From assembly GCA_018266835.1 (NCBI GenBank), contig JAFDZP010000003.1, positions 104,824-168,823 on the forward strand: DNA of 64,000 nt, read 5' to 3'. The notes under the pieces are model-generated. The model made no database searches and was not told where the DNA came from. It saw only the letters and a program-made list of their open reading frames with translations. The position numbers and the translations under genes were made by a program. This DNA comes from Bacteroidota bacterium (GTDB taxonomy: Bacteria; Bacteroidota; Ignavibacteria; Tepidaquicellales; Tepidaquicellaceae). Of this stretch, positions 1-64,000 are shown piece after piece (the stretch's first letter is position 1; each line of letters begins with the position of its first letter).

Positions 1-11
1 AAGACTAAACG

Positions 12-153
12 ATTCCCCCCTCCTATTCAAGGAAGGGGTAGGGGGTGGTTACACTTCTATTCTTATTCCTATAGGAAATGAAAACAATTTGTGTGTTGAT
101 ACAAACCACCCCCTCAGTCCCCCTCCTTGTAAAGGAGGGGGAAGTTTATGTTA
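12..153. repeat. GGAGGGG-type palindromic element, paired inverted copies
   Basis: Two G/C-rich palindromic arms lie in inverted orientation. The left arm, about 12-51, is built on CCCCTCC...GGAAGGGG and ends GGGGGTGGTT. The right arm, about 104-153, starts AACCACCCCC and holds CCCCCTCCTTGTAAAGGAGGGGG. An AT-rich spacer of about 50 bases separates them. Related copies occur at 6452-6566 (two arms) and 63750-63790 (one arm). No coding capacity is seen. The layout resembles a MITE-like or REP-like non-autonomous repeat, which is inference. Confidence 0.75.
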
Positions 154-170
154 GGTTTATACATAAAAAA

Positions 171-198
171 ACTCCGTTTCAACTTAATGAAACGGAGT
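171..198 (-). terminator. Rho-independent terminator of the EthD-like gene
   Basis: Perfect 11-bp stem (ACTCCGTTTCA / TGAAACGGAGT) with a 6-base loop. Read on the minus strand it is followed by a run of T, just downstream of the gene that stops at 228. Confidence 0.85.
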
Positions 199-227
199 CT
201 TAAAATTTAAAAATAAAAATAAAAAAA

Positions 228-527
228 TTATTTATCTGTAAGAGTAGCTATGTGCATTTCAACGTAATCTTTTGCGAACGACATTAAATTCTTTGCAGCG
301 GCTCTTCCTTCAGTTGAACCCATTGCAGCGTTAAGCGCATCTTCGTTTTCAAAATACATTTCTGCGCATAAGAAATACTTATTTCCGCCGAGGCTTTTTA
401 TTTCATACACTTCAGATTTTATCAGTCCCGGCATTTGCTTGGCTAGCGGAAGATGTTCGTTATTATACTTTTCTAAAAAAACCTCTTTATCTTCAGGGGC
501 TTTGTAAAGCGCTACAAGTTTTACCAT
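228..527 (-). CDS. EthD family small protein
   Basis: This 99-residue protein has the layout of the EthD/dimeric alpha-beta barrel family: a beta strand at the start (VKLVALYK), then the FLEKYNNEHLPLAKQMPGL stretch, which matches the family's F..YW...H.PL....PGL pattern, and a later (A)EMYFENEDALNAAM segment. Members are small cytoplasmic proteins, named from an ether-degradation accessory protein, whose function is usually unknown. The ATG start follows an A/T-rich leader with no clear ribosome binding site. It ends in a strong terminator and sits downstream of the L,D-transpeptidase on the same strand (30-base gap), so the two may be co-transcribed. The family call is firm; no substrate can be assigned. 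Confidence 0.8.
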   Translation of the reverse strand: MVKLVALYKAPEDKEVFLEKYNNEHLPLAKQMPGLIKSEVYEIKSLGGNKYFLCAEMYFENEDALNAAMGSTEGRAAAKNLMSFAKDYVEMHIATLTDK

Positions 528-557
528 TTTTTATTATGATTGAAAATTTATTTAAAA

Positions 558-1691
558 TTATTTTTTTGTCGGCGGGAAGTAAGGCAATACTCCTATAGGA
601 TTGCTGAAATATTTTTTAACAAGCTCATCGCTTGAAGAAACCGAAATATCTTTCTTAACCGAATTATCATTGCTTACAAATTCCGTTGTCTCATCGTTAT
701 TATCCTGTACAGGTGGATTGCTTTCCAGTTGTTTAATAGCAGCTGCAGTTAAATTTTCTGTCAGCTTATCCTCAGGATAGTTTATTATAAATTCAGGCTT
801 AGGTATTTCCTGCTTCTTGGGAATCTCCCTGTCATAACCAATGTAAACTCCTGACTTCGGAATCATCTTAGGGTCAACAACAAAATATTTTCTATCAGCT
901 ACGTAATATTTTCCGTTAAGTACATTGTACAAATTTTCTGCAAGCATTTGTTTATATTCCTGCGGAGTATAAGCCTGCTGGTTCACATCGTAATCTTTCG
1001 GGGCGAATGCAACGGTTCTTGCAAATTTTCCTCTGTGGGCAAGTACAATAGTGCCAAGCTCAACATCGCCGAACATCTTTTTAACATCTTCATGTTTCAT
1101 TCTTATGCAGCCGTGTGATGATGGGCGTACGCCTAAATGCTGGTAATATGCAGTTCCGTTTATTGAGTGAAAACCGATTCCCTGATTGAAAGGCATGAAG
1201 TGATACATATCTGCATTATCAAACTGAGATGACTCGTGATGTTCTTCTTTTACAAATATTGCAAATAATCCCGGACGTGATTCAAGTCCCTTATCTAAAA
1301 ATTTATTTCCTGTTGATACGGGATATTTATCGGTCTTTCCGTTTCTCCAGTGAACATAAACCATCTGTTCGTGAATTTTCAGCTCAAGCCAGTTATCCTT
1401 ATCAGTGTAAACGGTGTCCATCAGTCCTTCCGCTAAATTTTCTTCGGAGAGAACGTTGAAACCGCTCTGCAGAATCCGGGGACTCAGTTTAGATTCCGTC
1501 AGAAACTGATTTTTTACAAAAGTATTTTCCTGCGCAAAAACGCCGCCTTCAAACATTCCCGCTATAATGAAAACCATCAATAAAGAAGGAAGGAAGTAAG
1601 TAAGAGCCGTAGGCTTTTCTTCATAAGAATATTCGCCTGAATACTCGTCCTGAATTTGAACTTCGTTTATTTCTAAGTCGGAATTTTGCAT
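558..1691 (-). CDS. L,D-transpeptidase (YkuD domain), membrane-anchored
   Basis: The YkuD catalytic domain lies at about residues 100-220. It has the expected distal histidine (GFHS, H175) and the SHGCIRM signature with catalytic Cys195. Enzymes of this family cross-link peptidoglycan stem peptides (3-3 links) or attach proteins to them outside the inner membrane. The first ~30 residues are acidic and cytoplasmic, followed by one membrane segment (about 31-53), giving a type II topology unlike the usual cleaved signal. The C-terminal ~120 residues are Pro/Asn/Ser-rich and unrecognised. The protein is longer (377 aa) than minimal YkuD enzymes. Catalytic residues are intact, so it is probably active; the exact substrate is unknown. 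Confidence 0.88.
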   Translation of the reverse strand: MQNSDLEINEVQIQDEYSGEYSYEEKPTALTYFLPSLLMVFIIAGMFEGGVFAQENTFVKNQFLTESKLSPRILQSGFNVLSEENLAEGLMDTVYTDKDNWLELKIHEQMVYVHWRNGKTDKYPVSTGNKFLDKGLESRPGLFAIFVKEEHHESSQFDNADMYHFMPFNQGIGFHSINGTAYYQHLGVRPSSHGCIRMKHEDVKKMFGDVELGTIVLAHRGKFARTVAFAPKDYDVNQQAYTPQEYKQMLAENLYNVLNGKYYVADRKYFVVDPKMIPKSGVYIGYDREIPKKQEIPKPEFIINYPEDKLTENLTAAAIKQLESNPPVQDNNDETTEFVSNDNSVKKDISVSSSDELVKKYFSNPIGVLPYFPPTKK

Positions 1692-1867
1692 ATCAAGTAA
1701 AATATCAAAAATTATAAAAAAATTCCCTATAAATAGTTTTCCACGTTAAATTTAATAAAATATTACGGCTGGTTCAATTTTAGTCCGCCTGGACTATAAA
1801 ATATTAATTCGGTTTTTATTATTTTAGTAATCTTAATAAAATTTAATAATTCTTAATAATTCCCCAC

Positions 1868-2062
1868 ATGCAAAAAATGTATGGTCCCTTTTACTGCTCT
1901 AAAAATGTCTGGCACTGGCACAAAGATTGTCCGGATTTCCCGCAAGGGGAATCTCCTGAGGCAATGGTCAGCACCGTATTCCCTGAAACATACGAGCTAT
2001 GCCCAAAATGCATGGCTATGAATGAAAAAGAAGTCACAACTCAAATTTCTGCAGTAAAATAA
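1868..2062 (+). CDS. Small Cys/His (probably zinc-binding) protein, copy A
   Basis: This 64-residue protein has the motif YGPFY...WHWHKDCPDFP...MVS..FP..YELCPKC. One His and three Cys residues (H17 or H19, C22, C44, C47) could form a metal site. The spacing recalls the short YH...C...C..C zinc module of Ada-type domains; that is a resemblance, not an assignment. A close paralogue lies at 3100-3300, with WHW, CPDFP, MVS, FP and LC..C all conserved. No signal peptide is present. The gene is followed by an orphan LuxR-type HTH gene 280 bases downstream on the same strand. Function unknown; conservation between the copies argues that it is a real gene. Confidence 0.7.
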   Translation: MQKMYGPFYCSKNVWHWHKDCPDFPQGESPEAMVSTVFPETYELCPKCMAMNEKEVTTQISAVK

Positions 2063-2344
2063 CAAACTAACATCCAAAATAGCTAATAAGTCAATCCTTT
2101 GCACTATATACTTTAGATGTAGTTCTTTCTATATTATATAACACTCCATATAACGTACCGCCAAATACTACTATAAGCTTCAAATCAAGCCGATTAAAAA
2201 TCACTACTTTTTATACTAAAGTTGGATTTCATATCGGAAATTCAATTTCTAAGTAAATATACTGATTTATTTTTCCTTACTTATAATTAGTTTTGTAAAC
2301 AATTAGAAGTACAGCCACGAACCTAAAGAAACGACACTACTAAA

Positions 2345-2563
2345 ATGAATGAAAACGGTTTAAGTACTTTAACAATTCGGGAAAAAGAAGTTTTAAGCAT
2401 TCTTTCTAACGGCTCGACAAATAAAGAAACAGCAGAAAAGCTTAACATCAGTGTAAGAACTGTAGAAACGCATAGGAAAAATATAATGCAAAAGCTCAAT
2501 ATTAAAAATATTGCGGGGCTTATAAAATTTTCTATTGCCAATAATTTGACGTTTTTAGATTAA
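2345..2563 (+). CDS. Orphan LuxR/GerE-type HTH DNA-binding protein
   Basis: At 72 residues the protein is nearly all HTH. It contains LTIREKEVLSIL, then NKETAEKLNISVRTVETHRKNIMQKLNI, the complete four-helix GerE/LuxR recognition core. There is no receiver, autoinducer or PAS domain, so it is a stand-alone DNA-binding module like other single-domain LuxR proteins, presumably acting as a dimer on promoter DNA. The ATG is at 2345. A frameshifted relic of the same domain lies 100 bases downstream (2665-2803), and related small Cys/His genes sit on either side. Its target is unknown. Confidence 0.82.
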   Translation: MNENGLSTLTIREKEVLSILSNGSTNKETAEKLNISVRTVETHRKNIMQKLNIKNIAGLIKFSIANNLTFLD

Positions 2564-2664
2564 ATTAAAGTATAAATTCATATTTTCAATCTCTCCTCCG
2601 TTAAACGGAACATTCTAACTCTATAAAAATTGTAAAAATTCTACAAACTTCATAACTGCTTACG

Positions 2665-2803
2665 TATGGCAATACAAAAAAGGAAATGGCTAAAAGCTGA
2701 AAATAAGTGTAAGAACAGTAGAAACGCACAGGAAAATATGATGAACAAAATTTATTTGAAAAATCTTACTGAACTTATAAAGTTTTCTATTGTAAATAAA
2801 TAA
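2665..2803 (+). pseudogene. Decayed LuxR-type HTH relic
   Basis: Translation in shifting frames gives GNTKKEMA, then KLKISVRTVETHRK, then NLTELIKFSIVNK-stop. These match residues ~25-68 of the intact HTH protein at 2345-2563 in order. At the nucleotide level the match is clear (AGTGTAAGAAC.GTAGAAACGCA.AGGAAAA in both). Reading it requires at least two frameshifts, near 2691 and again after 2740, and there is no start region. It is a duplicated copy that has lost function. Confidence 0.8.
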
Positions 2804-3099
2804 TCATACTGGAATAATTTATTGATTTATTAATGACAATTTATTATTTTGTTCTGTTAAAAAAATTCCGGTTGTTAAATAATTTTTTAATAGAAAGATA
2901 CCCCCAGTACTCTCTTCTTCTTTTAATTCCTTTTACAAAATTTATTACAGTATTAATTTTAATCGAATAAATTCATTTTATCCGGTTCTGTTATAATAAT
3001 TTTAATTTAGTTTTTTTACTCTTTGTTCAGAAATAAAAATTAGTAAATGTATAAGCAGGTCAAAGTTATTCCCAACATAAATTTAACCATCTCAAATAA
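2804..3099. other. AT-rich intergenic stretch, nothing recognised
   Basis: Between the HTH relic and the second small Cys/His gene. It is dominated by A/T runs; no open frame with coding character, RNA gene or strong hairpin was found. It may hold the promoter of the gene at 3100. Confidence 0.4.
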
Positions 3100-3300
3100 A
3101 TGAACAAATTTTACGGACCTTTTTATGAAGGCCTCAATGAAATCTGGCACTGGCGAAAGGAGTGCCCCGATTTTCCCAAACATCCAAATCCAAAAATGAT
3201 GGTGAGCTCTAATTTTCCTGATAATTTAGAGCTTTGTACAACGTGCCAGCAGCTGGATAAAAAAGATTCAAGCGAGAGAGATTCAAACGGTAGAAAGTAA
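3100..3300 (+). CDS. Small Cys/His (probably zinc-binding) protein, copy B
   Basis: This 66-residue paralogue of the protein at 1868-2062 shares YGPFY, IWHWRKECPDFP, MVS.NFP and LELC..C. The putative ligand set (one or two His, three Cys) is kept, whereas the spacer and the C-terminal tail (KKDSSERDSNGRK) are not, which is the pattern expected for a folded metal-binding core. It stands downstream of the HTH relic, so the locus reads A, HTH, relic HTH, A-prime. It is followed by a hairpin at 3357-3388. Function unknown. Confidence 0.7.
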   Translation: MNKFYGPFYEGLNEIWHWRKECPDFPKHPNPKMMVSSNFPDNLELCTTCQQLDKKDSSERDSNGRK

Positions 3301-3356
3301 TTTTTATTGTTTACCGTGTTTTAAGCAGTTTAAAATAAAAGTATAAAAGTTTTCAC

Positions 3357-3388
3357 AGGCTTTCTTTTTGTATTTCTAAAGAAAGCCT
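3357..3388 (+). terminator. Hairpin, probable terminator
   Basis: A 10-bp stem AGGCTTTCTT / AAGAAAGCCT with a 12-base loop, 57 bases after the stop of the small Cys/His gene. Only a short T stretch follows (AAATTTT). Confidence 0.5.
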
Positions 3389-3468
3389 CTGAAATTTTCT
3401 GACAGAGAAGTTTCGATAACCAAAAGAGCAGGAAAAGTATTTCCTTTAACTAAAATATTTAAAAGAAT

Positions 3469-3810
3469 TTATTCAATATCATCTTTAATGTACACTTCAC
3501 CTTTATAAGGGTGTATTGTTGAGTGAAATTTATATTTTTTTATTTCCAGAATGTAATATGTCATTATATCGCACCAGCATATTTCATCTCTGAATAATTC
3601 AAGCTTTGGAAGTGTTCCCCGCTGACAGGAATTCTCCTTATCGTAATCATAATATCCTTCGTTCTCTTCACACCACTTGCAGAATTCTGTCAATTCCTTT
3701 GGGTCTGAAAACACTATTTTAAAATGTGTCTCTTCTTTTACATCCTTTAAGTCGTCATTCATATAATGATGATACTTATGTCTGTGTCTTATAATTTTTG
3801 CAGTTTTCAT
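3469..3810 (-). CDS. Hypothetical protein
   Basis: Not recognised. The ATG at 3810 gives 113 residues; the frame also extends to a TTG at 3849, but ATG is preferred. The N-terminus is basic and His-rich (RHRHKYHHY). The middle has CKWCEENEGYYDYD with two closely spaced Cys, and a CWC follows near residue 92. No signal peptide or membrane segment is evident. A cytoplasmic protein with a few possible metal ligands is all that can be said. It is convergent with the small Cys/His gene on its left. Confidence 0.5.
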   Translation of the reverse strand: MKTAKIIRHRHKYHHYMNDDLKDVKEETHFKIVFSDPKELTEFCKWCEENEGYYDYDKENSCQRGTLPKLELFRDEICWCDIMTYYILEIKKYKFHSTIHPYKGEVYIKDDIE

Positions 3811-3964
3811 ATTTAAAGTTATATTTACAACTTGGATTAATTGATGCAAAAAGCGTTCCTACAATAAGTTAAGTATAAATTTCTTAAATAATTCAAAATA
3901 CACTGTTCTGAGTATTGAAAATTAAAAATACTATTTTTAATTTTATCAAAAATTTCAAATATTT

Positions 3965-4282
3965 ATGGCAAAGAATATAGAACTTTTGCTTGATCAGAAA
4001 CATCTGCTTAATCAGATTGATTTGTTTATATATTCTACATTTTTAGATGAAAAAGAAATAAACAGCCTACTTAAAATTTACAAATCGAAGGAAGCAGGTC
4101 TGGAAAATCTTCTGAACAAATTGCAGAAGAATAGTAAAAAACTGCATAGAAATTTGTTTCTCGAGTATTTTTCCACACGTAAAAAAATACACGATGAAGA
4201 ACAAAATTACTTCGCAAAAATAAGTGAAGAAATTACCTTATCGCAGGACGGACAGTTAAAAGATATGACAGAACTGGCATAG
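3965..4282 (+). CDS. Hypothetical helical protein
   Basis: Not recognised. The 105 residues are rich in Leu, Lys, Glu and Asn and predicted by eye to be mostly helical (LLDQKHLLNQIDLFIYSTFLDEKEINSLLKIY, then a Lys-rich helix). There are no cysteines, signal peptide or membrane segment. The spacing suits a small helical-bundle protein. It stands alone between the minus-strand gene at 3469 and the membrane operon starting at 4409. Confidence 0.5.
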   Translation: MAKNIELLLDQKHLLNQIDLFIYSTFLDEKEINSLLKIYKSKEAGLENLLNKLQKNSKKLHRNLFLEYFSTRKKIHDEEQNYFAKISEEITLSQDGQLKDMTELA

Positions 4283-4408
4283 TTAGACACTCCATTTCAA
4301 TTACATTCCCCTGGTACTTCCAAAATCTTCTATTTTCACACTATTTTTCGGAACAGCTTTTGTCGCTATTATTGATATTAGTTCTTTAATAAAATTATCA
4401 ATAATTAT

Positions 4409-4606
4409 ATGAGCGTTAAAAGAATATTCGGAATTTTATTAACCGTTCTCGGTGTCGGCGGACTAATTTACACTGCCACATTATTTATGAATACAAGAGG
4501 TGCAACTTATGACATAAAACTGCTAGTAGTTTATGGTCTTCTTGGTTTCTTGTTTTTTGTATCAGGTATAGGACTTATCAAAGGTACAAAAGACGAACCT
4601 GCCTGA
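4409..4606 (+). CDS. Small two-helix membrane protein
   Basis: This 65-residue protein has two hydrophobic helices (about 6-27 and 38-58) joined by a short polar loop (MNTRGATYDIK), and a charged tail. It is the first gene of a tight three-gene set: 31 bases separate it from the SPW-like gene, and the next gap is 17 bases. No family is recognised with confidence. A role in the envelope together with its neighbours is inferred from context only. Confidence 0.6.
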   Translation: MSVKRIFGILLTVLGVGGLIYTATLFMNTRGATYDIKLLVVYGLLGFLFFVSGIGLIKGTKDEPA

Positions 4607-4637
4607 TTTATTTATTAATCTTTATTATTGAAAGTTT

Positions 4638-5015
4638 ATGAGAGTCATAACACCTGATTTTCATGCAATCATGGATTACATAATGGCTATATTGTTAGTC
4701 ACATCTCCATTTACACTGGATTATTACAATGCAGGTCCTGAAACTATGCTGCCTGTATGCCTCGGATTACTTGCTTTATTTATCACACCTATGACTGAAT
4801 TCCGATTTGCAGTAATTCGGGTTATTCCTTTAAGATGGCATATGATTTATGATTTTATTGCAGGCTTATTTCTTATGCTATCGCCGTGGATTTTTGATTT
4901 CTACAGACATGTATATATGCCTCATGTAATATTCGGACTGCTGCAGATTATAGCTTCACTTGTAACAAGTATTTCAAAAGAAGATGAATATGAAGCAATG
5001 AAGAAAATAGTTTAG
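4638..5015 (+). CDS. SPW-repeat-like membrane protein
   Basis: The 125-residue protein consists of two similar halves. Each has a His, a D[YF]I helix, a SP motif (TSPFTLDYY and LSPWIFDFY) and a second hydrophobic helix, giving about four membrane segments. This matches the SPW repeat family, small integral membrane proteins of unknown function. It is the middle gene of a three-gene membrane operon. The internal duplication is visible directly; the family name is from motif memory. Confidence 0.65.
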   Translation: MRVITPDFHAIMDYIMAILLVTSPFTLDYYNAGPETMLPVCLGLLALFITPMTEFRFAVIRVIPLRWHMIYDFIAGLFLMLSPWIFDFYRHVYMPHVIFGLLQIIASLVTSISKEDEYEAMKKIV

Positions 5016-5032
5016 GATATAATTTTAAAACT

Positions 5033-5467
5033 ATGAATGAATATGTTGATGCTGCCTTCAGGGCAGTTGTTTTATATTTTATTATTATCATCTCATTACG
5101 CCTGCTCGGTAAAAAAGATATATCTCAGCTGGCTCTTCAGGATTTTGTATTAATACTTCTTATCAGCAAATCACTTTATAACGATGCAGGACTCGGACCA
5201 GGAATAACAATGGTACTTACGCTTGCAATAATAAATTACATCATGGACTGGATTTTATTCAAATCTAAAAAAGCAAGAAAAATAATTGTTGGTGAACCTG
5301 TAGTTTTAATTGAAAACGGCAATGTTCTTCCAAAAGCTCTTAACTGTGAAAAATTAACAATGGATGAATTAATTGCCGGGCTGCGAAAGCAGGGCTATGA
5401 AAAAATACAAGACGTTAAATGGGCAATACTTGAAACCGGCGGGGAGATAAGCGTAATAGGTAAATAA
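5033..5467 (+). CDS. DUF421 (YetF-like) membrane protein
   Basis: The N-terminal ~80 residues hold three hydrophobic helices, including the family-typical ALQDFVLILLIS region after RLLGKKD. The C-terminal ~65 residues are the DUF421 domain: G.PVVLIENG, then LTMDELIAGLRKQGYEKIQDVKWAILETGGEISVI. YetF-like proteins are inner-membrane proteins with a cytoplasmic C-terminal domain and uncertain function. Length (144 aa) is at the short end of the family, whose longer members have an extra C-terminal segment. It is the last gene of the 4409-5467 operon. Confidence 0.82.
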   Translation: MNEYVDAAFRAVVLYFIIIISLRLLGKKDISQLALQDFVLILLISKSLYNDAGLGPGITMVLTLAIINYIMDWILFKSKKARKIIVGEPVVLIENGNVLPKALNCEKLTMDELIAGLRKQGYEKIQDVKWAILETGGEISVIGK

Positions 5468-5568
5468 AAAATACACATCACATAATTTTATTCTCTCTTG
5501 AGACTTTAAACAAATCTCCATAGCTTACTAACAACACTTCTAAATTTTATAATAATACATAATATATC

Positions 5569-6414
5569 ATGAATAAATCAGAAACAAAATCTTCAACATT
5601 TCTTCTTGGGGAAGATATTGAAATAAACAGACTCGGATACGGAGCTATGCAGTTAACAGGTAAAGGTGTTAACGGAGATATGGAAGACCGAAGCATAGGA
5701 ATAAAAATTTTACAATACGCAGTTGATAACGGCGTTAACTTTATTGATACTGCCGAAGCATACGGTCCCGAAACAAATGAAAGACTTATTGCAGATGCAT
5801 TACATCCTTATAAAGCGGGACTTACAATCGCAACTAAAGGCGGCTTTGATAGGCCATCTGCGGGTCAATGGATTATCAATGGAAAACCTGAAAGAATTGC
5901 AGAAGAAATTGAAGGCAGCTTAAAGCGATTGAAAGTTGACTGCATCGATTTATGGCAGCTTCACAGAATTGACCCGAATGTTCCGGTTGAAGAAACTCTT
6001 ACACCCGTTGCAGAAGCAGTGAAGGCAGGAAAAATTAAACATGTCGGATTATCTGAAGTAAAAATTACTGAAATAGAACAAGCTGAAAAAGTTGTTCCTA
6101 TTGTGTCAGTTCAGAATTATTATAATCTGCATGAACGAAAATGGGAAGCTGAAGTAGATTACTGCGCAAAGCGAAACATGGCATTCATTCCGTGGTATCC
6201 GCTTGCATCGGGTCCACATAAATTGCAGGATAAAGTAAGTAAAATTGCCGCGGCTCATAATGCAACAACTGCTCAGATTGCGCTGGCATGGCTGCTGCGC
6301 CGCTCACCTAATATTATTTTAATTCCCGGTACAAAATCACTGGAGCATCTTAAGGAGAATCTGGAAGCGGAAAAAATAAATTTGACAGAGGAAGAAGTAA
6401 ATGAGTTAACATGA
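5569..6414 (+). CDS. Aldo/keto reductase
   Basis: An NADPH-dependent oxidoreductase of the aldo/keto reductase fold (TIM barrel). The catalytic tetrad is visible: D60 and Y65 in DTAEAYG, K90 in ATKGG and H132 in LWQLHRID. The C-terminal cofactor loop is IPGTKSLEHLKENLEA. At 281 residues it is of normal length. Cytoplasmic. Substrates of such enzymes are usually carbonyl compounds and cannot be predicted here. It is preceded by its own short intergenic region and followed by a palindromic repeat element, so it is probably monocistronic. Confidence 0.93.
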   Translation: MNKSETKSSTFLLGEDIEINRLGYGAMQLTGKGVNGDMEDRSIGIKILQYAVDNGVNFIDTAEAYGPETNERLIADALHPYKAGLTIATKGGFDRPSAGQWIINGKPERIAEEIEGSLKRLKVDCIDLWQLHRIDPNVPVEETLTPVAEAVKAGKIKHVGLSEVKITEIEQAEKVVPIVSVQNYYNLHERKWEAEVDYCAKRNMAFIPWYPLASGPHKLQDKVSKIAAAHNATTAQIALAWLLRRSPNIILIPGTKSLEHLKENLEAEKINLTEEEVNELT

Positions 6415-6451
6415 AGAAATTAGACTTAGCTTGCATTATTACGGCACGTAA

Positions 6452-6566
6452 TTCCCTCCCCTTAATAAGGGGAGGGTTAGGGAGGGGTCAATGGGAGATA
6501 AAATTTCAATTTTCTCTTATTCTTTAATCTCCCACTCAGCCCCCCTCCTTAGTAAGGAGGGGGAAG
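6452..6566. repeat. GGAGGGG-type palindromic element, second two-armed copy
   Basis: The left arm (about 6452-6497) has CCCTCCCCTTAATAAGGGGAGGG and ends TGGGAG. The right arm (about 6529-6566) starts CTCCCA and holds CCCCCTCCTTAGTAAGGAGGGGG. The arms are inverted around an AT-rich spacer of ~31 bases. The architecture is the same as at 12-153, although the arm sequences have diverged, and the element lies between the aldo/keto reductase and comB-like genes. Confidence 0.75.
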
Positions 6567-6607
6567 TAAGCATCATTCAAAATCTGTGTAATCAGTGATT
6601 CAATCTT

Positions 6608-7330
6608 ATGACATTCAACCAATCTGAATATGATATTAAACTTGAATGGGGTTTGCACGGCATTGAACAGCTTACATCTGTTTCAGATGTGATAATAATT
6701 GTCGATATACTTTCTTTCTCAACATGTGTAGATATTGCAGTAAGCCACGGAGCAATTATTTATCCTTACAGATATAAAGATGAAAGCGCAATTGAATATG
6801 CAAAGTCTCTGAATGCTGAACTTGCAGATGCAAATAGAAATTCTGAAGGCTTCACACTCTCCCCTCTCTCATTAAAGAATATTCCCCCGGGTACAAAATT
6901 AGTTTTACCTTCACCTAACGGAGCAACGCTTTCATTAGCTACAGGAAATGTAACAACAATCTGCGGCGGGCTTAGAAATCCTAATGCAGTTGCTGAGTAC
7001 GCTATGAGCATTGGAAAAAGTATCTCTGTAATTCCCGCAGGAGAGAAATGGCAGGACGGAAGTTTAAGATTTGCAATTGAAGATTACATTGGAGCAGGAG
7101 CTATAATTTCTTATCTAAAAGGTATCTTATCACCTGAAAGCAAATCCGCTCTGGCAGTTTATCAAAGTGTGAAAGAGAATTTATTGGAAGAAATAAAAAA
7201 GTGTTCCTCAGGAAAAGAACTAGTTGAAAGAGGATTTGAGGAAGATGTGAACTTAGCCTGTGAGTTTAATGTGAGTGAATGTGTTCCTTTTTTAAAAAAC
7301 GGCGCGTATGAGAATATTAGAAGTTTATAA
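6608..7330 (+). CDS. comB: ComB-family 2-phosphosulfolactate phosphatase
   Basis: The family core is present: VDILSFSTCVDIAVSHGA near residues 32-49, LPSPNGATLS near 99-108, and a later IPAGEKW..GSLRFAIEDYIGAGAI. In methanogens ComB dephosphorylates 2-phosphosulfolactate on the way to coenzyme M. Bacterial homologues are common and their physiological role is often unclear, so the reaction is taken from the family and not shown here. Length (240 aa) is normal. No comA or comC lies in the window, so a complete sulfolactate route cannot be claimed. Metal-dependent cytoplasmic enzyme. Confidence 0.82.
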   Translation: MTFNQSEYDIKLEWGLHGIEQLTSVSDVIIIVDILSFSTCVDIAVSHGAIIYPYRYKDESAIEYAKSLNAELADANRNSEGFTLSPLSLKNIPPGTKLVLPSPNGATLSLATGNVTTICGGLRNPNAVAEYAMSIGKSISVIPAGEKWQDGSLRFAIEDYIGAGAIISYLKGILSPESKSALAVYQSVKENLLEEIKKCSSGKELVERGFEEDVNLACEFNVSECVPFLKNGAYENIRSL

Positions 7331-7415
7331 AAAAAATTTTCATCCCGTTAATGGGTCTGACAGCAGAAATCGAAAATTGCGAAAAATTCTCAAAAAAGTC
7401 CCGTTTTCCGTTCAC

Positions 7416-7443
7416 TTATTTTACTGTTAATACAGTAAAATAA
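7416..7443. terminator. Perfect AT-rich hairpin between convergent genes
   Basis: A 12-bp stem TTATTTTACTGT / ACAGTAAAATAA around the loop TAAT. It lies between the convergent comB-like and pstB genes. It lacks a long T run but could end transcription from either side. Confidence 0.4.
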
Positions 7444-7550
7444 AATCAACTTTACATAATGCGGGAATAATATTTAGATAAATCAATAAATTATTTCGCC
7501 TCTCAGAATTTTCGCGTAACTTTTGCATTTTTGGGCTGGAAATGAGGTTT

Positions 7551-8408
7551 TTAACCAAACTTACCTGTAATATATTCTTCGGTCAATTTCTCTTTCGGAT
7601 TTGTAAACATCCTGCGGGTTCTGGAGTACTCAACAAGTTTCCCCATGTAAAAAAACGCTGTGTGGTCGCTGACTCTCGCTGCCTGCTGCATGTTGTGTGT
7701 CACAACTAGGATAGTAAATTCTTTTTTAAGATTGAAAATAAGCTCTTCAATTTTCTGAGTTGAAATCGGGTCTAGAGCGCTCGTTGGTTCATCCATTAAA
7801 ATTATTTCCGGCTGCACGGCAATAGTTCTTGCTATACAAAGTCTCTGCTGCTGCCCGCCTGATAAACTTACTGCCGGCTCTTTTAATCTGTCCTTAACTT
7901 CTTCCCATAGTCCCGCAAGCTTTAAACAACGCTCGGCGATTTCCGGCAAAGCTTTTTTATCTTTATAGCCGTTCATCTTTAATCCAGAAACAACATTTTC
8001 ATAGATGGACATTTTCGGGAACGGATTTGGCTTCTGAAAAACCATTCCGACTTTCTTTCTTAAATCAACTGTATCGTATTCTGAGATACTATGTTTATTA
8101 ATAAAAATTTCTCCTGTGACTTTTGACTTCGGAATCATATCGTGCATAAAATTCAATGCTCGAAGGAAGGTAGATTTTCCGCAGCCCGATGGTCCTATGA
8201 TTGCAGTCGCTGTCTGTTTACGAACGCTTAAATTTATATCGGTAATAGCAGGACGCTCATTAAAAGACACTGAAAGATTTTTAGTCTCAACTTCATATTC
8301 TTTATCGGTCGGATTCTCAACGACTTCCATTGCAGGAGCGTCAACTTCCTCGTCAGGTAAACTTATAATATTTAATTGTTCTTCGGTCAATTTATACTTT
8401 GTTTGCAA
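7551..8408 (-). CDS. pstB: Phosphate ABC transporter ATP-binding protein PstB
   Basis: ATPase of the phosphate importer. Walker A is GPSGCGKST (residues 72-80), the ABC signature LSGGQQQRL, and Walker [13 protein letters not shown]; the H-loop is VVTHNMQQA. The frame opens with a TTG at 8408 overlapping pstA by 17 bases. An in-frame ATG at 8330 would give 259 residues, close to the usual PstB length. The extra 26 residues (acidic, LTEEQ...PDEEVDAP) look coding, so the start is uncertain. It is the last gene of pstSCAB; no phoU follows. It is expected to respond to phosphate limitation. Confidence 0.95.
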
Positions 8409-9279
8409 ATTTATCTCTTGTTACAATTCTTACAATGAGATTTACAATGAATACTAATGTGATTAAAACCAATGCACCTGCCCATGCCTGTTTGTGCCAG
8501 TCATCGAAAGGTGATATTGCGTAGTTGAAAATCTGTACAGGTAATGATGCAATCGGCTGATTTAAATCAGTGCTCCAGAATCTGTTTCCGAATGCCGTGA
8601 ACAACAACGGTGCTGTCTCCCCTGCCGCTCTTGCAATAGCGAGTAAAATACCTGTAATAATTCCGCCGGATGCTGTTCTTAACACAATCTGCAAAGTTGT
8701 TTTCCATCGGGAAACACCTAAAGCAAGTGAAGCTTCCCGTAATGATTGCGGAACAAGCTTAAGCATTTCTTCGGTAATCCGGGTAATTGTGGGAACCATT
8801 AAAACTCCCAGAGCGAAACTACCCGCAAGAGTTGAAAATCCCTGCATGGGAATTACAATTACTCCATAGGCAAAAATACCAATGATAATTGACGGCACTC
8901 CGCTTAAAACATCCGTAACAAATTTTACAAGATTGGAAAATAAGCCGCCTGAGTATTCAGTCACATAAATGCCTGCCATTACTCCTACAGGAATTCCGAT
9001 AAATGAACCCAGGGATACAAGAATAAGTGTCCCAACAATTCCGTTCGCCATACCTCCGCCGCTTTCCCCTACAGGTTTAGGCATCTGAGTAAAGAAGTCC
9101 CAGTTTAGTGAAGATATGCCTGACTTAGTTGTATAAAAGAAAATATAGAACAACGGAAGAATACTTATTATAGCAGCAACAACGCAAAGGAAAAGCATAG
9201 TAGAGTTCACTATCTTTCTCCTGCGAAGATTTTTCGGTTTTGCAAAAACTGATGTATGTTGTTGTACTGTTTCTTCCAA
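8392..9279 (-). CDS. pstA: Phosphate ABC transporter permease PstA
   Basis: Inner-membrane permease half, 295 residues with about six membrane helices. The ABC-permease EAA loop is visible ([19 protein letters not shown]). Other family features are [11 protein letters not shown] near residue 102, the [14 protein letters not shown] segment and a C-terminal PLLFTAFG. It pairs with PstC to form the phosphate channel powered by PstB. Its 3' end overlaps the pstB frame, indicating translational coupling. About 24 bases separate it from pstC. Confidence 0.95.
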
Positions 9280-9302
9280 TTTAATTTCTTTATTTACCTT
9301 TT

Positions 9303-10256
9303 CTATTTGCCTTCGGTTTTTCTTGTGAAACTGTATATTAATAATCGCGCAAATGAATTTATAATAAATGTTACTGCAAATAAAATTAACCCGACTTCAA
9401 TGAGTGCGCTTACGTGTAAATTTCCGGATGCCTCTGCAAACTCATTTGCAATCACAGAAGCCATTGTATATGCTGGCTCAAATAGTGATGAACTTATCTC
9501 TGCTCTGTTTCCTATTACCATTGTAACTGCCATCGTTTCTCCGATTGCCCTTCCAAGTCCCAGCACCGATGCGCCTAAAATACCTGAGCGCGCATTAAGC
9601 AGTGCCATTTTTATTGCTTCCCACTTAGTTGCTCCCAATGCGTATGCGGCTTCGCGCTGTGCAGTAGGTATTGCTTTCAAAACGTCTCTTGTTATTGCTG
9701 TGATAATCGGCGTTATCATTATAGCTAAAATTATTGCCGCTGTAAGTAAACCAGTTCCATATGGAGTACCTTTAAAGAATGGTAAAAATCCTAACGTGCT
9801 TTGTAATAACGGCTGCACGGTTCCCCGCATAAATGGAGCAAGAACGAATATTCCCCAGAAGCCATAGATTATGCTTGGTATTGCTGCAAGAATTTCGATT
9901 AAGAAACTTAACGGAGTGCGGAATGCACGGTTTACAATTTCATTTAAAAAAACTGCAACGCCAATACTGATAGGTAACGATATTAATAATGCTAAAATAG
10001 ATGAAACTACTGTTCCGAAGATAAAAGGCAACGCGCCAAATTTTTCTTTTACGGGATCCCATTCATTGGAAAAAATAAATTTCCATCCGAATGCCTCACG
10101 CGCATCAATTGAGTCCTGGAACATTTCAATAATTATCCATGCTACTATTAAAATAATCGAGCATGCAAAAATCAATGTCAGCTTCTCAAAGAAAATATCC
10201 GACCATTTCTTTTTGCTTTTAATTTCAGGGGCAATATTTAATGCTTCGTCACTAAT
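9303..10256 (-). CDS. pstC: Phosphate ABC transporter permease PstC, unusual start
   Basis: Permease partner of PstA. Conserved features include WDP..EKFGALPFIFGTVVSS after the first helix, SLPISIGVAVFLNE, the AAIPSIIYGFWGIF segment and the EAA loop EAAYALGATKWEAIKMAL. The first in-frame standard start is a TTG at 10175, but that would cut off KKKWSDIFFEKLTL, a stretch that fits the cytoplasmic lead-in of PstC proteins. The frame stays open to the pstS stop. No ATG, GTG or TTG lies in that extension; an ATT at 10256, three bases beyond the pstS TAA, is the best candidate. Start therefore inferred, product firm. Confidence 0.88.
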   Translation of the reverse strand: MSDEALNIAPEIKSKKKWSDIFFEKLTLIFACSIILIVAWIIIEMFQDSIDAREAFGWKFIFSNEWDPVKEKFGALPFIFGTVVSSILALLISLPISIGVAVFLNEIVNRAFRTPLSFLIEILAAIPSIIYGFWGIFVLAPFMRGTVQPLLQSTLGFLPFFKGTPYGTGLLTAAIILAIMITPIITAITRDVLKAIPTAQREAAYALGATKWEAIKMALLNARSGILGASVLGLGRAIGETMAVTMVIGNRAEISSSLFEPAYTMASVIANEFAEASGNLHVSALIEVGLILFAVTFIINSFARLLIYSFTRKTEGK

Positions 10257-10258
10257 AT

Positions 10259-11320
10259 TTAAAGTGGTTTACCGTTAAAGTTTATTAATTCTATTCTGGC
10301 TAATGCTTTTTCTACAACTGATTGTGGCAGTGACGAATATCCTAAATCGTTTGCAAATTTTTTCCCGTCAGTCAATGCCCATTTTAAAAAGCTTTTTAAA
10401 ATCCTTCCTCTTATTAAATCCCTTTGGTTTTCAAGTACTAGTAAGTATGTATAGCTTGCTATTGGATAAGCGCCTTTTCCTTTTGCATTTGTTACTGATA
10501 AAGTTAATGATTCAGTCATTTCATCAACTGTATTATCTGCTGCTTTAGTGACGGATTCAAGCGAAGGAGAAATAAACTCCCCTTCTTTATTTTTTACATT
10601 AGCATAGCTTAGTTTATTTTGCAAAGCATAAATCAACTCAATATACCCGATGGAATATTCTAATTGTTTTACAATTCCTGTAACACCTTCATTTCCTTTA
10701 CCGCCCTGTCCTACAGGAAATCGAACATCTTTAGCAGTACCATGGTTTTGTTTCCATTCGGGACTGACTTTGCTCAAATAATCAGTATAAATATATGTTG
10801 TTCCGCTACCGTCAGTTCTGTAACAAACCACAATTTCTTTATCAGGAAAATTTATATCGGGATTGTCTGATTTTATTCTTTCATCATTCCATCTTTTTAT
10901 TTTGCCCATATAAATATCGGCAATTGTTTCGCCTGAGAGATTTATATTTTTATTTATACCTGGCAAATTATATGTAAGCACAACTGCGCCAAGAACAGTA
11001 GGAATCTGCAGCACGCGTGAATTATTCCTATCCTCTGCTTTCTTTTTTTCCGTTTCATTCATAGGGCTATCCGATGCGCCGAAATCAACTGTGCCTTCCG
11101 TAATCTGACGAATTCCACCGCCTGAGCCGATTGACTGATAATTTATTTTTGCATTCTTATCCACTTTATAATATTCGTCAAACCATTTTGAGTAAATCGG
11201 GAATGGGAAGGTTGCTCCCGCGCCATTTAGCTGACCGCCTGAACGGTTCAAAGCGACGTTGCGTTTTCCTCCACAGGAAAAAAAGATAAGTGAAATTAAA
11301 AGGATGGAAATATATCTCAT
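10259..11320 (-). CDS. pstS: Phosphate-binding lipoprotein PstS
   Basis: Periplasmic phosphate-binding component. The N-terminus is a lipoprotein signal with lipobox at FFSC (Cys16). The mature protein has GAGATFPFPIYSKWFDEY, the GSGGGIRQITEGTVDFGASDSPM segment and a YRTDGSGTTYIYTDYL segment, all classic phosphate-contacting loops of PstS. Length 353 aa is typical. It is the first gene of pstSCAB, facing the serine hydrolase gene divergently across ~180 bases. A sequence matching the Bacteroidetes -7 element (TATATTTG, minus strand, 11329-11336) lies just upstream of the ATG, but no matching TTG at -33 was found. Confidence 0.95.
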   Translation of the reverse strand: MRYISILLISLIFFSCGGKRNVALNRSGGQLNGAGATFPFPIYSKWFDEYYKVDKNAKINYQSIGSGGGIRQITEGTVDFGASDSPMNETEKKKAEDRNNSRVLQIPTVLGAVVLTYNLPGINKNINLSGETIADIYMGKIKRWNDERIKSDNPDINFPDKEIVVCYRTDGSGTTYIYTDYLSKVSPEWKQNHGTAKDVRFPVGQGGKGNEGVTGIVKQLEYSIGYIELIYALQNKLSYANVKNKEGEFISPSLESVTKAADNTVDEMTESLTLSVTNAKGKGAYPIASYTYLLVLENQRDLIRGRILKSFLKWALTDGKKFANDLGYSSLPQSVVEKALARIELINFNGKPL

Positions 11321-11502
11321 AATCTATACAAATATACTGAAATCGTATTGGAGTTAGTGTTAAGAAATTGTAAAGCAATTTTGGAAATACTTTATTTATA
11401 TAGCATTTATCTGAATTAATCTATAACATTTTTGTTATCTTAACGTAGATATTGATAATTTTTCCTCGCACGCAAATCTTTTAATTCTAAACTAAATTTG
11501 TT

Positions 11503-12942
11503 ATGAAAAAAATTCTTCTAACCGCACTTGTAATATTTTTTGCATTTAAAATATATGCACAGGATAATACAGAAACAAAAGTTCAGAAAATTGATGAGCT
11601 CATTAATAAATATGTAGAGTACGGCTTATTCAACGGAAGCGTTATGGTCGTGGAAAACGGAAATACTATTTTATCCAAAGGTTATGGCTATTCGGATTTT
11701 GTAAATAAAACTCCGAATACTCCTGAAACAAAATTCCGTGTAGGTTCAATTACAAAACAGTTTACATCTATGCTTATAATGCAGCTTGTTGAAAAAGGTA
11801 AGATAAAATTAGACGGCAAGCTTTCTGATTATCTTCCTTATTACAGAAAAGATCAGGGAGATAAAATCACGATTCATAATCTGCTTACACATACTTCGGG
11901 AATTCCTAACTATACTGCTATTCCAGATTTTATGCAAAAACACTTAAATGATCCATTGACTCCAAAAGAACTTATACTAAAATATGGAAGTGGAGATTTG
12001 GAGTTTGAACCGGGCACAAGCTGGAATTACAGCAATACAGGTTACGTTATACTTGGCGCAATAATAGAAGAAGTAACCGGTAAAAAATATGAAGAAGTGC
12101 TGCAAGAAAATATTTTAAATCCTTTAGGAATGACTAACAGCGGGTATGAACATAACGATGTAAAAATGACTAACCAGGCAATAGGATATGATAATAATTT
12201 TAATGGTGTTACTCCAGCTAAGTATATAGATATGACAATTCCTCATGCCGCTGGTGCAATGTACTCTACGGTTGAAGATTTATACAAATGGGATAGAGCT
12301 TTATATACTGAAAAGCTTCTTTCAAATGATATGAAAGAAAAAATGTTCACTCCATTTTTAAAAAACTATGCCTATGGATGGGGTACAGGAAAAATTAATG
12401 TAAACGGCACAGAGAAAAAGGTTTTAGCGCACAGCGGTGGAATAAACGGATTCAATGCAAATATTATCAGATTAGTTGATGATAACATTGTTGTAATTGG
12501 TTTAAGCAATTTTTTCAATGGTCAATCAGGAAAAATGACGAATGAGATTTCAAAAATTATGTTTGGATTTCCTTACTCATTACCTGCTAAGCCATTGATG
12601 CAAGTGTTGATCTCTTCAGCTTCTACTAAAGGTTTAAAAGAAGCAGTAAGTGAAGTTAAAGAACTTGCTAAAGACAAAAAAAATTATTCTGCCAGTGAAG
12701 AAGATATAAACTTATACGGTTATCAATTATTAGGCGATAAAAAATATGATGATGCAATTGAAGTTTTAAAACTGAATGTTGACTTATTTCCGGATTCATT
12801 TAACGTTTATGACAGCTTAGGTGAAGCTTATCTTGCAAAAGGTGATAAAGAAAATGCTCTTAAAAATTATAAGAAGTCAGTAGAGTTAAATCCAAAGAGC
12901 ACGAGCGGACTTGAAGCGATAAAGAAATTGGAAGGTAAGTAA
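11503..12942 (+). CDS. Secreted serine hydrolase, beta-lactamase/class C fold, with TPRs
   Basis: Signal peptide 1-19 (cleavage after IYA). The serine beta-lactamase-like catalytic motifs are SxxK at S82-K85 (GSITKQ), YSN at 176-178 and HSG at 310-312. Such proteins act as D-aminopeptidases, esterases or penicillin-binding-protein-like hydrolases; true beta-lactamase activity should not be assumed. The C-terminal ~80 residues hold tetratricopeptide-like helices (YDDAIEVLKLNVDLFPDSFNVYDSLGEAYLAKG). No T9SS tail, so it is probably periplasmic. The ATG is preceded by TAAATTTG only two bases upstream, which may be coincidence. Convergent with the M1 peptidase gene. Confidence 0.85.
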   Translation: MKKILLTALVIFFAFKIYAQDNTETKVQKIDELINKYVEYGLFNGSVMVVENGNTILSKGYGYSDFVNKTPNTPETKFRVGSITKQFTSMLIMQLVEKGKIKLDGKLSDYLPYYRKDQGDKITIHNLLTHTSGIPNYTAIPDFMQKHLNDPLTPKELILKYGSGDLEFEPGTSWNYSNTGYVILGAIIEEVTGKKYEEVLQENILNPLGMTNSGYEHNDVKMTNQAIGYDNNFNGVTPAKYIDMTIPHAAGAMYSTVEDLYKWDRALYTEKLLSNDMKEKMFTPFLKNYAYGWGTGKINVNGTEKKVLAHSGGINGFNANIIRLVDDNIVVIGLSNFFNGQSGKMTNEISKIMFGFPYSLPAKPLMQVLISSASTKGLKEAVSEVKELAKDKKNYSASEEDINLYGYQLLGDKKYDDAIEVLKLNVDLFPDSFNVYDSLGEAYLAKGDKENALKNYKKSVELNPKSTSGLEAIKKLEGK

Positions 12943-12992
12943 AGAAATTAGCAATTAACATAATCAACCTCAACCGGTTTACAAAAAAAAAA

Positions 12993-13022
12993 GACCTGAC
13001 AGGATTAAAAACCTGTCAGGTC
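12993..13022 (-). terminator. GACCTGACAGG hairpin terminator
   Basis: An 11-bp stem GACCTGACAGG / CCTGTCAGGTC with loop ATTAAAAA. On the minus strand it is followed by a run of ten T, serving the M1 peptidase that stops at 13049. The same hairpin, including its loop, recurs at 31092-31121. Confidence 0.88.
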
Positions 13023-13048
13023 AATTTATATCTGTTAATTTCTAATTA

Positions 13049-15061
13049 TTACTTAGTCAGTATCATGCTCTTCGTTTCAACAAAATTTCCAGCTTCAAGC
13101 TTATAGAAATAAATTCCGCTTGATAGTTTTGATGCATCAAAATTTACTGAATAACTCCCTGCATTATATCTTTCATTTGCTAAAACATCTACAACTCTTC
13201 CTAAGTTATCATAAATTGTAATCTTCACAAATGATTCTTTTGGAATTTCGAAATTAATATTCGTTACAGGATTAAACGGATTCGGATAATTCTGCTTCAA
13301 TGAAAATTTTCCGGGAATCTCCGTGCTGATATTATGAACACCAATTGTCGTCGAACCGCTTTTGATAATGATATTACTGTTAGGGTCAAATGTAAATGCG
13401 CTCGGCTGCTTTGAGAAATTCCATGTAAAGAGCTGATTATTAGCATCGTTCATAACTCTGATTGTTGTATCGGTTCCACCCACAAATGCGATTTTAACTT
13501 CAACCGGCATTTTAAAATAAGCGGGAGAAGGCGGACCCTGAATTTGCTTTGCCGTAAATTTTACTGTCCAGTTGTTGCTTCCATTATTTATAAACTGATA
13601 TTTGTTATCGTAGACGGGATGATTTGGCTGATAAACCCATTCATCAAAGAACCAGTTTAAGTCCTGCCCTGAAACTGCATTAATCTTTGTAATAAAATCT
13701 GCTGTGACTGCATTCTTAAATTTAAAATTTGTTGTATCAGTTGCATAAGAGCGGAGGCAATTAAAAAATACGGACGTATCCTGAAGAACATATCTCAGCA
13801 TATGCAATACACATGAACCTTTATCATAGGTAATTGCAGTATTATATAAAGTATTAATGTTCGGAGTTGTAACTGCCCAGCTTGGATTATAAATAGGCCA
13901 TCCCGGATTTGAACCCAGATATTCCCCAGCATTACTGTTAATTGCACTCTTGTAAGCTGCATAACCTGTTGTTGTTTCTTTCCAGAGTGCCTCACAATAA
14001 GTTGCGAAGCCTTCATTAAGCCAGACATCAGCCCATGTACCGGGAGAGACCAAGTCTCCAAACCATTGATGCCCGAACTCATGTGCTACTAAATTTTCCT
14101 GCCAGCCGTTTGGTGTCAGAATAATGAGTGTTTGGTTTTCCATTCCGCCCCATTGAAATAAATTGTTCGCCGTTGCAAATCCGTTCTTTTCAAAAGCATG
14201 CTCGCCGAACATCTGCGAATAGCGCGTTATCATACCAGGCATTTTTGATTTTATGTTTGCCAGTCCGCTCTCACCTGTATTCCAGTAAAATCTTAACGGT
14301 ATGCTGTCGTTAGGATTTGAAATTTTCTTCCACCATATAACATCTAGATTATAATTTACCTTTCCTATAAATGTTATCAGATAAGTTGATATAGGATCTC
14401 TGCTTATCCAGTTATAAAAAATTGCGCCTCCGCTTACCGTTGAATCTGCAAGTCTGCCGTTAGAGCCTAATAAAACATTTGTCGGAACTCGCGCAGTTAA
14501 ATTTAATGTTGCTTTATCTCCCGGCTTATCCCAGCATGGGAATACATAACGCGCACCTTCAGGCGGGAAGTCAGTAAAAACCATTCCGTTTGAAACATTA
14601 TAATGAGTATCTGAAACTTCGTTGTGATGGTATGCAATATAAAGGATAATGGTTTCACCCGGATTATATGTTCTATCAAGCATAATTAATACAATGTTTG
14701 AAAGATGTGTATAGGATAGTAATGTCGAGCCGATTTTTACTGTATCAATTCCAAGTGAAGTATTCACTGCATTAAGTTGAATCGAATGCAATGTTGAGTC
14801 AACCCTGAGTGTAACCTGATTCGTTCCTTTGAATGATTTCGGATACGGTGTTATAAAGCTATTGTAAATATCCAGATTCAATTTATAATCAAGCACATTG
14901 AATGAATGAACGGGAGAATTTGGAGATAAGTCAGTGCTTTGAGGAATAAATTTTCTGTTCATTTTTCCGTGAGAGCATTCAAATGCTCCTGAAATTTCTG
15001 ATCTCTGAGCAAAGCTTAAACCGTAAACAAACAGTAGAAAGAAAAGAGTAAATATTTTCAT
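13049..15061 (-). CDS. M1-family metallopeptidase with T9SS sorting domain (copy 1)
   Basis: Secreted zinc aminopeptidase-like protein. Signal peptide 1-19. The N-terminal M1 beta domain spans about 45-240, the exopeptidase motif is GGMEN (305-309), and the zinc site is HEFGH (327-331) with E350 in NEGFA. The last ~75 residues are the Por/T9SS sorting domain (KQNYPNPFNPVTNINFEIP ... ETKSMILTK), which directs export through the type IX system and is normally removed or anchored at the surface. At 670 residues it lacks the large ERAP1-like C-terminal domain of bigger M1 enzymes. Its nearest relative is the next gene, so the pair arose by tandem duplication. Confidence 0.92.
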   Translation of the reverse strand: MKIFTLFFLLFVYGLSFAQRSEISGAFECSHGKMNRKFIPQSTDLSPNSPVHSFNVLDYKLNLDIYNSFITPYPKSFKGTNQVTLRVDSTLHSIQLNAVNTSLGIDTVKIGSTLLSYTHLSNIVLIMLDRTYNPGETIILYIAYHHNEVSDTHYNVSNGMVFTDFPPEGARYVFPCWDKPGDKATLNLTARVPTNVLLGSNGRLADSTVSGGAIFYNWISRDPISTYLITFIGKVNYNLDVIWWKKISNPNDSIPLRFYWNTGESGLANIKSKMPGMITRYSQMFGEHAFEKNGFATANNLFQWGGMENQTLIILTPNGWQENLVAHEFGHQWFGDLVSPGTWADVWLNEGFATYCEALWKETTTGYAAYKSAINSNAGEYLGSNPGWPIYNPSWAVTTPNINTLYNTAITYDKGSCVLHMLRYVLQDTSVFFNCLRSYATDTTNFKFKNAVTADFITKINAVSGQDLNWFFDEWVYQPNHPVYDNKYQFINNGSNNWTVKFTAKQIQGPPSPAYFKMPVEVKIAFVGGTDTTIRVMNDANNQLFTWNFSKQPSAFTFDPNSNIIIKSGSTTIGVHNISTEIPGKFSLKQNYPNPFNPVTNINFEIPKESFVKITIYDNLGRVVDVLANERYNAGSYSVNFDASKLSSGIYFYKLEAGNFVETKSMILTK

Positions 15062-15158
15062 GAGATGATATAATTTTATACTGGAATAAAAAGAAAAAGT
15101 AAGAATGTTTTAAAAGTAAATAAAGGGGAAACGCAGACGAGAATATATATATAAAAAA

Positions 15159-15184
15159 ACCTGGCAATTTTAAAACTGCCAGGT
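15159..15184 (-). terminator. Terminator of M1 peptidase copy 2
   Basis: An 8-bp stem ACCTGGCA / TGCCAGGT with a 10-base loop, followed on the minus strand by seven T. The stem resembles the GACCTGACAGG hairpin family. Confidence 0.85.
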
Positions 15185-15217
15185 CTATTAAGATCAGTAG
15201 ATTGTTATTAACAATTA

Positions 15218-17224
15218 TTATTTCGTCAGTATCATGCTCTTAGTTTCAACAAAATTACCTGCTTCAATTTTATAGAAATAAATTCCGCTTGAAAGTCTGG
15301 ATGCATCAAAGCTTACAGAGTAAGTCCCGGCATTATAATTTTCATTTGCTAAAACATTTACTACTCTTCCTAAGTTATCATAAACTGTAATCTTCACAAA
15401 TGATTCTTTCGGAATTTCAAAATTAATATTTGTTACAGGGTTGAACGGATTCGGATAATTTTGTTTCAAAGCATACTTAAATGGAATTTCGTTTGAAACT
15501 GTTTCTACTCCCATTACTGTCGTTCCCTGTTTCAATACTATATTAGCATTCGGGTCAAAGGTGACTGCATTCGGCTGCTTTGTAAAATTCCAAGTGAATA
15601 ACTGATTATTTACATCATTCATTACTCTTATTGTAGTGTCTGTTCCTCCTACAAATGCGACTTTAACCTCAATAGGCATTTTGAAAAATGCAGGAGTGGA
15701 TTGTGTCTGCTTTGCCATAAATCTTACAGTCCAGTTTGTTCCTGAACCGGAATAATTATATGTGTTAGCATATACAGGATGATTTGGCTGATATACCCAC
15801 TCATTAAAGAACCATGTCAAATCCTGTCCGGAAACTGTATTCACTTTGTTAATAAAGTCTGCTGTTACTGAATTTTTAAATTTAAAGTTTGTGGTATCCT
15901 GAGTATAGCTTCTTAATATATTAAAGAACATTGTTGTATCGTTCAAAGTATATCTGAGCATATGAAGAACACATCCGCCTTTATCGTACGTTATAGCTGT
16001 GTTGAACAATGTATTCTGATCAGGTGTAGTAATTGCCCAGGACGGATTGTATATCGGCCAGCCGGGATTACCGGATAAATATCCGCTTGCATCGCTATTG
16101 ATAGCTGACTTATATGATGCATATCCTGAAGTATATTCTTTCCATAATGCTTCACAGTACGTTGCAAATCCTTCATTAAGCCAGATGTCTGCCCATGTTC
16201 CGGGAGATATCAAATCACCAAACCATTGATGACCAAACTCATGCGCTACAACATTTTCATTCCAGTAATTAGGAGCAAGGATAGTTAATGTTTGATTTTC
16301 CATTCCGCCCCATGTAAACTGGCTGTTAGCAGTAGCAAAACCATTCTTTTCAAAAACGTGTTCGCAGAAAAGCTGGGAATAACGAGTCATCATAGAAGGC
16401 ATTTTTGATTTGATGTTTGCAAGTCCTGACTCTCCTGTATTCCAGTAAAATCTTATCGGAATACTATCTGCAGGATTGGAAAGTTTATGCCACCATACTA
16501 CATCAAGATTGTATCCGACCTTACCAATCATTGTCATTAAGTATGTTGCAATCGGGTCTCTGCTTACCCAATGATAAAAAATTGCTCCGCCGTTTACTGT
16601 TGAATCAGCCAATCTTCCGTTAGAACCCAGGATAACTGTTGTTGGTGTTCTTGCAGTTAAATCCCATGTGGCTTTATCTGATGGTCTGTCCCAGCATGGG
16701 AACCAGCCTCTTGCGCCTTCAGGTTCAGCATCTGTAAAAACCATTCCATTGCTTGCATAAAAACCATTAGCAGAAACATTGTTATGGTGATAAGAAATCT
16801 TCATAACGACTGTTTCACCCGGGTTATAAGTTCTATCCAGTGTTATCGAAACAACATCGCTAACATGAGAATAGGTTAAAGATGTATTACCAATTTTAAC
16901 AGTATCAATACCTATAGAAGTATTTAGCGCATTTAATTTGATTGAATTTAATGTTGAGTCAACTCTGAAAGTTATCTGGTTAGTACCTGTATAAGCTTTT
17001 GTGTATGGAGAAATAAAACAATTGTAGATATCTAGATTCAGTTTGTAATCAAGAACATTGAATGAATGAACAGGTGTATTAGGAGAATCGAATTCAGTGT
17101 GCAAGTATGATTGTTGGTGCATCTTCTTTTGAGAACATGCGTCAGCCCCTGTCATTTCGTCTGCCTGAGCGTAAATATTATAACTGCAGAAAGACAAAAT
17201 AAAAAGTAAAATTAGGTTTTTCAT
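15218..17224 (-). CDS. M1-family metallopeptidase with T9SS sorting domain (copy 2)
   Basis: Paralogue of the gene at 13049 with the same architecture: signal peptide (cleavage near IYAQ), M1 N-terminal beta domain, GGMEN motif, HEFGHQWFGD plus NEGFA zinc site about 20 residues on, and a T9SS tail (KQNYPNPFNPVTNINFEIP ... ETKSMILTK). The two proteins are nearly collinear (668 and 670 residues), and identity is high across the active site and the tail. Each has its own terminator and an upstream gap, so they are probably separate transcripts. Predicted to degrade peptides at the cell surface or in the medium. Confidence 0.92.
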   Translation of the reverse strand: MKNLILLFILSFCSYNIYAQADEMTGADACSQKKMHQQSYLHTEFDSPNTPVHSFNVLDYKLNLDIYNCFISPYTKAYTGTNQITFRVDSTLNSIKLNALNTSIGIDTVKIGNTSLTYSHVSDVVSITLDRTYNPGETVVMKISYHHNNVSANGFYASNGMVFTDAEPEGARGWFPCWDRPSDKATWDLTARTPTTVILGSNGRLADSTVNGGAIFYHWVSRDPIATYLMTMIGKVGYNLDVVWWHKLSNPADSIPIRFYWNTGESGLANIKSKMPSMMTRYSQLFCEHVFEKNGFATANSQFTWGGMENQTLTILAPNYWNENVVAHEFGHQWFGDLISPGTWADIWLNEGFATYCEALWKEYTSGYASYKSAINSDASGYLSGNPGWPIYNPSWAITTPDQNTLFNTAITYDKGGCVLHMLRYTLNDTTMFFNILRSYTQDTTNFKFKNSVTADFINKVNTVSGQDLTWFFNEWVYQPNHPVYANTYNYSGSGTNWTVRFMAKQTQSTPAFFKMPIEVKVAFVGGTDTTIRVMNDVNNQLFTWNFTKQPNAVTFDPNANIVLKQGTTVMGVETVSNEIPFKYALKQNYPNPFNPVTNINFEIPKESFVKITVYDNLGRVVNVLANENYNAGTYSVSFDASRLSSGIYFYKIEAGNFVETKSMILTK

Positions 17225-17318
17225 TTAGTAGTTTTCTAAAATAAAGAACAAAGGTGAATATATTAAAAGTAACAGAGGTCTATGGATGAAAAAAGTCAAA
17301 AGGAAGGTGTAAAAATGA

Positions 17319-17343
17319 CTGCCGGAGCGCGATGCTCCGGCAG
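17319..17343 (-). terminator. Terminator of the choice-of-anchor B gene
   Basis: A 10-bp GC-rich stem CTGCCGGAGC / GCTCCGGCAG with a 5-base loop; the minus-strand continuation has TTTTT. Confidence 0.85.
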
Positions 17344-17354
17344 TTTAAAGAATA

Positions 17355-18776
17355 TTATTTTACTAAAATCATTTTCTTTGTTTCTGTATATCCGTCTGCT
17401 GTAAGTGAATAGAAATATGCTCCGCTTGATAAGCCATACTTTCCTGCATCAAAATTAACTTCATAGTTTCCGCCGTCTCTTCTGTCATTTACTAAGTCAG
17501 CAACTTGCTTTCCTGCAAGATTATAAACTTTTAGTGACACAAATGAATTCTTCGGCAAACTGAAATTTATTTTTGTTGAAGGATTGAAAGGATTCGGATA
17601 ATTTTGTTTTAATTCAATCGATGAAGGAATTTGTGAACTTGCATAATTATTATATCCGATATCTGTAAGTGTCAAAGTCGGCTTTACAACATAAAGTCCT
17701 GTCTGAATATCTGAACCGATAATTTTTTTAGACGGGAACATAAATATTTCCCAGCATCCGTTAAATGCAGATGCGTTATTTGATGGATATGTATCATACC
17801 ATGCAATTTCATTCGGAACAGCCGGATTTGAAAGATCAACAAGTCTGATTCCTGCAGTATAATTTGCGATTACTCCATAGTTTCCATATACAGTCATATT
17901 ATGTACGTCAGCTGTTGTAATATTTGTAGGATTCCATGTGCCGATCTGTGTATAACTTGTCGGATCTGATATATCCCAAATGTTCATTTTTCCTGTGATA
18001 GTTCCTGTTATTTCATCGCAGACATACATATACTTATTATTGTACTTATGGAAATCGATAGTATGAGTAGAAACTCCGCCCGGAGCATATTCTTTAAAAG
18101 CTCTGATTAATTTTATCGAATCTTTATTTGCAATGTTATAAATCGTGCAATATCCTGTATAAATGTTGCATGTCCATAAGGTATCGTTTCTTGCTTTACA
18201 GTCATGAACATATCCGTTTGTATTTCCGCCTGTTGCAACACCTGCTTTTCCGCGGATAACGGGATTTTCAGGATCAATGCAGTCCATAATTGCTACACCG
18301 CCATTTACTACAAACGATGAATTACAACCGTTAAGAAATTTGTATCTTCCGTCACCGTAATCTGTAATTGAGTGTGTTGATGAATGGCTTGGGAAGTTAG
18401 TTGTCTTCACAAAATGAACTGAGTCAGGTAAATATTGTAAATCGAAAATTTGAATTTTACTTTGCGAGCCTTCTGAAACAACATAAGCATAATGGCTGTA
18501 TGTTTTCATTTCTCTCCATTGTGAGGTAACGCCTGTAAAAAATTTGATTTCGTGAATGTTTGCAGAATCTGTTATGTCAACGAACGAAGTTCCTGTATTG
18601 CAGCCGAGGATAGCATACTCTCTGCCGTTAGGTGCAGTGTAGCCCCAAAGAGCGGAGTAATTAGTACCGTGCTGATTGAGATTTTTTAACAATACCATGT
18701 TCTGGTTCGGAAGCTGCGCTTTTGCGCTTACGGCCAGCATGAGAATTGCTATAACAATGTATAAACGATTTTTCAT
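17355..18776 (-). CDS. Choice-of-anchor B family protein with T9SS sorting domain
   Basis: Signal peptide 1-20 (AKA cleavage). The body is made of propeller-like repeats typical of choice-of-anchor B proteins: YSALWGYTAPNGREYAILGCNTGTSFVDITD, repeated WREMKTYSHYAYVVSE-type strands, and IRLVDLSNPAVPNEIAWYDTYP. The C-terminal ~80 residues form the T9SS domain (KQNYPNPFNPSTKINFSLP ... YTETKKMILVK). Proteins of this family are surface-exposed or secreted; no catalytic residues are known or seen. It sits among other T9SS cargo genes but has its own terminator. Confidence 0.87.
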   Translation of the reverse strand: MKNRLYIVIAILMLAVSAKAQLPNQNMVLLKNLNQHGTNYSALWGYTAPNGREYAILGCNTGTSFVDITDSANIHEIKFFTGVTSQWREMKTYSHYAYVVSEGSQSKIQIFDLQYLPDSVHFVKTTNFPSHSSTHSITDYGDGRYKFLNGCNSSFVVNGGVAIMDCIDPENPVIRGKAGVATGGNTNGYVHDCKARNDTLWTCNIYTGYCTIYNIANKDSIKLIRAFKEYAPGGVSTHTIDFHKYNNKYMYVCDEITGTITGKMNIWDISDPTSYTQIGTWNPTNITTADVHNMTVYGNYGVIANYTAGIRLVDLSNPAVPNEIAWYDTYPSNNASAFNGCWEIFMFPSKKIIGSDIQTGLYVVKPTLTLTDIGYNNYASSQIPSSIELKQNYPNPFNPSTKINFSLPKNSFVSLKVYNLAGKQVADLVNDRRDGGNYEVNFDAGKYGLSSGAYFYSLTADGYTETKKMILVK

Positions 18777-19045
18777 TTTAGAGTTTATAGATGATTAGTT
18801 TTGTTATTTTAAAATTGGTGAAAAATTGGATAAATATAACAATTATATTTATAATATGGTAATGAATTATGATGAGCAAAAGTTTCCAGGTAAAAATAAA
18901 GTGTATTCCTTAGAGATGAAAATAAAAATGCCAAATAAACAATAAGAAGAAAAAATAGATTATTTAGAATTGTTTATTTAGCTTTAATTATATTTCCGCT
19001 GGATTAAGCAGTAAAAGCAATGGCTATTAAGTTAATTTTTAAACA

Positions 19046-20056
19046 TTAAAATAATAAAGTATTTTGCTTCCAATTTACGCCGCCGTTAGTTGTCCTAAAA
19101 ATTACTGCAGAAAAGTCTATATTTCCGGCTGCAAGACCCAAATTTGCATCAGAAAAATAAATATCGTTAATTATGGTATTATTTGATGTAGAGTTTAAAT
19201 TAACTGCATTAAAATTTGCTCCTCCATCAGTACTTCGCATAAACAAGTCCTGGCCTCCTATATATCCGGATGAGTTGTTTATAAAAAACACTGAAAGAAT
19301 TGTCTTTGTAGTGGGTGCAGGTAAGACATTCCACAGAGCACCTCCATTTACAGTTTTAAAAAAATTTCCTTTATCTCCGGCAACATACCCTGTATTTTCA
19401 TTTATAAAGGATATATCATTAAATTGTATATCCGGTATATCGGCATTATATGATGAGCCAAACCAATTTATACCTGAGTTAGTTGTGTACATTAGTAAAC
19501 CATATTGTTGTCCCGCCCCATCATTTATTCCGCATATTGCAGCTTTGCTTGAAGAAAGAACAGAAGAAGCGGTAATATAACTTTGTGTATTTAAAGGATC
19601 GACATACCAGCCGGCACCACCTTGTAATATTCTCTTAAAGGCACCTTGGCCGCACAAAAATCCGGAAAATGAATCAAACATTCCTATAGTAAAGGAATGG
19701 CTATTTAAGCATTGATAAATTTTTATCCATTCTGAGCCACCATTTGTAGTAACAGCAACTTCTCCGTCTACACTGCAACAATACCCTGTATTATCACTAA
19801 TAAATTTAATATCCGTTAAGTACGAAGTACAAGATGAAGTAACTTTTTGCCAGCTATTACCCCCATCTAAAGTTTTCAACACATAACTTCCATTTTGGTT
19901 GGTTCCGCCTACAGCATATCCCGTAAGGGCGTTTCTAAAACATAATTTTGTTATAAAGTTAAACGGCTGAGAGGTTTGCACTTGGGCAGTTAAGCTCAAT
20001 TCAGTAATAAAGAAAATTAAGATAACATAAGTTAATAATAAAAATGGGGTTTTCAT
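19046..20056 (-). CDS. YCF48/BNR-repeat secreted protein lacking a sorting domain
   Basis: Signal peptide (about 1-23, LTAQ cleavage). The rest is a series of ~45-residue YCF48-like beta-propeller repeats marked by KTLDGGNSW, TTNGGSEW, KTVNGGALW, RSTDGGANF and TTNGGVNW. It is related to the proteins at 20221 and 24322 but less than half their length. It stops right after a repeat (NGGVNWKQNTLLF) without the LPVELSSF-type linker domain or T9SS tail. The 270 bases downstream show no decayed tail. It may be a naturally short paralogue retained in the periplasm or a truncated copy. Confidence 0.78.
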   Translation of the reverse strand: MKTPFLLLTYVILIFFITELSLTAQVQTSQPFNFITKLCFRNALTGYAVGGTNQNGSYVLKTLDGGNSWQKVTSSCTSYLTDIKFISDNTGYCCSVDGEVAVTTNGGSEWIKIYQCLNSHSFTIGMFDSFSGFLCGQGAFKRILQGGAGWYVDPLNTQSYITASSVLSSSKAAICGINDGAGQQYGLLMYTTNSGINWFGSSYNADIPDIQFNDISFINENTGYVAGDKGNFFKTVNGGALWNVLPAPTTKTILSVFFINNSSGYIGGQDLFMRSTDGGANFNAVNLNSTSNNTIINDIYFSDANLGLAAGNIDFSAVIFRTTNGGVNWKQNTLLF

Positions 20057-20186
20057 AACTTGGAATTTTTTTATTTTGTAATAAAGTAAAATACTAGTTT
20101 TATTACGTTAATTCAAATAAATATTGCAAGTTATTTAAAATTTTATAGAAGATTAATTAGCATTAATAAGAAATGCGAGGAATTTT

Positions 20187-20213
20187 GAAGCTCCCTTTAG
20201 AAAAGAGAGCTTC
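20187..20213 (-). terminator. Hairpin after YCF48 protein gene
   Basis: A 7-bp stem GAAGCTC / GAGCTTC with a 13-base loop, beginning 8 bases beyond the stop at 20221. The T run is weak (AAAATT on the opposite strand). Confidence 0.5.
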
Positions 20214-20220
20214 AGAAGTG

Positions 20221-22620
20221 TTATTTAGATAATACCATCTTTATCGTCTTCACAAAATTCCTTGACTCATTTTGAATAGCAAGTTTGCAGAAATATATCC
20301 CGCTAGTTAATGTTTTTGCATCAAAGTTAACGGTGTAATAATCTGCAGTTTTATATCCTTCAAGTAACGTCATCACTTCTTTTCCAGTTACGTCATAAAT
20401 TTTTAATGATACCATTCCATCTAAAGGAATTTCAAATGAAATTTTTGTTGAAGGATTAAATGGATTAGGATAATTCTGCATAAGCGCAAATGAACTTGGC
20501 TTACCGACTATCACTTCACTGCTAAGATTATAATATTTATAGTTTCCATTAAAATCAATCTGCTTCAATCTGTAACTATATTTTCCTGAAGAAAGATTTC
20601 TATCATCAAAACTATAACTTTGCTGTTGATTTGTAGTCGCAATACCGTTTACAAATCCTATATCATTCCAAACGCCGCCTGAATTTTTTCTTTCAATGGT
20701 AAATCCGGAGTTATTCTGTTCTAAAATTGTTCCCCATGATAATTTTACATTTCTTCCGGTTACAGAAGAATTAAAAAATGAAAGTTCAACCGGTAAAACC
20801 TGATCTGTACTGTTTAATATTGTACCGTTGGCGCCTGAAACAAATAAGCTTGTACCCAACTGCCCGATATAAACACTTCGCAGATTTGCAGTGGTACCGC
20901 TTGTCTGTGCGCTCCAGTTAACCCCGCCATTATTTGTGACCATTATGGTTCCTGTATTACCAACAGCAATTCCCTGATTTACACTTCCGAATCTTACAGA
21001 ATTAAGTGCCTGTGTAGAGCCGGGAGTAGTAGTTGTATCCCAAACAGAACCGCCATTTGTAGTCCTTATAGTTTTTCCGCTGGCGCCGACCGCCCATCCT
21101 GTATTATCGTCAAGAAAATAAATACTGTTTAAATTAGCTGTAATTTTTGTAGTAAGTAAAGTCCAGTTAGTACCTGCATTAGTTGTTTTTCTTACTATTC
21201 CACCTGTACTGCAAAGATATCCGGTATTGGCACTCGGGAAAGAAAGTGAAGTGATATTTGTTGCCGCTCCGGTTGTAAGCGCAGTCCAGTTTGCTCCGCC
21301 GTTTGTAGTAATTCTCACACCGCCAGCTGTAGTGCCATAGTATCCTGTATTTGCATCAAGAAATTTGAGAGATAGAATATTGGTTGCAACTCCCGGAGTC
21401 AATGCTGTCCAGTTAACTCCGCCATTAGTGGTTTTAATGAGGTTACCTGTATTTCCTGCAATATAGCCGGTAGATGCATCAATAAACTCCACAGCATTAG
21501 AAGTTATAGCTCCCGAAAAAGATTGATATACCTGCCATGTATTTCCTCCGTCAGTAGTTTTTTGAAAAGATGAAGAGTTTCCTGCAACGTAACCTGTACT
21601 AGCATCAACAAATGTAATAGCATTTAACTGCTGATTATTACCCACTGTTGTCCAGTTCAACCCTTCATCAGTCGTTTTAAATAAAGCTCCCTGAGAGCCG
21701 CTCATTATTGCATTATTAGCATCAAGAAATGCTATATCGTATTGTGTCTGACCTGAAATATTAGGAATTGTTGTGCATTGAGTGAAATTTGTTCCTCCGT
21801 TAGTAGTTCTGTAAACACTACCGCCGCTTCCTGCAATAAAACCTGTGTTAGCATTCTGAAAATACACACATTGAAATGTGTTTGTACTTCCGGTAGTTAA
21901 TGCAGAACCCCAGCTTGTACCTCCGTTAGTAGTTTTGTATGCAAGGCCACCGCCACCAACTACATATCCCGTATTTGCATCAACGAAATAAATATCGTAT
22001 AAAATATTTGAAGCGGTTACTTGAACGTAATTCCAGCTGGCGCCTGCATCAGTTGAAGTCCATACACCGCCGTCTGAACCTGTCTGTGATCCGCACATAA
22101 TTGCTTTAGTGGATGATAGAACTGAATTGCTGTATTGAAAGCCAGATAAAGAACTTTCTGTCCAGTTCGTTCCGCCATTTGTTGTTCTTACAGTGTAAGA
22201 GAAGCCGCCCGCAAAACCTGTGTTAGCATTTAAGAAACCCATTGTATATAAATAATTGCTTGAGCCGTTTGCGTAGACCGTTGTCCAGTTTACACCTGCA
22301 TTGGTCGACCTGCTGATTTCACCATTGAAGCTGCATGTGAAACCTGTATTTGCGTTTAGAAAATTTACATCATACGTAGCATTGGTACAGGTTGTAACAT
22401 ATTTAGTCCATGTCAGCCCGGCGTTAGTGGTTTTCAAAACAGAACCGGTACCTCCGGTATTATCACCTGATGTAGCATAACCTGTAGTTGAACCGGTAAA
22501 CCACATACGCTGCATAAAAGTGTTCGATATGCCCACTTGTTTTGTAGTCCAGGTCTGGGCATTTAAAGAATTAAATCCAATTAAGAGGATAACAAGAAAT
22601 ACAGAATTTTTCAGATTCAT
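20221..22620 (-). CDS. YCF48-repeat protein with T9SS sorting domain (copy 1)
   Basis: The 799-residue protein has a signal peptide (LNAQ cleavage) followed by about a dozen ~42-residue YCF48/BNR repeats with the pattern [KR]TTN[GA]G.NW ... L.FLDANTGY. A linker domain opens with LPVELSFFNSSV and holds NNSGFTIER. The T9SS tail is QNYPNPFNPSTKISFEIP to FVKTIKMVLSK. YCF48 was named for a photosystem II assembly factor; in this phylum such proteins are exported propellers with no known activity. Closely related to the protein at 24322. Near-identical repeats make the gene prone to recombination. Confidence 0.88.
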   Translation of the reverse strand: MNLKNSVFLVILLIGFNSLNAQTWTTKQVGISNTFMQRMWFTGSTTGYATSGDNTGGTGSVLKTTNAGLTWTKYVTTCTNATYDVNFLNANTGFTCSFNGEISRSTNAGVNWTTVYANGSSNYLYTMGFLNANTGFAGGFSYTVRTTNGGTNWTESSLSGFQYSNSVLSSTKAIMCGSQTGSDGGVWTSTDAGASWNYVQVTASNILYDIYFVDANTGYVVGGGGLAYKTTNGGTSWGSALTTGSTNTFQCVYFQNANTGFIAGSGGSVYRTTNGGTNFTQCTTIPNISGQTQYDIAFLDANNAIMSGSQGALFKTTDEGLNWTTVGNNQQLNAITFVDASTGYVAGNSSSFQKTTDGGNTWQVYQSFSGAITSNAVEFIDASTGYIAGNTGNLIKTTNGGVNWTALTPGVATNILSLKFLDANTGYYGTTAGGVRITTNGGANWTALTTGAATNITSLSFPSANTGYLCSTGGIVRKTTNAGTNWTLLTTKITANLNSIYFLDDNTGWAVGASGKTIRTTNGGSVWDTTTTPGSTQALNSVRFGSVNQGIAVGNTGTIMVTNNGGVNWSAQTSGTTANLRSVYIGQLGTSLFVSGANGTILNSTDQVLPVELSFFNSSVTGRNVKLSWGTILEQNNSGFTIERKNSGGVWNDIGFVNGIATTNQQQSYSFDDRNLSSGKYSYRLKQIDFNGNYKYYNLSSEVIVGKPSSFALMQNYPNPFNPSTKISFEIPLDGMVSLKIYDVTGKEVMTLLEGYKTADYYTVNFDAKTLTSGIYFCKLAIQNESRNFVKTIKMVLSK

Positions 22621-22789
22621 TGGAATGTAGAATTTTCAATTAAATGTTACTTTTTCAATTATACAAAAATATTTTGAACAGAGTTTATTTTCAAGAATAA
22701 ATTTCCCGACATTACCCCCATATTTGATTTGTTAGTAGGCTTTATTATTAATAAATTCAATATTTAATTTGATATTTTATACCTCTGAG

Positions 22790-24247
22790 ATGCTTTCCAA
22801 ACAAACTACAGAAATTTTAAGATTTTTATCAGCAAAGGACATCAAAAAATTAGGAAATTTTGTAAAGTCTCCTTACTTCAATACAAATCCTGCAATCGAA
22901 AAACTTTATGAACTTATCAGAATACATCATCCTGATTTTAAAGAAGAAGCCTTTGAATTAAAAAGTGTTTTTCAGAAAATATATCCCGGAAAAGAATTCA
23001 AAGAGCAGACTATAAGAAATTTGTACACAGAACTGAATATGCTTTTAAAAAAATTTATTGGTATGGAAGAACTGGAATCTTCGGGATGTGAATTCGACAG
23101 TTACATTGTGGCCGGACTTACTAAAAGAGGACACTACAGTATATCTGAAAATTTTATAAAAAAAAGTTATGATAAAAATTATGAGCAGTCATTATTCGAT
23201 ATGGAAATGTTCTTTTACTTTTTCAGACTCGGAAGCGCTTCTATTAATAATAAAGGCTACCTGCAGAAAAATCTCTCAAAGGCAAGACTCGATACAGTAC
23301 ACTCTGTGCTTGAAAAACTTACAATGTTTTTTCTCGCCGAAACTCTCAATATAAGTATAGAAGTTTTTGATATAAATATTTATAACCCAGCAGAAAAGAA
23401 AGATACAGTAGCAGATGAGTTTTTGAAAAATCAGGATATGAGAAAATTTATTTTATACCTTGAATCAACGAATAACAGGTATGCTTCTTTCATAAAAATA
23501 AGATACCTCCTGTACTACTATCAGATTCAGGATTTTAATGAAAATAATTATTATGAACTTAAATCTGAAATTTTTAAAACAATAAAGTCCGTAAAGAAAT
23601 TTGACCAGTTAAGTTTTGTTACAATTTTAGTTCATCTTGTAACTAAAAAAATACTGCCCGTTAACAGAAAATTCTCAAGGGAAATATTTGAGTTTGCAGA
23701 ACTCTTTCAAAGCCTGAATATATTTACTGAGAATTCATTGCTGAAAATCAGTCTCGGATTATTCCGTAATTTTTTTACTGTCGCAATTATTTTAAGAAAA
23801 TACGAATGGACTGAAAACTTTATAAATGAATATGCCCCTTACCTGAGTGAAGAGCTTCGTGAAAACGAAATAAATTATTCAATGGGAATATTAAGTTTTA
23901 AACAGGGTGAATATGAGAAATCTCTTGATTACTTTAACAAGTTTAAAATGAAAGATATCGGTGAAAAAATTAATGCACGATTTTATATGATGATGAACTA
24001 TATTGAAATGAAAGCATACGAAAGCGCGCTCTCCGTTCTTCTGACAATAAAACAGTTTTATCTTGATAAGGAAATTCCTGAAGTTTACTCGGTACTTATG
24101 GAGGACGCAATTAAATTTTTTAATGAGATTATAAGAGCAGAAGAAGAAGGAAGGAAAATTGATGGGCAGATTTACAATGAAGCACATTCAGATAAAAGAT
24201 ACTACCACAAGCAGTACATTCTGGATAAAATTGAAATGCTAAAGTAA
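22790..24247 (+). CDS. Conserved hypothetical helical protein
   Basis: Not recognised. The ATG at 22790 (MLSKQTTEILRFLSAKDIKKLGNFVKSPYFN) is preferred over a TTG 21 bases upstream. The 485 residues are rich in Lys, Phe, Tyr and Asn and look entirely helical, with repeat-like segments towards the C-terminus (NYSMGILSFKQGEYEKSLDYFNKF), suggesting TPR-like helical pairs. No signal peptide or membrane segment is present, so it is cytoplasmic. It is the only plus-strand gene among the minus-strand secreted proteins and is flanked by paralogous YCF48 genes. Confidence 0.6.
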   Translation: MLSKQTTEILRFLSAKDIKKLGNFVKSPYFNTNPAIEKLYELIRIHHPDFKEEAFELKSVFQKIYPGKEFKEQTIRNLYTELNMLLKKFIGMEELESSGCEFDSYIVAGLTKRGHYSISENFIKKSYDKNYEQSLFDMEMFFYFFRLGSASINNKGYLQKNLSKARLDTVHSVLEKLTMFFLAETLNISIEVFDINIYNPAEKKDTVADEFLKNQDMRKFILYLESTNNRYASFIKIRYLLYYYQIQDFNENNYYELKSEIFKTIKSVKKFDQLSFVTILVHLVTKKILPVNRKFSREIFEFAELFQSLNIFTENSLLKISLGLFRNFFTVAIILRKYEWTENFINEYAPYLSEELRENEINYSMGILSFKQGEYEKSLDYFNKFKMKDIGEKINARFYMMMNYIEMKAYESALSVLLTIKQFYLDKEIPEVYSVLMEDAIKFFNEIIRAEEEGRKIDGQIYNEAHSDKRYYHKQYILDKIEMLK

Positions 24248-24264
24248 TATTTGTCAGATTCATA

Positions 24265-24294
24265 ACCGCAGCAGTGTTTGAATTCTGCCGCGGC
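24265..24294. terminator. Hairpin between convergent genes
   Basis: An imperfect GC-rich stem CCGCAGCAG / CTGCCGCGG around a T-rich loop, followed by A-rich sequence. It lies 18 bases after the plus-strand stop and just before the minus-strand stop at 24322, so it may serve both. Confidence 0.55.
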
Positions 24295-24321
24295 TAAAAA
24301 ATAAATAAAGAAAAATAAATT

Positions 24322-26715
24322 TTATTTAGATAGAATCATTTTTATCGTCTTAACAAAATCTTTTGAATCACTCTGAGCAGATATCTTACAGAAATAAATT
24401 CCGCTTGATAGTAATTTTGCATCAAAGTTTACTGTGTAATAATCAGCTGTTTTAAATTCATTAATCAATGAAGTAACTTCTTTTCCTGATATATCATAAA
24501 TCTTTAATGATACATATCCGTCAACCGGAATCTCAAATGAGATCTTTGTTGAAGGATTAAACGGATTAGGATAATTCTGCGAGAGCTCAAACGAATTTGG
24601 CTTGCCAATTATGACTTCTCCGCTTAAATCGTAATATTTATAATTTCCGTTGAAATCAATCTGCTTTAATCTGTAATTATAATTCCCGGTTGATAAATTC
24701 TTATCTTCAAATGAATAGTTGCTTTGGATGCTTGTCGTTCCGTTACCTGCTACAAATCCAACTTTATTCCATTGCTGATTTTCAGATTTTACAGCCCGCT
24801 CAATATCAAAGCCTGAATTATTTGTCTCAGTAACTGTCTGCCAGTTCAATATTACATTACGTTTATTCTGAACTGATGAAGTAAAAGATGATAACTCTAC
24901 AGGCAGCACCTGGTCATTACTATAAAGAATAGTACCGGTTCCGCCTACAGTTACAACGTTACCGTTTGGCTGAATAAAAGAATTTCTTAATGGCACAGTA
25001 GTATTACTTGTCTGCGCAGTCCAGTTTGTTCCGCCGTTAGTTGTGACAAGTATTGTACCTGCAGTACCTACTGCAATACCATTTGAAGTATTTCCAAATC
25101 TTACTGCAGCAAGTGCATTCGTCGTTCCGGATGTTTGAGTTACCCAGTTTGTTCCGCTATTAGTTGTTTTAATAATTGTTCCTGATGCTCCGACTGCATA
25201 TCCCGTATTATCGTCTAAAAAATAAACTGCGTTCATAGTTACAGCTACGCCCGTTGTTAATGCGGTCCAGTTAGTTCCTGCATTTGTAGTCTTTCTTATA
25301 TTTCCGGCAGTACTAGTTATGTAACCTGTATTTGCGCTGGAGAAAGATACACCTGTAATATTTGTTGCAAGGCCTGTAGTTAAAGCATTCCATGTAACTC
25401 CCGCATCGGTGGATTTTCTCATCACTCCTGTCGGCGCAGTAAAATAACCTGTATTAGCATCAGTAAAATCCAAAGCTGCAATCGCAGAAGCAACACCTGT
25501 TGTTTGCGTACTCCAGGTTGAACCACCGTCAGTTGTTTTTATAAGGTTACCGCTTAATCCCGCTGCATATCCTGTTGTAGCTGTTGGAAATTTCATACAG
25601 TTAAAGTTTGTGGAGACAGGAATATTCGTTTGTATCGTCCATGTCAGTCCGCCGTCAGTTGATTTTTCCATTGCTCCCCCTACACCTGCGGCGAAACCTG
25701 TAGTACTATTAATAAAACTGACTGCATTTAACTGAGCAGTAAAATTATTCTTATTTATAATCCACGTATTTCCTCCGTCGCTGGTCTGATAAAAAGCTCC
25801 ATTGCTTCCTGATATTATTCCGTTATTCGCATCAAAGAAATACATATCATAATTACTCTGAGTAACTAATGGTTTGGCAGTTATAGGGGTGAAGCTGGTA
25901 CCTCCATTTGTTGTTTTGTAGATGCTTGCATTGCTTCCCCCGACAAATCCTGTATTTGCATCAATGAAATATACAACTGAAAGTGGTACAGTTGCACCCG
26001 TAGTCAATGGTGACCAGGAGCCGCCTCCGTTAGTTGTTTTATAACAAACTCCGGTATTTCCGCATGTAAATCCTGTATTGGCATCTAAAAAGAAAATATC
26101 ATATAACGTATTGCCTGTAGATAGATTCGTTGAAACCCAGCTTGCTCCTGCATTAGTTGATGTGTAAACAAAACCATCAGTTGCATTTGTACCGCACATT
26201 ATAGCTTTCGTTGTGGAGAGTACTGCCGATGAATAGACTATATCAGTTACTCCTCCGGTTGTCCAGCTTGCGCCTGCATTTGTTGTTCTGACAGTATTAT
26301 TCTGCCCTGCGGCAAAACCTGTATTGGCATCAAAAAAGTTTATTGCATACAGAGAAAATGCGCTTGCGTTATTATAAACGTTAGTCCAGTTAGTACCTCC
26401 ATTAGTGCTTTTCGCTATTTCTCCATTGAAACTTGCAACATAACCTGTGGTAGTATTCAAAAATTTTACATCATAAAGTGCATTTGAGCATGAAGTAGTG
26501 ATCTTTGTCCATGTGTTTCCTGCATTTGTAGTTTTAAGTACGTAAACAATCCCGCCTGTATTTTCAGCATAAGTTGCAAAACCGGTGGTGGAATTAATAA
26601 ATGACATCCGCTCAACAAAGGAAGTAAACGTTCCTTCCTGTACTTTCGTCCAGGTTTGGGAAAAAAGATTGGTGAAACTTAGTAAAAATAAAATAAGACA
26701 TAGCTTAATTTTCAT
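24322..26715 (-). CDS. YCF48-repeat protein with T9SS sorting domain (copy 2)
   Basis: This 797-residue paralogue of the gene at 20221 has the same order of parts: signal peptide (LFSQ cleavage), a long run of YCF48/BNR repeats with TTNAG.NW and FLDANTG motifs, the LPVELSSFTSSV...NNSGFDIER linker and the T9SS tail (QNYPNPFNPSTKISFEIP ... FVKTIKMILSK). Length and repeat number are almost identical, so the two arose by duplication around the unrelated gene at 22790. Predicted to be exported to the cell surface; function unknown. Confidence 0.88.
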   Translation of the reverse strand: MKIKLCLILFLLSFTNLFSQTWTKVQEGTFTSFVERMSFINSTTGFATYAENTGGIVYVLKTTNAGNTWTKITTSCSNALYDVKFLNTTTGYVASFNGEIAKSTNGGTNWTNVYNNASAFSLYAINFFDANTGFAAGQNNTVRTTNAGASWTTGGVTDIVYSSAVLSTTKAIMCGTNATDGFVYTSTNAGASWVSTNLSTGNTLYDIFFLDANTGFTCGNTGVCYKTTNGGGSWSPLTTGATVPLSVVYFIDANTGFVGGSNASIYKTTNGGTSFTPITAKPLVTQSNYDMYFFDANNGIISGSNGAFYQTSDGGNTWIINKNNFTAQLNAVSFINSTTGFAAGVGGAMEKSTDGGLTWTIQTNIPVSTNFNCMKFPTATTGYAAGLSGNLIKTTDGGSTWSTQTTGVASAIAALDFTDANTGYFTAPTGVMRKSTDAGVTWNALTTGLATNITGVSFSSANTGYITSTAGNIRKTTNAGTNWTALTTGVAVTMNAVYFLDDNTGYAVGASGTIIKTTNSGTNWVTQTSGTTNALAAVRFGNTSNGIAVGTAGTILVTTNGGTNWTAQTSNTTVPLRNSFIQPNGNVVTVGGTGTILYSNDQVLPVELSSFTSSVQNKRNVILNWQTVTETNNSGFDIERAVKSENQQWNKVGFVAGNGTTSIQSNYSFEDKNLSTGNYNYRLKQIDFNGNYKYYDLSGEVIIGKPNSFELSQNYPNPFNPSTKISFEIPVDGYVSLKIYDISGKEVTSLINEFKTADYYTVNFDAKLLSSGIYFCKISAQSDSKDFVKTIKMILSK

Positions 26716-26990
26716 GGGATAAAAAGTAAGATTAGAAAAAAAATTGTTAGCTATAATAGAATTATTACAATATTAAATATTTAATGTGGTATAATTCATA
26801 AACCATACCAAAGAATTTATTATTTATTCCCTGCCAGGGGATTAAATTAATAAATAAGAGAAATGATTAATTTCCGATAAAAATTATTTCGCTTTATTAT
26901 TAAAGGGGTAAAGATTGAAGTGAGATTTATAAATATAATATTTTATACTATATTTTAAAATCTAATTACTGCCGGTTTTATACAAGAAAA

Positions 26991-28238
26991 TTACTTTATT
27001 CTTTTAATTACAACTAAAGTCTTATCATCAGAGTATGTTGCCTTTGCAGAAAACTTCTGCACATACTCTAAAATATTTTCGCAGATTTCCTTTGCGCTTT
27101 CATCTTTATATTTTCTCAGAAGGTCCTTTAAAGTTTCCTCTCCCAAAAAATTAAAATTTTCATCTGTTGCTTCAACTATGCCGTCTGTAAACATCACAAG
27201 AAAATCATCTTTATCAAGATTTATACTATCCGATAAATATTTTTGATTTGAAGAAATTCCAAGCACTGAGCCTGTTGCATCCAATGCTTCAATTGTATCT
27301 TTTGAATGATTATAAAAAAGCGGACTGTTGTGCCCCGCATTCACAAACATGCAAAGTCCTTTTTTATCTTCGTAAAGCTCGCAATAAAATAATGTAACAA
27401 ATCTTTCAAACGGAAAAGTTTCATAAACTAAATTGTTTACCTTACCTATCATTGTTGTCATTTTAATACTGTATTCTACTCCCATCTTAACAGCGCCGGA
27501 AACATAAAGCGCTTGCGCAGCTGCCGAAAATCCTTTTGAGGCAGCATCCCCTATAACAACTCCTAATCTGTCTGAACCTTCCTGCGAAAGATAGTCGAAG
27601 AAGTCACCGCCGACGACTTTATCAGGTAAAGATATTCCGAAGATTTCATAATTTCCGAATTTCTGTTCGTGTTCAGGCAGGATATTCTTCTGTATCTCCC
27701 GTGCCTTTTCCATCTCCTCTCTGTCTTCTTTGACTTTGAATTCTATTTGCCTTGAGCGCAGAAGATAGCTTAGTGTGGTGCTTATTATATTGAGTGTATT
27801 GGTAAGATTATCATGAAGATTCTTTGCATTGAAAGCAATAAGATACTGGTAAAGATGATAAGTCTCATCCTGTTTTCTTATTTTATAACGTTCCCCTACT
27901 CCTGTTGCAGAGAACGTGAGAATTCCTTTTTGAACAAGATATGTATCCGATTCTTTTGCCATTACAGAGCGGTGCGCCCCTACCTCTTTGAACTTTGGAT
28001 AATTAGCAACTAATATTTCATAATTTTTTTCAATCGGGTCCATATCACCGACCTGCTCTATTAAAATATATCCCGTCTTCGTTTCGTTGAGTCTCCACAA
28101 TCTTCCTCCGATAATTTCCGTGGTCTCTGTTTTAATTATCTGTTCAAGCACGTATAGCAGCAGCTCTTCGTTCTTCTCGTAATTCGGCGCTTCCTTTATA
28201 ATATTATCTAATGTCTTGTAGAGTTTTCTTTGTTCCAT
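26991..28238 (-). CDS. PP2C-type SpoIIE phosphatase (RsbU-like) with N-terminal sensor region
   Basis: The C-terminal half (from about residue 170) is a SpoIIE/PP2C phosphatase: an MEKAREIQKNILP helix, KVVGGDFFDYL, GVVIGDAASKGFSAA and MFTDGIVEATDENFNFLG carry the metal-binding aspartates. The N-terminal ~165 residues (TTEIIGGRLWRLNETKTGYILIEQVGD) resemble a GAF-like sensor, followed by a short coiled linker. Such enzymes dephosphorylate anti-anti-sigma (STAS) proteins in partner-switching pathways. No STAS or anti-sigma kinase gene lies nearby. Cytoplasmic. It follows the YihY gene by 28 bases on the same strand, so the two may be co-transcribed. Confidence 0.87.
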   Translation of the reverse strand: MEQRKLYKTLDNIIKEAPNYEKNEELLLYVLEQIIKTETTEIIGGRLWRLNETKTGYILIEQVGDMDPIEKNYEILVANYPKFKEVGAHRSVMAKESDTYLVQKGILTFSATGVGERYKIRKQDETYHLYQYLIAFNAKNLHDNLTNTLNIISTTLSYLLRSRQIEFKVKEDREEMEKAREIQKNILPEHEQKFGNYEIFGISLPDKVVGGDFFDYLSQEGSDRLGVVIGDAASKGFSAAAQALYVSGAVKMGVEYSIKMTTMIGKVNNLVYETFPFERFVTLFYCELYEDKKGLCMFVNAGHNSPLFYNHSKDTIEALDATGSVLGISSNQKYLSDSINLDKDDFLVMFTDGIVEATDENFNFLGEETLKDLLRKYKDESAKEICENILEYVQKFSAKATYSDDKTLVVIKRIK

Positions 28239-28266
28239 GATTGTTTTTACTTATTACAAAATTGTT

Positions 28267-29178
28267 TTACAGTATTTTTAGTCTGTTTCTGTTTAGATAA
28301 ATTGCTCCCATTTCACCGCCGACAACAAAAATTACCGCAACATAATAAATCCAGAATATAAAAATAACCAGCGCTGCATAAGTTCCGTAAACTCTTCCGA
28401 AGTTTGCGAACTTCAGAATATACAACGAAAATAAATGCTTTAAAATCTCAAACAGTATTGCAGAAATATATGATGAAAATAGCACGACTTTCTTCGGAAT
28501 ATTCTGGTATGGCACAAACCTGTAAATTATGTAAAACAGTATGTATGAAATTGCATAAGCAATTAAAACTGATACCGTACTCTGCAGAAAGCTTAAACTG
28601 ACTTCAAATCCGAAAACTCCTTTTGATACAATTTCTACTAAGGTTACAGTATATGTTGCAACCAGACTCAATATAAATAACAGAATTGTTGAGAGAGCCA
28701 GAATTATGTCTCTTATCTTCAGAATGAAATAATTTTTTTCAATCTTAAGATTATAAATTCTGCTGAGCACATCTCTGAAGGCACTGAATAACCCGCTAAC
28801 AGTCCAAAGCATACCGACTAACCCTATTATACCTGTTATCCATGTATTATTTGAAAGCTCACGTATTCTATCTAGCAGCTCCCCCGTAATTCTGTTACGC
28901 ATTTCTACAGGAATCGGAATAAGATGGTTTAAATTATCATTAAGCTTTTCTATTGAGACTGACCTGTCTAAATATAATCCAAGAATTGTAAAAAGAATTA
29001 AAAGAAAAGGAACTATGCATAACAGGAAATTAAATGCCACGCCGGATGACATAATCCATATATGGTCCAGCTCAAATCTATTGATTAATTTTATTACATA
29101 ATAGCGGACCGTAACATATATACGTTTTATCCTGAGATATTTTCTGAAATCCTGTATTCTATCGAGAATGAAATTCAA
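28267..29178 (-). CDS. YihY/BrkB family inner-membrane protein
   Basis: A 303-residue integral membrane protein with about six helices. The family pattern is visible: SSGVAFNFLLCIVPFLLILFTILG at the first helix, GIIGLVGMLWTVSGLFSAFRDVLSRIYN in the middle and GTYAALVIFIFWIYYVAVIFVVGGE near the end. YihY/BrkB proteins were once called ribonuclease BN; their true function is unsettled and they may be transporters. The frame starts with TTG at 29178, seven bases after hutH ends, suggesting coupling. There is no nearby ATG. Confidence 0.88.
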   Translation of the reverse strand: MNFILDRIQDFRKYLRIKRIYVTVRYYVIKLINRFELDHIWIMSSGVAFNFLLCIVPFLLILFTILGLYLDRSVSIEKLNDNLNHLIPIPVEMRNRITGELLDRIRELSNNTWITGIIGLVGMLWTVSGLFSAFRDVLSRIYNLKIEKNYFILKIRDIILALSTILLFILSLVATYTVTLVEIVSKGVFGFEVSLSFLQSTVSVLIAYAISYILFYIIYRFVPYQNIPKKVVLFSSYISAILFEILKHLFSLYILKFANFGRVYGTYAALVIFIFWIYYVAVIFVVGGEMGAIYLNRNRLKIL

Positions 29179-29185
29179 TTATCTT

Positions 29186-30718
29186 TTATAATTTACCGGT
29201 TACTTTTTCTACTGCAGGTAAAAAATTGTTATCAAGAATAATACTTTTCATATTTTCAATTTCGAGATTCAAAATGCCGTCGTTAGAAATATGTTTTGAT
29301 TTTTTTCTTATTAACTGATATGCTGCATTTACTCCCGCGCCGCTTTTCATAGGGAGATGGAAATCAAGTCCCTGCGCTGCGCATAAAAATTCAATAGCTA
29401 TTACATTTTTAACATTCTCAGTTACATTAAAAAATTTTCTTGCGCCGATAGAACCCATTGAATTATGGTCTTCCTGATTTGCGCTTGTGGGGATAGAATC
29501 AACTGATGCAGGATGAGATAAAACTTTGTTTTCACTTACAAGCGCGGCTGATGTGTATTGCGCAATCATAAGTCCTGAATGTAAGCCGCCTTTATCTGTT
29601 AAAAATCTTGGAAGACCGCTTAAGCTGCCGTCAACAATTCTAGCAGTTCTTCTTTCACAAATACTTCCCAGTTCGGATATTGCAATCGCAAGAAAATCTG
29701 CAATAAATGCAACAGGCTCGCCATGAAAATTTCCTCCGCTGATGTATTCCCCTGTCTCGGGAAAAATCAAAGGATTATCTGTAACTGAATTTATTTCAGT
29801 CTCTAAAATTCCTTTACAGTAATTAACAGTATCTCTCACTGCGCCATGTACCTGCGGCATACATCTAAGCGAATATGCATCCTGAATTTTTACTTTATGG
29901 TCATGCGATTTCATTATCTCGCTGTTCTTCAGTAATGCTCTTAAATTAGATGCGCATTTTGTTTGCCCGGCATGCGGACGCATTTCATGAATTTTTTTAT
30001 CGAAGGCATTTTCAATTCCTCTCATTGCATCAAGTGACATCGCGCCTGATATATCTGCAAGCTTGCAAAGATTTATTGCATCGTAAATTGATTTACATAC
30101 ATAGGCTGTCATCATCTGCGTGCCATTAATAAGAGCAAGACCTTCCTTAGCAGAAAGCTGAACAGGTTTAAGTCCGCATTTTTTTAATGCAGCGGAGGAA
30201 GAAATTACTCTTCCGTTAAGTTTACACTTTCCTTCACCTATTAATGCAAGAGCAAGCTGTGAAAGCGGAGACAAATCTCCCGAGCTTCCGACTGAACCTT
30301 GCGAAGGTATCAATGGAATTAAACCTGAATTAAAAAATTTTATGAGCGATTCCAGAAGTTCTAACCGCACACCTGAAAATCCTTTAGCCAGAGAATTAAT
30401 CCTGAATAAAATCATCAGCCTTACAACGTCATCAGGAATTAAATTCCCGACTCCCGCCGAATGAGATTTTACAAGATTATGCTGAAGGATGTTTATATCT
30501 TTAACAGAAATTTTTACGTTTTTGAACTCGCCGAATCCTGTTGTGATTCCATAGATAACTTCATCTTTTGCAATCCATTCCTCAACTAATTTTCGCGAAG
30601 CGTTTACTTTTTTTGCCGAAGCCGGGTGCAGCTTCAGTTTCAAGCCCTGTCTAATAATAGAAATTGAATTCTCTACTGTGAGATTACTGCCGTCAATTAT
30701 ATACTCGTTTTTTGCCAT
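29186..30718 (-). CDS. hutH: Histidine ammonia-lyase-like MIO enzyme
   Basis: Aromatic amino acid lyase that converts L-histidine to urocanate and ammonia. Visible features are YGITTGFGEF (Tyr56 base), NLVKSHSAGVG with the Ser-His pair typical of histidine specificity, VQDAYSLRC-like QDAYSLRCMPQVHGA, and TSANQEDHNSMG. The MIO-forming tripeptide normally reads Ala-Ser-Gly; here it is Ser-Ser-Gly (145-147, GSVGSSGDLSPLSQ). Length 510 aa is normal. No hutU, hutI or hutG is present, so it is a lone hut gene followed by an unrelated membrane gene. Cytoplasmic homotetramer in the family. Confidence 0.88.
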   Translation of the reverse strand: MAKNEYIIDGSNLTVENSISIIRQGLKLKLHPASAKKVNASRKLVEEWIAKDEVIYGITTGFGEFKNVKISVKDINILQHNLVKSHSAGVGNLIPDDVVRLMILFRINSLAKGFSGVRLELLESLIKFFNSGLIPLIPSQGSVGSSGDLSPLSQLALALIGEGKCKLNGRVISSSAALKKCGLKPVQLSAKEGLALINGTQMMTAYVCKSIYDAINLCKLADISGAMSLDAMRGIENAFDKKIHEMRPHAGQTKCASNLRALLKNSEIMKSHDHKVKIQDAYSLRCMPQVHGAVRDTVNYCKGILETEINSVTDNPLIFPETGEYISGGNFHGEPVAFIADFLAIAISELGSICERRTARIVDGSLSGLPRFLTDKGGLHSGLMIAQYTSAALVSENKVLSHPASVDSIPTSANQEDHNSMGSIGARKFFNVTENVKNVIAIEFLCAAQGLDFHLPMKSGAGVNAAYQLIRKKSKHISNDGILNLEIENMKSIILDNNFLPAVEKVTGKL

Positions 30719-30920
30719 TATTTATATAAAGTATTCAATATAAAGAGATAAGCCCGTATTTTAAATGTAGAAAAAATTAAAAATCCTTATTACTACTAAT
30801 GGGGAGGATTTAGTGGAAGGTTAAAAGAAAAGTTTGTAAATTAATTACAGCTTTTGTTCTTTCTCAATATAGATTCAGAATATAGAATTTTGAAAAGACA
30901 GATTTTATTTTGCAGAAAAA

Positions 30921-31213
30921 CCCGACTTTTTCCCGACTTATTTCAATATAAAAAATATCGGTACCGAAGGTTCGACTTGGCGAATTGTTTTTACAACAAC
31001 GGATTTTCAAAACCCGACTTTTTTCCTACTTTTGTTAAATAAACCTGCCAAGTTCGCAGATCCTGTCAGGTTGGAAAAATTGTTTTAAGAAGACCTGACA
31101 GGATTAAAAACCTGTCAGGTCTGTTAAACAAAAATCCGACTTTTCCCGACTTTTATTCAAAAATTGAATTTGGAGATTGCCGAAAGAAAAAACCCGACCA
31201 AAACCCGACTTTT
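30921..31213. repeat. Cluster of CCCGACTTTT repeats
   Basis: Copies of CCCGACTT(TT) or one-base variants start at 30921, 30932, 31013, 31135 (TCCGACTTTT), 31145, 31193 (CCCGACCA) and 31204, all on the plus strand. Several come in pairs 10-11 bases apart. Two copies (31145 and 31204) extend to CCCGACTTTTATTCAA, and 30932 continues ATTTCAA. Spacing between groups is irregular. The region lies within 400 bases upstream of nothing but the 3' end of the Xer gene and the hutH promoter. Function unknown. Confidence 0.75.
31092..31121 (-). terminator. GACCTGACAGG hairpin, second copy
   Basis: GACCTGACAGG, loop ATTAAAAA, CCTGTCAGGTC: identical in stem and loop to 12993-13022. Here it is not next to a stop codon: the nearest minus-strand gene end upstream is more than a gene away. 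It is therefore better viewed as a dispersed repeat that can act as a terminator elsewhere. A related half stem (CCTGTCAGGTT) lies at 31062-31072. Confidence 0.7.
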
Positions 31214-31305
31214 ATTCAATTTATAATTAACTATAAATAATTGATAGAGATGCTCTATAAAACGATTTTATACATTATACATTCTACTTTATACTTAATA
31301 CAAAA

Positions 31306-32199
31306 TCAGGCTCTTGGATGTGATTGTTTATAAACCTTCTTCAGTTTTTCAGGAGAAATGTGAGTATAAACCTGTGTTGTGGAAAGTGACTCATGACCTA
31401 GCAAGTCCTTAACTGCCCGAATATCTGCTCCCTTATCTAATAAGTGAGAAGCAAATGTATGGCGGAGAATATGAGGAGATTTTTTTTTGAGTTCAGTTAT
31501 GCCTTCAAGTGATTTTTTTGTAATGCGATTGACCTGCATTGGATATAACTTGGTGCCGTTAGAACTAAGAAATAAAATATCCGAGTTGCCTTCTGCAGGA
31601 ACAGGTCTGATTTTCAGATATTTGTTAATGCTTTGCTCTGCATTTTTTCCGAACGGAACGATTCGTTCTTTAGAGCCTTTGCCGAAAACTTTAATCGTTT
31701 TATTAGCGAAGTTAATATTGCTGGTTTTGAGATTTATTAATTCTGAAAGACGGATACCGGTGGAATAAAATAATTCCATTATAGCTGCATCCAGAGGTTT
31801 CCTGTCTTCAGTTTGTTCGGGCTCAAAAAGTTTTTCCGCTTCTGATTCAGTAAGATAAGAAGGAAGTTTTTTATCAAGCTTGGGGAATATCAGAGTCGCG
31901 GCAGTGTTCTTCTTTATATATTTTTTCTTTGCAAGATATTTGAAGAAGGATTTCAGCAATGAGATTTTTCTTGAGATGCTTCGGTTTGAATAATCTTCAT
32001 CGAATAAATCAGCTACGAATGATTTTAAAATAGGAAGCTCAATATCATTTAAATCAAATTCATTTTTTCCGAATGTAAGCGTAAGGAAATTTTCAAACTG
32101 CTTTAAATCATTTTCATAGGAGGTAATAGTATGCGGTGAGTAATTTAAGCTTACTTTAAGATAACTGAGATATTCCTGTATGTACTTATTAAAGTTCAT
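31306..32199 (-). CDS. Tyrosine recombinase XerC/XerD family
   Basis: Site-specific recombinase. Counting from the TTG that opens the frame three codons earlier (32208), the catalytic set is R153 (STGIRLSEL), K177, H246 and R249 (HILRHTFASHLL), H272 (GHESLSTT) and Tyr281 (VYTHIS). The N-terminal SAM-like core-binding domain occupies about 5-95. Length and motifs fit chromosome-dimer-resolution Xer proteins better than phage integrases. The ATG at 32199 overlaps the flippase stop by 11 bases, indicating coupling. XerC and XerD cannot be told apart here. No dif site was identified. Confidence 0.9.
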   Translation of the reverse strand: MNFNKYIQEYLSYLKVSLNYSPHTITSYENDLKQFENFLTLTFGKNEFDLNDIELPILKSFVADLFDEDYSNRSISRKISLLKSFFKYLAKKKYIKKNTAATLIFPKLDKKLPSYLTESEAEKLFEPEQTEDRKPLDAAIMELFYSTGIRLSELINLKTSNINFANKTIKVFGKGSKERIVPFGKNAEQSINKYLKIRPVPAEGNSDILFLSSNGTKLYPMQVNRITKKSLEGITELKKKSPHILRHTFASHLLDKGADIRAVKDLLGHESLSTTQVYTHISPEKLKKVYKQSHPRA

Positions 32200-33676
32200 C
32201 CGGCACAATTTGTTTAGCGGGTTTTTTAATACCTCTTAAACTTTTAATATCATTTAATGTAATTATCTTAAAAGCAAAAATTAAAACAAAAAATAGTACT
32301 ATATAAAGAATTTTAAAATACCACTCGTGGAGAAACGTTCCTGCAGTAAAGGAATAAATAATAAACGTAGCTATAGTGGAAAAGAAAATCAGATATATTT
32401 TACTGAACTCGTAATCAACTTTGTAGAACTTTTTTGTAATCATATATATGCCAATCATCATTGCAAGGTAACTGAAAAGCGTTGCATAAGCAGCGCCGGT
32501 AATTCCGAATTTAGGTATGAGAGCAAAGTTTACAATTATGTTCATTGCTGCGCCAATGCCGGTAATAAGCGGGAGATATTTTGTTTTTTTCTCTATGTAA
32601 ATCCCCGCCATGAGATTTATATATATACCATAGAATAAATATCCGGCAAGAACAATGGGAACAATGTATAATCCCGACCAGTATGCTTTACCCAACAGAT
32701 ATCCTTTAAACGGTAAAGGAATTTTTACAATGTTCTCTATATAAAAACTGAAGAATAAAAATAACACGCATGCAGCAAAAATAAAGAGTGTCATTATCTT
32801 TGAAAATATCTGTTTTGCATTTGGCTCTTTAGCAGTTTGTAAAAAGAACGGTCTCCATGCAAATTCATATATCGAGCAGAAAAGCATCATCAGAATTCCC
32901 ATACGGTAATTTGCCTGATAAATACCCACAGTTTGTTCATTGGTAAGATATCGAAGGATTGGTCTGTCAATCACCTGCACTAAATTCGCTCCTATACCTG
33001 CGGGAATAAGAGGAATAGAAAATTTAAGAATCTCTTTATAAAGCTGTTTGTTGAATCTGAAAGTTAAATTTTTGAATATAAGAGGAAGAAAGATTATAAA
33101 AGTTACGCCCGATGCAATTGCATTAGCTAAAAAAATTGCCTCAATTCCCCAGCGAAAAACTAAGAGGAAAAGTATATTAAGACTCACATTAATAGTTATG
33201 CTTAATACCTTTAATGTACCGAAGACTTTTGCTCTACGTCTTAATCTCAGGTAAGCAAATGGAATCAAGACGGCAGCATCAAAGAATAAAATCAGCGCAG
33301 AGTATCTTAATAATATCGGCGCGCGTTCAGGCGCTAACTGAAAAAGCGGAGCAAGATTTACAGGGAAAATGAAAAGTACAGCACTGAGAATGAATGAGTT
33401 TATAAAAATTGAAAAGTATGGTAAGGAGAAATTATCTTTCTTATCACCTATTTCGAGTGTTGATGCAAATTTAAAGTAGCCTGATTCAAATCCTATAGAA
33501 AAAAATACATTAAGAATTGCGATGTAAGCAAAAAGATTTGCCTGAATTCCGAACTCAGAAGGAGAAAAAATATTGGTGTAAAGCGGGACTAAAATAAATG
33601 CAAGAAATCTTTGAATGACAGTACTTGTGCCGTAAATGAGCGTGTCTTTGGATAAAGATTTAATTTTGTCTCGCAT
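32189..33676 (-). CDS. Polysaccharide flippase (Wzx/MATE-like, oligosaccharide exporter)
   Basis: A 495-residue integral membrane protein with about 12-14 helices. The N-terminus LSKDTLIYGTSTVIQRFLAFILVPLYTNIFSPSEFG matches the polysaccharide biosynthesis/export (PST) family, as does GITGAAYATLFSYLAMMIGIY near residue 395. These proteins flip lipid-linked glycan units across the inner membrane. No other glycan cluster genes are adjacent, which is unusual for a Wzx, so the substrate is open. Its 3' end overlaps the recombinase start. It has its own upstream gap. Confidence 0.87.
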   Translation of the reverse strand: MRDKIKSLSKDTLIYGTSTVIQRFLAFILVPLYTNIFSPSEFGIQANLFAYIAILNVFFSIGFESGYFKFASTLEIGDKKDNFSLPYFSIFINSFILSAVLFIFPVNLAPLFQLAPERAPILLRYSALILFFDAAVLIPFAYLRLRRRAKVFGTLKVLSITINVSLNILFLLVFRWGIEAIFLANAIASGVTFIIFLPLIFKNLTFRFNKQLYKEILKFSIPLIPAGIGANLVQVIDRPILRYLTNEQTVGIYQANYRMGILMMLFCSIYEFAWRPFFLQTAKEPNAKQIFSKIMTLFIFAACVLFLFFSFYIENIVKIPLPFKGYLLGKAYWSGLYIVPIVLAGYLFYGIYINLMAGIYIEKKTKYLPLITGIGAAMNIIVNFALIPKFGITGAAYATLFSYLAMMIGIYMITKKFYKVDYEFSKIYLIFFSTIATFIIYSFTAGTFLHEWYFKILYIVLFFVLIFAFKIITLNDIKSLRGIKKPAKQIVPDEL

Positions 33677-33726
33677 TGTAAATCAAAAATACTTAATTAC
33701 AAAATCTTATGAAATGATAATCATAT

Positions 33727-33769
33727 AAAAAAAGCCGCATCGAAATGAATCGATAGCGGCTTTAAAAAA
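33727..33769 (-). terminator. Terminator of the small secreted protein gene
   Basis: A stem AAAGCCGCATCGA / TCGATAGCGGCTTT with one mismatch/bulge, loop AATGAA, and long A/T runs on both sides. It follows the minus-strand stop at 33785. Confidence 0.8.
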
Positions 33770-33784
33770 ATAACTGTATTAAGA

Positions 33785-34201
33785 TTACTTCTTAGGAATA
33801 ATCTCAATCAAAGCAGAAGTAACTGTTCTGTCTTTGCTGTCCAGTAGAAATACTCTGTATATACCGGATTTGTCGAAACTTAAATCTTCGCCTTCAAAGT
33901 ATATGTAACTCATATCAGGACTTACTGTGTAAGGGAATTTTTTGTAGTAATCAAATTTGCCGGTATTCATATTTAATTTATCAAATTGAATGTGGCAATC
34001 GCTTAAACCTAATGCGTAACTGCATTTAACCATTACTGTTAAATACCCTGTTGTGAATCTGTCGCTGATATCGATTTCACCTGATGAACCGTAGCTTGAA
34101 CAGAAATACATTACAGGACCGTTTTGAGCATAAGATTTGTGGCTGGCTCCAAATAAGATTACGATAGCCACCATGCAGAAAAATAGTTTAAGTTTTGACA
34201 T
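33785..34201 (-). CDS. Small secreted protein of the YFC/DRFTTG pair (copy 1)
   Basis: The 138-residue protein has a signal peptide cleaved near SYAQ (about residue 26). The mature part contains MYFCSSYGSSGEIDISDRFTTGYLTVMV, a central FPYTVSPDMSYIYFEGEDLSF segment and GIYRVFLLDSKDRTV. The same order of motifs is found in the next gene upstream (34279), a lipoprotein. Mature residues look like a beta-sandwich with two cysteines (CSSY and CHIQ). I do not recognise the family. No catalytic residues are apparent; an envelope-associated binding or structural role is only a guess. Confidence 0.65.
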   Translation of the reverse strand: MSKLKLFFCMVAIVILFGASHKSYAQNGPVMYFCSSYGSSGEIDISDRFTTGYLTVMVKCSYALGLSDCHIQFDKLNMNTGKFDYYKKFPYTVSPDMSYIYFEGEDLSFDKSGIYRVFLLDSKDRTVTSALIEIIPKK

Positions 34202-34278
34202 TTATTACCTTTCGTTTTGGTTTATGAAAAAATTATTTATTTAATTCACTTGTTTAAAAAAAGTTCCCGAGAAAATTT

Positions 34279-34818
34279 TTATTTTGTAACTTCAACTTCG
34301 CCGCTGCAAATTGGTGTTCCGTCAATTTTTTGCATGGTTACTTTATATGTACCGGGTGAAGTGAATTTTAATCTCTTTTTATCCTGGAAATATGTGTAAT
34401 CCCAGTTTGCCTGTACATCAAATGGAACTGTATCAATTATTTTTTCGCTGATTTTATCGCCATCGGCATCTTTTATTTTTGTCATTCTTAATTCAACTTT
34501 GCCTACTCCTAATGGTTTATCTGTTCTAACCATTACTGTAAGCCATCCGGTTGTAAATCTGTCGCTAACTCCGATTTCTTTTCCGTTTTTGTAGTCTTCG
34601 CAGAAATAAAGTTTGCTGCCGGCAGTTTCTTCTTTTTCAGTTGTGGATTCTTTTTTTGTTTCTTCTTTAGTTGTTTCTTTTTTAGTCGTTTCTTCTTTTT
34701 TATCTGTTTTCTCTTTTTCTTTATCTGCCATTTCTTTCACTTTACTGCAGGCAGTTAAAAGTGTGAAACTTACAACAATTGCCAGAACAAATTTTAAGTT
34801 GTAGAAAGTATTTTTCAT
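34279..34818 (-). CDS. Lipoprotein of the YFC/DRFTTG pair (copy 2)
   Basis: A lipoprotein signal with lipobox LLTAC (Cys24) is followed by a striking low-complexity linker of Lys, Glu and Thr (about residues 30-65). The globular domain starts LYFCEDYKNGKEIGVSDRFTTGWLTVMV. That domain is homologous to the protein at 33785: YFC, GxEI.VSDRFTTG.LTVMV, a V.F...Y.YF segment, F...GTYKVT and I.SGEVEV. The charged linker presumably spans from the membrane anchor to a distant site. Both genes are on the same strand, 77 bases apart. Confidence 0.68.
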   Translation of the reverse strand: MKNTFYNLKFVLAIVVSFTLLTACSKVKEMADKEKEKTDKKEETTKKETTKEETKKESTTEKEETAGSKLYFCEDYKNGKEIGVSDRFTTGWLTVMVRTDKPLGVGKVELRMTKIKDADGDKISEKIIDTVPFDVQANWDYTYFQDKKRLKFTSPGTYKVTMQKIDGTPICSGEVEVTK

Positions 34819-34900
34819 ATAAAAAGATTTAGGTTGAATATTGATGTAAAATAAGCTTATAACGACTGATTTTCAAGACAGAAGTCATTTTTTATTGTTT

Positions 34901-35761
34901 TCAGTTTATGAAGTCAAGAGATATATCCAATGATTTAGATGAATGAGTTAAAGCCCCTGCAGATATAAAATCTATGCCTTTAATTTTTGAATAGTTAGAA
35001 ATTGTTTCTAAATTTATACCGCCGGAGATTTCAATTTTGAATTCTCCTTTAATAATTTTTACAGCTTCCTTAACATCGTTAAGATTGAAGTTATCAAGCA
35101 GGATTATATCAACTATTCCTTTGCCAAGTGTGCAGACAATCATAAGCTCAAAGAGATTTTTCACTTCAATCTCTATCTTAAAGTTCTTTTTAACAGAAGT
35201 GAGTCTGTTAAGAGTATTTTCAATTCCACCATTTGCTTCAATGTGATTATCTTTAATTAGCATCATATCATAAAGACCGATTCTGTGATTTGTACCTCCG
35301 CCGATTTTCACAGCAAGCTTTTCAAACAAACGGAAGTTAGGTGTGGTTTTTCTTGTATCAAGAATTCTGACCCGGGGATTGTTCAAATTTTGAATGAACC
35401 TGTTTGTCAGAGTAGATATGCCGCTCATTCTTTGTAGAATATTTAAGGCAGTTCGCTCACCTTTTAATAAAGTTCGTGTGCTTCCTGAAATTTCACCAAG
35501 TACGGTTCCTTTTTTTAACTTGTCACCATCTTTTACGAAGAACTTTACCTTGGTATTTTTATCAAGTAAATCAAAAACAAGCTTGAATATTTTTAAACCT
35601 GAAATTATACCTTCTTCCTTCAAAAGAATTTTAGCTGTCGAAACATTTTTAGCAGGTATAAGATTATCAGTTGTAATATCACCGGTACCGATATCTTCCT
35701 TCAGCGTCATTTTTATCAGACGTGAAGCTTCGTTCATATCAAAATTGTTATAGTAATTCAT
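34901..35761 (-). CDS. nadC: Nicotinate-nucleotide pyrophosphorylase (NadC)
   Basis: Quinolinate phosphoribosyltransferase of NAD synthesis: quinolinate plus PRPP gives nicotinate mononucleotide, CO2 and PPi. Family motifs are LKEDIGTGDITTDNLIP at the N-terminus, the GERTALNILQRMSGISTLT segment, RILDTRKTTPNFRLFEKLAVKIGGGTNHRIGLYDMMLIKDNHI (active-site Arg/Lys/His), and ISGGINLETISNY. Length (286 aa) is normal. Its ATG overlaps the stop of the 56-residue Trm112-like gene by one base, so the two are translationally coupled. nadA and nadB are not in the window. Confidence 0.95.
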   Translation of the reverse strand: MNYYNNFDMNEASRLIKMTLKEDIGTGDITTDNLIPAKNVSTAKILLKEEGIISGLKIFKLVFDLLDKNTKVKFFVKDGDKLKKGTVLGEISGSTRTLLKGERTALNILQRMSGISTLTNRFIQNLNNPRVRILDTRKTTPNFRLFEKLAVKIGGGTNHRIGLYDMMLIKDNHIEANGGIENTLNRLTSVKKNFKIEIEVKNLFELMIVCTLGKGIVDIILLDNFNLNDVKEAVKIIKGEFKIEISGGINLETISNYSKIKGIDFISAGALTHSSKSLDISLDFIN

Positions 35762-35931
35762 TAAGCTTTTTTTGATTCGTTTGTAATATTTTGTTCTTCT
35801 GGTATAAGATTAGGAATTCCGTTTGTTACTTTATATTTCACTGCGCACCTTGTGCATTCCCAATAATCCTGCTTATTGATGAGTGGTGATTTATCAACCG
35901 GGCATACAATATTCTCTACAATCTTTTCCAT
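35761..35931 (-). CDS. Trm112/YcaR-like small zinc-ribbon protein
   Basis: A 56-residue gene below usual ORF length cut-offs. The translation begins MEKIVENIVCPVDKSPL and continues YWECTRC...KYKVTNGIPNLIPEE. This fits the Trm112/UPF0434 pattern: CPxxKxPL, then C..C, then Y.v.nGIPnLl.ee. Only three of the four zinc-ligand cysteines are present, because the first pair reads CPVD where CPxC is usual. Start (ATG at 35929-35931) and stop each overlap the neighbouring genes by one base (TAATG on both sides). That places it tightly between the thioesterase and nadC and supports it being real. Confidence 0.85.
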   Translation of the reverse strand: MEKIVENIVCPVDKSPLINKQDYWECTRCAVKYKVTNGIPNLIPEEQNITNESKKA

Positions 35932-36338
35932 TATTTATTAATATGAGATTTTACGAGTTCGACAAATTTTTCAGGCGGCCTTGTAGGTCGGATAGTTTTT
36001 AAATTTATAAAACCAAGTATAGTATATCCTTTTGCAATAAGTCGTTCTTCTACAAAAAGTTCGTAATGGATTTTCACTTTTACTCCGGGTACTTCATCCA
36101 TAAATGCCTTTATTCTTACAACGTCATCATACTTTGCAGTGGAAATATATTTACAATATGATTCAACAACAGATAGTCCATATCCTTCTTTCTCAAGTTC
36201 AGTATATGCGTAGCCCATTTCACGCATAAGATTATTTCTGCCCGCTTCAAAAAATTCAAAGTAGCGCACGTTGTTCATTATTCCCATTACATCTGTCTGG
36301 GCATAAAGTACTCGTAATGTTGTTTCTGCTGATACCAT
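35931..36338 (-). CDS. Hot-dog fold acyl-CoA thioesterase (4HBT family)
   Basis: A 135-residue single hot-dog domain. The 4-hydroxybenzoyl-CoA thioesterase-like motif is visible near the N-terminus: YAQTDVMGIMNNVRYFEFFEAGR, with Asp in the position of the catalytic acid, followed by YAYTELEKEGYGLSVVESYCKYISTAKYDDVVRI. Predicted to hydrolyse acyl-CoA thioesters as a tetramer in the cytoplasm; the acyl substrate is unknown. It heads a coupled set with the Trm112-like gene and nadC and lies 10 bases downstream of the FAD oxidase gene. Confidence 0.88.
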   Translation of the reverse strand: MVSAETTLRVLYAQTDVMGIMNNVRYFEFFEAGRNNLMREMGYAYTELEKEGYGLSVVESYCKYISTAKYDDVVRIKAFMDEVPGVKVKIHYELFVEERLIAKGYTILGFINLKTIRPTRPPEKFVELVKSHINK

Positions 36339-36348
36339 AGTTCTTTCT

Positions 36349-37746
36349 TTAATCTTTAAAAATTTTTCCTGGATTCATAATTCCATTAGGGTCAAATACT
36401 TTTTTAATATCTTTCATAAGATTCAATTCATTTTCCTTGATTGCTATATCAAGATAGTTTTTCTGTGAGTAACCTATTCCGTGTTCACCTGAGATTGTAC
36501 CGCCAAGTGCAACAGTGAGTTCAAATATTTTTCTTATTGCAGGGTCAATATTTTTTTCCCAGGTTTCGTTATCGGTTTTGTCTTTTAAAATATTTACGTG
36601 CACGTTGCCATCCCCTGCATGTCCGTAACAGATTGAAGTGATTTCATATTCAGAGCAGATTTCTTTTACACCTTTTATAAGTGCAGGTATGTTTGCGCGT
36701 GGAACTACTGTATCCTCTTCTTTGTAAACAGAAATTGATTTTACTGCTTCGCCAATGCATCTTCTAAGTGCCCAGAGCTCCGCCATCTTATTCTGATCTT
36801 CAGCCAATACAATGTCAAATGCGCCGCAGTTTGTAACTACCTCTGCTATCTTTTCAATATCCTTATCTAAAGTCTCTTCGTAGTTGCCGTCAACTTCGAT
36901 TAACAGCTGCGCTTCAGCATGTGAGTTTGGAAACTCTTTTCCTAACTGTCTTCTTGCTGCATCAATTGCAGAGCGTTCCATCATTTCAAGAGCTGAAGGA
37001 GTAATGCCCGACTGAAAAATTTTTGCAACAGATGAGGCACATTCATTTATTGAGTTATAAGCAACAAGAATCACTTTCTTTTTAGATGGCAGCGGAAGAA
37101 GCTTGAAATATATCTTAGTAATAATTCCAAGGGTGCCTTCACTGCCGATTATTAGCTGTGTAAGATTATAACCTGTGGAATTTTTTAATACACGGGCACC
37201 GGTATTAATAATTTCACCTGAGGCAGTGACAAATTCCAATCCTAATACGTAGTCCTTAGTTATTCCATATTTTACCGCCTTAGGTCCGCCCGAGCTTTCA
37301 GCTAAATTTCCGCCTAGAAAACAGCTCCCTCTTGAAGCAGGGTCGGGTGGATAGAACAAATTTCTTTTTTCGCACTCTTCCTGGAAAACTTGCGTGATTA
37401 CTCCCGGCTCTACAACTGCCTGAAAATTTTCTTCGTCTATCTCAATTATTTTTTTAAATCTTTCCATTGATAAACATATGCCTCCGAAGATTGGAAGTGC
37501 ACCACCGGAAAGTCCTGTTCCGCCCCCTCTCGGCACAACGGGAATTTTATAATCATTTGCTAGTTTAAGAACAGTTGAAATTTCTTCAGCCGAACCGGGT
37601 TTAACTATAACTTCAGGCGGAAAGGAAAAATCTTCTGTATAATCGTGAGAGTAATTCTGAATGGAATCAGCATCGATAAATACCCATTCTTTCCCTGTGA
37701 TGGATTCTAATTTTGAAATAATTTCAGGTGTGACTTTATTAAACAT
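36349..37746 (-). CDS. FAD-binding D-2-hydroxyacid dehydrogenase (GlcD/D-lactate type)
   Basis: The N-terminal FAD_binding_4 domain has PEVIVKPGSAEEISTVLKLAND and VPRGGGTGLSGGALP. The C-terminal FAD-oxidase domain holds CYGHAGDGNVHVNIL and ends GTISGEHGIGYSQKNYLD ... KKVFDPNGIMNPGKIF. It is a GlcD-like subunit that oxidises glycolate or D-lactate to the 2-oxoacid. At 465 residues it matches GlcD; the GlcE/GlcF partners (FAD-binding and Fe-S proteins) are not adjacent, so it could act alone as a D-lactate dehydrogenase. It heads a 4-gene set going to nadC. Confidence 0.9.
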   Translation of the reverse strand: MFNKVTPEIISKLESITGKEWVFIDADSIQNYSHDYTEDFSFPPEVIVKPGSAEEISTVLKLANDYKIPVVPRGGGTGLSGGALPIFGGICLSMERFKKIIEIDEENFQAVVEPGVITQVFQEECEKRNLFYPPDPASRGSCFLGGNLAESSGGPKAVKYGITKDYVLGLEFVTASGEIINTGARVLKNSTGYNLTQLIIGSEGTLGIITKIYFKLLPLPSKKKVILVAYNSINECASSVAKIFQSGITPSALEMMERSAIDAARRQLGKEFPNSHAEAQLLIEVDGNYEETLDKDIEKIAEVVTNCGAFDIVLAEDQNKMAELWALRRCIGEAVKSISVYKEEDTVVPRANIPALIKGVKEICSEYEITSICYGHAGDGNVHVNILKDKTDNETWEKNIDPAIRKIFELTVALGGTISGEHGIGYSQKNYLDIAIKENELNLMKDIKKVFDPNGIMNPGKIFKD

Positions 37747-37859
37747 TTTGAAAAATACCTAAATAAAAAGAAAATTTTAGGTTAAAAATACCTTCATATA
37801 ATTTGTTAAATGGGTTTTAATTTACATTTCAGTGAAGTAATTTCAGTAAAATTTTAAAG

Positions 37860-39161
37860 GTGTCTAACAAAAAACTCTTTTATATAATTTTCGCCGTAGT
37901 ATTTGCTGCGAATATTTTTAATACAAATATAACTGCTTGGGATTCCCGCTGGACTATACATACTGCATACAGTATGATATATGAACGCAATATTGATTTA
38001 GATGAATATTCTAACGTTATACAGAAACATGAAAATTACGGTATCTGGAAAAACACTGAGCACGTTTATAATTACTTTCCAATCGGAGTTTCTATCCTTG
38101 CATTGCCTTTTGTATTTGTAGGAGAATATGTGTTTGAGCTTTTGCTGATAATAAATCCTGATATAAAAACACATCTTCAGGAAAAAGGATTCACATTAAT
38201 AAATGTTACAAATTATTATTATGTTGTTGAGTATTTTATTGCTTCTTTAATTGTAGCATTGTGCGCCTGCTTTTGTTTTCTTATTGCGAGAAGATTTATC
38301 AACGTTAAGCATGCAATGATTCTTACTTTTATTTTTGCCTTCTGTACTTCATTATGGTCAGTTGCAGGCAGAGCATTATGGATGCATGGTCCGCTGATGT
38401 TATTTTTGCTTATAACAATTTATTATCTCACTTCAGAAAAATTAAGTGTTAAAAGAGTAATAGAGCTTGGTATAATGCTCTCTTTTACTTTTATTATAAG
38501 GCCAACGGGTCTCATTTTTTACTTTGCCATTTTATTATATTTTATACTTACCAACAAAAAGTTTGCGGTTATATATCTGGTATCAGGTTTGGCAGTATTC
38601 GCAGGATTTTTTATTCTTAATTATTCTATTTACGGAACTATATTCTCTCCATATTATCAATACTATGTAAACATTTTATCTGATGCAGGACACCCGAATT
38701 TTTTTGAAGCATTTGCAGGCAATATGTTCAGCCCCGGTAAAGGGTTATTAATTTTTACTCCAGTGTTAATCTTTTCTGCCATTGGTATCTATATTAAAAT
38801 TAAAATGAAATCTTTTAACAAACTTGATTTCATATTACTTACAATTTTTATTTTATATTACATTTCAATATCATTGGTAACTAAATGGTGGGATGGCTGG
38901 TCCTTTGGGCCAAGGTATATCTCCGATGTATTGCCTATTTTAATATATTTCATAATTCCTTACTTTAGCTATCCTGAGTTTTTTAAAAACCGTAAAGCAA
39001 TGGATATACTTCTTGCCGTGCTTATAACTATAAGCTTTTTAATTCATACCAGGGGAGCGCTTGATGTGAAAGTGTGGATTGAATGGAACGGTAAACCGAA
39101 TGATATAGATACTCACCCGGAAAGAATGTGGGATTGGAAAGACCCGCCGTTTCTCCGTTAA
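37860..39161 (+). CDS. GT-C-like integral membrane protein
   Basis: A 433-residue protein with about ten membrane helices, beginning at a GTG (37860). After the first helix comes NITAWDSRWTIHTAYSMIYERNIDLDEY, with an Asp in the first periplasmic loop typical of GT-C polyprenol-phosphate-dependent glycosyltransferases. Near the C-terminus is WWDGWSFGPRYISDVLPILI, also seen in such proteins. It probably transfers a sugar to a lipid or protein on the outer side of the inner membrane. No partner genes are adjacent. It is divergent from the FAD oxidase gene and convergent with the response regulator. Confidence 0.68.
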   Translation: MSNKKLFYIIFAVVFAANIFNTNITAWDSRWTIHTAYSMIYERNIDLDEYSNVIQKHENYGIWKNTEHVYNYFPIGVSILALPFVFVGEYVFELLLIINPDIKTHLQEKGFTLINVTNYYYVVEYFIASLIVALCACFCFLIARRFINVKHAMILTFIFAFCTSLWSVAGRALWMHGPLMLFLLITIYYLTSEKLSVKRVIELGIMLSFTFIIRPTGLIFYFAILLYFILTNKKFAVIYLVSGLAVFAGFFILNYSIYGTIFSPYYQYYVNILSDAGHPNFFEAFAGNMFSPGKGLLIFTPVLIFSAIGIYIKIKMKSFNKLDFILLTIFILYYISISLVTKWWDGWSFGPRYISDVLPILIYFIIPYFSYPEFFKNRKAMDILLAVLITISFLIHTRGALDVKVWIEWNGKPNDIDTHPERMWDWKDPPFLR

Positions 39162-39163
39162 TA

Positions 39164-39574
39164 TTAATTGTAAACTGATTCCAATATCTTTATATAGTCT
39201 TCTCTGCCTATGGGTTTCACAAGATAGTCTTTTACAAACGGAAATAATTTCACCTGCTGCTTATCAATCAAACTAATTGAAGAAGATAGAATATAAAAAC
39301 AGATTTTCTTGGGAAGATTAATTTTAAGATTAGAATACTCCTTTAAAAACTGCCATCCATCCATAAACGGCATCTGTATATCAAGAAAAATTACATCAGG
39401 AATTTCTTCAGGGGTGTTCGAATTTTTTATCACGTATTCCAATAACTCCTGGCCATTTTCAAACTGAAAAAGTCTGTCTATAATGTTTAAAGATTTTAAA
39501 ACCTTTGCTGTTATAAATTGGAACACTTTGTCATCATCAACTAGACCTACAAATACGGTTTTACCGTTAATCAT
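39164..39574 (-). CDS. Single-domain response regulator (CheY-like)
   Basis: A 136-residue receiver domain with no output domain. VDDDK near residue 12 supplies the acidic pair, DVIFLDIQMPFMDGW the phospho-acceptor Asp (about residue 66) and YLVKPIG the conserved Lys. The protein starts only 11 bases after the kinase at 39586 and is likely co-transcribed with it. As it has no DNA-binding part, it probably relays phosphate to another protein or acts by direct contact. Confidence 0.88.
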   Translation of the reverse strand: MINGKTVFVGLVDDDKVFQFITAKVLKSLNIIDRLFQFENGQELLEYVIKNSNTPEEIPDVIFLDIQMPFMDGWQFLKEYSNLKINLPKKICFYILSSSISLIDKQQVKLFPFVKDYLVKPIGREDYIKILESVYN

Positions 39575-39585
39575 TATTAATAAAC

Positions 39586-41838
39586 TTAAAATTTAATTGT
39601 AAAAATTGTTCCGGCTCCTTCAGTACTTTCAATTTCAATAGTGCCGCCAAAAGTTTCAATCTGATTCTTAGTCATAAATAATCCCACTCCCTTACTGTCA
39701 TATCCCGGGTGAAAAACTTTATGAAGTTTAAAAACCTGATTGCCGTATTTCTGAAGATTAATGCCAAGTCCGTTATCCTTAACTTCTAAACATGTATCTC
39801 CGCTGTCGTTTTTATATGTAGATATTTTAATTTGGGGAGGTACTTCAGGATTTCTATACTTTATAGAATTATTAATCAAATTGAATAATATACTCTCGAG
39901 ATAAATATTGGGATAAAAAATTTCATTTATTTCGAGGTCAAGAATTATTTTCGCATCACTGACTTTTATAATCCCGTGCAACTGGTTTTTAATCTTTTCT
40001 ATTATTTTATTTAAATCACATTTTTCGAACTCAATATTTTTATTCATTCTTACTTCTATTATATCCATTAAATCTGCTAATGTCTGAAGAAGCTGTTCAG
40101 AGCTTTCATTAAGATAATTAATGTATTCCTTTTTTTCTTCTTCATCAGTTGAATCATTATATTCATTTAAAAGAATTTTGATGTTTCCTGCAGGTCCTCT
40201 TATATTGTGAGCAACAATTCTGTTAAACTCTTCCAGCTGTCGTATCTTCTGGTTTAAATCCAGTGTAGTGGTTACAAGCTGCTTATTTTTGTTTTCTAAA
40301 TCCACTATAAGCTTTTTCGATTCCGATATATCCTGTATCTGAGAGATAAAAAATCTTGGAGAACCGTCTATATTCCAAACTAAAGAAACTGTCAGTAAAG
40401 CCCAAACATAGTTTTTATTTTTATGAAGATATCTTTTCTCCATTTGATATGAATCAATTTCTTTGTTTAACATCTTACGAACAAATTCCATGTCCTTATC
40501 GAGATCATCGGGATGTGTTATTTCCTGAAACGTAAAACTACTAAGTTCCTCCACAGTATAACCCAGCATATCACACAATGCGTCATTTACTTCAATCCAT
40601 TTTCCTTCAATTGAAACTAACGCTTTACCGATACCTGAATGTTTAAAAGCTTTTGAAAATTTTTGATTGCTTAGATTAATTTCTCCTTCCCTATCTTTAA
40701 TGGATTGTATATCTGCCTGAGTCCCTACAATTCTTGACGGCTTGCCATCTTCAGACCATTCTGTAATAGTTCCTCTTGCAAGTATCCATTTATAACTGCC
40801 GTCTTTGCATCTCAATCTTATTTCTGAAAGATAGCTGTCTGATTTCCCCTCAAGATATTCCTGAATACAATCATGTGCATATTTCAAATCATCGGGATGT
40901 ATAATTTGCCTCCAGACATCTAAATCATTTGGAAGTTCACTCGGATCATATCCCAGCATTTCTCTGGTTTTATCGGAGTAGAAGACTTCGTTTGTCTGGG
41001 GATTCCAGTCCCATATTCCATCACCGGAAGCTTCCAATGCAAGTTTCCATCGTTGCTCAGTTTCCCTAATTTTACTTTCCATTTCTTTTTTTTCTGAGAT
41101 GTCAGTAATAGTAAGAGAAACTATATCTTTCCTGCTGGAAATCGGACAAACTTTTGCTTCATACCAGACATTCTGTTTAGTCTCAAATGGATCTTCGCAT
41201 TCGATATACTGTAAAGCCTGATTCTCAATAGCCTTGGCAATTGCTTCTAAAAATTTATCAGTGCATTTCTCCGGAAAAACGTCATTAAAGTTTTTCCCTG
41301 TAAGTTCATTTGTATTCTTGAAAGGTAAGTTCTTATACGAACTCCAGGCATTTAAAATTTTCCCGTTCTTGTTTACCTCAATAACAACATCTTCTAAAGA
41401 AGAAACCAGCAGATCAAGTTCTTTTTTGGATTGTTCAATTTTTTTGTTAAGTTCTATTATTTCACTGACATCATAAAAGGTAACGAATACGAGTCTTTGA
41501 TTCTGGTCGATAAAGATTTGTGAATTCACTGAGAGCCAGACAATAGATTTATCGCGGCGTTCAACACCCATAATTATATTTTTGCACGGATTACCTGTCT
41601 TATTTGTAATAACAGCAGGGTGCTCCTCAGGTGTGTATTGAATACCATTCTCTTTGATAGCTTTCCAGACAGGGTCATAAGAAGTTTTACCAAGTAAATG
41701 CTCTTTTGTTAGCCCAAGAAGAATTTCAGTTTTGCGGTTAAATAGGATAATTGAATTTTTTTCGTCGTGGATAACAACAGCTTCATTGATTGTATTTATG
41801 ATCTCTTTTAACAGATCAATGTTATCTAAATTATTCAC
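39586..41838 (-). CDS. Multi-PAS sensor histidine kinase
   Basis: A 750-residue cytoplasmic kinase starting at GTG (41838), with no membrane helices. About four PAS/PAC domains occupy residues 5-120, 130-250, 265-385 and 390-510; the last two include HPDDLKYA and HPDDLDKD segments. A helical region leads to the H-box FNRIVAHNIRGPAGNI (His about 544). The ATPase domain has NLINNSIKYRNP (N box), DNGLGI (G1) and GVGLFMTKNQIE. It probably senses an intracellular signal (redox, light or ligand) and phosphorylates the receiver encoded just downstream. The signal is unknown. Confidence 0.9.
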   Translation of the reverse strand: MNNLDNIDLLKEIINTINEAVVIHDEKNSIILFNRKTEILLGLTKEHLLGKTSYDPVWKAIKENGIQYTPEEHPAVITNKTGNPCKNIIMGVERRDKSIVWLSVNSQIFIDQNQRLVFVTFYDVSEIIELNKKIEQSKKELDLLVSSLEDVVIEVNKNGKILNAWSSYKNLPFKNTNELTGKNFNDVFPEKCTDKFLEAIAKAIENQALQYIECEDPFETKQNVWYEAKVCPISSRKDIVSLTITDISEKKEMESKIRETEQRWKLALEASGDGIWDWNPQTNEVFYSDKTREMLGYDPSELPNDLDVWRQIIHPDDLKYAHDCIQEYLEGKSDSYLSEIRLRCKDGSYKWILARGTITEWSEDGKPSRIVGTQADIQSIKDREGEINLSNQKFSKAFKHSGIGKALVSIEGKWIEVNDALCDMLGYTVEELSSFTFQEITHPDDLDKDMEFVRKMLNKEIDSYQMEKRYLHKNKNYVWALLTVSLVWNIDGSPRFFISQIQDISESKKLIVDLENKNKQLVTTTLDLNQKIRQLEEFNRIVAHNIRGPAGNIKILLNEYNDSTDEEEKKEYINYLNESSEQLLQTLADLMDIIEVRMNKNIEFEKCDLNKIIEKIKNQLHGIIKVSDAKIILDLEINEIFYPNIYLESILFNLINNSIKYRNPEVPPQIKISTYKNDSGDTCLEVKDNGLGINLQKYGNQVFKLHKVFHPGYDSKGVGLFMTKNQIETFGGTIEIESTEGAGTIFTIKF

Positions 41839-41941
41839 TGTTGATAGTATCTTTGGATGTTCGTGAAGATATATATAAAACCCGATTCTAAAAATGTAAA
41901 TAAAATTTGGAACTAATTTTCTTATAATGAGTTAACACCAT

Positions 41942-41960
41942 AATGCCAAACTAAGGCATT
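41942..41960 (+). other. Small hairpin upstream of the secreted 121-aa protein
   Basis: AATGCC, loop AAACTAA, GGCATT: a 6-bp stem some 55 bases before the ATG at 42014, in the gap between divergent genes. It could be a leader element; nothing more can be shown. Confidence 0.3.
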
Positions 41961-42013
41961 TTAAGTTTATTTTATATTAACTAAATTCAAACCAAATTAA
42001 ACCAAACTCTCAC

Positions 42014-42379
42014 ATGAAAAAATTACTTCTTCTGTTAGTAGTTGCTGCAGGATTTTCATTCTTCAGCCCAAAAAATTCTTCAGCTCAGGCTTTAACTTTT
42101 GATGTTATCAACAATACTGGCGTAACTCTTGTTGATGTATATGTAACACCTGCTGAAACAGCAAATTGGGGAAATGATATCCTTCCAAATGACCTGTTTG
42201 AAAACGGTTCAACAGTAACAGTTAATATTCCTGCTGATTACGGCACAACATGTATGTTCGATATGAAAATAACGGACGGTGCAGGCGGACATATTACTTT
42301 CACAGGTATTGATGCTTGTAAATTAATTACATTACAAATCAATGGCGACGGCACATATTCATATGTAGCCACGAAGTAG
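42014..42379 (+). CDS. Small secreted protein, conserved hypothetical
   Basis: 121 residues with a clear signal peptide (cleavage after SSAQ, about residue 25). The mature ~96 residues look all-beta: FDVINNTGVTLVDVYVTPAETANWGNDILPN and VTVNIPADYGTTCMFDMKITDG, then FTGIDACKL. The N-terminal NNTG..L..VYVTP...ANWG.D.L pattern is seen in exported bacterial proteins of unknown function. Two Cys residues (TCMF and DACK) could form a disulfide in the periplasm. It is monocistronic, with a strong terminator shared with the convergent PLP enzyme gene. Confidence 0.65.
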   Translation: MKKLLLLLVVAAGFSFFSPKNSSAQALTFDVINNTGVTLVDVYVTPAETANWGNDILPNDLFENGSTVTVNIPADYGTTCMFDMKITDGAGGHITFTGIDACKLITLQINGDGTYSYVATK

Positions 42380-42401
42380 TTTTTATCCCATTCAGTTTTA
42401 C

Positions 42402-42430
42402 AAAAAAGGCGGAGAATATCCGCCTTTTTT
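42402..42430. terminator. Bidirectional terminator
   Basis: A perfect 12-bp stem AAAAAAGGCGGA / TCCGCCTTTTTT, loop GAATA. It lies between the convergent genes ending at 42379 and 42455, and its A/T flanks supply a T run in either direction. Confidence 0.9.
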
Positions 42431-42454
42431 GTTTGTACTAAATTTATTCTCTGA

Positions 42455-43621
42455 TTACAATTTTCTGAATCCTCTTTCTAAATCCTTTATTATATCTTCA
42501 TGATTCTCAATCCCTACAGCAAGTCTTATTAACGATTCAGAAATTCCGGTAGCAGCAAGCTGTTTCTGAGTATAAAATGGTTTCCATTGGGCAGCAGGAA
42601 GCGTTACAACGGTTTCAACTCCACCTAAACTCACTGCAAGTTTACATAATTTCAGAACTTCAACAAATTGCACAGCTTTTTTATATGTACAGTCCAGTTC
42701 AAAACTGAAACAGCCCCCGAATCCTCTCATTTGTGAAGCCGCAAGTCCATATTGCGCGTGAGATATTAATCCCGGATGATAAACCTTTTTTACTTTTAAA
42801 TGCTCCTCTAAATATTGTGCAATCAGTAATGCATTTTCATTCTGCTTCTTTACTCTCATTGGTAAAGTTTTGATACTTCTTAACAATAAAGATGCATCAT
42901 GTGGAGCGAGAACATGACCAACAACGTGGCCGTAATCCCAGCACTTATAAATAAATTCTTTTGAACCGCATACAACACCAGCTAAAACATCACTGTGGCC
43001 GCCAAGGTATTTTGTTGCGCTGTGAATTATAACATCAATTCCAAAATCTGCGGGATTTTGATTTATGGGAGAAGCAAATGTATTATCTATTAACGAAATT
43101 ATTTTTTTCTTTTTACATAATCTTCCTATGAATTCTAAATCAGTAATTTTCATCAATGGATTTGAAGGGGTCTCGACATAAATCAGTTTTGTACTTTTCC
43201 TAACTGCTTTTTCAAATGCTTTATTATCAGTCTGGTCAACAAATGTAGTTGTAATTCCGAATGCAGGAAGAACATCTCTCAGATATTTTATTGTTGTTGC
43301 GTATAAATTACTTTGCGCAACAATATGATCCCCCGATTTCAACGTACAAGCTATTGCAGAGCTGATGGCAGCCATGCCTGAACCGAAGGCAACTGAATCT
43401 TCCGTCTTCTCTAAATCCGCACAAACTCTTGAGAGCTGCTTCAAAGTAGGTGTAGCATAGCGGGCATAAAACCCAAGAGGTCTATCCTCAACAGAGATTT
43501 TAGCCATTGTCAGCAAATCTTTGGTCTTATAGTTAACAGATTGCCAAACAGGCGGGACGACTGCTCCGGTAACATTAAATTCATCACCTGAATGAATTAC
43601 AACTGTATCAAGATTTTTCAT
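42455..43621 (-). CDS. PLP-dependent Cys/Met metabolism enzyme (cystathionine gamma-synthase/lyase family)
   Basis: A 388-residue member of the Cys/Met metabolism PLP family. Visible are FGSGMAAISSAIACTLKSGDHIVA, the substrate-side YVETPSNPLMKITDLE segment, SLIDNTFASP, and the PLP-Lys motif SATKYLGGHSDVLAG. The C-terminal part has LAVSLGGVETVVTLPAA and GISESLIRLAVGIE. The family includes cystathionine gamma-synthase, gamma- and beta-lyases, and methionine gamma-lyase; sequence alone does not separate them. It shares an 11-13-base gap with the DUF1801 gene upstream. Cytoplasmic tetramer in the family. Confidence 0.88.
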   Translation of the reverse strand: MKNLDTVVIHSGDEFNVTGAVVPPVWQSVNYKTKDLLTMAKISVEDRPLGFYARYATPTLKQLSRVCADLEKTEDSVAFGSGMAAISSAIACTLKSGDHIVAQSNLYATTIKYLRDVLPAFGITTTFVDQTDNKAFEKAVRKSTKLIYVETPSNPLMKITDLEFIGRLCKKKKIISLIDNTFASPINQNPADFGIDVIIHSATKYLGGHSDVLAGVVCGSKEFIYKCWDYGHVVGHVLAPHDASLLLRSIKTLPMRVKKQNENALLIAQYLEEHLKVKKVYHPGLISHAQYGLAASQMRGFGGCFSFELDCTYKKAVQFVEVLKLCKLAVSLGGVETVVTLPAAQWKPFYTQKQLAATGISESLIRLAVGIENHEDIIKDLERGFRKL

Positions 43622-43633
43622 TTTGAATAAATA

Positions 43634-44017
43634 TTAAAAATTTAGATTTTGCATTTCCTGAAAGATTACAGCTTCTACTAAAATATCTTTAATTATTTTT
43701 GGTTTTATTTCTTTTGAGTTAAAATACTGAATCCATCCTACTACTTTACATGTTCCACATCTTATTATATCAAACTTCTTTTTTAAAATCACACCCTGAC
43801 TTATTCCAAACATAACACCTCCGCTTAAACCACTTCTTGGTATTGAAGTCGGCCATATAAAACAGACTCTTTTCTTCAAATAATAATAAGGAACTCCGTA
43901 TGCAAATTTTTCTTCAAAGGAAGGATTTATCGATAGGACAATTTCACGCAACTGAATCGTCATTTTCTTTTCCTCTTCGGGAAGTGCGTCAATGAAAACA
44001 TCAATTGCTTTATTCAT
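43634..44017 (-). CDS. DUF1801 domain protein
   Basis: A 127-residue protein with the DUF1801/YdhG-like pattern: an N-terminal helix (IDVFIDALPEEEKKMTIQLREIVLSINPSFEEKFAYGVPYY) followed by beta strands (KKRVCFIWPTSI). The frame could begin at an ATG at 44029, but that codon lies inside the terminator hairpin of the htrA gene; ATG 44017 is preferred. Function of the family is unknown. It precedes the PLP enzyme by 12 bases on the same strand. Confidence 0.8.
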   Translation of the reverse strand: MNKAIDVFIDALPEEEKKMTIQLREIVLSINPSFEEKFAYGVPYYYLKKRVCFIWPTSIPRSGLSGGVMFGISQGVILKKKFDIIRCGTCKVVGWIQYFNSKEIKPKIIKDILVEAVIFQEMQNLNF

Positions 44018-44020
44018 AAA

Positions 44021-44053
44021 AAAAGCCATCCGGATTTTATCAGGATGGCTTTT
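44021..44053 (-). terminator. Terminator of the htrA-like gene
   Basis: A perfect 11-bp stem AAAAGCCATCC / GGATGGCTTTT with an 11-base loop, beginning 30 bases beyond the stop at 44084 and followed by TTTTTTT on the minus strand. It abuts the start of the DUF1801 gene. Confidence 0.88.
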
Positions 44054-44083
44054 AAATTATTACAAAAATTAATTAAAAGAAAT

Positions 44084-45313
44084 TTATTTCTTTTCTGCTT
44101 TTAATTTTATTTCGATTTCTTTTTCAGATTTGTTTCTCAGGATTTTTAATTTAAGAGTGTCACCAACTCTCAAATCATTCACTACTGATAATATATCCTG
44201 TTCATTTCTAATAGGTTCACCATTTGCATTTGTAATTACGTCTTCAGTCTTCAATCCTGCATCATCTGCAGCACCGCCTTTGGCAACCTGGTTAACTATA
44301 ACACCTTTGGTATCTTCAAGGTTATAGTATTTTGCAATTCTTTCATCAATTGCTTGTATATTAAATCCAACATTGAAATTTCTGTCGATTTTACCGTTGG
44401 CTTTTAAATCTTCCATAATTTTTCTTACTCGATTTATGGAAATGGCAAAACCAACACCTATACTTCCGTTGTTTCCATTACCGCCGGTATAAATAATAGT
44501 GTTCATTCCAATCACCTCACCGTCCACGTTAACTAACGGTCCGCCTGAGTTACCTGCATTAATTGATGCATCTGTCTGAATCATATTAATATATGAACGT
44601 CTGCCGTCTGCGGCGACTTTCATATTTGTAGCGCTTATAACTCCGACTGTAACAGTTGGCTTATCATTGATTTCAAATAATCCGAAAGGATTTCCAAGAG
44701 CGATTGCCCACTCACCGATTATTACATCATCTGAATTTCCTAACGGAAGATAAGGAAGATTTCCTTTATCTATTTTTAATAATGCTACGTCAGTATTCGG
44801 ATCAGAACCGATTAACTTAGCTGAAACAGTTTCACCGGTTGTTAAAGTGACAGATATTTTCGTTGCATTCCCTGCTACGTGGTCATTGGTTAAAATATAT
44901 CCATCCTGAGAAATTATGTATCCTGAACCAAGGCCTCTTACAATTTGCTTTTGAGGTCCCTGCTGTCCCCTGTCTCCGAAAAACTGTCTGAAGAAAGGGT
45001 CGTTTCCCCAAAAATTCGCAAACGGGTCTTGTATCTCTCTTACTTCTTCAACATTAATACCAACGATGCATGGAGATACTTTAGCCACTGCGCGCGTTAT
45101 CGCAGTCTGACGTGATTCACTGATTTTCTGATTGTCCTGTCTTTCAGTATTGGAAACTAATCTCACGTTTTTATCGGGATTGTTTCCGGAAAAGAAAATT
45201 TTTCCAAGGATTACTCCGCTGGAAAGAACCAGTATTGCTATTGAGGAGATTAAAAATATTTTTGATTTAGACATTGTATTAAGAGCTGGGCTTGTTAATG
45301 TATTACTTTGCAT
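44084..45313 (-). CDS. htrA: HtrA/Deg-family serine protease with one PDZ domain
   Basis: A 409-residue periplasmic protease-chaperone. A short cytoplasmic lead and one N-terminal membrane helix (about 18-38) anchor it. The trypsin-like domain carries His145 (LTNDHV), Asp175 (DPNTDVALLKI) and Ser256 (NAGNSGGPL). One C-terminal PDZ domain (about 310-405, GVIVNQVAKGGAADDAGLKTEDVI) completes it, as in DegS-like or single-PDZ HtrA proteins. A Phe/Asp/Gln-rich loop (FANFWGNDPFFRQFFGDRGQQ, shown in part: DPFFRQFFGD) is the LA-loop region. Typically handles misfolded envelope proteins. It has its own terminator. Confidence 0.93.
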   Translation of the reverse strand: MQSNTLTSPALNTMSKSKIFLISSIAILVLSSGVILGKIFFSGNNPDKNVRLVSNTERQDNQKISESRQTAITRAVAKVSPCIVGINVEEVREIQDPFANFWGNDPFFRQFFGDRGQQGPQKQIVRGLGSGYIISQDGYILTNDHVAGNATKISVTLTTGETVSAKLIGSDPNTDVALLKIDKGNLPYLPLGNSDDVIIGEWAIALGNPFGLFEINDKPTVTVGVISATNMKVAADGRRSYINMIQTDASINAGNSGGPLVNVDGEVIGMNTIIYTGGNGNNGSIGVGFAISINRVRKIMEDLKANGKIDRNFNVGFNIQAIDERIAKYYNLEDTKGVIVNQVAKGGAADDAGLKTEDVITNANGEPIRNEQDILSVVNDLRVGDTLKLKILRNKSEKEIEIKLKAEKK

Positions 45314-45350
45314 TCTTCTTTTTAATTAATAAATATTTTTAATGTACGTA

Positions 45351-46304
45351 TTACTTCTTCAAATGTTTTTTAACTTTGCGGATTATTTCATGTCGGTCAA
45401 TTTTATATTTGCTCATTAATTGTTCCATAGTTCCGCTCTCGCCGAACGTATCATTAACTGCTACATAATCCATTTGTGTAGGTCTGCGAAGTGATAGAAC
45501 TTCAGCAACTGCGCTGTAAAGTCCGCAATGTTTCTGGTGGTCTTCGCAAGTAATAATCAAACCTGTTTCTTCTGCGCATTTTAAAATAGTATCTTCATCA
45601 ATTGGTTTTATTGTGTGCATATTTACAACTCTTGCGCTGATGCCTTCTTTTTTCAATTCATTGGATGCAATTATTGCTTCCCAGACTAATAATCCGTTTG
45701 CTATTAATGTAACATCAGAACCATCTATTAAAGTGTCCGCTTTTCCGAATTCAAACGGAGCATTAGCATCTGTATAGTTAGCCGTCTTATCTCTATAAAA
45801 TCTTATGTAGAAAGGTTTATCATACTTAGCGCATTCTAAAACGGCTCTGTATGTTTGATTATAATCGCAAGGTGTTACTACTGTCATGTGCGGAAGTATT
45901 CTCATAATACCGACATCTTCCAGAGACTGATGTGTTGCGCCGTCGGGACCTACGGAAATACCGCAGTGCGATGCGCAAATTTTCACATTCATCTGGCTGT
46001 ATGCAATGGATTGTCTAATCTGGTCGAATGGTCTGCCTGTAGCAAACTCACCGTATGTGGATGCAAAAGGAATTTTGCCGGTAAGCGCTAAGCCTGCTGC
46101 TACTCCCATCATATCCTGTTCGGCTATACCGACAGAAAAGAATCTGTCAGGGAATGCATCACGAAAAATATTAGTTTTAACTGAGCCCGAAACATCGCCC
46201 CCAAGGACTACTACATTAGGATTCTCTTTGCCGAGAACCATTAAAGCATCTGCAAAACCCTGTCTTGTTTCTTTCAATTCAGGATTATCAATGTTAAAAG
46301 ACAT
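45351..46304 (-). CDS. Transketolase, C-terminal (Pyr/C-terminal domains) subunit
   Basis: Split transketolase subunit holding the pyrimidine-binding and C-terminal domains. The segments GIAEQDMMGVAAGLALTGKIPFASTYGEFATGRPFDQIRQSIAYSQMNVKI and CEDHQKHCGLYSAVAEVL mark it. ATG at 46304 (MSFNIDNPEL) is preferred over a TTG 15 bases upstream. A thiamine-binding N-terminal subunit would be needed for activity, transferring two-carbon units in the pentose phosphate pathway, and none lies nearby; it must be elsewhere in the genome. 317 residues is normal for the subunit. Cytoplasmic. Confidence 0.9.
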   Translation of the reverse strand: MSFNIDNPELKETRQGFADALMVLGKENPNVVVLGGDVSGSVKTNIFRDAFPDRFFSVGIAEQDMMGVAAGLALTGKIPFASTYGEFATGRPFDQIRQSIAYSQMNVKICASHCGISVGPDGATHQSLEDVGIMRILPHMTVVTPCDYNQTYRAVLECAKYDKPFYIRFYRDKTANYTDANAPFEFGKADTLIDGSDVTLIANGLLVWEAIIASNELKKEGISARVVNMHTIKPIDEDTILKCAEETGLIITCEDHQKHCGLYSAVAEVLSLRRPTQMDYVAVNDTFGESGTMEQLMSKYKIDRHEIIRKVKKHLKK

Positions 46305-46385
46305 TTTTATATGATTCAAATATTAATAAAATACAAAAATACTTTAATAATAACTGCATTTCAAATCAAATAAAAATGCCTTATA

Positions 46386-46574
46386 TCACCTTCTTACCTT
46401 GTAAGCGTACCAGAATGAGAAAACAAGAAGACCGACAAAAATTACTCCGAAAATTATTAACTGTATTCTCGTTTTAAGTCTGTCTTTTTTTCTTTGGATT
46501 CTTTCCATTTCGAGATCGTCATTGACGAAATCACCCTTTGAGGGGTCCCAATTTTTATAAATATTTATGCTCAT
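46386..46574 (-). CDS. Small single-helix membrane protein
   Basis: A 62-residue protein. The N-terminal half is charged (NKWDPSKGDFVNDDLEMERIQRKKDRLK), and the C-terminal half is one hydrophobic helix (IQLIIFGVIFVGLLVFSFWYAYK). No homologue is recognised. The NWDPSKGDFVNDD lead and basic segment before the helix suggest an inner-membrane protein with the N-terminus inside. It sits between the transketolase subunit and the possible structured RNA. Confidence 0.55.
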   Translation of the reverse strand: MSINIYKNWDPSKGDFVNDDLEMERIQRKKDRLKTRIQLIIFGVIFVGLLVFSFWYAYKVRR

Positions 46575-46677
46575 AGTTTTAATACGATAATTTTTTCTAA
46601 ATAGATTAATTTTTAATTAAATTTTAATTTAACTAAAAATAAAATTCACCTTTACTTTGTATAATTACAAATTTTAT

Positions 46678-46776
46678 TTCCCGGAAGCGGGAATAGATTA
46701 CGACCCGGATTTAGTAATCTGCTAAAACCCAGTAAGGATTGGAATAGTTTATTGGGAGTTGGTATTTAAAGAACCA
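46678..46776 (+). ncRNA. Candidate structured RNA or leader, four successive hairpins
   Basis: Visible stems: TTCCCG / CGGGAA around GAAG (46678-46693); AGATTAC / GTAATCT (46695-46720); CCCAGTAA / TTATTGGG with one G-U pair (46728-46756); TGGT / ACCA (46760-46776). The G/C-rich CGGG at 46688-46691 could pair instead with CCCG at 46704-46707, so two conformations are possible. The region is much less A-rich than its flanks and lies about 60 bases before the ATG of the membrane gene that begins the selD-mnmH operon. No known riboswitch or tRNA motif was recognised. The pairing is seen; the function is inference. Confidence 0.35.
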
Positions 46777-46834
46777 TAAACATACAAAAATACATATAAT
46801 TTTTTAATTTTCAAACAATATTAAGCGTTAAAGA

Positions 46835-47497
46835 ATGAATTTTATATATACTGATGACTTTTCCATTTTTCTTCTTGAGTATATTAACAAAAATATCAGC
46901 TTAAATACTCCCGATAGTGTAAATTTTTTTCAAATTTTCGTTTTACTGGTATGCTCATTCTTATTGAGTGTACTTTTTATTAAACTGTATAATCGCCAAG
47001 TTAATTTTAAACATTATAATCCTTCGGAATATGATGCCAGGCTCAGAAAGTTTGGCGGTCTGCTATATTTACTTCTACCAATATTGGTTTTTGATCTTAT
47101 AAGAAATTTATATCAATTATGTTCGTTTGGATATTTGTATACGGATAAAGCTCATTTCTTTTTAACTGAAATAAATGATACTTTTTTACGAAATTGGTGG
47201 AGTATTATTATTTATTTTATCGTATTCACCGGAAGTTTTAAAGTTGTTTTCTCTTTTTTTAATTTATTCTTTTTTATAAATAGAAAGCGCCTCTTTAAAT
47301 TTCTTATGCTCTATTATATACCGTTGAGTGTTATTTTTTACGGAATAAAATATTTTTTAATCACTCAGGTAGTAGAACCTAACCATGTAATAATCTATAC
47401 AGTGTTTACACAATGGAGTGAATCAATTTATGCTTCAGTAATAATTTTCTTTTATATATTGCTTTCAAGAAGAATTAACGGAGCTTTTTCAAAATAA
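46835..47497 (+). CDS. Integral membrane protein (possibly DUF2569-like), first gene of selenium operon
   Basis: A 220-residue protein with about five hydrophobic helices and very rich in Phe, Tyr and Ile. Recognisable stretches are RKFGGLLYLLLPILVFDLIRNLYQL and WWSIIIYFIVFTGSFKVVFSFFNLFFFI, which loosely fit the DUF2569 family; this is a tentative match. The gene ends 16 bases before selD, so it is almost surely co-transcribed with selD and mnmH. It might handle selenium uptake or be a bystander; nothing in its sequence decides. Confidence 0.55.
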   Translation: MNFIYTDDFSIFLLEYINKNISLNTPDSVNFFQIFVLLVCSFLLSVLFIKLYNRQVNFKHYNPSEYDARLRKFGGLLYLLLPILVFDLIRNLYQLCSFGYLYTDKAHFFLTEINDTFLRNWWSIIIYFIVFTGSFKVVFSFFNLFFFINRKRLFKFLMLYYIPLSVIFYGIKYFLITQVVEPNHVIIYTVFTQWSESIYASVIIFFYILLSRRINGAFSK

Positions 47498-47512
47498 TTT
47501 TCAAAGATTTAA

Positions 47513-48565
47513 ATGGATAACAAAGTAAGATTAACACAAATGGTCACTTCTGCCGGATGCGCAGCAAAAATATTTCCTCACATTTTATCAGATGCTTTAA
47601 AGGGAATCAACTGGCCGACCAATGAAAATGTAATAGTGGGATTTGAAGGAAAAGATGATGCGGGTGTTTACAAAATAAATGATGAACTTGCGCTGATACA
47701 TACCACGGATTTTTTTACTCCGGTAGTGGATGATCCCTATACCTATGGTCAGATTGCGGCTACTAATGCATTAAGCGATGTTTATGCAATGGGCGGAACT
47801 CCCATAAACGCACTCAATATACTTGCTTTCCCACAGAAAGAAGACATCAGCATTATTAAAGAAATTCTATCAGGCGGTGCTGATAAAGTCAGAGAAGCCA
47901 ACTGTGTAATTATCGGCGGGCATTCAGTTGATATCACAAATATTTTATACGGCTTAGCAGTTACAGGGACTATAAATCCGAAAGATATTAAAGGTAACGA
48001 TGGTGCAAAAAAAGGTGATGTGCTTATATTAACAAAAGGATTAGGTACAGGAGTTTTAAATAATATGGTTAAGTTTTCTGAATTAAGTCCGGAAATTTAC
48101 AAGGGCCTAATTTCTTCAATGACTCGATTGAACAGAAATGCTTCCGAATGTATGGTTCGAGCAAATGCAAATGCATGTACTGATGTTACCGGATTTGGTT
48201 TTGCCGGGCATGCAATGCAGCTTGCAAAAGCTAGCAATGTGAAACTTGTAATAGATGCAAATAAACTTCCTGTTTTAGATGGAGCAATAAATGCCGTTGA
48301 AAATAGTTTTCTTACACGCGGAGATAAATCCAACAGAGAATACACTAAAGATTTTTATTCGACTAAAGGAACAGTTAATAAAACTATCGAGCATCTGATT
48401 TTTGACCCTCAGACATCAGGAGGACTATTAATTTCTGTTCCCGAAAAAAATTCCGAAGCATTACTCATTGATTTAAAGAACAATGGAGATGAAAAAACTG
48501 CAATTATAGGTTATGTGGATAAACGAGAAGAATATCCTGCAGGTACTTTTATTTTAGAATATTGA
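47513..48565 (+). CDS. selD: Selenide, water dikinase (SelD, selenophosphate synthetase)
   Basis: Makes selenophosphate from selenide and ATP. The N-terminal loop LTQMVTSAGCAAKIFP carries the catalytic Cys16 (an ordinary TGC codon, not UGA) and Lys19. Further on are HTTDFFTPVVDDPYTYGQIAATNALSDVYAMGG and CIVIGGH-like CVIIGGHSVDI. The C-terminal half has the AIR-synthase fold: GFGFAGHAMQLAKAS and FDPQTSGGLLISV. Length 350 aa is normal. It is followed by mnmH with start codons almost touching the selD stop. Together they indicate selenophosphate for tRNA selenation. Confidence 0.95.
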   Translation: MDNKVRLTQMVTSAGCAAKIFPHILSDALKGINWPTNENVIVGFEGKDDAGVYKINDELALIHTTDFFTPVVDDPYTYGQIAATNALSDVYAMGGTPINALNILAFPQKEDISIIKEILSGGADKVREANCVIIGGHSVDITNILYGLAVTGTINPKDIKGNDGAKKGDVLILTKGLGTGVLNNMVKFSELSPEIYKGLISSMTRLNRNASECMVRANANACTDVTGFGFAGHAMQLAKASNVKLVIDANKLPVLDGAINAVENSFLTRGDKSNREYTKDFYSTKGTVNKTIEHLIFDPQTSGGLLISVPEKNSEALLIDLKNNGDEKTAIIGYVDKREEYPAGTFILEY

Positions 48566-48576
48566 GAATAGAAAAA

Positions 48577-49743
48577 ATGATTCCCGAAATACGAACAGAT
48601 AAAGAGTTATTTGAATTTATTCAGAATGCTAGAATTGATGAAAGTATTTCATTAAAAGATATTTTCTCAAAATACTTATTTGAGCAGATTAATATAGATG
48701 ACCTGCTTAAAAAAATTAGAAGCGAAAACACTTTATTAATCGATGCAAGAAGTGAAAAAGAATTTAACGAATCTTCCCTGCCCTTTGCAAAAAACTTTCC
48801 TGTATTAAATAATCTCGAAAGACATAACGTAGGTTTGCTTTATAGAAAATATTCGCAGTCTGCGGCAGTCTGGCTGGCAACAGAGTATGCAAATCCAAAA
48901 TCAGTTTCTTTACAAAAATTTCTAACTGATAATGAAGCAAACAAAAAAGATGTAATTGTTTTTTGCTGGAGAGGCGGCGGACGAAGCAAGTATCTTTCAA
49001 AAATGATTTCCGATTTGGGATACAATGTAAAGTTTTTATCCGGTGGACAGAAAGCTTACAGAAAAAGAGTAAATGATTTTTTTTCAAATCAAAATCAAAA
49101 ATACAATCTACTCGAGTTGCGAGGGATGACTGGTTCAGGCAAAACAGAACTCCTGAATGCTTTAAAAAATGATTTACCTGTAATAGACCTTGAATTCGCT
49201 GCAAAACACTATTCAAGTTTATTCGGAAATATTCCGTATGATATAAATAATTTTCCGCGCGTTAAAAATCAAAGCGCTTTTGAAAATTCATTGTTTGAAC
49301 AATTCGCAAAATATGATTTAGAGAGTCCCCCTTTATTTTTAATAGAGAGTGAAAGTAAACGCGTCGGTGATTTTGAAATCCCTGCACCTTTATATAGAGC
49401 GATTGAAGAGACGCCATGTATCCAGATAAATTCAAGCTTTGAAAATAGAATAAGGCGTATTGTAAAAGATTATTTCGGTGAAGATAATAGGGGGTTAGAA
49501 CCAATGAAAAAAATATTCGCAGACCGTGAAAAATTTTTCAAGGCGCAGTTAAGCACAGAAGTTTACGGAAGATTATTGGACTATTTAGAAAAGGGTGAAG
49601 TAAGTAAATTTACCGACGAAATGATGGAGAAATATTATGATAAACGTTACAAAGTTAAACCAAAAGAGCCCATTGCCGAGATAAGCTCTGATAATATCAG
49701 AGAAGCAAAATCACAAGTAATTGAAATTTATAAAAAATTATAA
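48577..49743 (+). CDS. mnmH: tRNA 2-selenouridine synthase (MnmH/SelU)
   Basis: Converts 2-thiouridine to 2-selenouridine at the wobble position of certain tRNAs, using selenophosphate and geranylation. The N-terminal rhodanese domain holds LLIDARSEKEFNESSLPFAKN and the active Cys in VIVFCWRGGGRS. The C-terminal P-loop domain has GMTGSGKTELLNAL. ATG at 48577 is preferred; a TTG at 48562 overlaps the selD stop. From that TTG, Cys is residue 135. An extra ~45 residues precede the rhodanese domain. It directly follows selD in the same operon. Confidence 0.93.
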   Translation: MIPEIRTDKELFEFIQNARIDESISLKDIFSKYLFEQINIDDLLKKIRSENTLLIDARSEKEFNESSLPFAKNFPVLNNLERHNVGLLYRKYSQSAAVWLATEYANPKSVSLQKFLTDNEANKKDVIVFCWRGGGRSKYLSKMISDLGYNVKFLSGGQKAYRKRVNDFFSNQNQKYNLLELRGMTGSGKTELLNALKNDLPVIDLEFAAKHYSSLFGNIPYDINNFPRVKNQSAFENSLFEQFAKYDLESPPLFLIESESKRVGDFEIPAPLYRAIEETPCIQINSSFENRIRRIVKDYFGEDNRGLEPMKKIFADREKFFKAQLSTEVYGRLLDYLEKGEVSKFTDEMMEKYYDKRYKVKPKEPIAEISSDNIREAKSQVIEIYKKL

Positions 49744-49751
49744 AAGTTTAA

Positions 49752-50693
49752 TTGGATTTATTTACAATAGTATTAACAGTCTTAGGTCTTTGTTTATTTG
49801 AAATAATAAGCAGCGTTGATAATGCAATTATAAATGCAGAAGTATTATCAACAATGTCCGAGAAAGCCCGGAAGTGGTTTCTGTTCTGGGGACTCCTATT
49901 CGCAGTTTTTCTTGTGCGCGGGTTGCTTCCTCTTGTAATAATTTACTTTACTGTTCCGAACTTAAGTCTTGGCGGCGCAATAACTGCAGCCTTCAGCAGT
50001 GACCCGCAGGTTCATAAAGCCATTGATGATGCTTCCCCTGTTTTACTTATTGGCGGTGGTACATTTCTTGTCTTTTTATTTTTATACTGGCTCTTTCAGG
50101 AAGAAAAGCATTACGCATTTAAAATTGAAAAATTCTTTGCTAAACATGGAATCTGGTTTTATGCAATAGCTTCTATTATTTTATCAGGGCTGATCTGGTT
50201 TTCTGTTAAGCTGAATCCTGTAATGGCTTTCGGAGCAGCAATGGGTGCTTCGGCATTTTTCCTCACCTCGGGATTCAAGACAAACGCCGAAGAACAGGAA
50301 AAGAAATTAATGAAAAGAGGTATGTCTGATATAAGCAAAATAATTTATCTTGAGCTGATTGATGCAACATTTTCTATTGACGGAGTTTTAGGTGCATTTG
50401 CTTTCACATTATCAGTACCATTGATTTTAGTAGGAAACGGATTGGGAGCATTAGTGCTGAGACAGTTAACTGTCGGCAACATTGACAGGATAAAACAATA
50501 TTTATATCTGAAAAACGGCGCATTATATTCCGTATTTTTCCTTGGAATAATAATGATAATAGACAGCTTCAGATTACATATTCCCGAATGGGTTTCTCCT
50601 GCTATTACATTTTTAATTGTTGGCTATTTTTTCTACAGGTCGAGGAAAGAAATTAATCGTAAAGAAAGATTACAAAGTAAAAAAGGGGCTTAA
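49752..50693 (+). CDS. DUF475/TerC-like integral membrane protein
   Basis: A 313-residue protein with about eight helices, starting at TTG (no nearby ATG). The conserved charged positions of the family are visible: FEIISSVDNAIINAEVL near residue 20 and IYLELIDATFSIDGVLGAFAFTLS near residue 200. Acidic residues within helices are typical of TerC-type putative metal or ion transporters; DUF475 function is not established. It starts 8 bases after mnmH, making it the fourth gene of the operon. A terminator overlaps its stop. Confidence 0.87.
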   Translation: MDLFTIVLTVLGLCLFEIISSVDNAIINAEVLSTMSEKARKWFLFWGLLFAVFLVRGLLPLVIIYFTVPNLSLGGAITAAFSSDPQVHKAIDDASPVLLIGGGTFLVFLFLYWLFQEEKHYAFKIEKFFAKHGIWFYAIASIILSGLIWFSVKLNPVMAFGAAMGASAFFLTSGFKTNAEEQEKKLMKRGMSDISKIIYLELIDATFSIDGVLGAFAFTLSVPLILVGNGLGALVLRQLTVGNIDRIKQYLYLKNGALYSVFFLGIIMIIDSFRLHIPEWVSPAITFLIVGYFFYRSRKEINRKERLQSKKGA

Positions 50694-50708
50694 AGCCTTT
50701 TTTTTTTA
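50683..50708 (+). terminator. Terminator of the selenium operon
   Basis: AAAAAGG-GGC, loop TTAAA, GCC followed by a run of ten T. The stem, with a bulged G, overlaps the DUF475 stop codon. Confidence 0.75.
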
Positions 50709-50724
50709 AAAAAAAGTTTGCAAT

Positions 50725-53700
50725 TTATTTTATTAAGACCATCCGCTTGTTAGCCACAAAATTATTAAAACCGGATACAGCAGTTAAAGAATAGAAATAA
50801 ACTCCGCTTGCAAAATTTGAAGCATTGAATTTTATTGTGTTATATCCTGCCTTAACATCAGCGTTTAATAATTCAGCAACCAATCTTCCTGTCACATCAA
50901 AAATATTTAATGTCACTCGGGAGTCCACAGGTAAATCAAAATTAATTGTAGTTGAGGAATTAAAAGGATTCGGATAATTTTGCTGTAAAGCAAAGATGTT
51001 AGGAATTCCTATATAAACGTCATTTGCTAAATTGTAATATTTAAAGTTGCCATTGAAATCAATTTGTCTTAATCTATACTTATATTTCCCTGTTGCAACA
51101 TTTTTTTCTTCGTAAGAATAATTATTAATTTGATTTGAAGTTCCGTTTCCATTTACGAATGTAAGAACTTGCCAATTTAAATTATCTAAAGATTTTTGAA
51201 CCTCAAACCCTTTATTGTTAATTTCGCTTACTGTACTCCAGTTTAATCTTATATCATTCCTATTCACACTTGCATTGAAATTACTCAACTCAACAGGTAA
51301 CGGTGAATCACTTTGAAGAGATACTTTGAAAGTCCCTTTAGAAGGATCATTAGTGGTAATATCAAGTGTTGCATTTTCAACATTATCTGATGTACTCTCA
51401 TTTTTTCCTGGTGGTTTTGCTAATGGATTACACTGCACTCGAAATAATCCACTATCGTTTGGGGCAATTGCTCCAGGCAACGAGGAAAGCAAGCTATACT
51501 TGCCTGCATATGTACCTGAAAATAAAGCTGCAGATACTGTTAAGTTTGAGGTGCCTTTATTCTTGAGATAAAAATTTAATGTATCCAATGAACTTGTCGA
51601 TGTGAAATATAAAATTGAATCAGCCGGATTATCTAACTTTGCACATGCGCTTAATGTACCTGAGGTTTTATATAGCGTAATGAAAATACTATCAGCAGTT
51701 CCTGAATAAATATCATAATTGTTATAGTACAAAATATTCCAGTTTCCTCCTGCGTCTAATCCATTATATCCTCTGAATAAATATTCAGGTTTATAAAACC
51801 CGTTTGTAAAAGGATCAGTTCCTTCACTCCAGAATTGCGAAGCTGAATCCACCGAAGTTGCATTTGTTATTCCGGTTGTAAAATTAAAAGGACCGTTATT
51901 TGCAAATATACATTTTCTGTTGAAAGATGAATTGGAGTTCGGGTTAACGAGAATAAGCTTATAAACAAGATTTGCCTGATGTCTTATGTACATTCTCACC
52001 TTCGTTTTTAAAATTTTAAAAGACGAAAATGTGACATTGGATGATGTTGCAGTCCCCGTTGAAGGAAGAGAAAAACTTGAGACTTTTTGGGTCTCACTTT
52101 GGATATTTCCGATTGCATAATAACAAAGATTTGTTGTATCAGGTGCATGGCTCGGAAATAAAGCAGTATTGCCATGGCTGTCTTTCGCTTTTATGTAGTA
52201 TTGCACTTGTGTCTCCCATCCTAACCCGGGAATTTGAAAATAATAATCATCTCCTATTTCAGAATAAAAATAAACTGAATCGAATGAACTCCAACCTGCA
52301 TTGTTTTTATTTGTTCTATAAAATATCCGTGGTCTATATACTGAAGTGTCAATGGGAGTTCCGTCAGTTTCGACTATTTCCGCAGTGAACGTAGTAGGAT
52401 AAGTTGACGAACCTGATTCCACCGGGAGGTGCCCGATAGACGGAGGAGTTACATCTGCCCCTGCAGCTAATCTTACTGAATTATATGCATTCACTCTTCC
52501 ATATGACATATAATCACTCCACAAACCGTAAGTTTTTTTGAGATCATATTCAACATTATCAATTTTATCACATCCTCTCAGCAGGCTGCTAATAACATCT
52601 TCTCTTGTTTGAGAAGTATTAATAGATAATATCAGAGCAGCTACACCTGCAGCATTGGCGCATGAAGCTGAAGTCCCTCCGAAAATCATACTGTAATTCC
52701 CGGCAGTCCCGTTTGAATCATTATCTCCTCCGGTACTTTGAATATCTACGGTCGGCACTATTGTTGGCGCAACACAGTCGACATCACCGTTTATATCAGA
52801 GCCGTAATTACCCCCAAGTCTGAATTGATTACCGGTTCCCGGTGCTTTCTTTTGGTCATAAGGAGTAGATGAGCCAACACTTACAACGTTATCCAGATAA
52901 GAAGGATAAGACGGCGCATTTCTTCCATCATTTCCGGAAGCAAAAAGTATTATGCATCCAAGTCCGCCCCTTCCGCTTGTTGCGCAACTGTTTATAGCTG
53001 TAGTTAATGTGGCATTAACGTTTGCTTCCCAGCTGCAGCTTATTATTGAAATGCCTGCGGTTCGCGCACTGTCGAATGCTCTTGATTGTATTACAGTAGA
53101 AGTTGAACCTGTACTTGTAAATATTTTATATGATCTCAATCTGCACCCTCCTGCTATTCCTGCAACTCCCAGATTGTTATTTGTTACAGCACCTATTATT
53201 CCGGCACAGTTTGTACCATGTCCGAATGAAATTGAGTCATAAGGAACTCCATAAGTATTTGTCACTGCGTCATAGCCTGTTAAAACATTTGCAGTTAAAT
53301 CCGGGTGAGTTGAATCAATTCCTGTATCAAATACCCCTATTTCAACTGTTGCAGAACCCAAAGTGTAATCCCATGCCTGTGTAAGGTTCATATCGCTCCC
53401 GGCCAACCCGTTAAAACTTGCAACGTCTCCATTTGAAGAAGAACTGCTTTTAACAGTCTGCCCGGTATTAAGCAGATTCCATTGTCCGCCGAACCGTGTA
53501 TCATTCGGAGTGTAACACAATGTTTCGCAATCAGGATAAATAAAATTAGGCTCACAGTATTCAAATAATCCTGAATGCAAATATTCATCACAAATCTGAA
53601 TAGATGATTTTGTAATTCCGTTAATTGTTTTTAAGTAGAAACAATTTTGATTTCCTATATTGCCGATTGTGATTACTCCGTATCTCTCGTTCAATAAATC

Positions 53701-54111
53701 CAGTTTATATTTATCTGCGCCATTTTTAAGTTTCACAATAAATTCATCTGCACAAACAATTGTAAATCTTCTTGTTTCACTGTAATAAGCCGGTGTAACC
53801 AGTTTCACCAAATCACTTCTGTATGAAAGTTTAGCTATATCACTTCTTTGAATATAATCACCTTCACCCTGTTTATAATTTATTACATAAATATTATCTA
53901 TAGATTGTTTTAGTTCACTACCTGCTGAGATAACATTTTTCAATTCATTTTCAACAGATTTTTTTGATTTACCGTATTGATTTAAAACAACAACAAGCTT
54001 ATCGTTCCGCTCTTTTAAATCAATTTTCCGACCCTGATAATAGTAAGAGTTGAAAGCAAATGAATAGTTATAACTTAATACAAAAAATAAAACGAGTAAA
54101 TAGGATTTCAT
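50725..54111 (-). CDS. Subtilisin-like (S8) protease with P domain and T9SS sorting domain
   Basis: A 1128-residue exported protease. Signal peptide about 1-20, then a long prodomain-like region to about 200. The S8 catalytic triad is Asp262 (VFDTGIDSTHPD), His298 (FGHGTNCAGI) and Ser481 (GGTSASCANAAG), with Asn394 (ASGNDG) in the oxyanion hole. A proprotein-convertase P-like domain (about 680-820) follows, then an Ig-like region, the LPVELSNFNASV linker and the T9SS tail (QNYPNPFNSSTTINFDLP ... NKRMVLIK). Predicted to digest proteins outside the cell. Convergent with DUF475, no neighbours in operon. Confidence 0.93.
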   Translation of the reverse strand: MKSYLLVLFFVLSYNYSFAFNSYYYQGRKIDLKERNDKLVVVLNQYGKSKKSVENELKNVISAGSELKQSIDNIYVINYKQGEGDYIQRSDIAKLSYRSDLVKLVTPAYYSETRRFTIVCADEFIVKLKNGADKYKLDLLNERYGVITIGNIGNQNCFYLKTINGITKSSIQICDEYLHSGLFEYCEPNFIYPDCETLCYTPNDTRFGGQWNLLNTGQTVKSSSSSNGDVASFNGLAGSDMNLTQAWDYTLGSATVEIGVFDTGIDSTHPDLTANVLTGYDAVTNTYGVPYDSISFGHGTNCAGIIGAVTNNNLGVAGIAGGCRLRSYKIFTSTGSTSTVIQSRAFDSARTAGISIISCSWEANVNATLTTAINSCATSGRGGLGCIILFASGNDGRNAPSYPSYLDNVVSVGSSTPYDQKKAPGTGNQFRLGGNYGSDINGDVDCVAPTIVPTVDIQSTGGDNDSNGTAGNYSMIFGGTSASCANAAGVAALILSINTSQTREDVISSLLRGCDKIDNVEYDLKKTYGLWSDYMSYGRVNAYNSVRLAAGADVTPPSIGHLPVESGSSTYPTTFTAEIVETDGTPIDTSVYRPRIFYRTNKNNAGWSSFDSVYFYSEIGDDYYFQIPGLGWETQVQYYIKAKDSHGNTALFPSHAPDTTNLCYYAIGNIQSETQKVSSFSLPSTGTATSSNVTFSSFKILKTKVRMYIRHQANLVYKLILVNPNSNSSFNRKCIFANNGPFNFTTGITNATSVDSASQFWSEGTDPFTNGFYKPEYLFRGYNGLDAGGNWNILYYNNYDIYSGTADSIFITLYKTSGTLSACAKLDNPADSILYFTSTSSLDTLNFYLKNKGTSNLTVSAALFSGTYAGKYSLLSSLPGAIAPNDSGLFRVQCNPLAKPPGKNESTSDNVENATLDITTNDPSKGTFKVSLQSDSPLPVELSNFNASVNRNDIRLNWSTVSEINNKGFEVQKSLDNLNWQVLTFVNGNGTSNQINNYSYEEKNVATGKYKYRLRQIDFNGNFKYYNLANDVYIGIPNIFALQQNYPNPFNSSTTINFDLPVDSRVTLNIFDVTGRLVAELLNADVKAGYNTIKFNASNFASGVYFYSLTAVSGFNNFVANKRMVLIK

Positions 54112-54201
54112 AATCTGTTTGTTTAATTATGAATAGATGAAATATAAAGGGAATAGGTAAAAGAAGAAATTGTATTAGTAGAAGTATCAGGGAGATAAAA
54201 A

Positions 54202-54233
54202 AAATCCGGCGAACAAAAATGTCCGCCGGATTT
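54202..54233 (-). terminator. Terminator of the 844-aa T9SS protein
   Basis: A 10-bp stem AAATCCGGCG / CGCCGGATTT and a long loop, followed by TTTTTTT on the minus strand; starts 20 bases beyond the stop at 54254. Confidence 0.88.
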
Positions 54234-54253
54234 GTGAAGAATAATTATAAATA

Positions 54254-56788
54254 TTATTTAATTAACATCATTTTCATAGTCTTTACAAAGTTTTGATTTC
54301 CACCATCTGCATTGATTTGGTAGAAATAAACTCCGCTTGATAAAAATGAAGCGTTAAAGTTTGTTGTGTAATATCCTGCTGTCTGAATTTCATTTACTAC
54401 AGAAGCCATTTCTCTTCCTGTTATGTCAAAAATCTTTATTGAGACCTTACTGTCGAAAGGAAGCTCATAATTGATTTTTGTAGAAGGATTGAACGGATTC
54501 GGATAATTCTGACTGATTGCAAATTTAGTTGGAATTCCTACTATAACTTCGTTAGTTAAATCATAATATCTGTAGTTTCCGTTGTAGTCAACTTGTTTTA
54601 ATCTGTAACTGTATCCCCCTGTTGATAAATTCTTATCTTCAAATGAATAGTTTTTTACAGTATTGCTGTTTCCGTTACCTGCTACGAAACCTGAATTTGT
54701 CCATGTTTCAGTATTTCTGATTCTTCTTTCAATGTTGAATCCTGAATTGTTTTCTTCCATTGTTGTTGACCATTTTAGAAGAACATTTTTACCTGATACT
54801 GAAGATGTGAATGAAGATAATTCAACAGGAAGCTGATTGTTTAAATCTCCGCCGATTGCAAAATCAGAGAATGATGTTAAACCAGAAGCTGTAAGTACTG
54901 TTCCTGCTGCAGTAGTTGTCAAAGCTGTCCAGGAATCATTTACTAAATTTCTTTTTAAGATATAAAGCTTGTTAATATTATCAACACCGCCCATAGTTGC
55001 CAAGTCAATTGAAATGCTGTAAGAAGCATTTGAATCATAATCAACTGTGAACCAGAAATCACCAGAAACTCTGTCAGGTGTGAAAATACTTCCGTCTTGT
55101 GTTGTAGCTGTTGCATTTGTTGCAAACTGTGTTCCTGAATAAGGCGGAGCACCTGTGAATCTTGATGTTCTTAATGTTCCATTTGGAATTATTGTTCCGA
55201 AGTTCACTGTTGTTTCAAATTGTGGTGTTTGAGCACCTGTTGCAACAACTAAAGCAGATGTATAGTTATTGCAATTCATTACACTGATGTTATCGATACA
55301 AATCTGATTACCAAACTGAGAAGTTGCGCAAAAGCCAACTTTAAGATTTGATTGACCTGCATAAGCAGCTAAATCTACTATTTGACTTTTCCAGTCACCT
55401 TTAGCTTGTGGATTATATTGAGTTGTGCTAAATGGTATTGTCTGAAGTGAAGGTGAACTTAAAGCTGATTTTTGATACAAAGCTGCGCTCCATGTTGCAC
55501 CGCCGTCTGAAGATACAAAAACCTGCAATGCGTCATCTTCTGCAGCACTGTAGCCGCAATATGCCAGACTGAATGTTAAAACCGGATGAGTTATTCCCGT
55601 TAAATTTAACACCGGTGAAATCAAAGTATCAAGATCTCCTGCTGCTACGTTATAACAGTTTGCTCTGGCAGCCTGACCGCCGGCTCCATTTGCTTGTGTT
55701 GTTACAGTAACAATTCCCCATAAAGAACCGGAGGTTGCAGTCCAACCTATTGTTGGAGTGAATGTTTCAGTCCAAGGGAATGAAGTTATTGGTGAAGCTC
55801 CAACCTGAATTGTAGTAGTATCATTAACTGTGCTTTCATCTGAACCTAATGAAGTGTAAATCTTAATTGTGTGATTCCCGGTTAAAGCTGTGTAAGCATT
55901 TGCCCCGGTGAAAACTACCATTTGAGTATCGTTTTGATTCATTGTACCGGTAGTTGTAACCGGTCCTACTGCTGTTCCGCCGTCAACTTTGTAATAAACA
56001 TTGACACCTGATTGAGAATTGGTACCAAAATTCTTTGTACGTGCATATATATCGTAAGAGTTGCCTGTAGTCAAAGATGCAAGATTTAAAGGAGAAAGTG
56101 ATGCAGTTACACCCATATCATTTGCAAATGCAAACGGTGTATAGTTGATTGTTATATAGGGATGTCTTTCGTTTGCAGCATTTGTAGTATTCGTTGGTGA
56201 ACCTGATGTACCGCCTACATATTTGTGCTGATTAGTTGTGTATGCGGGAACACCTGCTGAACTATCATATACCCATAAAATTGTTGTTGCTAAGGCTGTT
56301 GTCTGAGTATATTCAACTAAAATCATAAGATTTGAACCGTTCGAAGTATTGTATGTGTATGGGGCAATAAAAGGAAAAGTTTTAAAACCACCGTTTGCTG
56401 TAACAATAGAAGAAGGATCACTATTGTAAACCAATGTCATAGTTGCAGAGGTATCAAGCCAGTTGATATTGCTTGCACCAAAATCTGCCATGAAAGTATT
56501 TTTAATATAAATTTTAAAATTTTGGTTGGCAGCAGTCATTAGGTTAGTACCAGTACTTCTGTAGAATGCAAGACTTGAAATTGATGCATTGTTTGCCATT
56601 GTCCCAAGAAGTGATGCAGGATAAATATAAGCATTTCTATTCCAGGTAGTAGCAGTATTGTTACTTCGCATAGGGCCATAAGTATTGGCAGCTGTAGTGA
56701 AGGATCCTGTACCAATTATAACAGAATCAGCCTTTGTAAAGCTTGTAGCTACAAGCAGAACGAAAAAAAGTAAAATTGCTTTTTTCAT
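54254..56788 (-). CDS. Large secreted protein with choice-of-anchor J-like region and T9SS sorting domain
   Basis: 844 residues. Signal peptide 1-20. A jelly-roll-type N-terminal part (about 20-220) is followed by a CARDB-like region (about 220-330, DMGVTASLSPLNL ... VNVYYKVDGGTAV). A choice-of-anchor J-like segment (about 335-510) includes SFPWTETFTPTIGWTATSGSLWG and LTFSLAYCGYSAAEDDALQVFVSSDGGATW. After this come the LPVELSSFTSSV...NNSGFNIERR linker and the T9SS tail (SQNYPNPFNPSTKINYELP ... FVKTMKMMLIK). No catalytic residues were recognised. It is presumably a surface or matrix protein. Confidence 0.87.
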   Translation of the reverse strand: MKKAILLFFVLLVATSFTKADSVIIGTGSFTTAANTYGPMRSNNTATTWNRNAYIYPASLLGTMANNASISSLAFYRSTGTNLMTAANQNFKIYIKNTFMADFGASNINWLDTSATMTLVYNSDPSSIVTANGGFKTFPFIAPYTYNTSNGSNLMILVEYTQTTALATTILWVYDSSAGVPAYTTNQHKYVGGTSGSPTNTTNAANERHPYITINYTPFAFANDMGVTASLSPLNLASLTTGNSYDIYARTKNFGTNSQSGVNVYYKVDGGTAVGPVTTTGTMNQNDTQMVVFTGANAYTALTGNHTIKIYTSLGSDESTVNDTTTIQVGASPITSFPWTETFTPTIGWTATSGSLWGIVTVTTQANGAGGQAARANCYNVAAGDLDTLISPVLNLTGITHPVLTFSLAYCGYSAAEDDALQVFVSSDGGATWSAALYQKSALSSPSLQTIPFSTTQYNPQAKGDWKSQIVDLAAYAGQSNLKVGFCATSQFGNQICIDNISVMNCNNYTSALVVATGAQTPQFETTVNFGTIIPNGTLRTSRFTGAPPYSGTQFATNATATTQDGSIFTPDRVSGDFWFTVDYDSNASYSISIDLATMGGVDNINKLYILKRNLVNDSWTALTTTAAGTVLTASGLTSFSDFAIGGDLNNQLPVELSSFTSSVSGKNVLLKWSTTMEENNSGFNIERRIRNTETWTNSGFVAGNGNSNTVKNYSFEDKNLSTGGYSYRLKQVDYNGNYRYYDLTNEVIVGIPTKFAISQNYPNPFNPSTKINYELPFDSKVSIKIFDITGREMASVVNEIQTAGYYTTNFNASFLSSGVYFYQINADGGNQNFVKTMKMMLIK

Positions 56789-56835
56789 AGAGTAGTTTTT
56801 TGATTTTAAAGTTAATGAATAAATTTAAATTTAAT

Positions 56836-56857
56836 CCTAACAAAAACCTAACAAAAA
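56836..56857. repeat. Two tandem 11-bp repeats upstream of the 844-aa T9SS gene
   Basis: CCTAACAAAAA occurs twice in direct tandem at 56836-56846 and 56847-56857. On the minus strand this reads TTTTTGTTAGG twice, then TAAATTTA after 18 bases from the first TTG, which is close to the Bacteroidetes -33/-7 promoter pattern (TTG, TAnnTTTG) with one mismatch. Promoter assignment is tentative. Confidence 0.4.
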
Positions 56858-56880
56858 TCGAAGTTTTTTTAAAAATAAAA

Positions 56881-56909
56881 AAGCCTTATTTATGCTATAA
56901 ATAAGGCTT
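56881..56909 (-). terminator. Terminator of the purine operon
   Basis: A perfect 13-bp stem AAGCCTTATTTAT / ATAAATAAGGCTT with loop GCT; minus-strand continuation is TTTTTT. It begins 31 bases beyond the stop at 56941, the last gene of the operon. Confidence 0.92.
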
Positions 56910-56940
56910 CAAGATACAAATTCTTTATTTTAGTTAAATT

Positions 56941-58290
56941 TTAGCCGTTCAATCCTTTTTTTCTTCCGTCTAAAATTTTTAAGAAAGAACGTCCTCTTAC
57001 TTCTTCTAAAGTTAATCCTGTTTTGGCAATCTCATCTTCACTTATTGCACCGCAATTCAAAGCTCTTAAGAAATAATTCAATAAACCTTGTCCTGTAGCT
57101 GCATCATCAAAAATATCACCTACTAATGTTGCCTGAGCAGCTTTCTCAATAAAGTTTTTCAATCTCACTGAAGCTGAATCCAATCCGTCTAAGAAAAATT
57201 TATAACATGCTGCATATCTTATTGGCAATTGCGCAGGATGCAAATCCCATCCCTGATAAAATCCTTGATTTAATGAATGCATTATATGGTCATAACCGAG
57301 TTTCCATGCCTTATTTACCGTATCTATATTTTCCTGCTTTTGTTCTTCTGTCAATTCTCCTCTGTTCGGACCGACCGGCATTACATTAGTTGCGCCGTCT
57401 GATAACCACACTCCTGTTCCGGCTAAAGTAACCTTCATAACGTGTCTTGCAAAATCACATACTGTATGGTCCATTGCCTGCAGCCTCGCAGTAATATCCA
57501 TAGATGCGGTATAATCATAAACCCCAAAGTGAGCGGCTTTACATCTGCCTTTGCAAGCTTTCACAAATCCCAACAATGCGGCTTTACCATCTGAACCAAA
57601 AATTGACTGCGGTGTTTCGACCATCAGCTCCATTTGGATTTTACCTTTGCGCATCTTCAGTTTCTTTTCAAGAATTTCCAATGCTTCGATAAAAGCCTCT
57701 ACCTGTTTTTCATGTGTGATTTTCGGAAGCGTCACTACAAAATTATCCGGTAACTCTCCTCCCGAAAGATTTGCAAGTGTTGAGATGTAAATATCAAGAG
57801 TTCTTAATGCTCTGTATTTTAATTCCTCAGATAATGTTTTTATTCTTATTCCAATAAAAGGCGATAAAGTATTTTCCTGCATTCCCTTCCAGGTTTCATT
57901 GGCACAGTTCACTGCTGTTTCATCTTCTTCAGCATCGGGACGGATTCCAAAGCCGTCTTCAAAATCGATTCTGAAATCCTCAACGCCTTCACGCCCGAGT
58001 TTCTCTTCAATTTTATGATAAATAATTTCATTTAGTTCATCTTTCTGTTCCCATCCAAGAATATTTGCAAGTACGTTTGCATTTGGAATGTATTCTTTGA
58101 ATGCTCTTAATCCAAGCTCGCCTATTCTCTGAGTTGTATTTGATTTAAACAACTGTGCACCGCCGTAAACAGTTGTTACCGGCTGCCGTTCAATTGATTC
58201 TCCCGGATATATTTTTTTATACTCTTTATTACCTTTGGAAATTGTTTTAAAAACATCTTCCAGACTTTTTTCCGATAAACTTAATTTCAT
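56941..58290 (-). CDS. CitE/HpcH-HpaI-like lyase (DUF6986-type) in the purine operon
   Basis: 449 residues with an HpcH/HpaI/malate-synthase-like TIM barrel. Key residues are DFEDGFG (109-115) with two acidic metal ligands, RPDAEEDE (117-124), MVETPQ (223-228) with the second Glu ligand, and HFGVYDYTAS (254-263). Related proteins are annotated aldolase/citrate lyase or malate-synthase-like and use Mg2+ on 2-oxo or glyoxylate substrates. Being the last gene of the allantoin-degradation operon, with no ureidoglycolate lyase seen, it may act on ureidoglycolate or on the glyoxylate it releases. That role is inference. The fold is clear, the reaction is not. Confidence 0.75.
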   Translation of the reverse strand: MKLSLSEKSLEDVFKTISKGNKEYKKIYPGESIERQPVTTVYGGAQLFKSNTTQRIGELGLRAFKEYIPNANVLANILGWEQKDELNEIIYHKIEEKLGREGVEDFRIDFEDGFGIRPDAEEDETAVNCANETWKGMQENTLSPFIGIRIKTLSEELKYRALRTLDIYISTLANLSGGELPDNFVVTLPKITHEKQVEAFIEALEILEKKLKMRKGKIQMELMVETPQSIFGSDGKAALLGFVKACKGRCKAAHFGVYDYTASMDITARLQAMDHTVCDFARHVMKVTLAGTGVWLSDGATNVMPVGPNRGELTEEQKQENIDTVNKAWKLGYDHIMHSLNQGFYQGWDLHPAQLPIRYAACYKFFLDGLDSASVRLKNFIEKAAQATLVGDIFDDAATGQGLLNYFLRALNCGAISEDEIAKTGLTLEEVRGRSFLKILDGRKKGLNG

Positions 58291-58319
58291 ATTTCTCTAT
58301 TAAATATTTTAAATTTTAT

Positions 58320-58661
58320 TTAGCTGCCTCTGTATGTAGAGTAACCATAAGGACTTAATAACAACGGCACATGGTAATGTGCATCTGAATCAATTCTGAA
58401 AATTACTTCAACCACAGGATAAAATGAGTCTATCCCCTCCCTCTCAAAATACTCATCTGTATTAAAAATTAATTTATATACTCCGTGTTCCATTTTAAAA
58501 TCATCTGCTAAAAGATTTTTTATCCTGCCGTCAGAATCTGTTTTCCCTTCAGCTAAATCTATCCATTGGAATTCGTTTTGCAAAAACTTTAATGTAGCGG
58601 GAACATCCTTTGCAGGCATGCCGATAGATATATCTAATATATGAGTTGTTAACTGACTCAA
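58320..58661 (-). CDS. uraH: 5-Hydroxyisourate hydrolase (HIUase, transthyretin-like)
   Basis: Opens 5-hydroxyisourate, the product of urate oxidase, to OHCU. The 113-residue protein has the family N-terminus LTTHILDISIGMPAKDVP, with a catalytic His, and the diagnostic C-terminal YRGS tetrapeptide preceded by HYHVPLLLSPYGYSTYRGS. It begins with a TTG that overlaps the uraD stop by four bases (TTGA). Cytoplasmic homotetramer. Confidence 0.95.
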   Translation of the reverse strand: MSQLTTHILDISIGMPAKDVPATLKFLQNEFQWIDLAEGKTDSDGRIKNLLADDFKMEHGVYKLIFNTDEYFEREGIDSFYPVVEVIFRIDSDAHYHVPLLLSPYGYSTYRGS

Positions 58662-59203
58662 AATAATTTCTCCAGTCTTAATTTTGTAATTTTGTTTTGT
58701 TCCCCCATTGCTATTTTTAACTCTGTTTGATAGTCGTTATTTATTCTATTTTTTATAAGCGCCAGCATTTCATCCGCTGTTTTACCCGTTGCGCAGACAA
58801 TAAAAATAAACCCGAACTTCTTTTCATATTTGTCGTTGTATTCGGCCAGTTCTTTTAGTGTTTCCATCGAAGCTTGATTTACAGAAGACTGTTCATTTGT
58901 TGTGAAATCTTTTGTACTGCCGAACTTTTTTTCAAGTGATGCTAAGTCCCCAATCTTGGGATGATGCGTAAATGCTTCAAGCCAGTCAGATTCTTTTAAA
59001 TCAAACCAAATTTTCTCTGCGTTCTCAAATAGTTTTTCTTTTTCTTTGGGAAAATTATCGCTCATTGCTTTTACCCAATTAGCACTTCCGCAACACTTCA
59101 ATAAATTTTCACTTAGCTCCGATTCGTCTAAAACTTTAAATTCTCCCTTTAAAAATGAATCCTTACCTTCCCCATTTTTATCTACAAAGAAAAATTTATT
59201 CAT
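58658..59203 (-). CDS. uraD: OHCU decarboxylase (UraD)
   Basis: Decarboxylates 2-oxo-4-hydroxy-4-carboxy-5-ureidoimidazoline to (S)-allantoin. The family motif HPKIGDL (His81 onward) is present, as are the C-terminal EKKFGFIFIVCATGKTADEML and NEQSSVNQASMETLKELAEYNDKYE segments. Length 181 aa is normal. ATG overlaps the allantoicase stop by four bases (ATGA), so it is translationally coupled to it and to uraH. Confidence 0.95.
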   Translation of the reverse strand: MNKFFFVDKNGEGKDSFLKGEFKVLDESELSENLLKCCGSANWVKAMSDNFPKEKEKLFENAEKIWFDLKESDWLEAFTHHPKIGDLASLEKKFGSTKDFTTNEQSSVNQASMETLKELAEYNDKYEKKFGFIFIVCATGKTADEMLALIKNRINNDYQTELKIAMGEQNKITKLRLEKLF

Positions 59204-60216
59204 TTGGGCAATACTCCGTAAACTCTTAAGCGGCTTACACCGCCGTCAGGAAAAATATTCAGTTTTATATGGGTAAAAACTTCTTTGCTTACAATCTCTT
59301 CTTCAAAAAAATGTTCAGTATCTGCCTGCAGCTTCACCTTCGGTAAAATTTCTTTCCATTGAATCATTGTGTCAGTTACTTTGTAATCTTCAAGATGCGG
59401 TAAGTTAACTCCCTCTATTGAGCATGTGTCAGGGAAATTCCCTTTGAAGTGAGCTGTATCAACCATTATTTTTTGAATACTTCCGGGCTCTGCTAATTTT
59501 AATATGCACCAGTCATATCCCGGAATTCTCTTTCTCTTTGTTTCCCATCCGTCACCCATGTACATACTTTTCGTAGGAGAGTTTAAATTATCCTTGGAGC
59601 CGAAGTACATATCGTTGCAGATAATAACTTTGCCTCCGTTTACTAGTCCCGCTAAGTCAATCAACTCCCCGTCATAACTTTCTTTCCATTTTTTATGAAC
59701 GTCTCCGTAAACTCTGAAGCGGGCAACTCCGCCGTCAGGAAAAATATTTAAACGTAAGTGAGTGAAGTAATCATTATTATTTGTTGCAGCGAATAAATTT
59801 TGTGAGCCGGGATTCAACGAAACTTTCGGAACAATTTCCGTCCACTTCATATTTTCTTTATATAATGAATCTTCATCTGCGCCATCTTCCAGCTTTGCTC
59901 CCCACACCGATGCATAAGGGGGATGATTACCCGTGAAAAATGCTGTGTCAATATCAACACCTTTTACATAACCGGGAATACCTAGTCTGATTACTGCCCA
60001 GTCATATCCTTCTGTTCTTTTTCTGCGTGATTCCCATCCGTCCATCCATTTACCATGGTCTGTATATTCATCGGGTAAAAATATTGCCGGCTTTACTTTT
60101 AAAAGATTTTCTTTCTCTGCAAAAAAATCATCGGTGCAGTATAAAACTTTTCCGTTTACCTTTTCTGATGCAAGCTCTGTTAACCCTGCAAACGCTGATG
60201 ATGTAGTTATATTCAT
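59200..60216 (-). CDS. alc: Allantoicase
   Basis: Hydrolyses allantoate to (S)-ureidoglycolate and urea. Two tandem allantoicase repeats are visible: MDGWESRRKRTEGYDWAVIRLGIPGYVKGVDIDTAFFTGN in the first and MGDGWETKRKRIPGYDWCILKLAEPGSIQKIMVDTAHFKGN in the second, each ending FPDGGV.R.RVYG. 338 residues is standard. The ATG lies at 60216 with a one-base overlap (TAATG) with allB. Cytoplasmic. Confidence 0.95.
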   Translation of the reverse strand: MNITTSSAFAGLTELASEKVNGKVLYCTDDFFAEKENLLKVKPAIFLPDEYTDHGKWMDGWESRRKRTEGYDWAVIRLGIPGYVKGVDIDTAFFTGNHPPYASVWGAKLEDGADEDSLYKENMKWTEIVPKVSLNPGSQNLFAATNNNDYFTHLRLNIFPDGGVARFRVYGDVHKKWKESYDGELIDLAGLVNGGKVIICNDMYFGSKDNLNSPTKSMYMGDGWETKRKRIPGYDWCILKLAEPGSIQKIMVDTAHFKGNFPDTCSIEGVNLPHLEDYKVTDTMIQWKEILPKVKLQADTEHFFEEEIVSKEVFTHIKLNIFPDGGVSRLRVYGVLPK

Positions 60217-61520
60217 TAATTATTTCTTAAAATTATTTTTCCTTTTGGTTCAGCTGAAAATTTTCCTTCGTTAAAAATCTTCTCACCATTTGAGAAAACT
60301 GTATGGACTTTTCCGAACAGCTTTTCATGATGATATGCAGAAATTTTATTTTTGTGATGAAGCGAATCAGGTTCTACTATAAAACTTTCTTCCGAATTAA
60401 AAATGGTAAAGTCGGCATACTTGCCTTTTTCAATTGTGCCAATATAATTATCTAAACCAACTAACTTTGATGTATTAAGGCTCATCCATTCAGAAACTTT
60501 GTCTATTCCTATTCCCCTCTCTTTTGCTTTAGTCCATACAGCAGGAAATGAAACCTGCAGGGAAGCAATTCCTCCCCATGCATCTGAGAACTTTCTCGCT
60601 TTTAAATCATGTGTACAAGGTGAGTGGTCGCTTGCAATCATATCAATTGTTCCATCTTCCAATGCTTCCCATAATTTCTCATTATTTTCTTTGTTTCTAA
60701 TTGGAGGTGTACATTTAAATCGCGCATCGTCCTGCGGAATATCCTCAGCATTAAAATATAAATAATGGGGACAGGTTTCCACAGTTAAGTTTAAGCCTTC
60801 ACTCTTTGCTTTTCTTATCTGGTCTAGTGAATCAGCCGAGGATAAATGTACAATATGTATATGAACATTAAACTCTTTGCAGAGCTTTATTAAAATCTTA
60901 ATCGCCTCGTCTTCCATCTCATGCGGTCTGTACTTCACAAAATCTGAGAAAGAATTAGCAATGCCTTTTTCAGAATTAGTAAAAATTTCTGCATGAACAA
61001 GCAATGGCAAATCAAAATCTTTCATGATTGCCAGTGCATTTCTCAAATCACTCTCACTTACAAATTTAAATTCATCAAGTCCTGAATCAATCATAAATGA
61101 TTTAATACCCAGCACACCTGAATCACATAATTCTTTCAGCTCGTTTATATTATCACTTACTGCTCCGCCATAAAATCCGCAGTCAACCCACAGCTTGCCT
61201 TTTGCTGCTTCAAGTTTTATATCAAAATTTTTCTTAGACGTAGTAACTGGTGAACTGTTCAGAGGCATATCTACAAGAGTTGTAATACCGCCCGCTGCTG
61301 CTGATTTTGTTGCAGTTTCAAAACCTTCCCATTCAGTTCTTCCGGGTTCGTTTATATGAACATGAGTATCGACAATACCCGGAATTATAACAAGCTCGCC
61401 AAAGTCTTCCGCTTCCTCACTGTAATCTTTTATCTCGGAAATCTTGCCATTCTCAATAAATATTGATGCTGGAATTATCTTTCCATCTATTAAAACTTTT
61501 CTACTTTTTAATTTATTCAA
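60216..61520 (-). CDS. allB: Allantoinase
   Basis: Opens the hydantoin ring of allantoin to allantoate. An amidohydrolase with the binuclear site: HVH (His53, His55), carboxylated Lys140 (LGIKSFMID), His176 (LLVHAE), His225 (IVHLSS) and Asp298 (IASDHSPC). The allantoinase-type DHSPC motif and DTHVHINEPGRTEWEGFETAT support specificity. 434 residues is normal. It starts at TTG (61520), four bases after the stop of the membrane protein at 61524. Confidence 0.94.
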   Translation of the reverse strand: MNKLKSRKVLIDGKIIPASIFIENGKISEIKDYSEEAEDFGELVIIPGIVDTHVHINEPGRTEWEGFETATKSAAAGGITTLVDMPLNSSPVTTSKKNFDIKLEAAKGKLWVDCGFYGGAVSDNINELKELCDSGVLGIKSFMIDSGLDEFKFVSESDLRNALAIMKDFDLPLLVHAEIFTNSEKGIANSFSDFVKYRPHEMEDEAIKILIKLCKEFNVHIHIVHLSSADSLDQIRKAKSEGLNLTVETCPHYLYFNAEDIPQDDARFKCTPPIRNKENNEKLWEALEDGTIDMIASDHSPCTHDLKARKFSDAWGGIASLQVSFPAVWTKAKERGIGIDKVSEWMSLNTSKLVGLDNYIGTIEKGKYADFTIFNSEESFIVEPDSLHHKNKISAYHHEKLFGKVHTVFSNGEKIFNEGKFSAEPKGKIILRNN

Positions 61521-61523
61521 ATA

Positions 61524-62588
61524 TTATTGTGAATTTAAAACTTTTTTATCTTTAAAATGCTGAATCATAATAACGGTTAGAATTATTGAAACTATAAACA
61601 TAGACATAAATGCTCTACCATCAGCTACAGCAGCCAGGTAGGCATACATACCCAGCAGAAACGAAACAGAGAATATAGATATAAAGTAATTGAGCAGTTT
61701 AAGTTGTTCGGAATTATCAAAAGAATCTGAAAATCTAATTCTTAATTTCTTTTTAAAATATAAGTATAAAAAAATTATACTAACACCTCCAGGAACTCCC
61801 AATGTCAAAAAAGGAGAAAAATATGCTTTAACTCTTACGAGGTTACTGAGTATTAAATTGATTGAAGGAGTCCAAAAATATTGAGGTAAATCACTAAATA
61901 CAATTCTGATAAATGTCATAGCTAGAAATGGAACAATTATAACAAAAATATAGAACAATACATCAGTTTTTTTAATAGTAAGAGTATTCCTGAATATGAA
62001 TTGAAAAATAAAATAAAAAGGTATAAGCACAAATGCTGTTTCCTTTACTAATATTCCTGAAATCAATGCAACAAAGAATAAGAAATTATTTCTTTTGATT
62101 ATCGCATTCAAGCCAATTATTACAAACAAAATGACTCCAGAATCTACATTACCGAATGTTAAATAGTAAAAGGGAAAAAAAGAAATTCCGAACAAGTAGA
62201 TTCCAATTAATGCATATTTTTTATTTATACCCAAATCCAATATTAAAAAATATAGGAAAAAAATTGAAGTTAAGTATAGTAGAATATTAAGAACATTTAG
62301 AGATGTTAATGCATCTTTAATTGGCAAGAATGATGCTATAAAGGGAACCATCACTCTGTACACATAAGGTGTCTTTAACTCTTTTCGGTCAATTTCACCC
62401 CTATAAAACTTAACAGCATATAAATAATCTACCGCATCACCGGATAAATAGTATCCGCGAGAAATATTATATTCCTCTGCTTTACCGGTAAAGTTCTTTA
62501 AACCAAAGAGATCTTGCTGATTGAATCTTGGGAAGGAAAGAATAAGTATAGATATAATTAAGACCAGGAATAACAGAAGTGTTCTCAT
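61524..62588 (-). CDS. GT-C-like integral membrane protein within the purine operon
   Basis: A 354-residue membrane protein with about nine helices. After the first helix come GDAVDYLYAVKFYRGEIDRKELKTPYVYRVMVPFIASFLP (partly) and YYLTFGNVDSGVILFVIIGLNA. The YVYRVMVP segment is common in GT-C-type or DUF2029-like glycosyltransferase homologues. It has no obvious link to allantoin degradation, yet allB starts four bases after it stops, so it is the first gene of that operon. It could also be a permease; helices do not resemble known allantoin or urate transporters. Confidence 0.6.
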   Translation of the reverse strand: MRTLLLFLVLIISILILSFPRFNQQDLFGLKNFTGKAEEYNISRGYYLSGDAVDYLYAVKFYRGEIDRKELKTPYVYRVMVPFIASFLPIKDALTSLNVLNILLYLTSIFFLYFLILDLGINKKYALIGIYLFGISFFPFYYLTFGNVDSGVILFVIIGLNAIIKRNNFLFFVALISGILVKETAFVLIPFYFIFQFIFRNTLTIKKTDVLFYIFVIIVPFLAMTFIRIVFSDLPQYFWTPSINLILSNLVRVKAYFSPFLTLGVPGGVSIIFLYLYFKKKLRIRFSDSFDNSEQLKLLNYFISIFSVSFLLGMYAYLAAVADGRAFMSMFIVSIILTVIMIQHFKDKKVLNSQ

Positions 62589-62824
62589 AGCTAATGTTAT
62601 TTTGATTTAATAGTAAAATATTTTACTACTATCTATTTACCTAAATTTATACTTTTTTTAGAAATTTGCAAATGATTAAATAAATGTCTAATTAAATATC
62701 ATAAGAACAGTATCTATTTTAATAATTTTAGTAAAAAAATGAATTTGAATTTGCCCTAGAAGAATAATTGATTGGATTACAAAAAAGCTATTTATAAACT
62801 ATATTCATATATTAAAAATAAAAA

Positions 62825-63694
62825 ATGAAAATAGAACTAATTCAAAGTAATTACGGAAAATCAAAAGTCCGTGTGGTAAAAGTAAAACGTGACGGAGCGC
62901 ATCACGAAATGAAAGAATTTCTTGTTAACGTGCAGCTTGAAGGCAACTTTGATGCAATTCATATGGATGGAGATAATACAGGAATTCTCTCAACTGATGC
63001 TATGAAAAACACGGTCTATGCTCTTGCGAAAGATCATGATGTAAATTCAATCGAAGAGTTTGCACTTTTCCTTTCTGATCACTATTTAAAAAATAATGAT
63101 AATGTAGATCACGTCTCAGTTGAAATTATTCAATCACTTTGGAATAGAATAGCTGTTAACGGTGAACCGCATAACCACTCTTTCGTAAGCGCCGGAAATG
63201 AAAAACGAACCTGCCTTGTAGAAAGAACTGCAGATGATGTCTATGTTAGCTCGGGAATTCTGGATTTACTTATAATGAAAACCACAGGTTCTGAATTCTG
63301 GGGATTTAAAAGAGAACAATACACAACTCTGCCTGAAACCAAGGACAGAATTTTTGAAACGAGTGTAAAAGCAACATGGGATTATGTCCGCGATGAAGAT
63401 ATTGATTACAATTCAAACTATGAAAAAGCAAGACAAACAATTCTCGAAGTATTTGCAAATCATCAGAGCTTATCAGTACAGCATACTATTTATGAAATCG
63501 GAAAAGTACTCCTTGAAAATAATGAAGACATAGATGAAATCGCTTTCTCAATGCCGAATAAGCATTGCCTGTTAATAAATCTCGGAGTCTTTGGAATGGA
63601 AAACAAAAATGAAATCTTTGTTCCAACTGACGAACCGCATGGATTAATTGAGGCAGTCATCGGAAGAGAAATACTTGAGAATGAATCCCGCTAA
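62825..63694 (+). CDS. uox: Urate oxidase (uricase, cofactor-free)
   Basis: Oxidises urate to 5-hydroxyisourate with O2. The N-terminus YGKSKVRVVKVKRDG carries catalytic Lys12, and STDAMKNTVYALA carries Thr57; these are the catalytic dyad positions. LSVQHTIYEIG holds the family's conserved Gln, and a late block NLGVFGMENKNEIFVPTDEPHGLIEAVIGRE is typical. 289 residues, tunnelling-fold tetramer in the family. It is divergent from the allB-alc-uraD-uraH operon across ~236 bases. Its TAA lies inside a hairpin. Peroxisomal targeting is irrelevant here. Confidence 0.95.
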   Translation: MKIELIQSNYGKSKVRVVKVKRDGAHHEMKEFLVNVQLEGNFDAIHMDGDNTGILSTDAMKNTVYALAKDHDVNSIEEFALFLSDHYLKNNDNVDHVSVEIIQSLWNRIAVNGEPHNHSFVSAGNEKRTCLVERTADDVYVSSGILDLLIMKTTGSEFWGFKREQYTTLPETKDRIFETSVKATWDYVRDEDIDYNSNYEKARQTILEVFANHQSLSVQHTIYEIGKVLLENNEDIDEIAFSMPNKHCLLINLGVFGMENKNEIFVPTDEPHGLIEAVIGREILENESR

Positions 63695-63716
63695 AGCGGG
63701 ACCAGCTTGCGCTGGT
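63687..63716 (+). terminator. Two tandem hairpins overlapping the uricase stop
   Basis: CCCGC, loop TAAA, GCGGG (63687-63700) and ACCAGC, loop TTGC, GCTGGT (63701-63716), followed by an AT stretch with seven T at 63726-63732. The stop codon TAA lies in the first loop. It looks like a REP-like element that can also terminate transcription. Confidence 0.65.
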
Positions 63717-63749
63717 AATTAATAATTTTTTTGATATTTTTATACCTGC

Positions 63750-63790
63750 TTTCCCCCTCCTTACTAAGGAGGGGGTTAGAGGGAGGTTAA
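63750..63790. repeat. GGAGGGG-type palindromic element, single arm
   Basis: TTCCCCCTCCTTACTAAGGAGGGGG followed by GGGAGGTTAA. This is one arm of the element seen in pairs at 12-153 and 6452-6566; no second arm was found within the remaining 200 bases. Confidence 0.75.
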
Positions 63791-63893
63791 TGTTTACCTT
63801 CGTATCACTACACAATATACTTGCTCTAAAGGACATTTTTTATTGATACTATTTTTTATCCACATCTTAAAAGCCAATTTTGAATATAAACAG

Positions 63894-63927
63894 AAAATCC
63901 CGTTCAGCTTTCGCCGTACGGGATTTT
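63894..63927 (-). terminator. Terminator of the partial T9SS gene
   Basis: A 10-bp stem AAAATCCCGT / ACGGGATTTT with a 14-base loop, 23 bases beyond the stop at 63950 and A-rich on its left. Confidence 0.85.
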
Positions 63928-63949
63928 TGTAACATTACTAACTACTATT

Positions 63950-64000
63950 TTATTTAACCAAAATCATTCTTTTTGTATCTGAAAAGCTTGGTGTATTTAC
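63950..64000 (-). CDS. Partial CDS: C-terminal end of a T9SS-sorted protein
   Basis: Only the last 16 codons and stop fall in the window. The translation is VNTPSFSDTKRMILVK followed by TAA. The ending TKRMILVK matches the tail of the other T9SS cargo proteins here (TKKMILVK, NKRMVLIK), so this is very probably another sorting domain. The rest of the gene lies beyond the window. Confidence 0.8.
   Translation of the reverse strand, partial: VNTPSFSDTKRMILVK

Follow-up and report, generated by a model that had tools for sequence, protein, structure and literature searches.

We describe a candidate leader of about 85 bases on the + strand, upstream of a four-gene, selenium-related operon, in a 64,000-nucleotide stretch of bacterial DNA (the window). 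There is about an even chance that it is an orphan, cis-acting structured leader of this DUF2569-selD-mnmH-TerC operon, restricted to one genus. In our best explanation the leader RNA would most likely fold as a closing stem, P1, around three hairpins, P2 to P4, with the loops of P2 and P3 able to pair; alternatively, the 5' strand of P1 could pair with that of P2 to form hairpin H1, giving two mutually exclusive folds. A shift between these folds, driven by a small molecule, ion, or protein, would have cis control of the operon as its likeliest use. The evidence for this reading (sequence, conservation in one relative, and a consensus fold better than chance) is computed, and from it we infer transcription of the element, formation of P1-P4, exchange of the folds, and the operon as target. 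If real, the element is an orphan among structured leaders, compact and testable in its architecture and found in one genus; with two sequences it is a lead, too little at present for naming a class.

The operon consists of the following genes:
46835..47497, + strand: first gene, DUF2569 membrane protein (Pfam PF10754, E = 2.4e-8)
47513..48565, + strand: second gene, presumably selD, selenophosphate synthetase (AIRS domains)
48562..49743, + strand: third gene, presumably mnmH (selU, ybbB), tRNA 2-selenouridine synthase (Rhodanese domain, place behind selD)
49752..50693, + strand: fourth gene, DUF475/TerC family membrane protein (Pfam PF04332 and PF03741)

A first-pass annotation of the window had placed the element before a selD-mnmH operon; the operon is right, but its first gene encodes the DUF2569 protein (46835-47497), with selD second and mnmH third. 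The DUF2569 gene occurs in 2 of 59 relatives, the same two genomes that carry the element, and its product evolves fast, since it is 45% identical between the two species compared with 83% for SelD. A search for selA scored in neither of these genomes and was positive in the Escherichia coli control; because selD and mnmH are present and selA did not score, both probably use selenium only for selenouridine in tRNA. If the element is real, it raises the question of why a genus-specific DUF2569 membrane protein precedes selenouridine genes.

The element lies in an intergenic gap of 260 bases, flanked on one side by a divergent − strand unit (a 62-amino-acid frame and a transketolase half) and on the other by the + strand operon. 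The coordinates and sequence of 46678-46776 given in the first-pass annotation are correct. Folding energy for 46670-46790 gives z = −2.4 on the + strand (2 of 200 shuffles equally good) and z = −0.8 on the − strand (47 of 200), and the 99-base leader by itself gives z = −2.6 (5 of 500). The minimum-energy fold of the + strand contains three hairpins:
46678..46693, + strand: H1, pairing 46678-46683 with 46688-46693, which excludes P1 and P2
46695-46701/46714-46720, + strand: H2
46728-46736, + strand: H3, pairing near 46748-46756

The element is thus more structured than chance, and the earlier description of four hairpins in succession is partly right: three appear in this fold, which lacks the fourth (GGT...ACC, near 46762-46776); the sequence of that hairpin is not conserved in the related genome described below. 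The same annotation pointed to a CGGG segment (46688-46691) able to pair with either of two CCCG partners, and both are present (46680-46683 and 46704-46707). Taken alone this arrangement is ordinary, because CCCG occurs in 2,094 of 5,000 shuffles of the downstream stretch; strict CCCG and GGGAR in nested order occur in 386 of 5,000, and nested P1 and P2 partners with G-U allowed in 1,276 of 5,000. No tRNA or tmRNA was found within the 64-kb window. A leader peptide was considered and set aside from the sequence alone: no ATG was seen in the conserved core, nor a frame shared by the two species.

A DNA search of 59 genomes identified the same element before the same operon in one other genome, G001, of the same genus, with 84% identity over query bases 35 to 110, compared with 45% for the protein encoded downstream; further matches in G023 and G035 proved not to carry the element. 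The spacing from element to ATG is about 76 bases in the window genome and about 80 in G001, and GATTACGACCCGG, TTTAGTAATCT, GATTGGAATAG, and TTGGGAGT are blocks identical between the two. The core of the element is 85% identical and its direct flanks 53 to 67%. By itself this conservation would be only modest evidence, because coding DNA in the aligned region is already 75% and noncoding DNA 76% identical, and an AT-rich block at 46575-46640, on the 5' side of the 62-amino-acid − strand frame, is about 93% identical, above the leader. That block probably serves to control the divergent transketolase unit.

Most differences between the two species within the element fall in loops or preserve pairs. 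The two-species consensus consists of a closing stem around three abutting hairpins with no linkers between them:
46678..46758, + strand: whole element, P1 to P1 (consensus fold with G001; models R2 and R3 detect the window genome and G001)
46678..46682, + strand: P1 5' arm, partner 46754-46758, top pair U-G here and C-G in G001
46754..46758, + strand: P1 3' arm GGGAG, inside TTGGGAGT, identical in G001
46688..46707, + strand: P2 hairpin, CGGG 46688-46691 with CCCG 46704-46707 around a 12-base loop (46692-46703), arms identical in both species
46708..46728, + strand: P3 hairpin, 46708-46715 with 46721-46728; two pairs vary, pairing kept in both
46729..46742, + strand: P4 hairpin CCAGU/AUUGG, 46729-46733 with 46738-46742; loop 46734-46737 varies, stem invariant including a G-U pair
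46695..46700, + strand: AGAUUA, part of the P2 loop, able to pair with UAAUCU (46715-46720) at the P3 loop, sequence invariant in G001
46743..46753, + strand: joining stretch from P4 to P1, single-stranded in P1-P4, AATAG identical in G001

The A46709/A46727 mismatch in P3 is missing on both sides in G001, and the complementarity of the P2 and P3 loops makes a kissing pseudoknot possible. All 42 of the 42 pair cells of P1-P4 are standard; sliding the partners by one to three columns lowers this proportion to 21 to 61%. The covariation proposed as a check in the first-pass annotation could be looked for in two sequences only, where 18 of the 21 pairs are invariant, 3 vary on one side, and none on both; with two sequences, covariation would not settle the P1-P4 fold. 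The three varying pairs exchange G-U for Watson-Crick pairing. Because such exchanges are tolerated on the + strand only, a + strand reading, sense to the operon, is favored, and the invariant G-U pair of P4 likewise fits that strand alone.

The leading rival is that these are chance hairpins with no RNA function, lying in intergenic DNA that is conserved overall because the two species are fairly close. We regard this as unlikely, at somewhat better than one chance in five. In its favor are the region-wide identity, the other noncoding blocks that are equally conserved, the frequency of the CCCG partner in shuffles, and the failure to find a homologue outside the genus. Against it, identity falls in the direct flanks, most differences lie in loops or preserve pairs, and the consensus fold is better than shuffled alignments. 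On the + strand the consensus reaches −20.1 kcal/mol (z = −4.6), with none of 2,000 column shuffles as good; the − strand (−15.5, z = −4.2) is also better than its shuffles, which counts against the leader reading. The hand alignment behind these values was made after the folds had been viewed and may lean towards P1-P4, but z = −4.2 is still obtained when this stretch is aligned mechanically with BLAST. A control scan covered DNA syntenic with G001 at 308 places on both strands, 616 aligned stretches in all; the element scores −5.2 when aligned by hand and −4.2 to −4.4 when aligned with BLAST, near the top of the set. Only 33684-33783 and 42336-42507 are clearly better (z = −5.7 to −10.8), and 32988-33092 on the − strand scores −4.3. 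Judged by eye, both of the better stretches contain strong, conserved, plain intrinsic terminators, at 33677-33784 and 42380-42454.

Beyond P1-P4, the alternative fold also appears to be retained. H1 draws on the 5' strand of P1 and that of P2, so it cannot coexist with either stem; the CGGG segment pairs either locally in H1 or within P2, and the AGAUUA and UAAUCU strands form H2 in the alternative fold. In G001 the H1 stem is kept, with its outer U-A replaced by C-G and a longer loop, and the count of H1 changes depends on the alignment, as an indel adjoins H1. With kissing pairs not counted, P1-P4 has an energy of −16.2 and the fold of H1, H2, and H3 one of −28.3 in the window species, compared with −21.9 for P1-P4 and −28.1 for the best fold in G001. 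P1-P4 is thus not the minimum-energy fold in either species, which counts against it, though loop contact and ligand stand outside the energies computed. Preservation of both folds in two species suggests a switch, and a two-state leader is plausible on these comparisons.

A second alternative is a separate small RNA, made from the intergenic region and acting elsewhere, rather than an operon leader. The compact fold, the place between divergent genes, and the absence of an association with selD across the family would all suit such an RNA. The element nevertheless keeps its spacing to the next ATG and the orientation of the operon, and no + strand terminator follows it: across 46560-46860 there are 0 terminator-like sites. 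We therefore give the small RNA roughly one chance in eight. By the same result, classical termination attenuation is not indicated. No + strand promoter was recognized either, and this and the lack of a following terminator count against the leader as well.

Given the same low probability is a DNA operator, in which a regulator would recognize inverted repeats such as AGATTAC-N12-GTAATCT, located where the transketolase and selD units diverge. Transcription units do diverge at this place, and the 7-base arms of that repeat are identical in both species at nearly the same spacing (N12 and N11). An operator would not be expected to differ between species in H1 arm sequence and loop length, as this element does, or to vary at G-U pairs that only RNA tolerates, and it leaves the conserved joints and P4 unexplained.

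The distribution of the favored leader was searched with models R1 to R3. At E up to 0.1, R1 detects it in 2 of 29 genomes of the family; relaxed to E up to 1 across 59 relatives, it adds five weak matches, in family genomes, that aligned poorly, lacked the conserved core, and were judged to be chance. Five weak matches to R2 (E up to 0.5, 40 genomes) were likewise judged to be chance from their scores and poor alignments, four having been aligned and the one at locus L053 scored only; an ORF listing made for locus L049 alone places its match inside a 354-amino-acid frame. Of 294 genomes of the class, R3 detects the element in 2 and gives one weak match (E = 0.018) in G293; of 395 from the phylum, a set that did not list G001, it detects only the window's own copy. 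Scanning for the exact core pattern gave a single stretch, apparently that of G001, in a collection of 84,980 species, none in viral contigs, and only the window's own among 149 genomes of the class, which do not include G001. DNA and model searches reported no second copy in the window's own genome. The element thus appears, from these searches, to be known from two species of one genus only.

By comparison, selD is present in 28 of 29 family genomes, of which 2 carry the element, and mnmH follows selD in 27 of 28 loci (the exception, L011, is a short locus in which none was found). Because selD is so widespread and the leader so rare, the element is a property of the genus and not of selD. 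These counts also tell against the link to selenium or tRNA modification drawn in the first-pass annotation, and selenium is not favored as the signal. A selenium- or selenouridine-responsive leader, as that annotation proposed, is very improbable: the presence of selD and mnmH in the operon and the probable restriction of selenium use to selenouridine speak for it, but the other 26 selD-bearing family genomes have no detectable copy, and in 20 of those 26 loci selD merely follows another same-strand frame (the preceding frame is divergent in the other 6). In G004, of another genus, a transketolase half lies upstream of selD-mnmH on the opposite strand, with neither DUF2569 nor the leader. This absence of both, despite the transketolase half upstream, suggests that the leader arrived together with DUF2569.

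The element also resembles no RNA family that we could match, in agreement with the first-pass annotation. Rfam 15 gives no match in the window at the gathering cut-off; relaxing the limit to E up to 10 yields only hits that fall far short of it, to families such as U6, a lncRNA region, and HgcG, taken as chance. The same holds for G001. Riboswitch aptamers with a closing stem and a loop-loop contact exist, as in the purine riboswitch, and the element is similar in that P1 closes the junction, two hairpin loops can pair, and the position is that of a leader. It differs in having three hairpins rather than two with no linker between them, no Rfam match, and no recognized expression platform. 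The yybP-ykoY manganese riboswitch is known upstream of TerC-family genes, and a TerC-family gene belongs to this operon; here, however, it is the fourth gene, and Rfam gives no yybP-ykoY match, whether at the gathering score or with E relaxed to 10. A fuller account would be a riboswitch-like class that is young and specific to this genus: a four-way junction with kissing P2 and P3 loops, whose P1 and P2 strands can alternatively be sequestered in H1, and whose signal controls the DUF2569-selD-mnmH-TerC operon. We think this account improbable, with somewhat less than one chance in five. Two papers (PMC2864571, PMC6429828) concern orphan candidate structured RNAs from comparative genomics, conserved and structured with no assigned role, as this element would be; support for such candidates comes from how homologous sequences mutate (PMC2864571), compared with two sequences here. 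Among the papers found on riboswitches together with selD or selenophosphate synthetase, or on DUF2569, none describes such a leader by its title or the opening of its abstract.

Two features of other selD loci were seen along the way. GC-rich palindromic repeats (CCCCC...GGGGG type) occur at 1310-1440 of locus L018 and upstream of selD in G004, representing two other genera, and by eye are unrelated to the leader. The selD match in G005 contains one in-frame TAA, which may reflect a broken gene or an error in the assembly.
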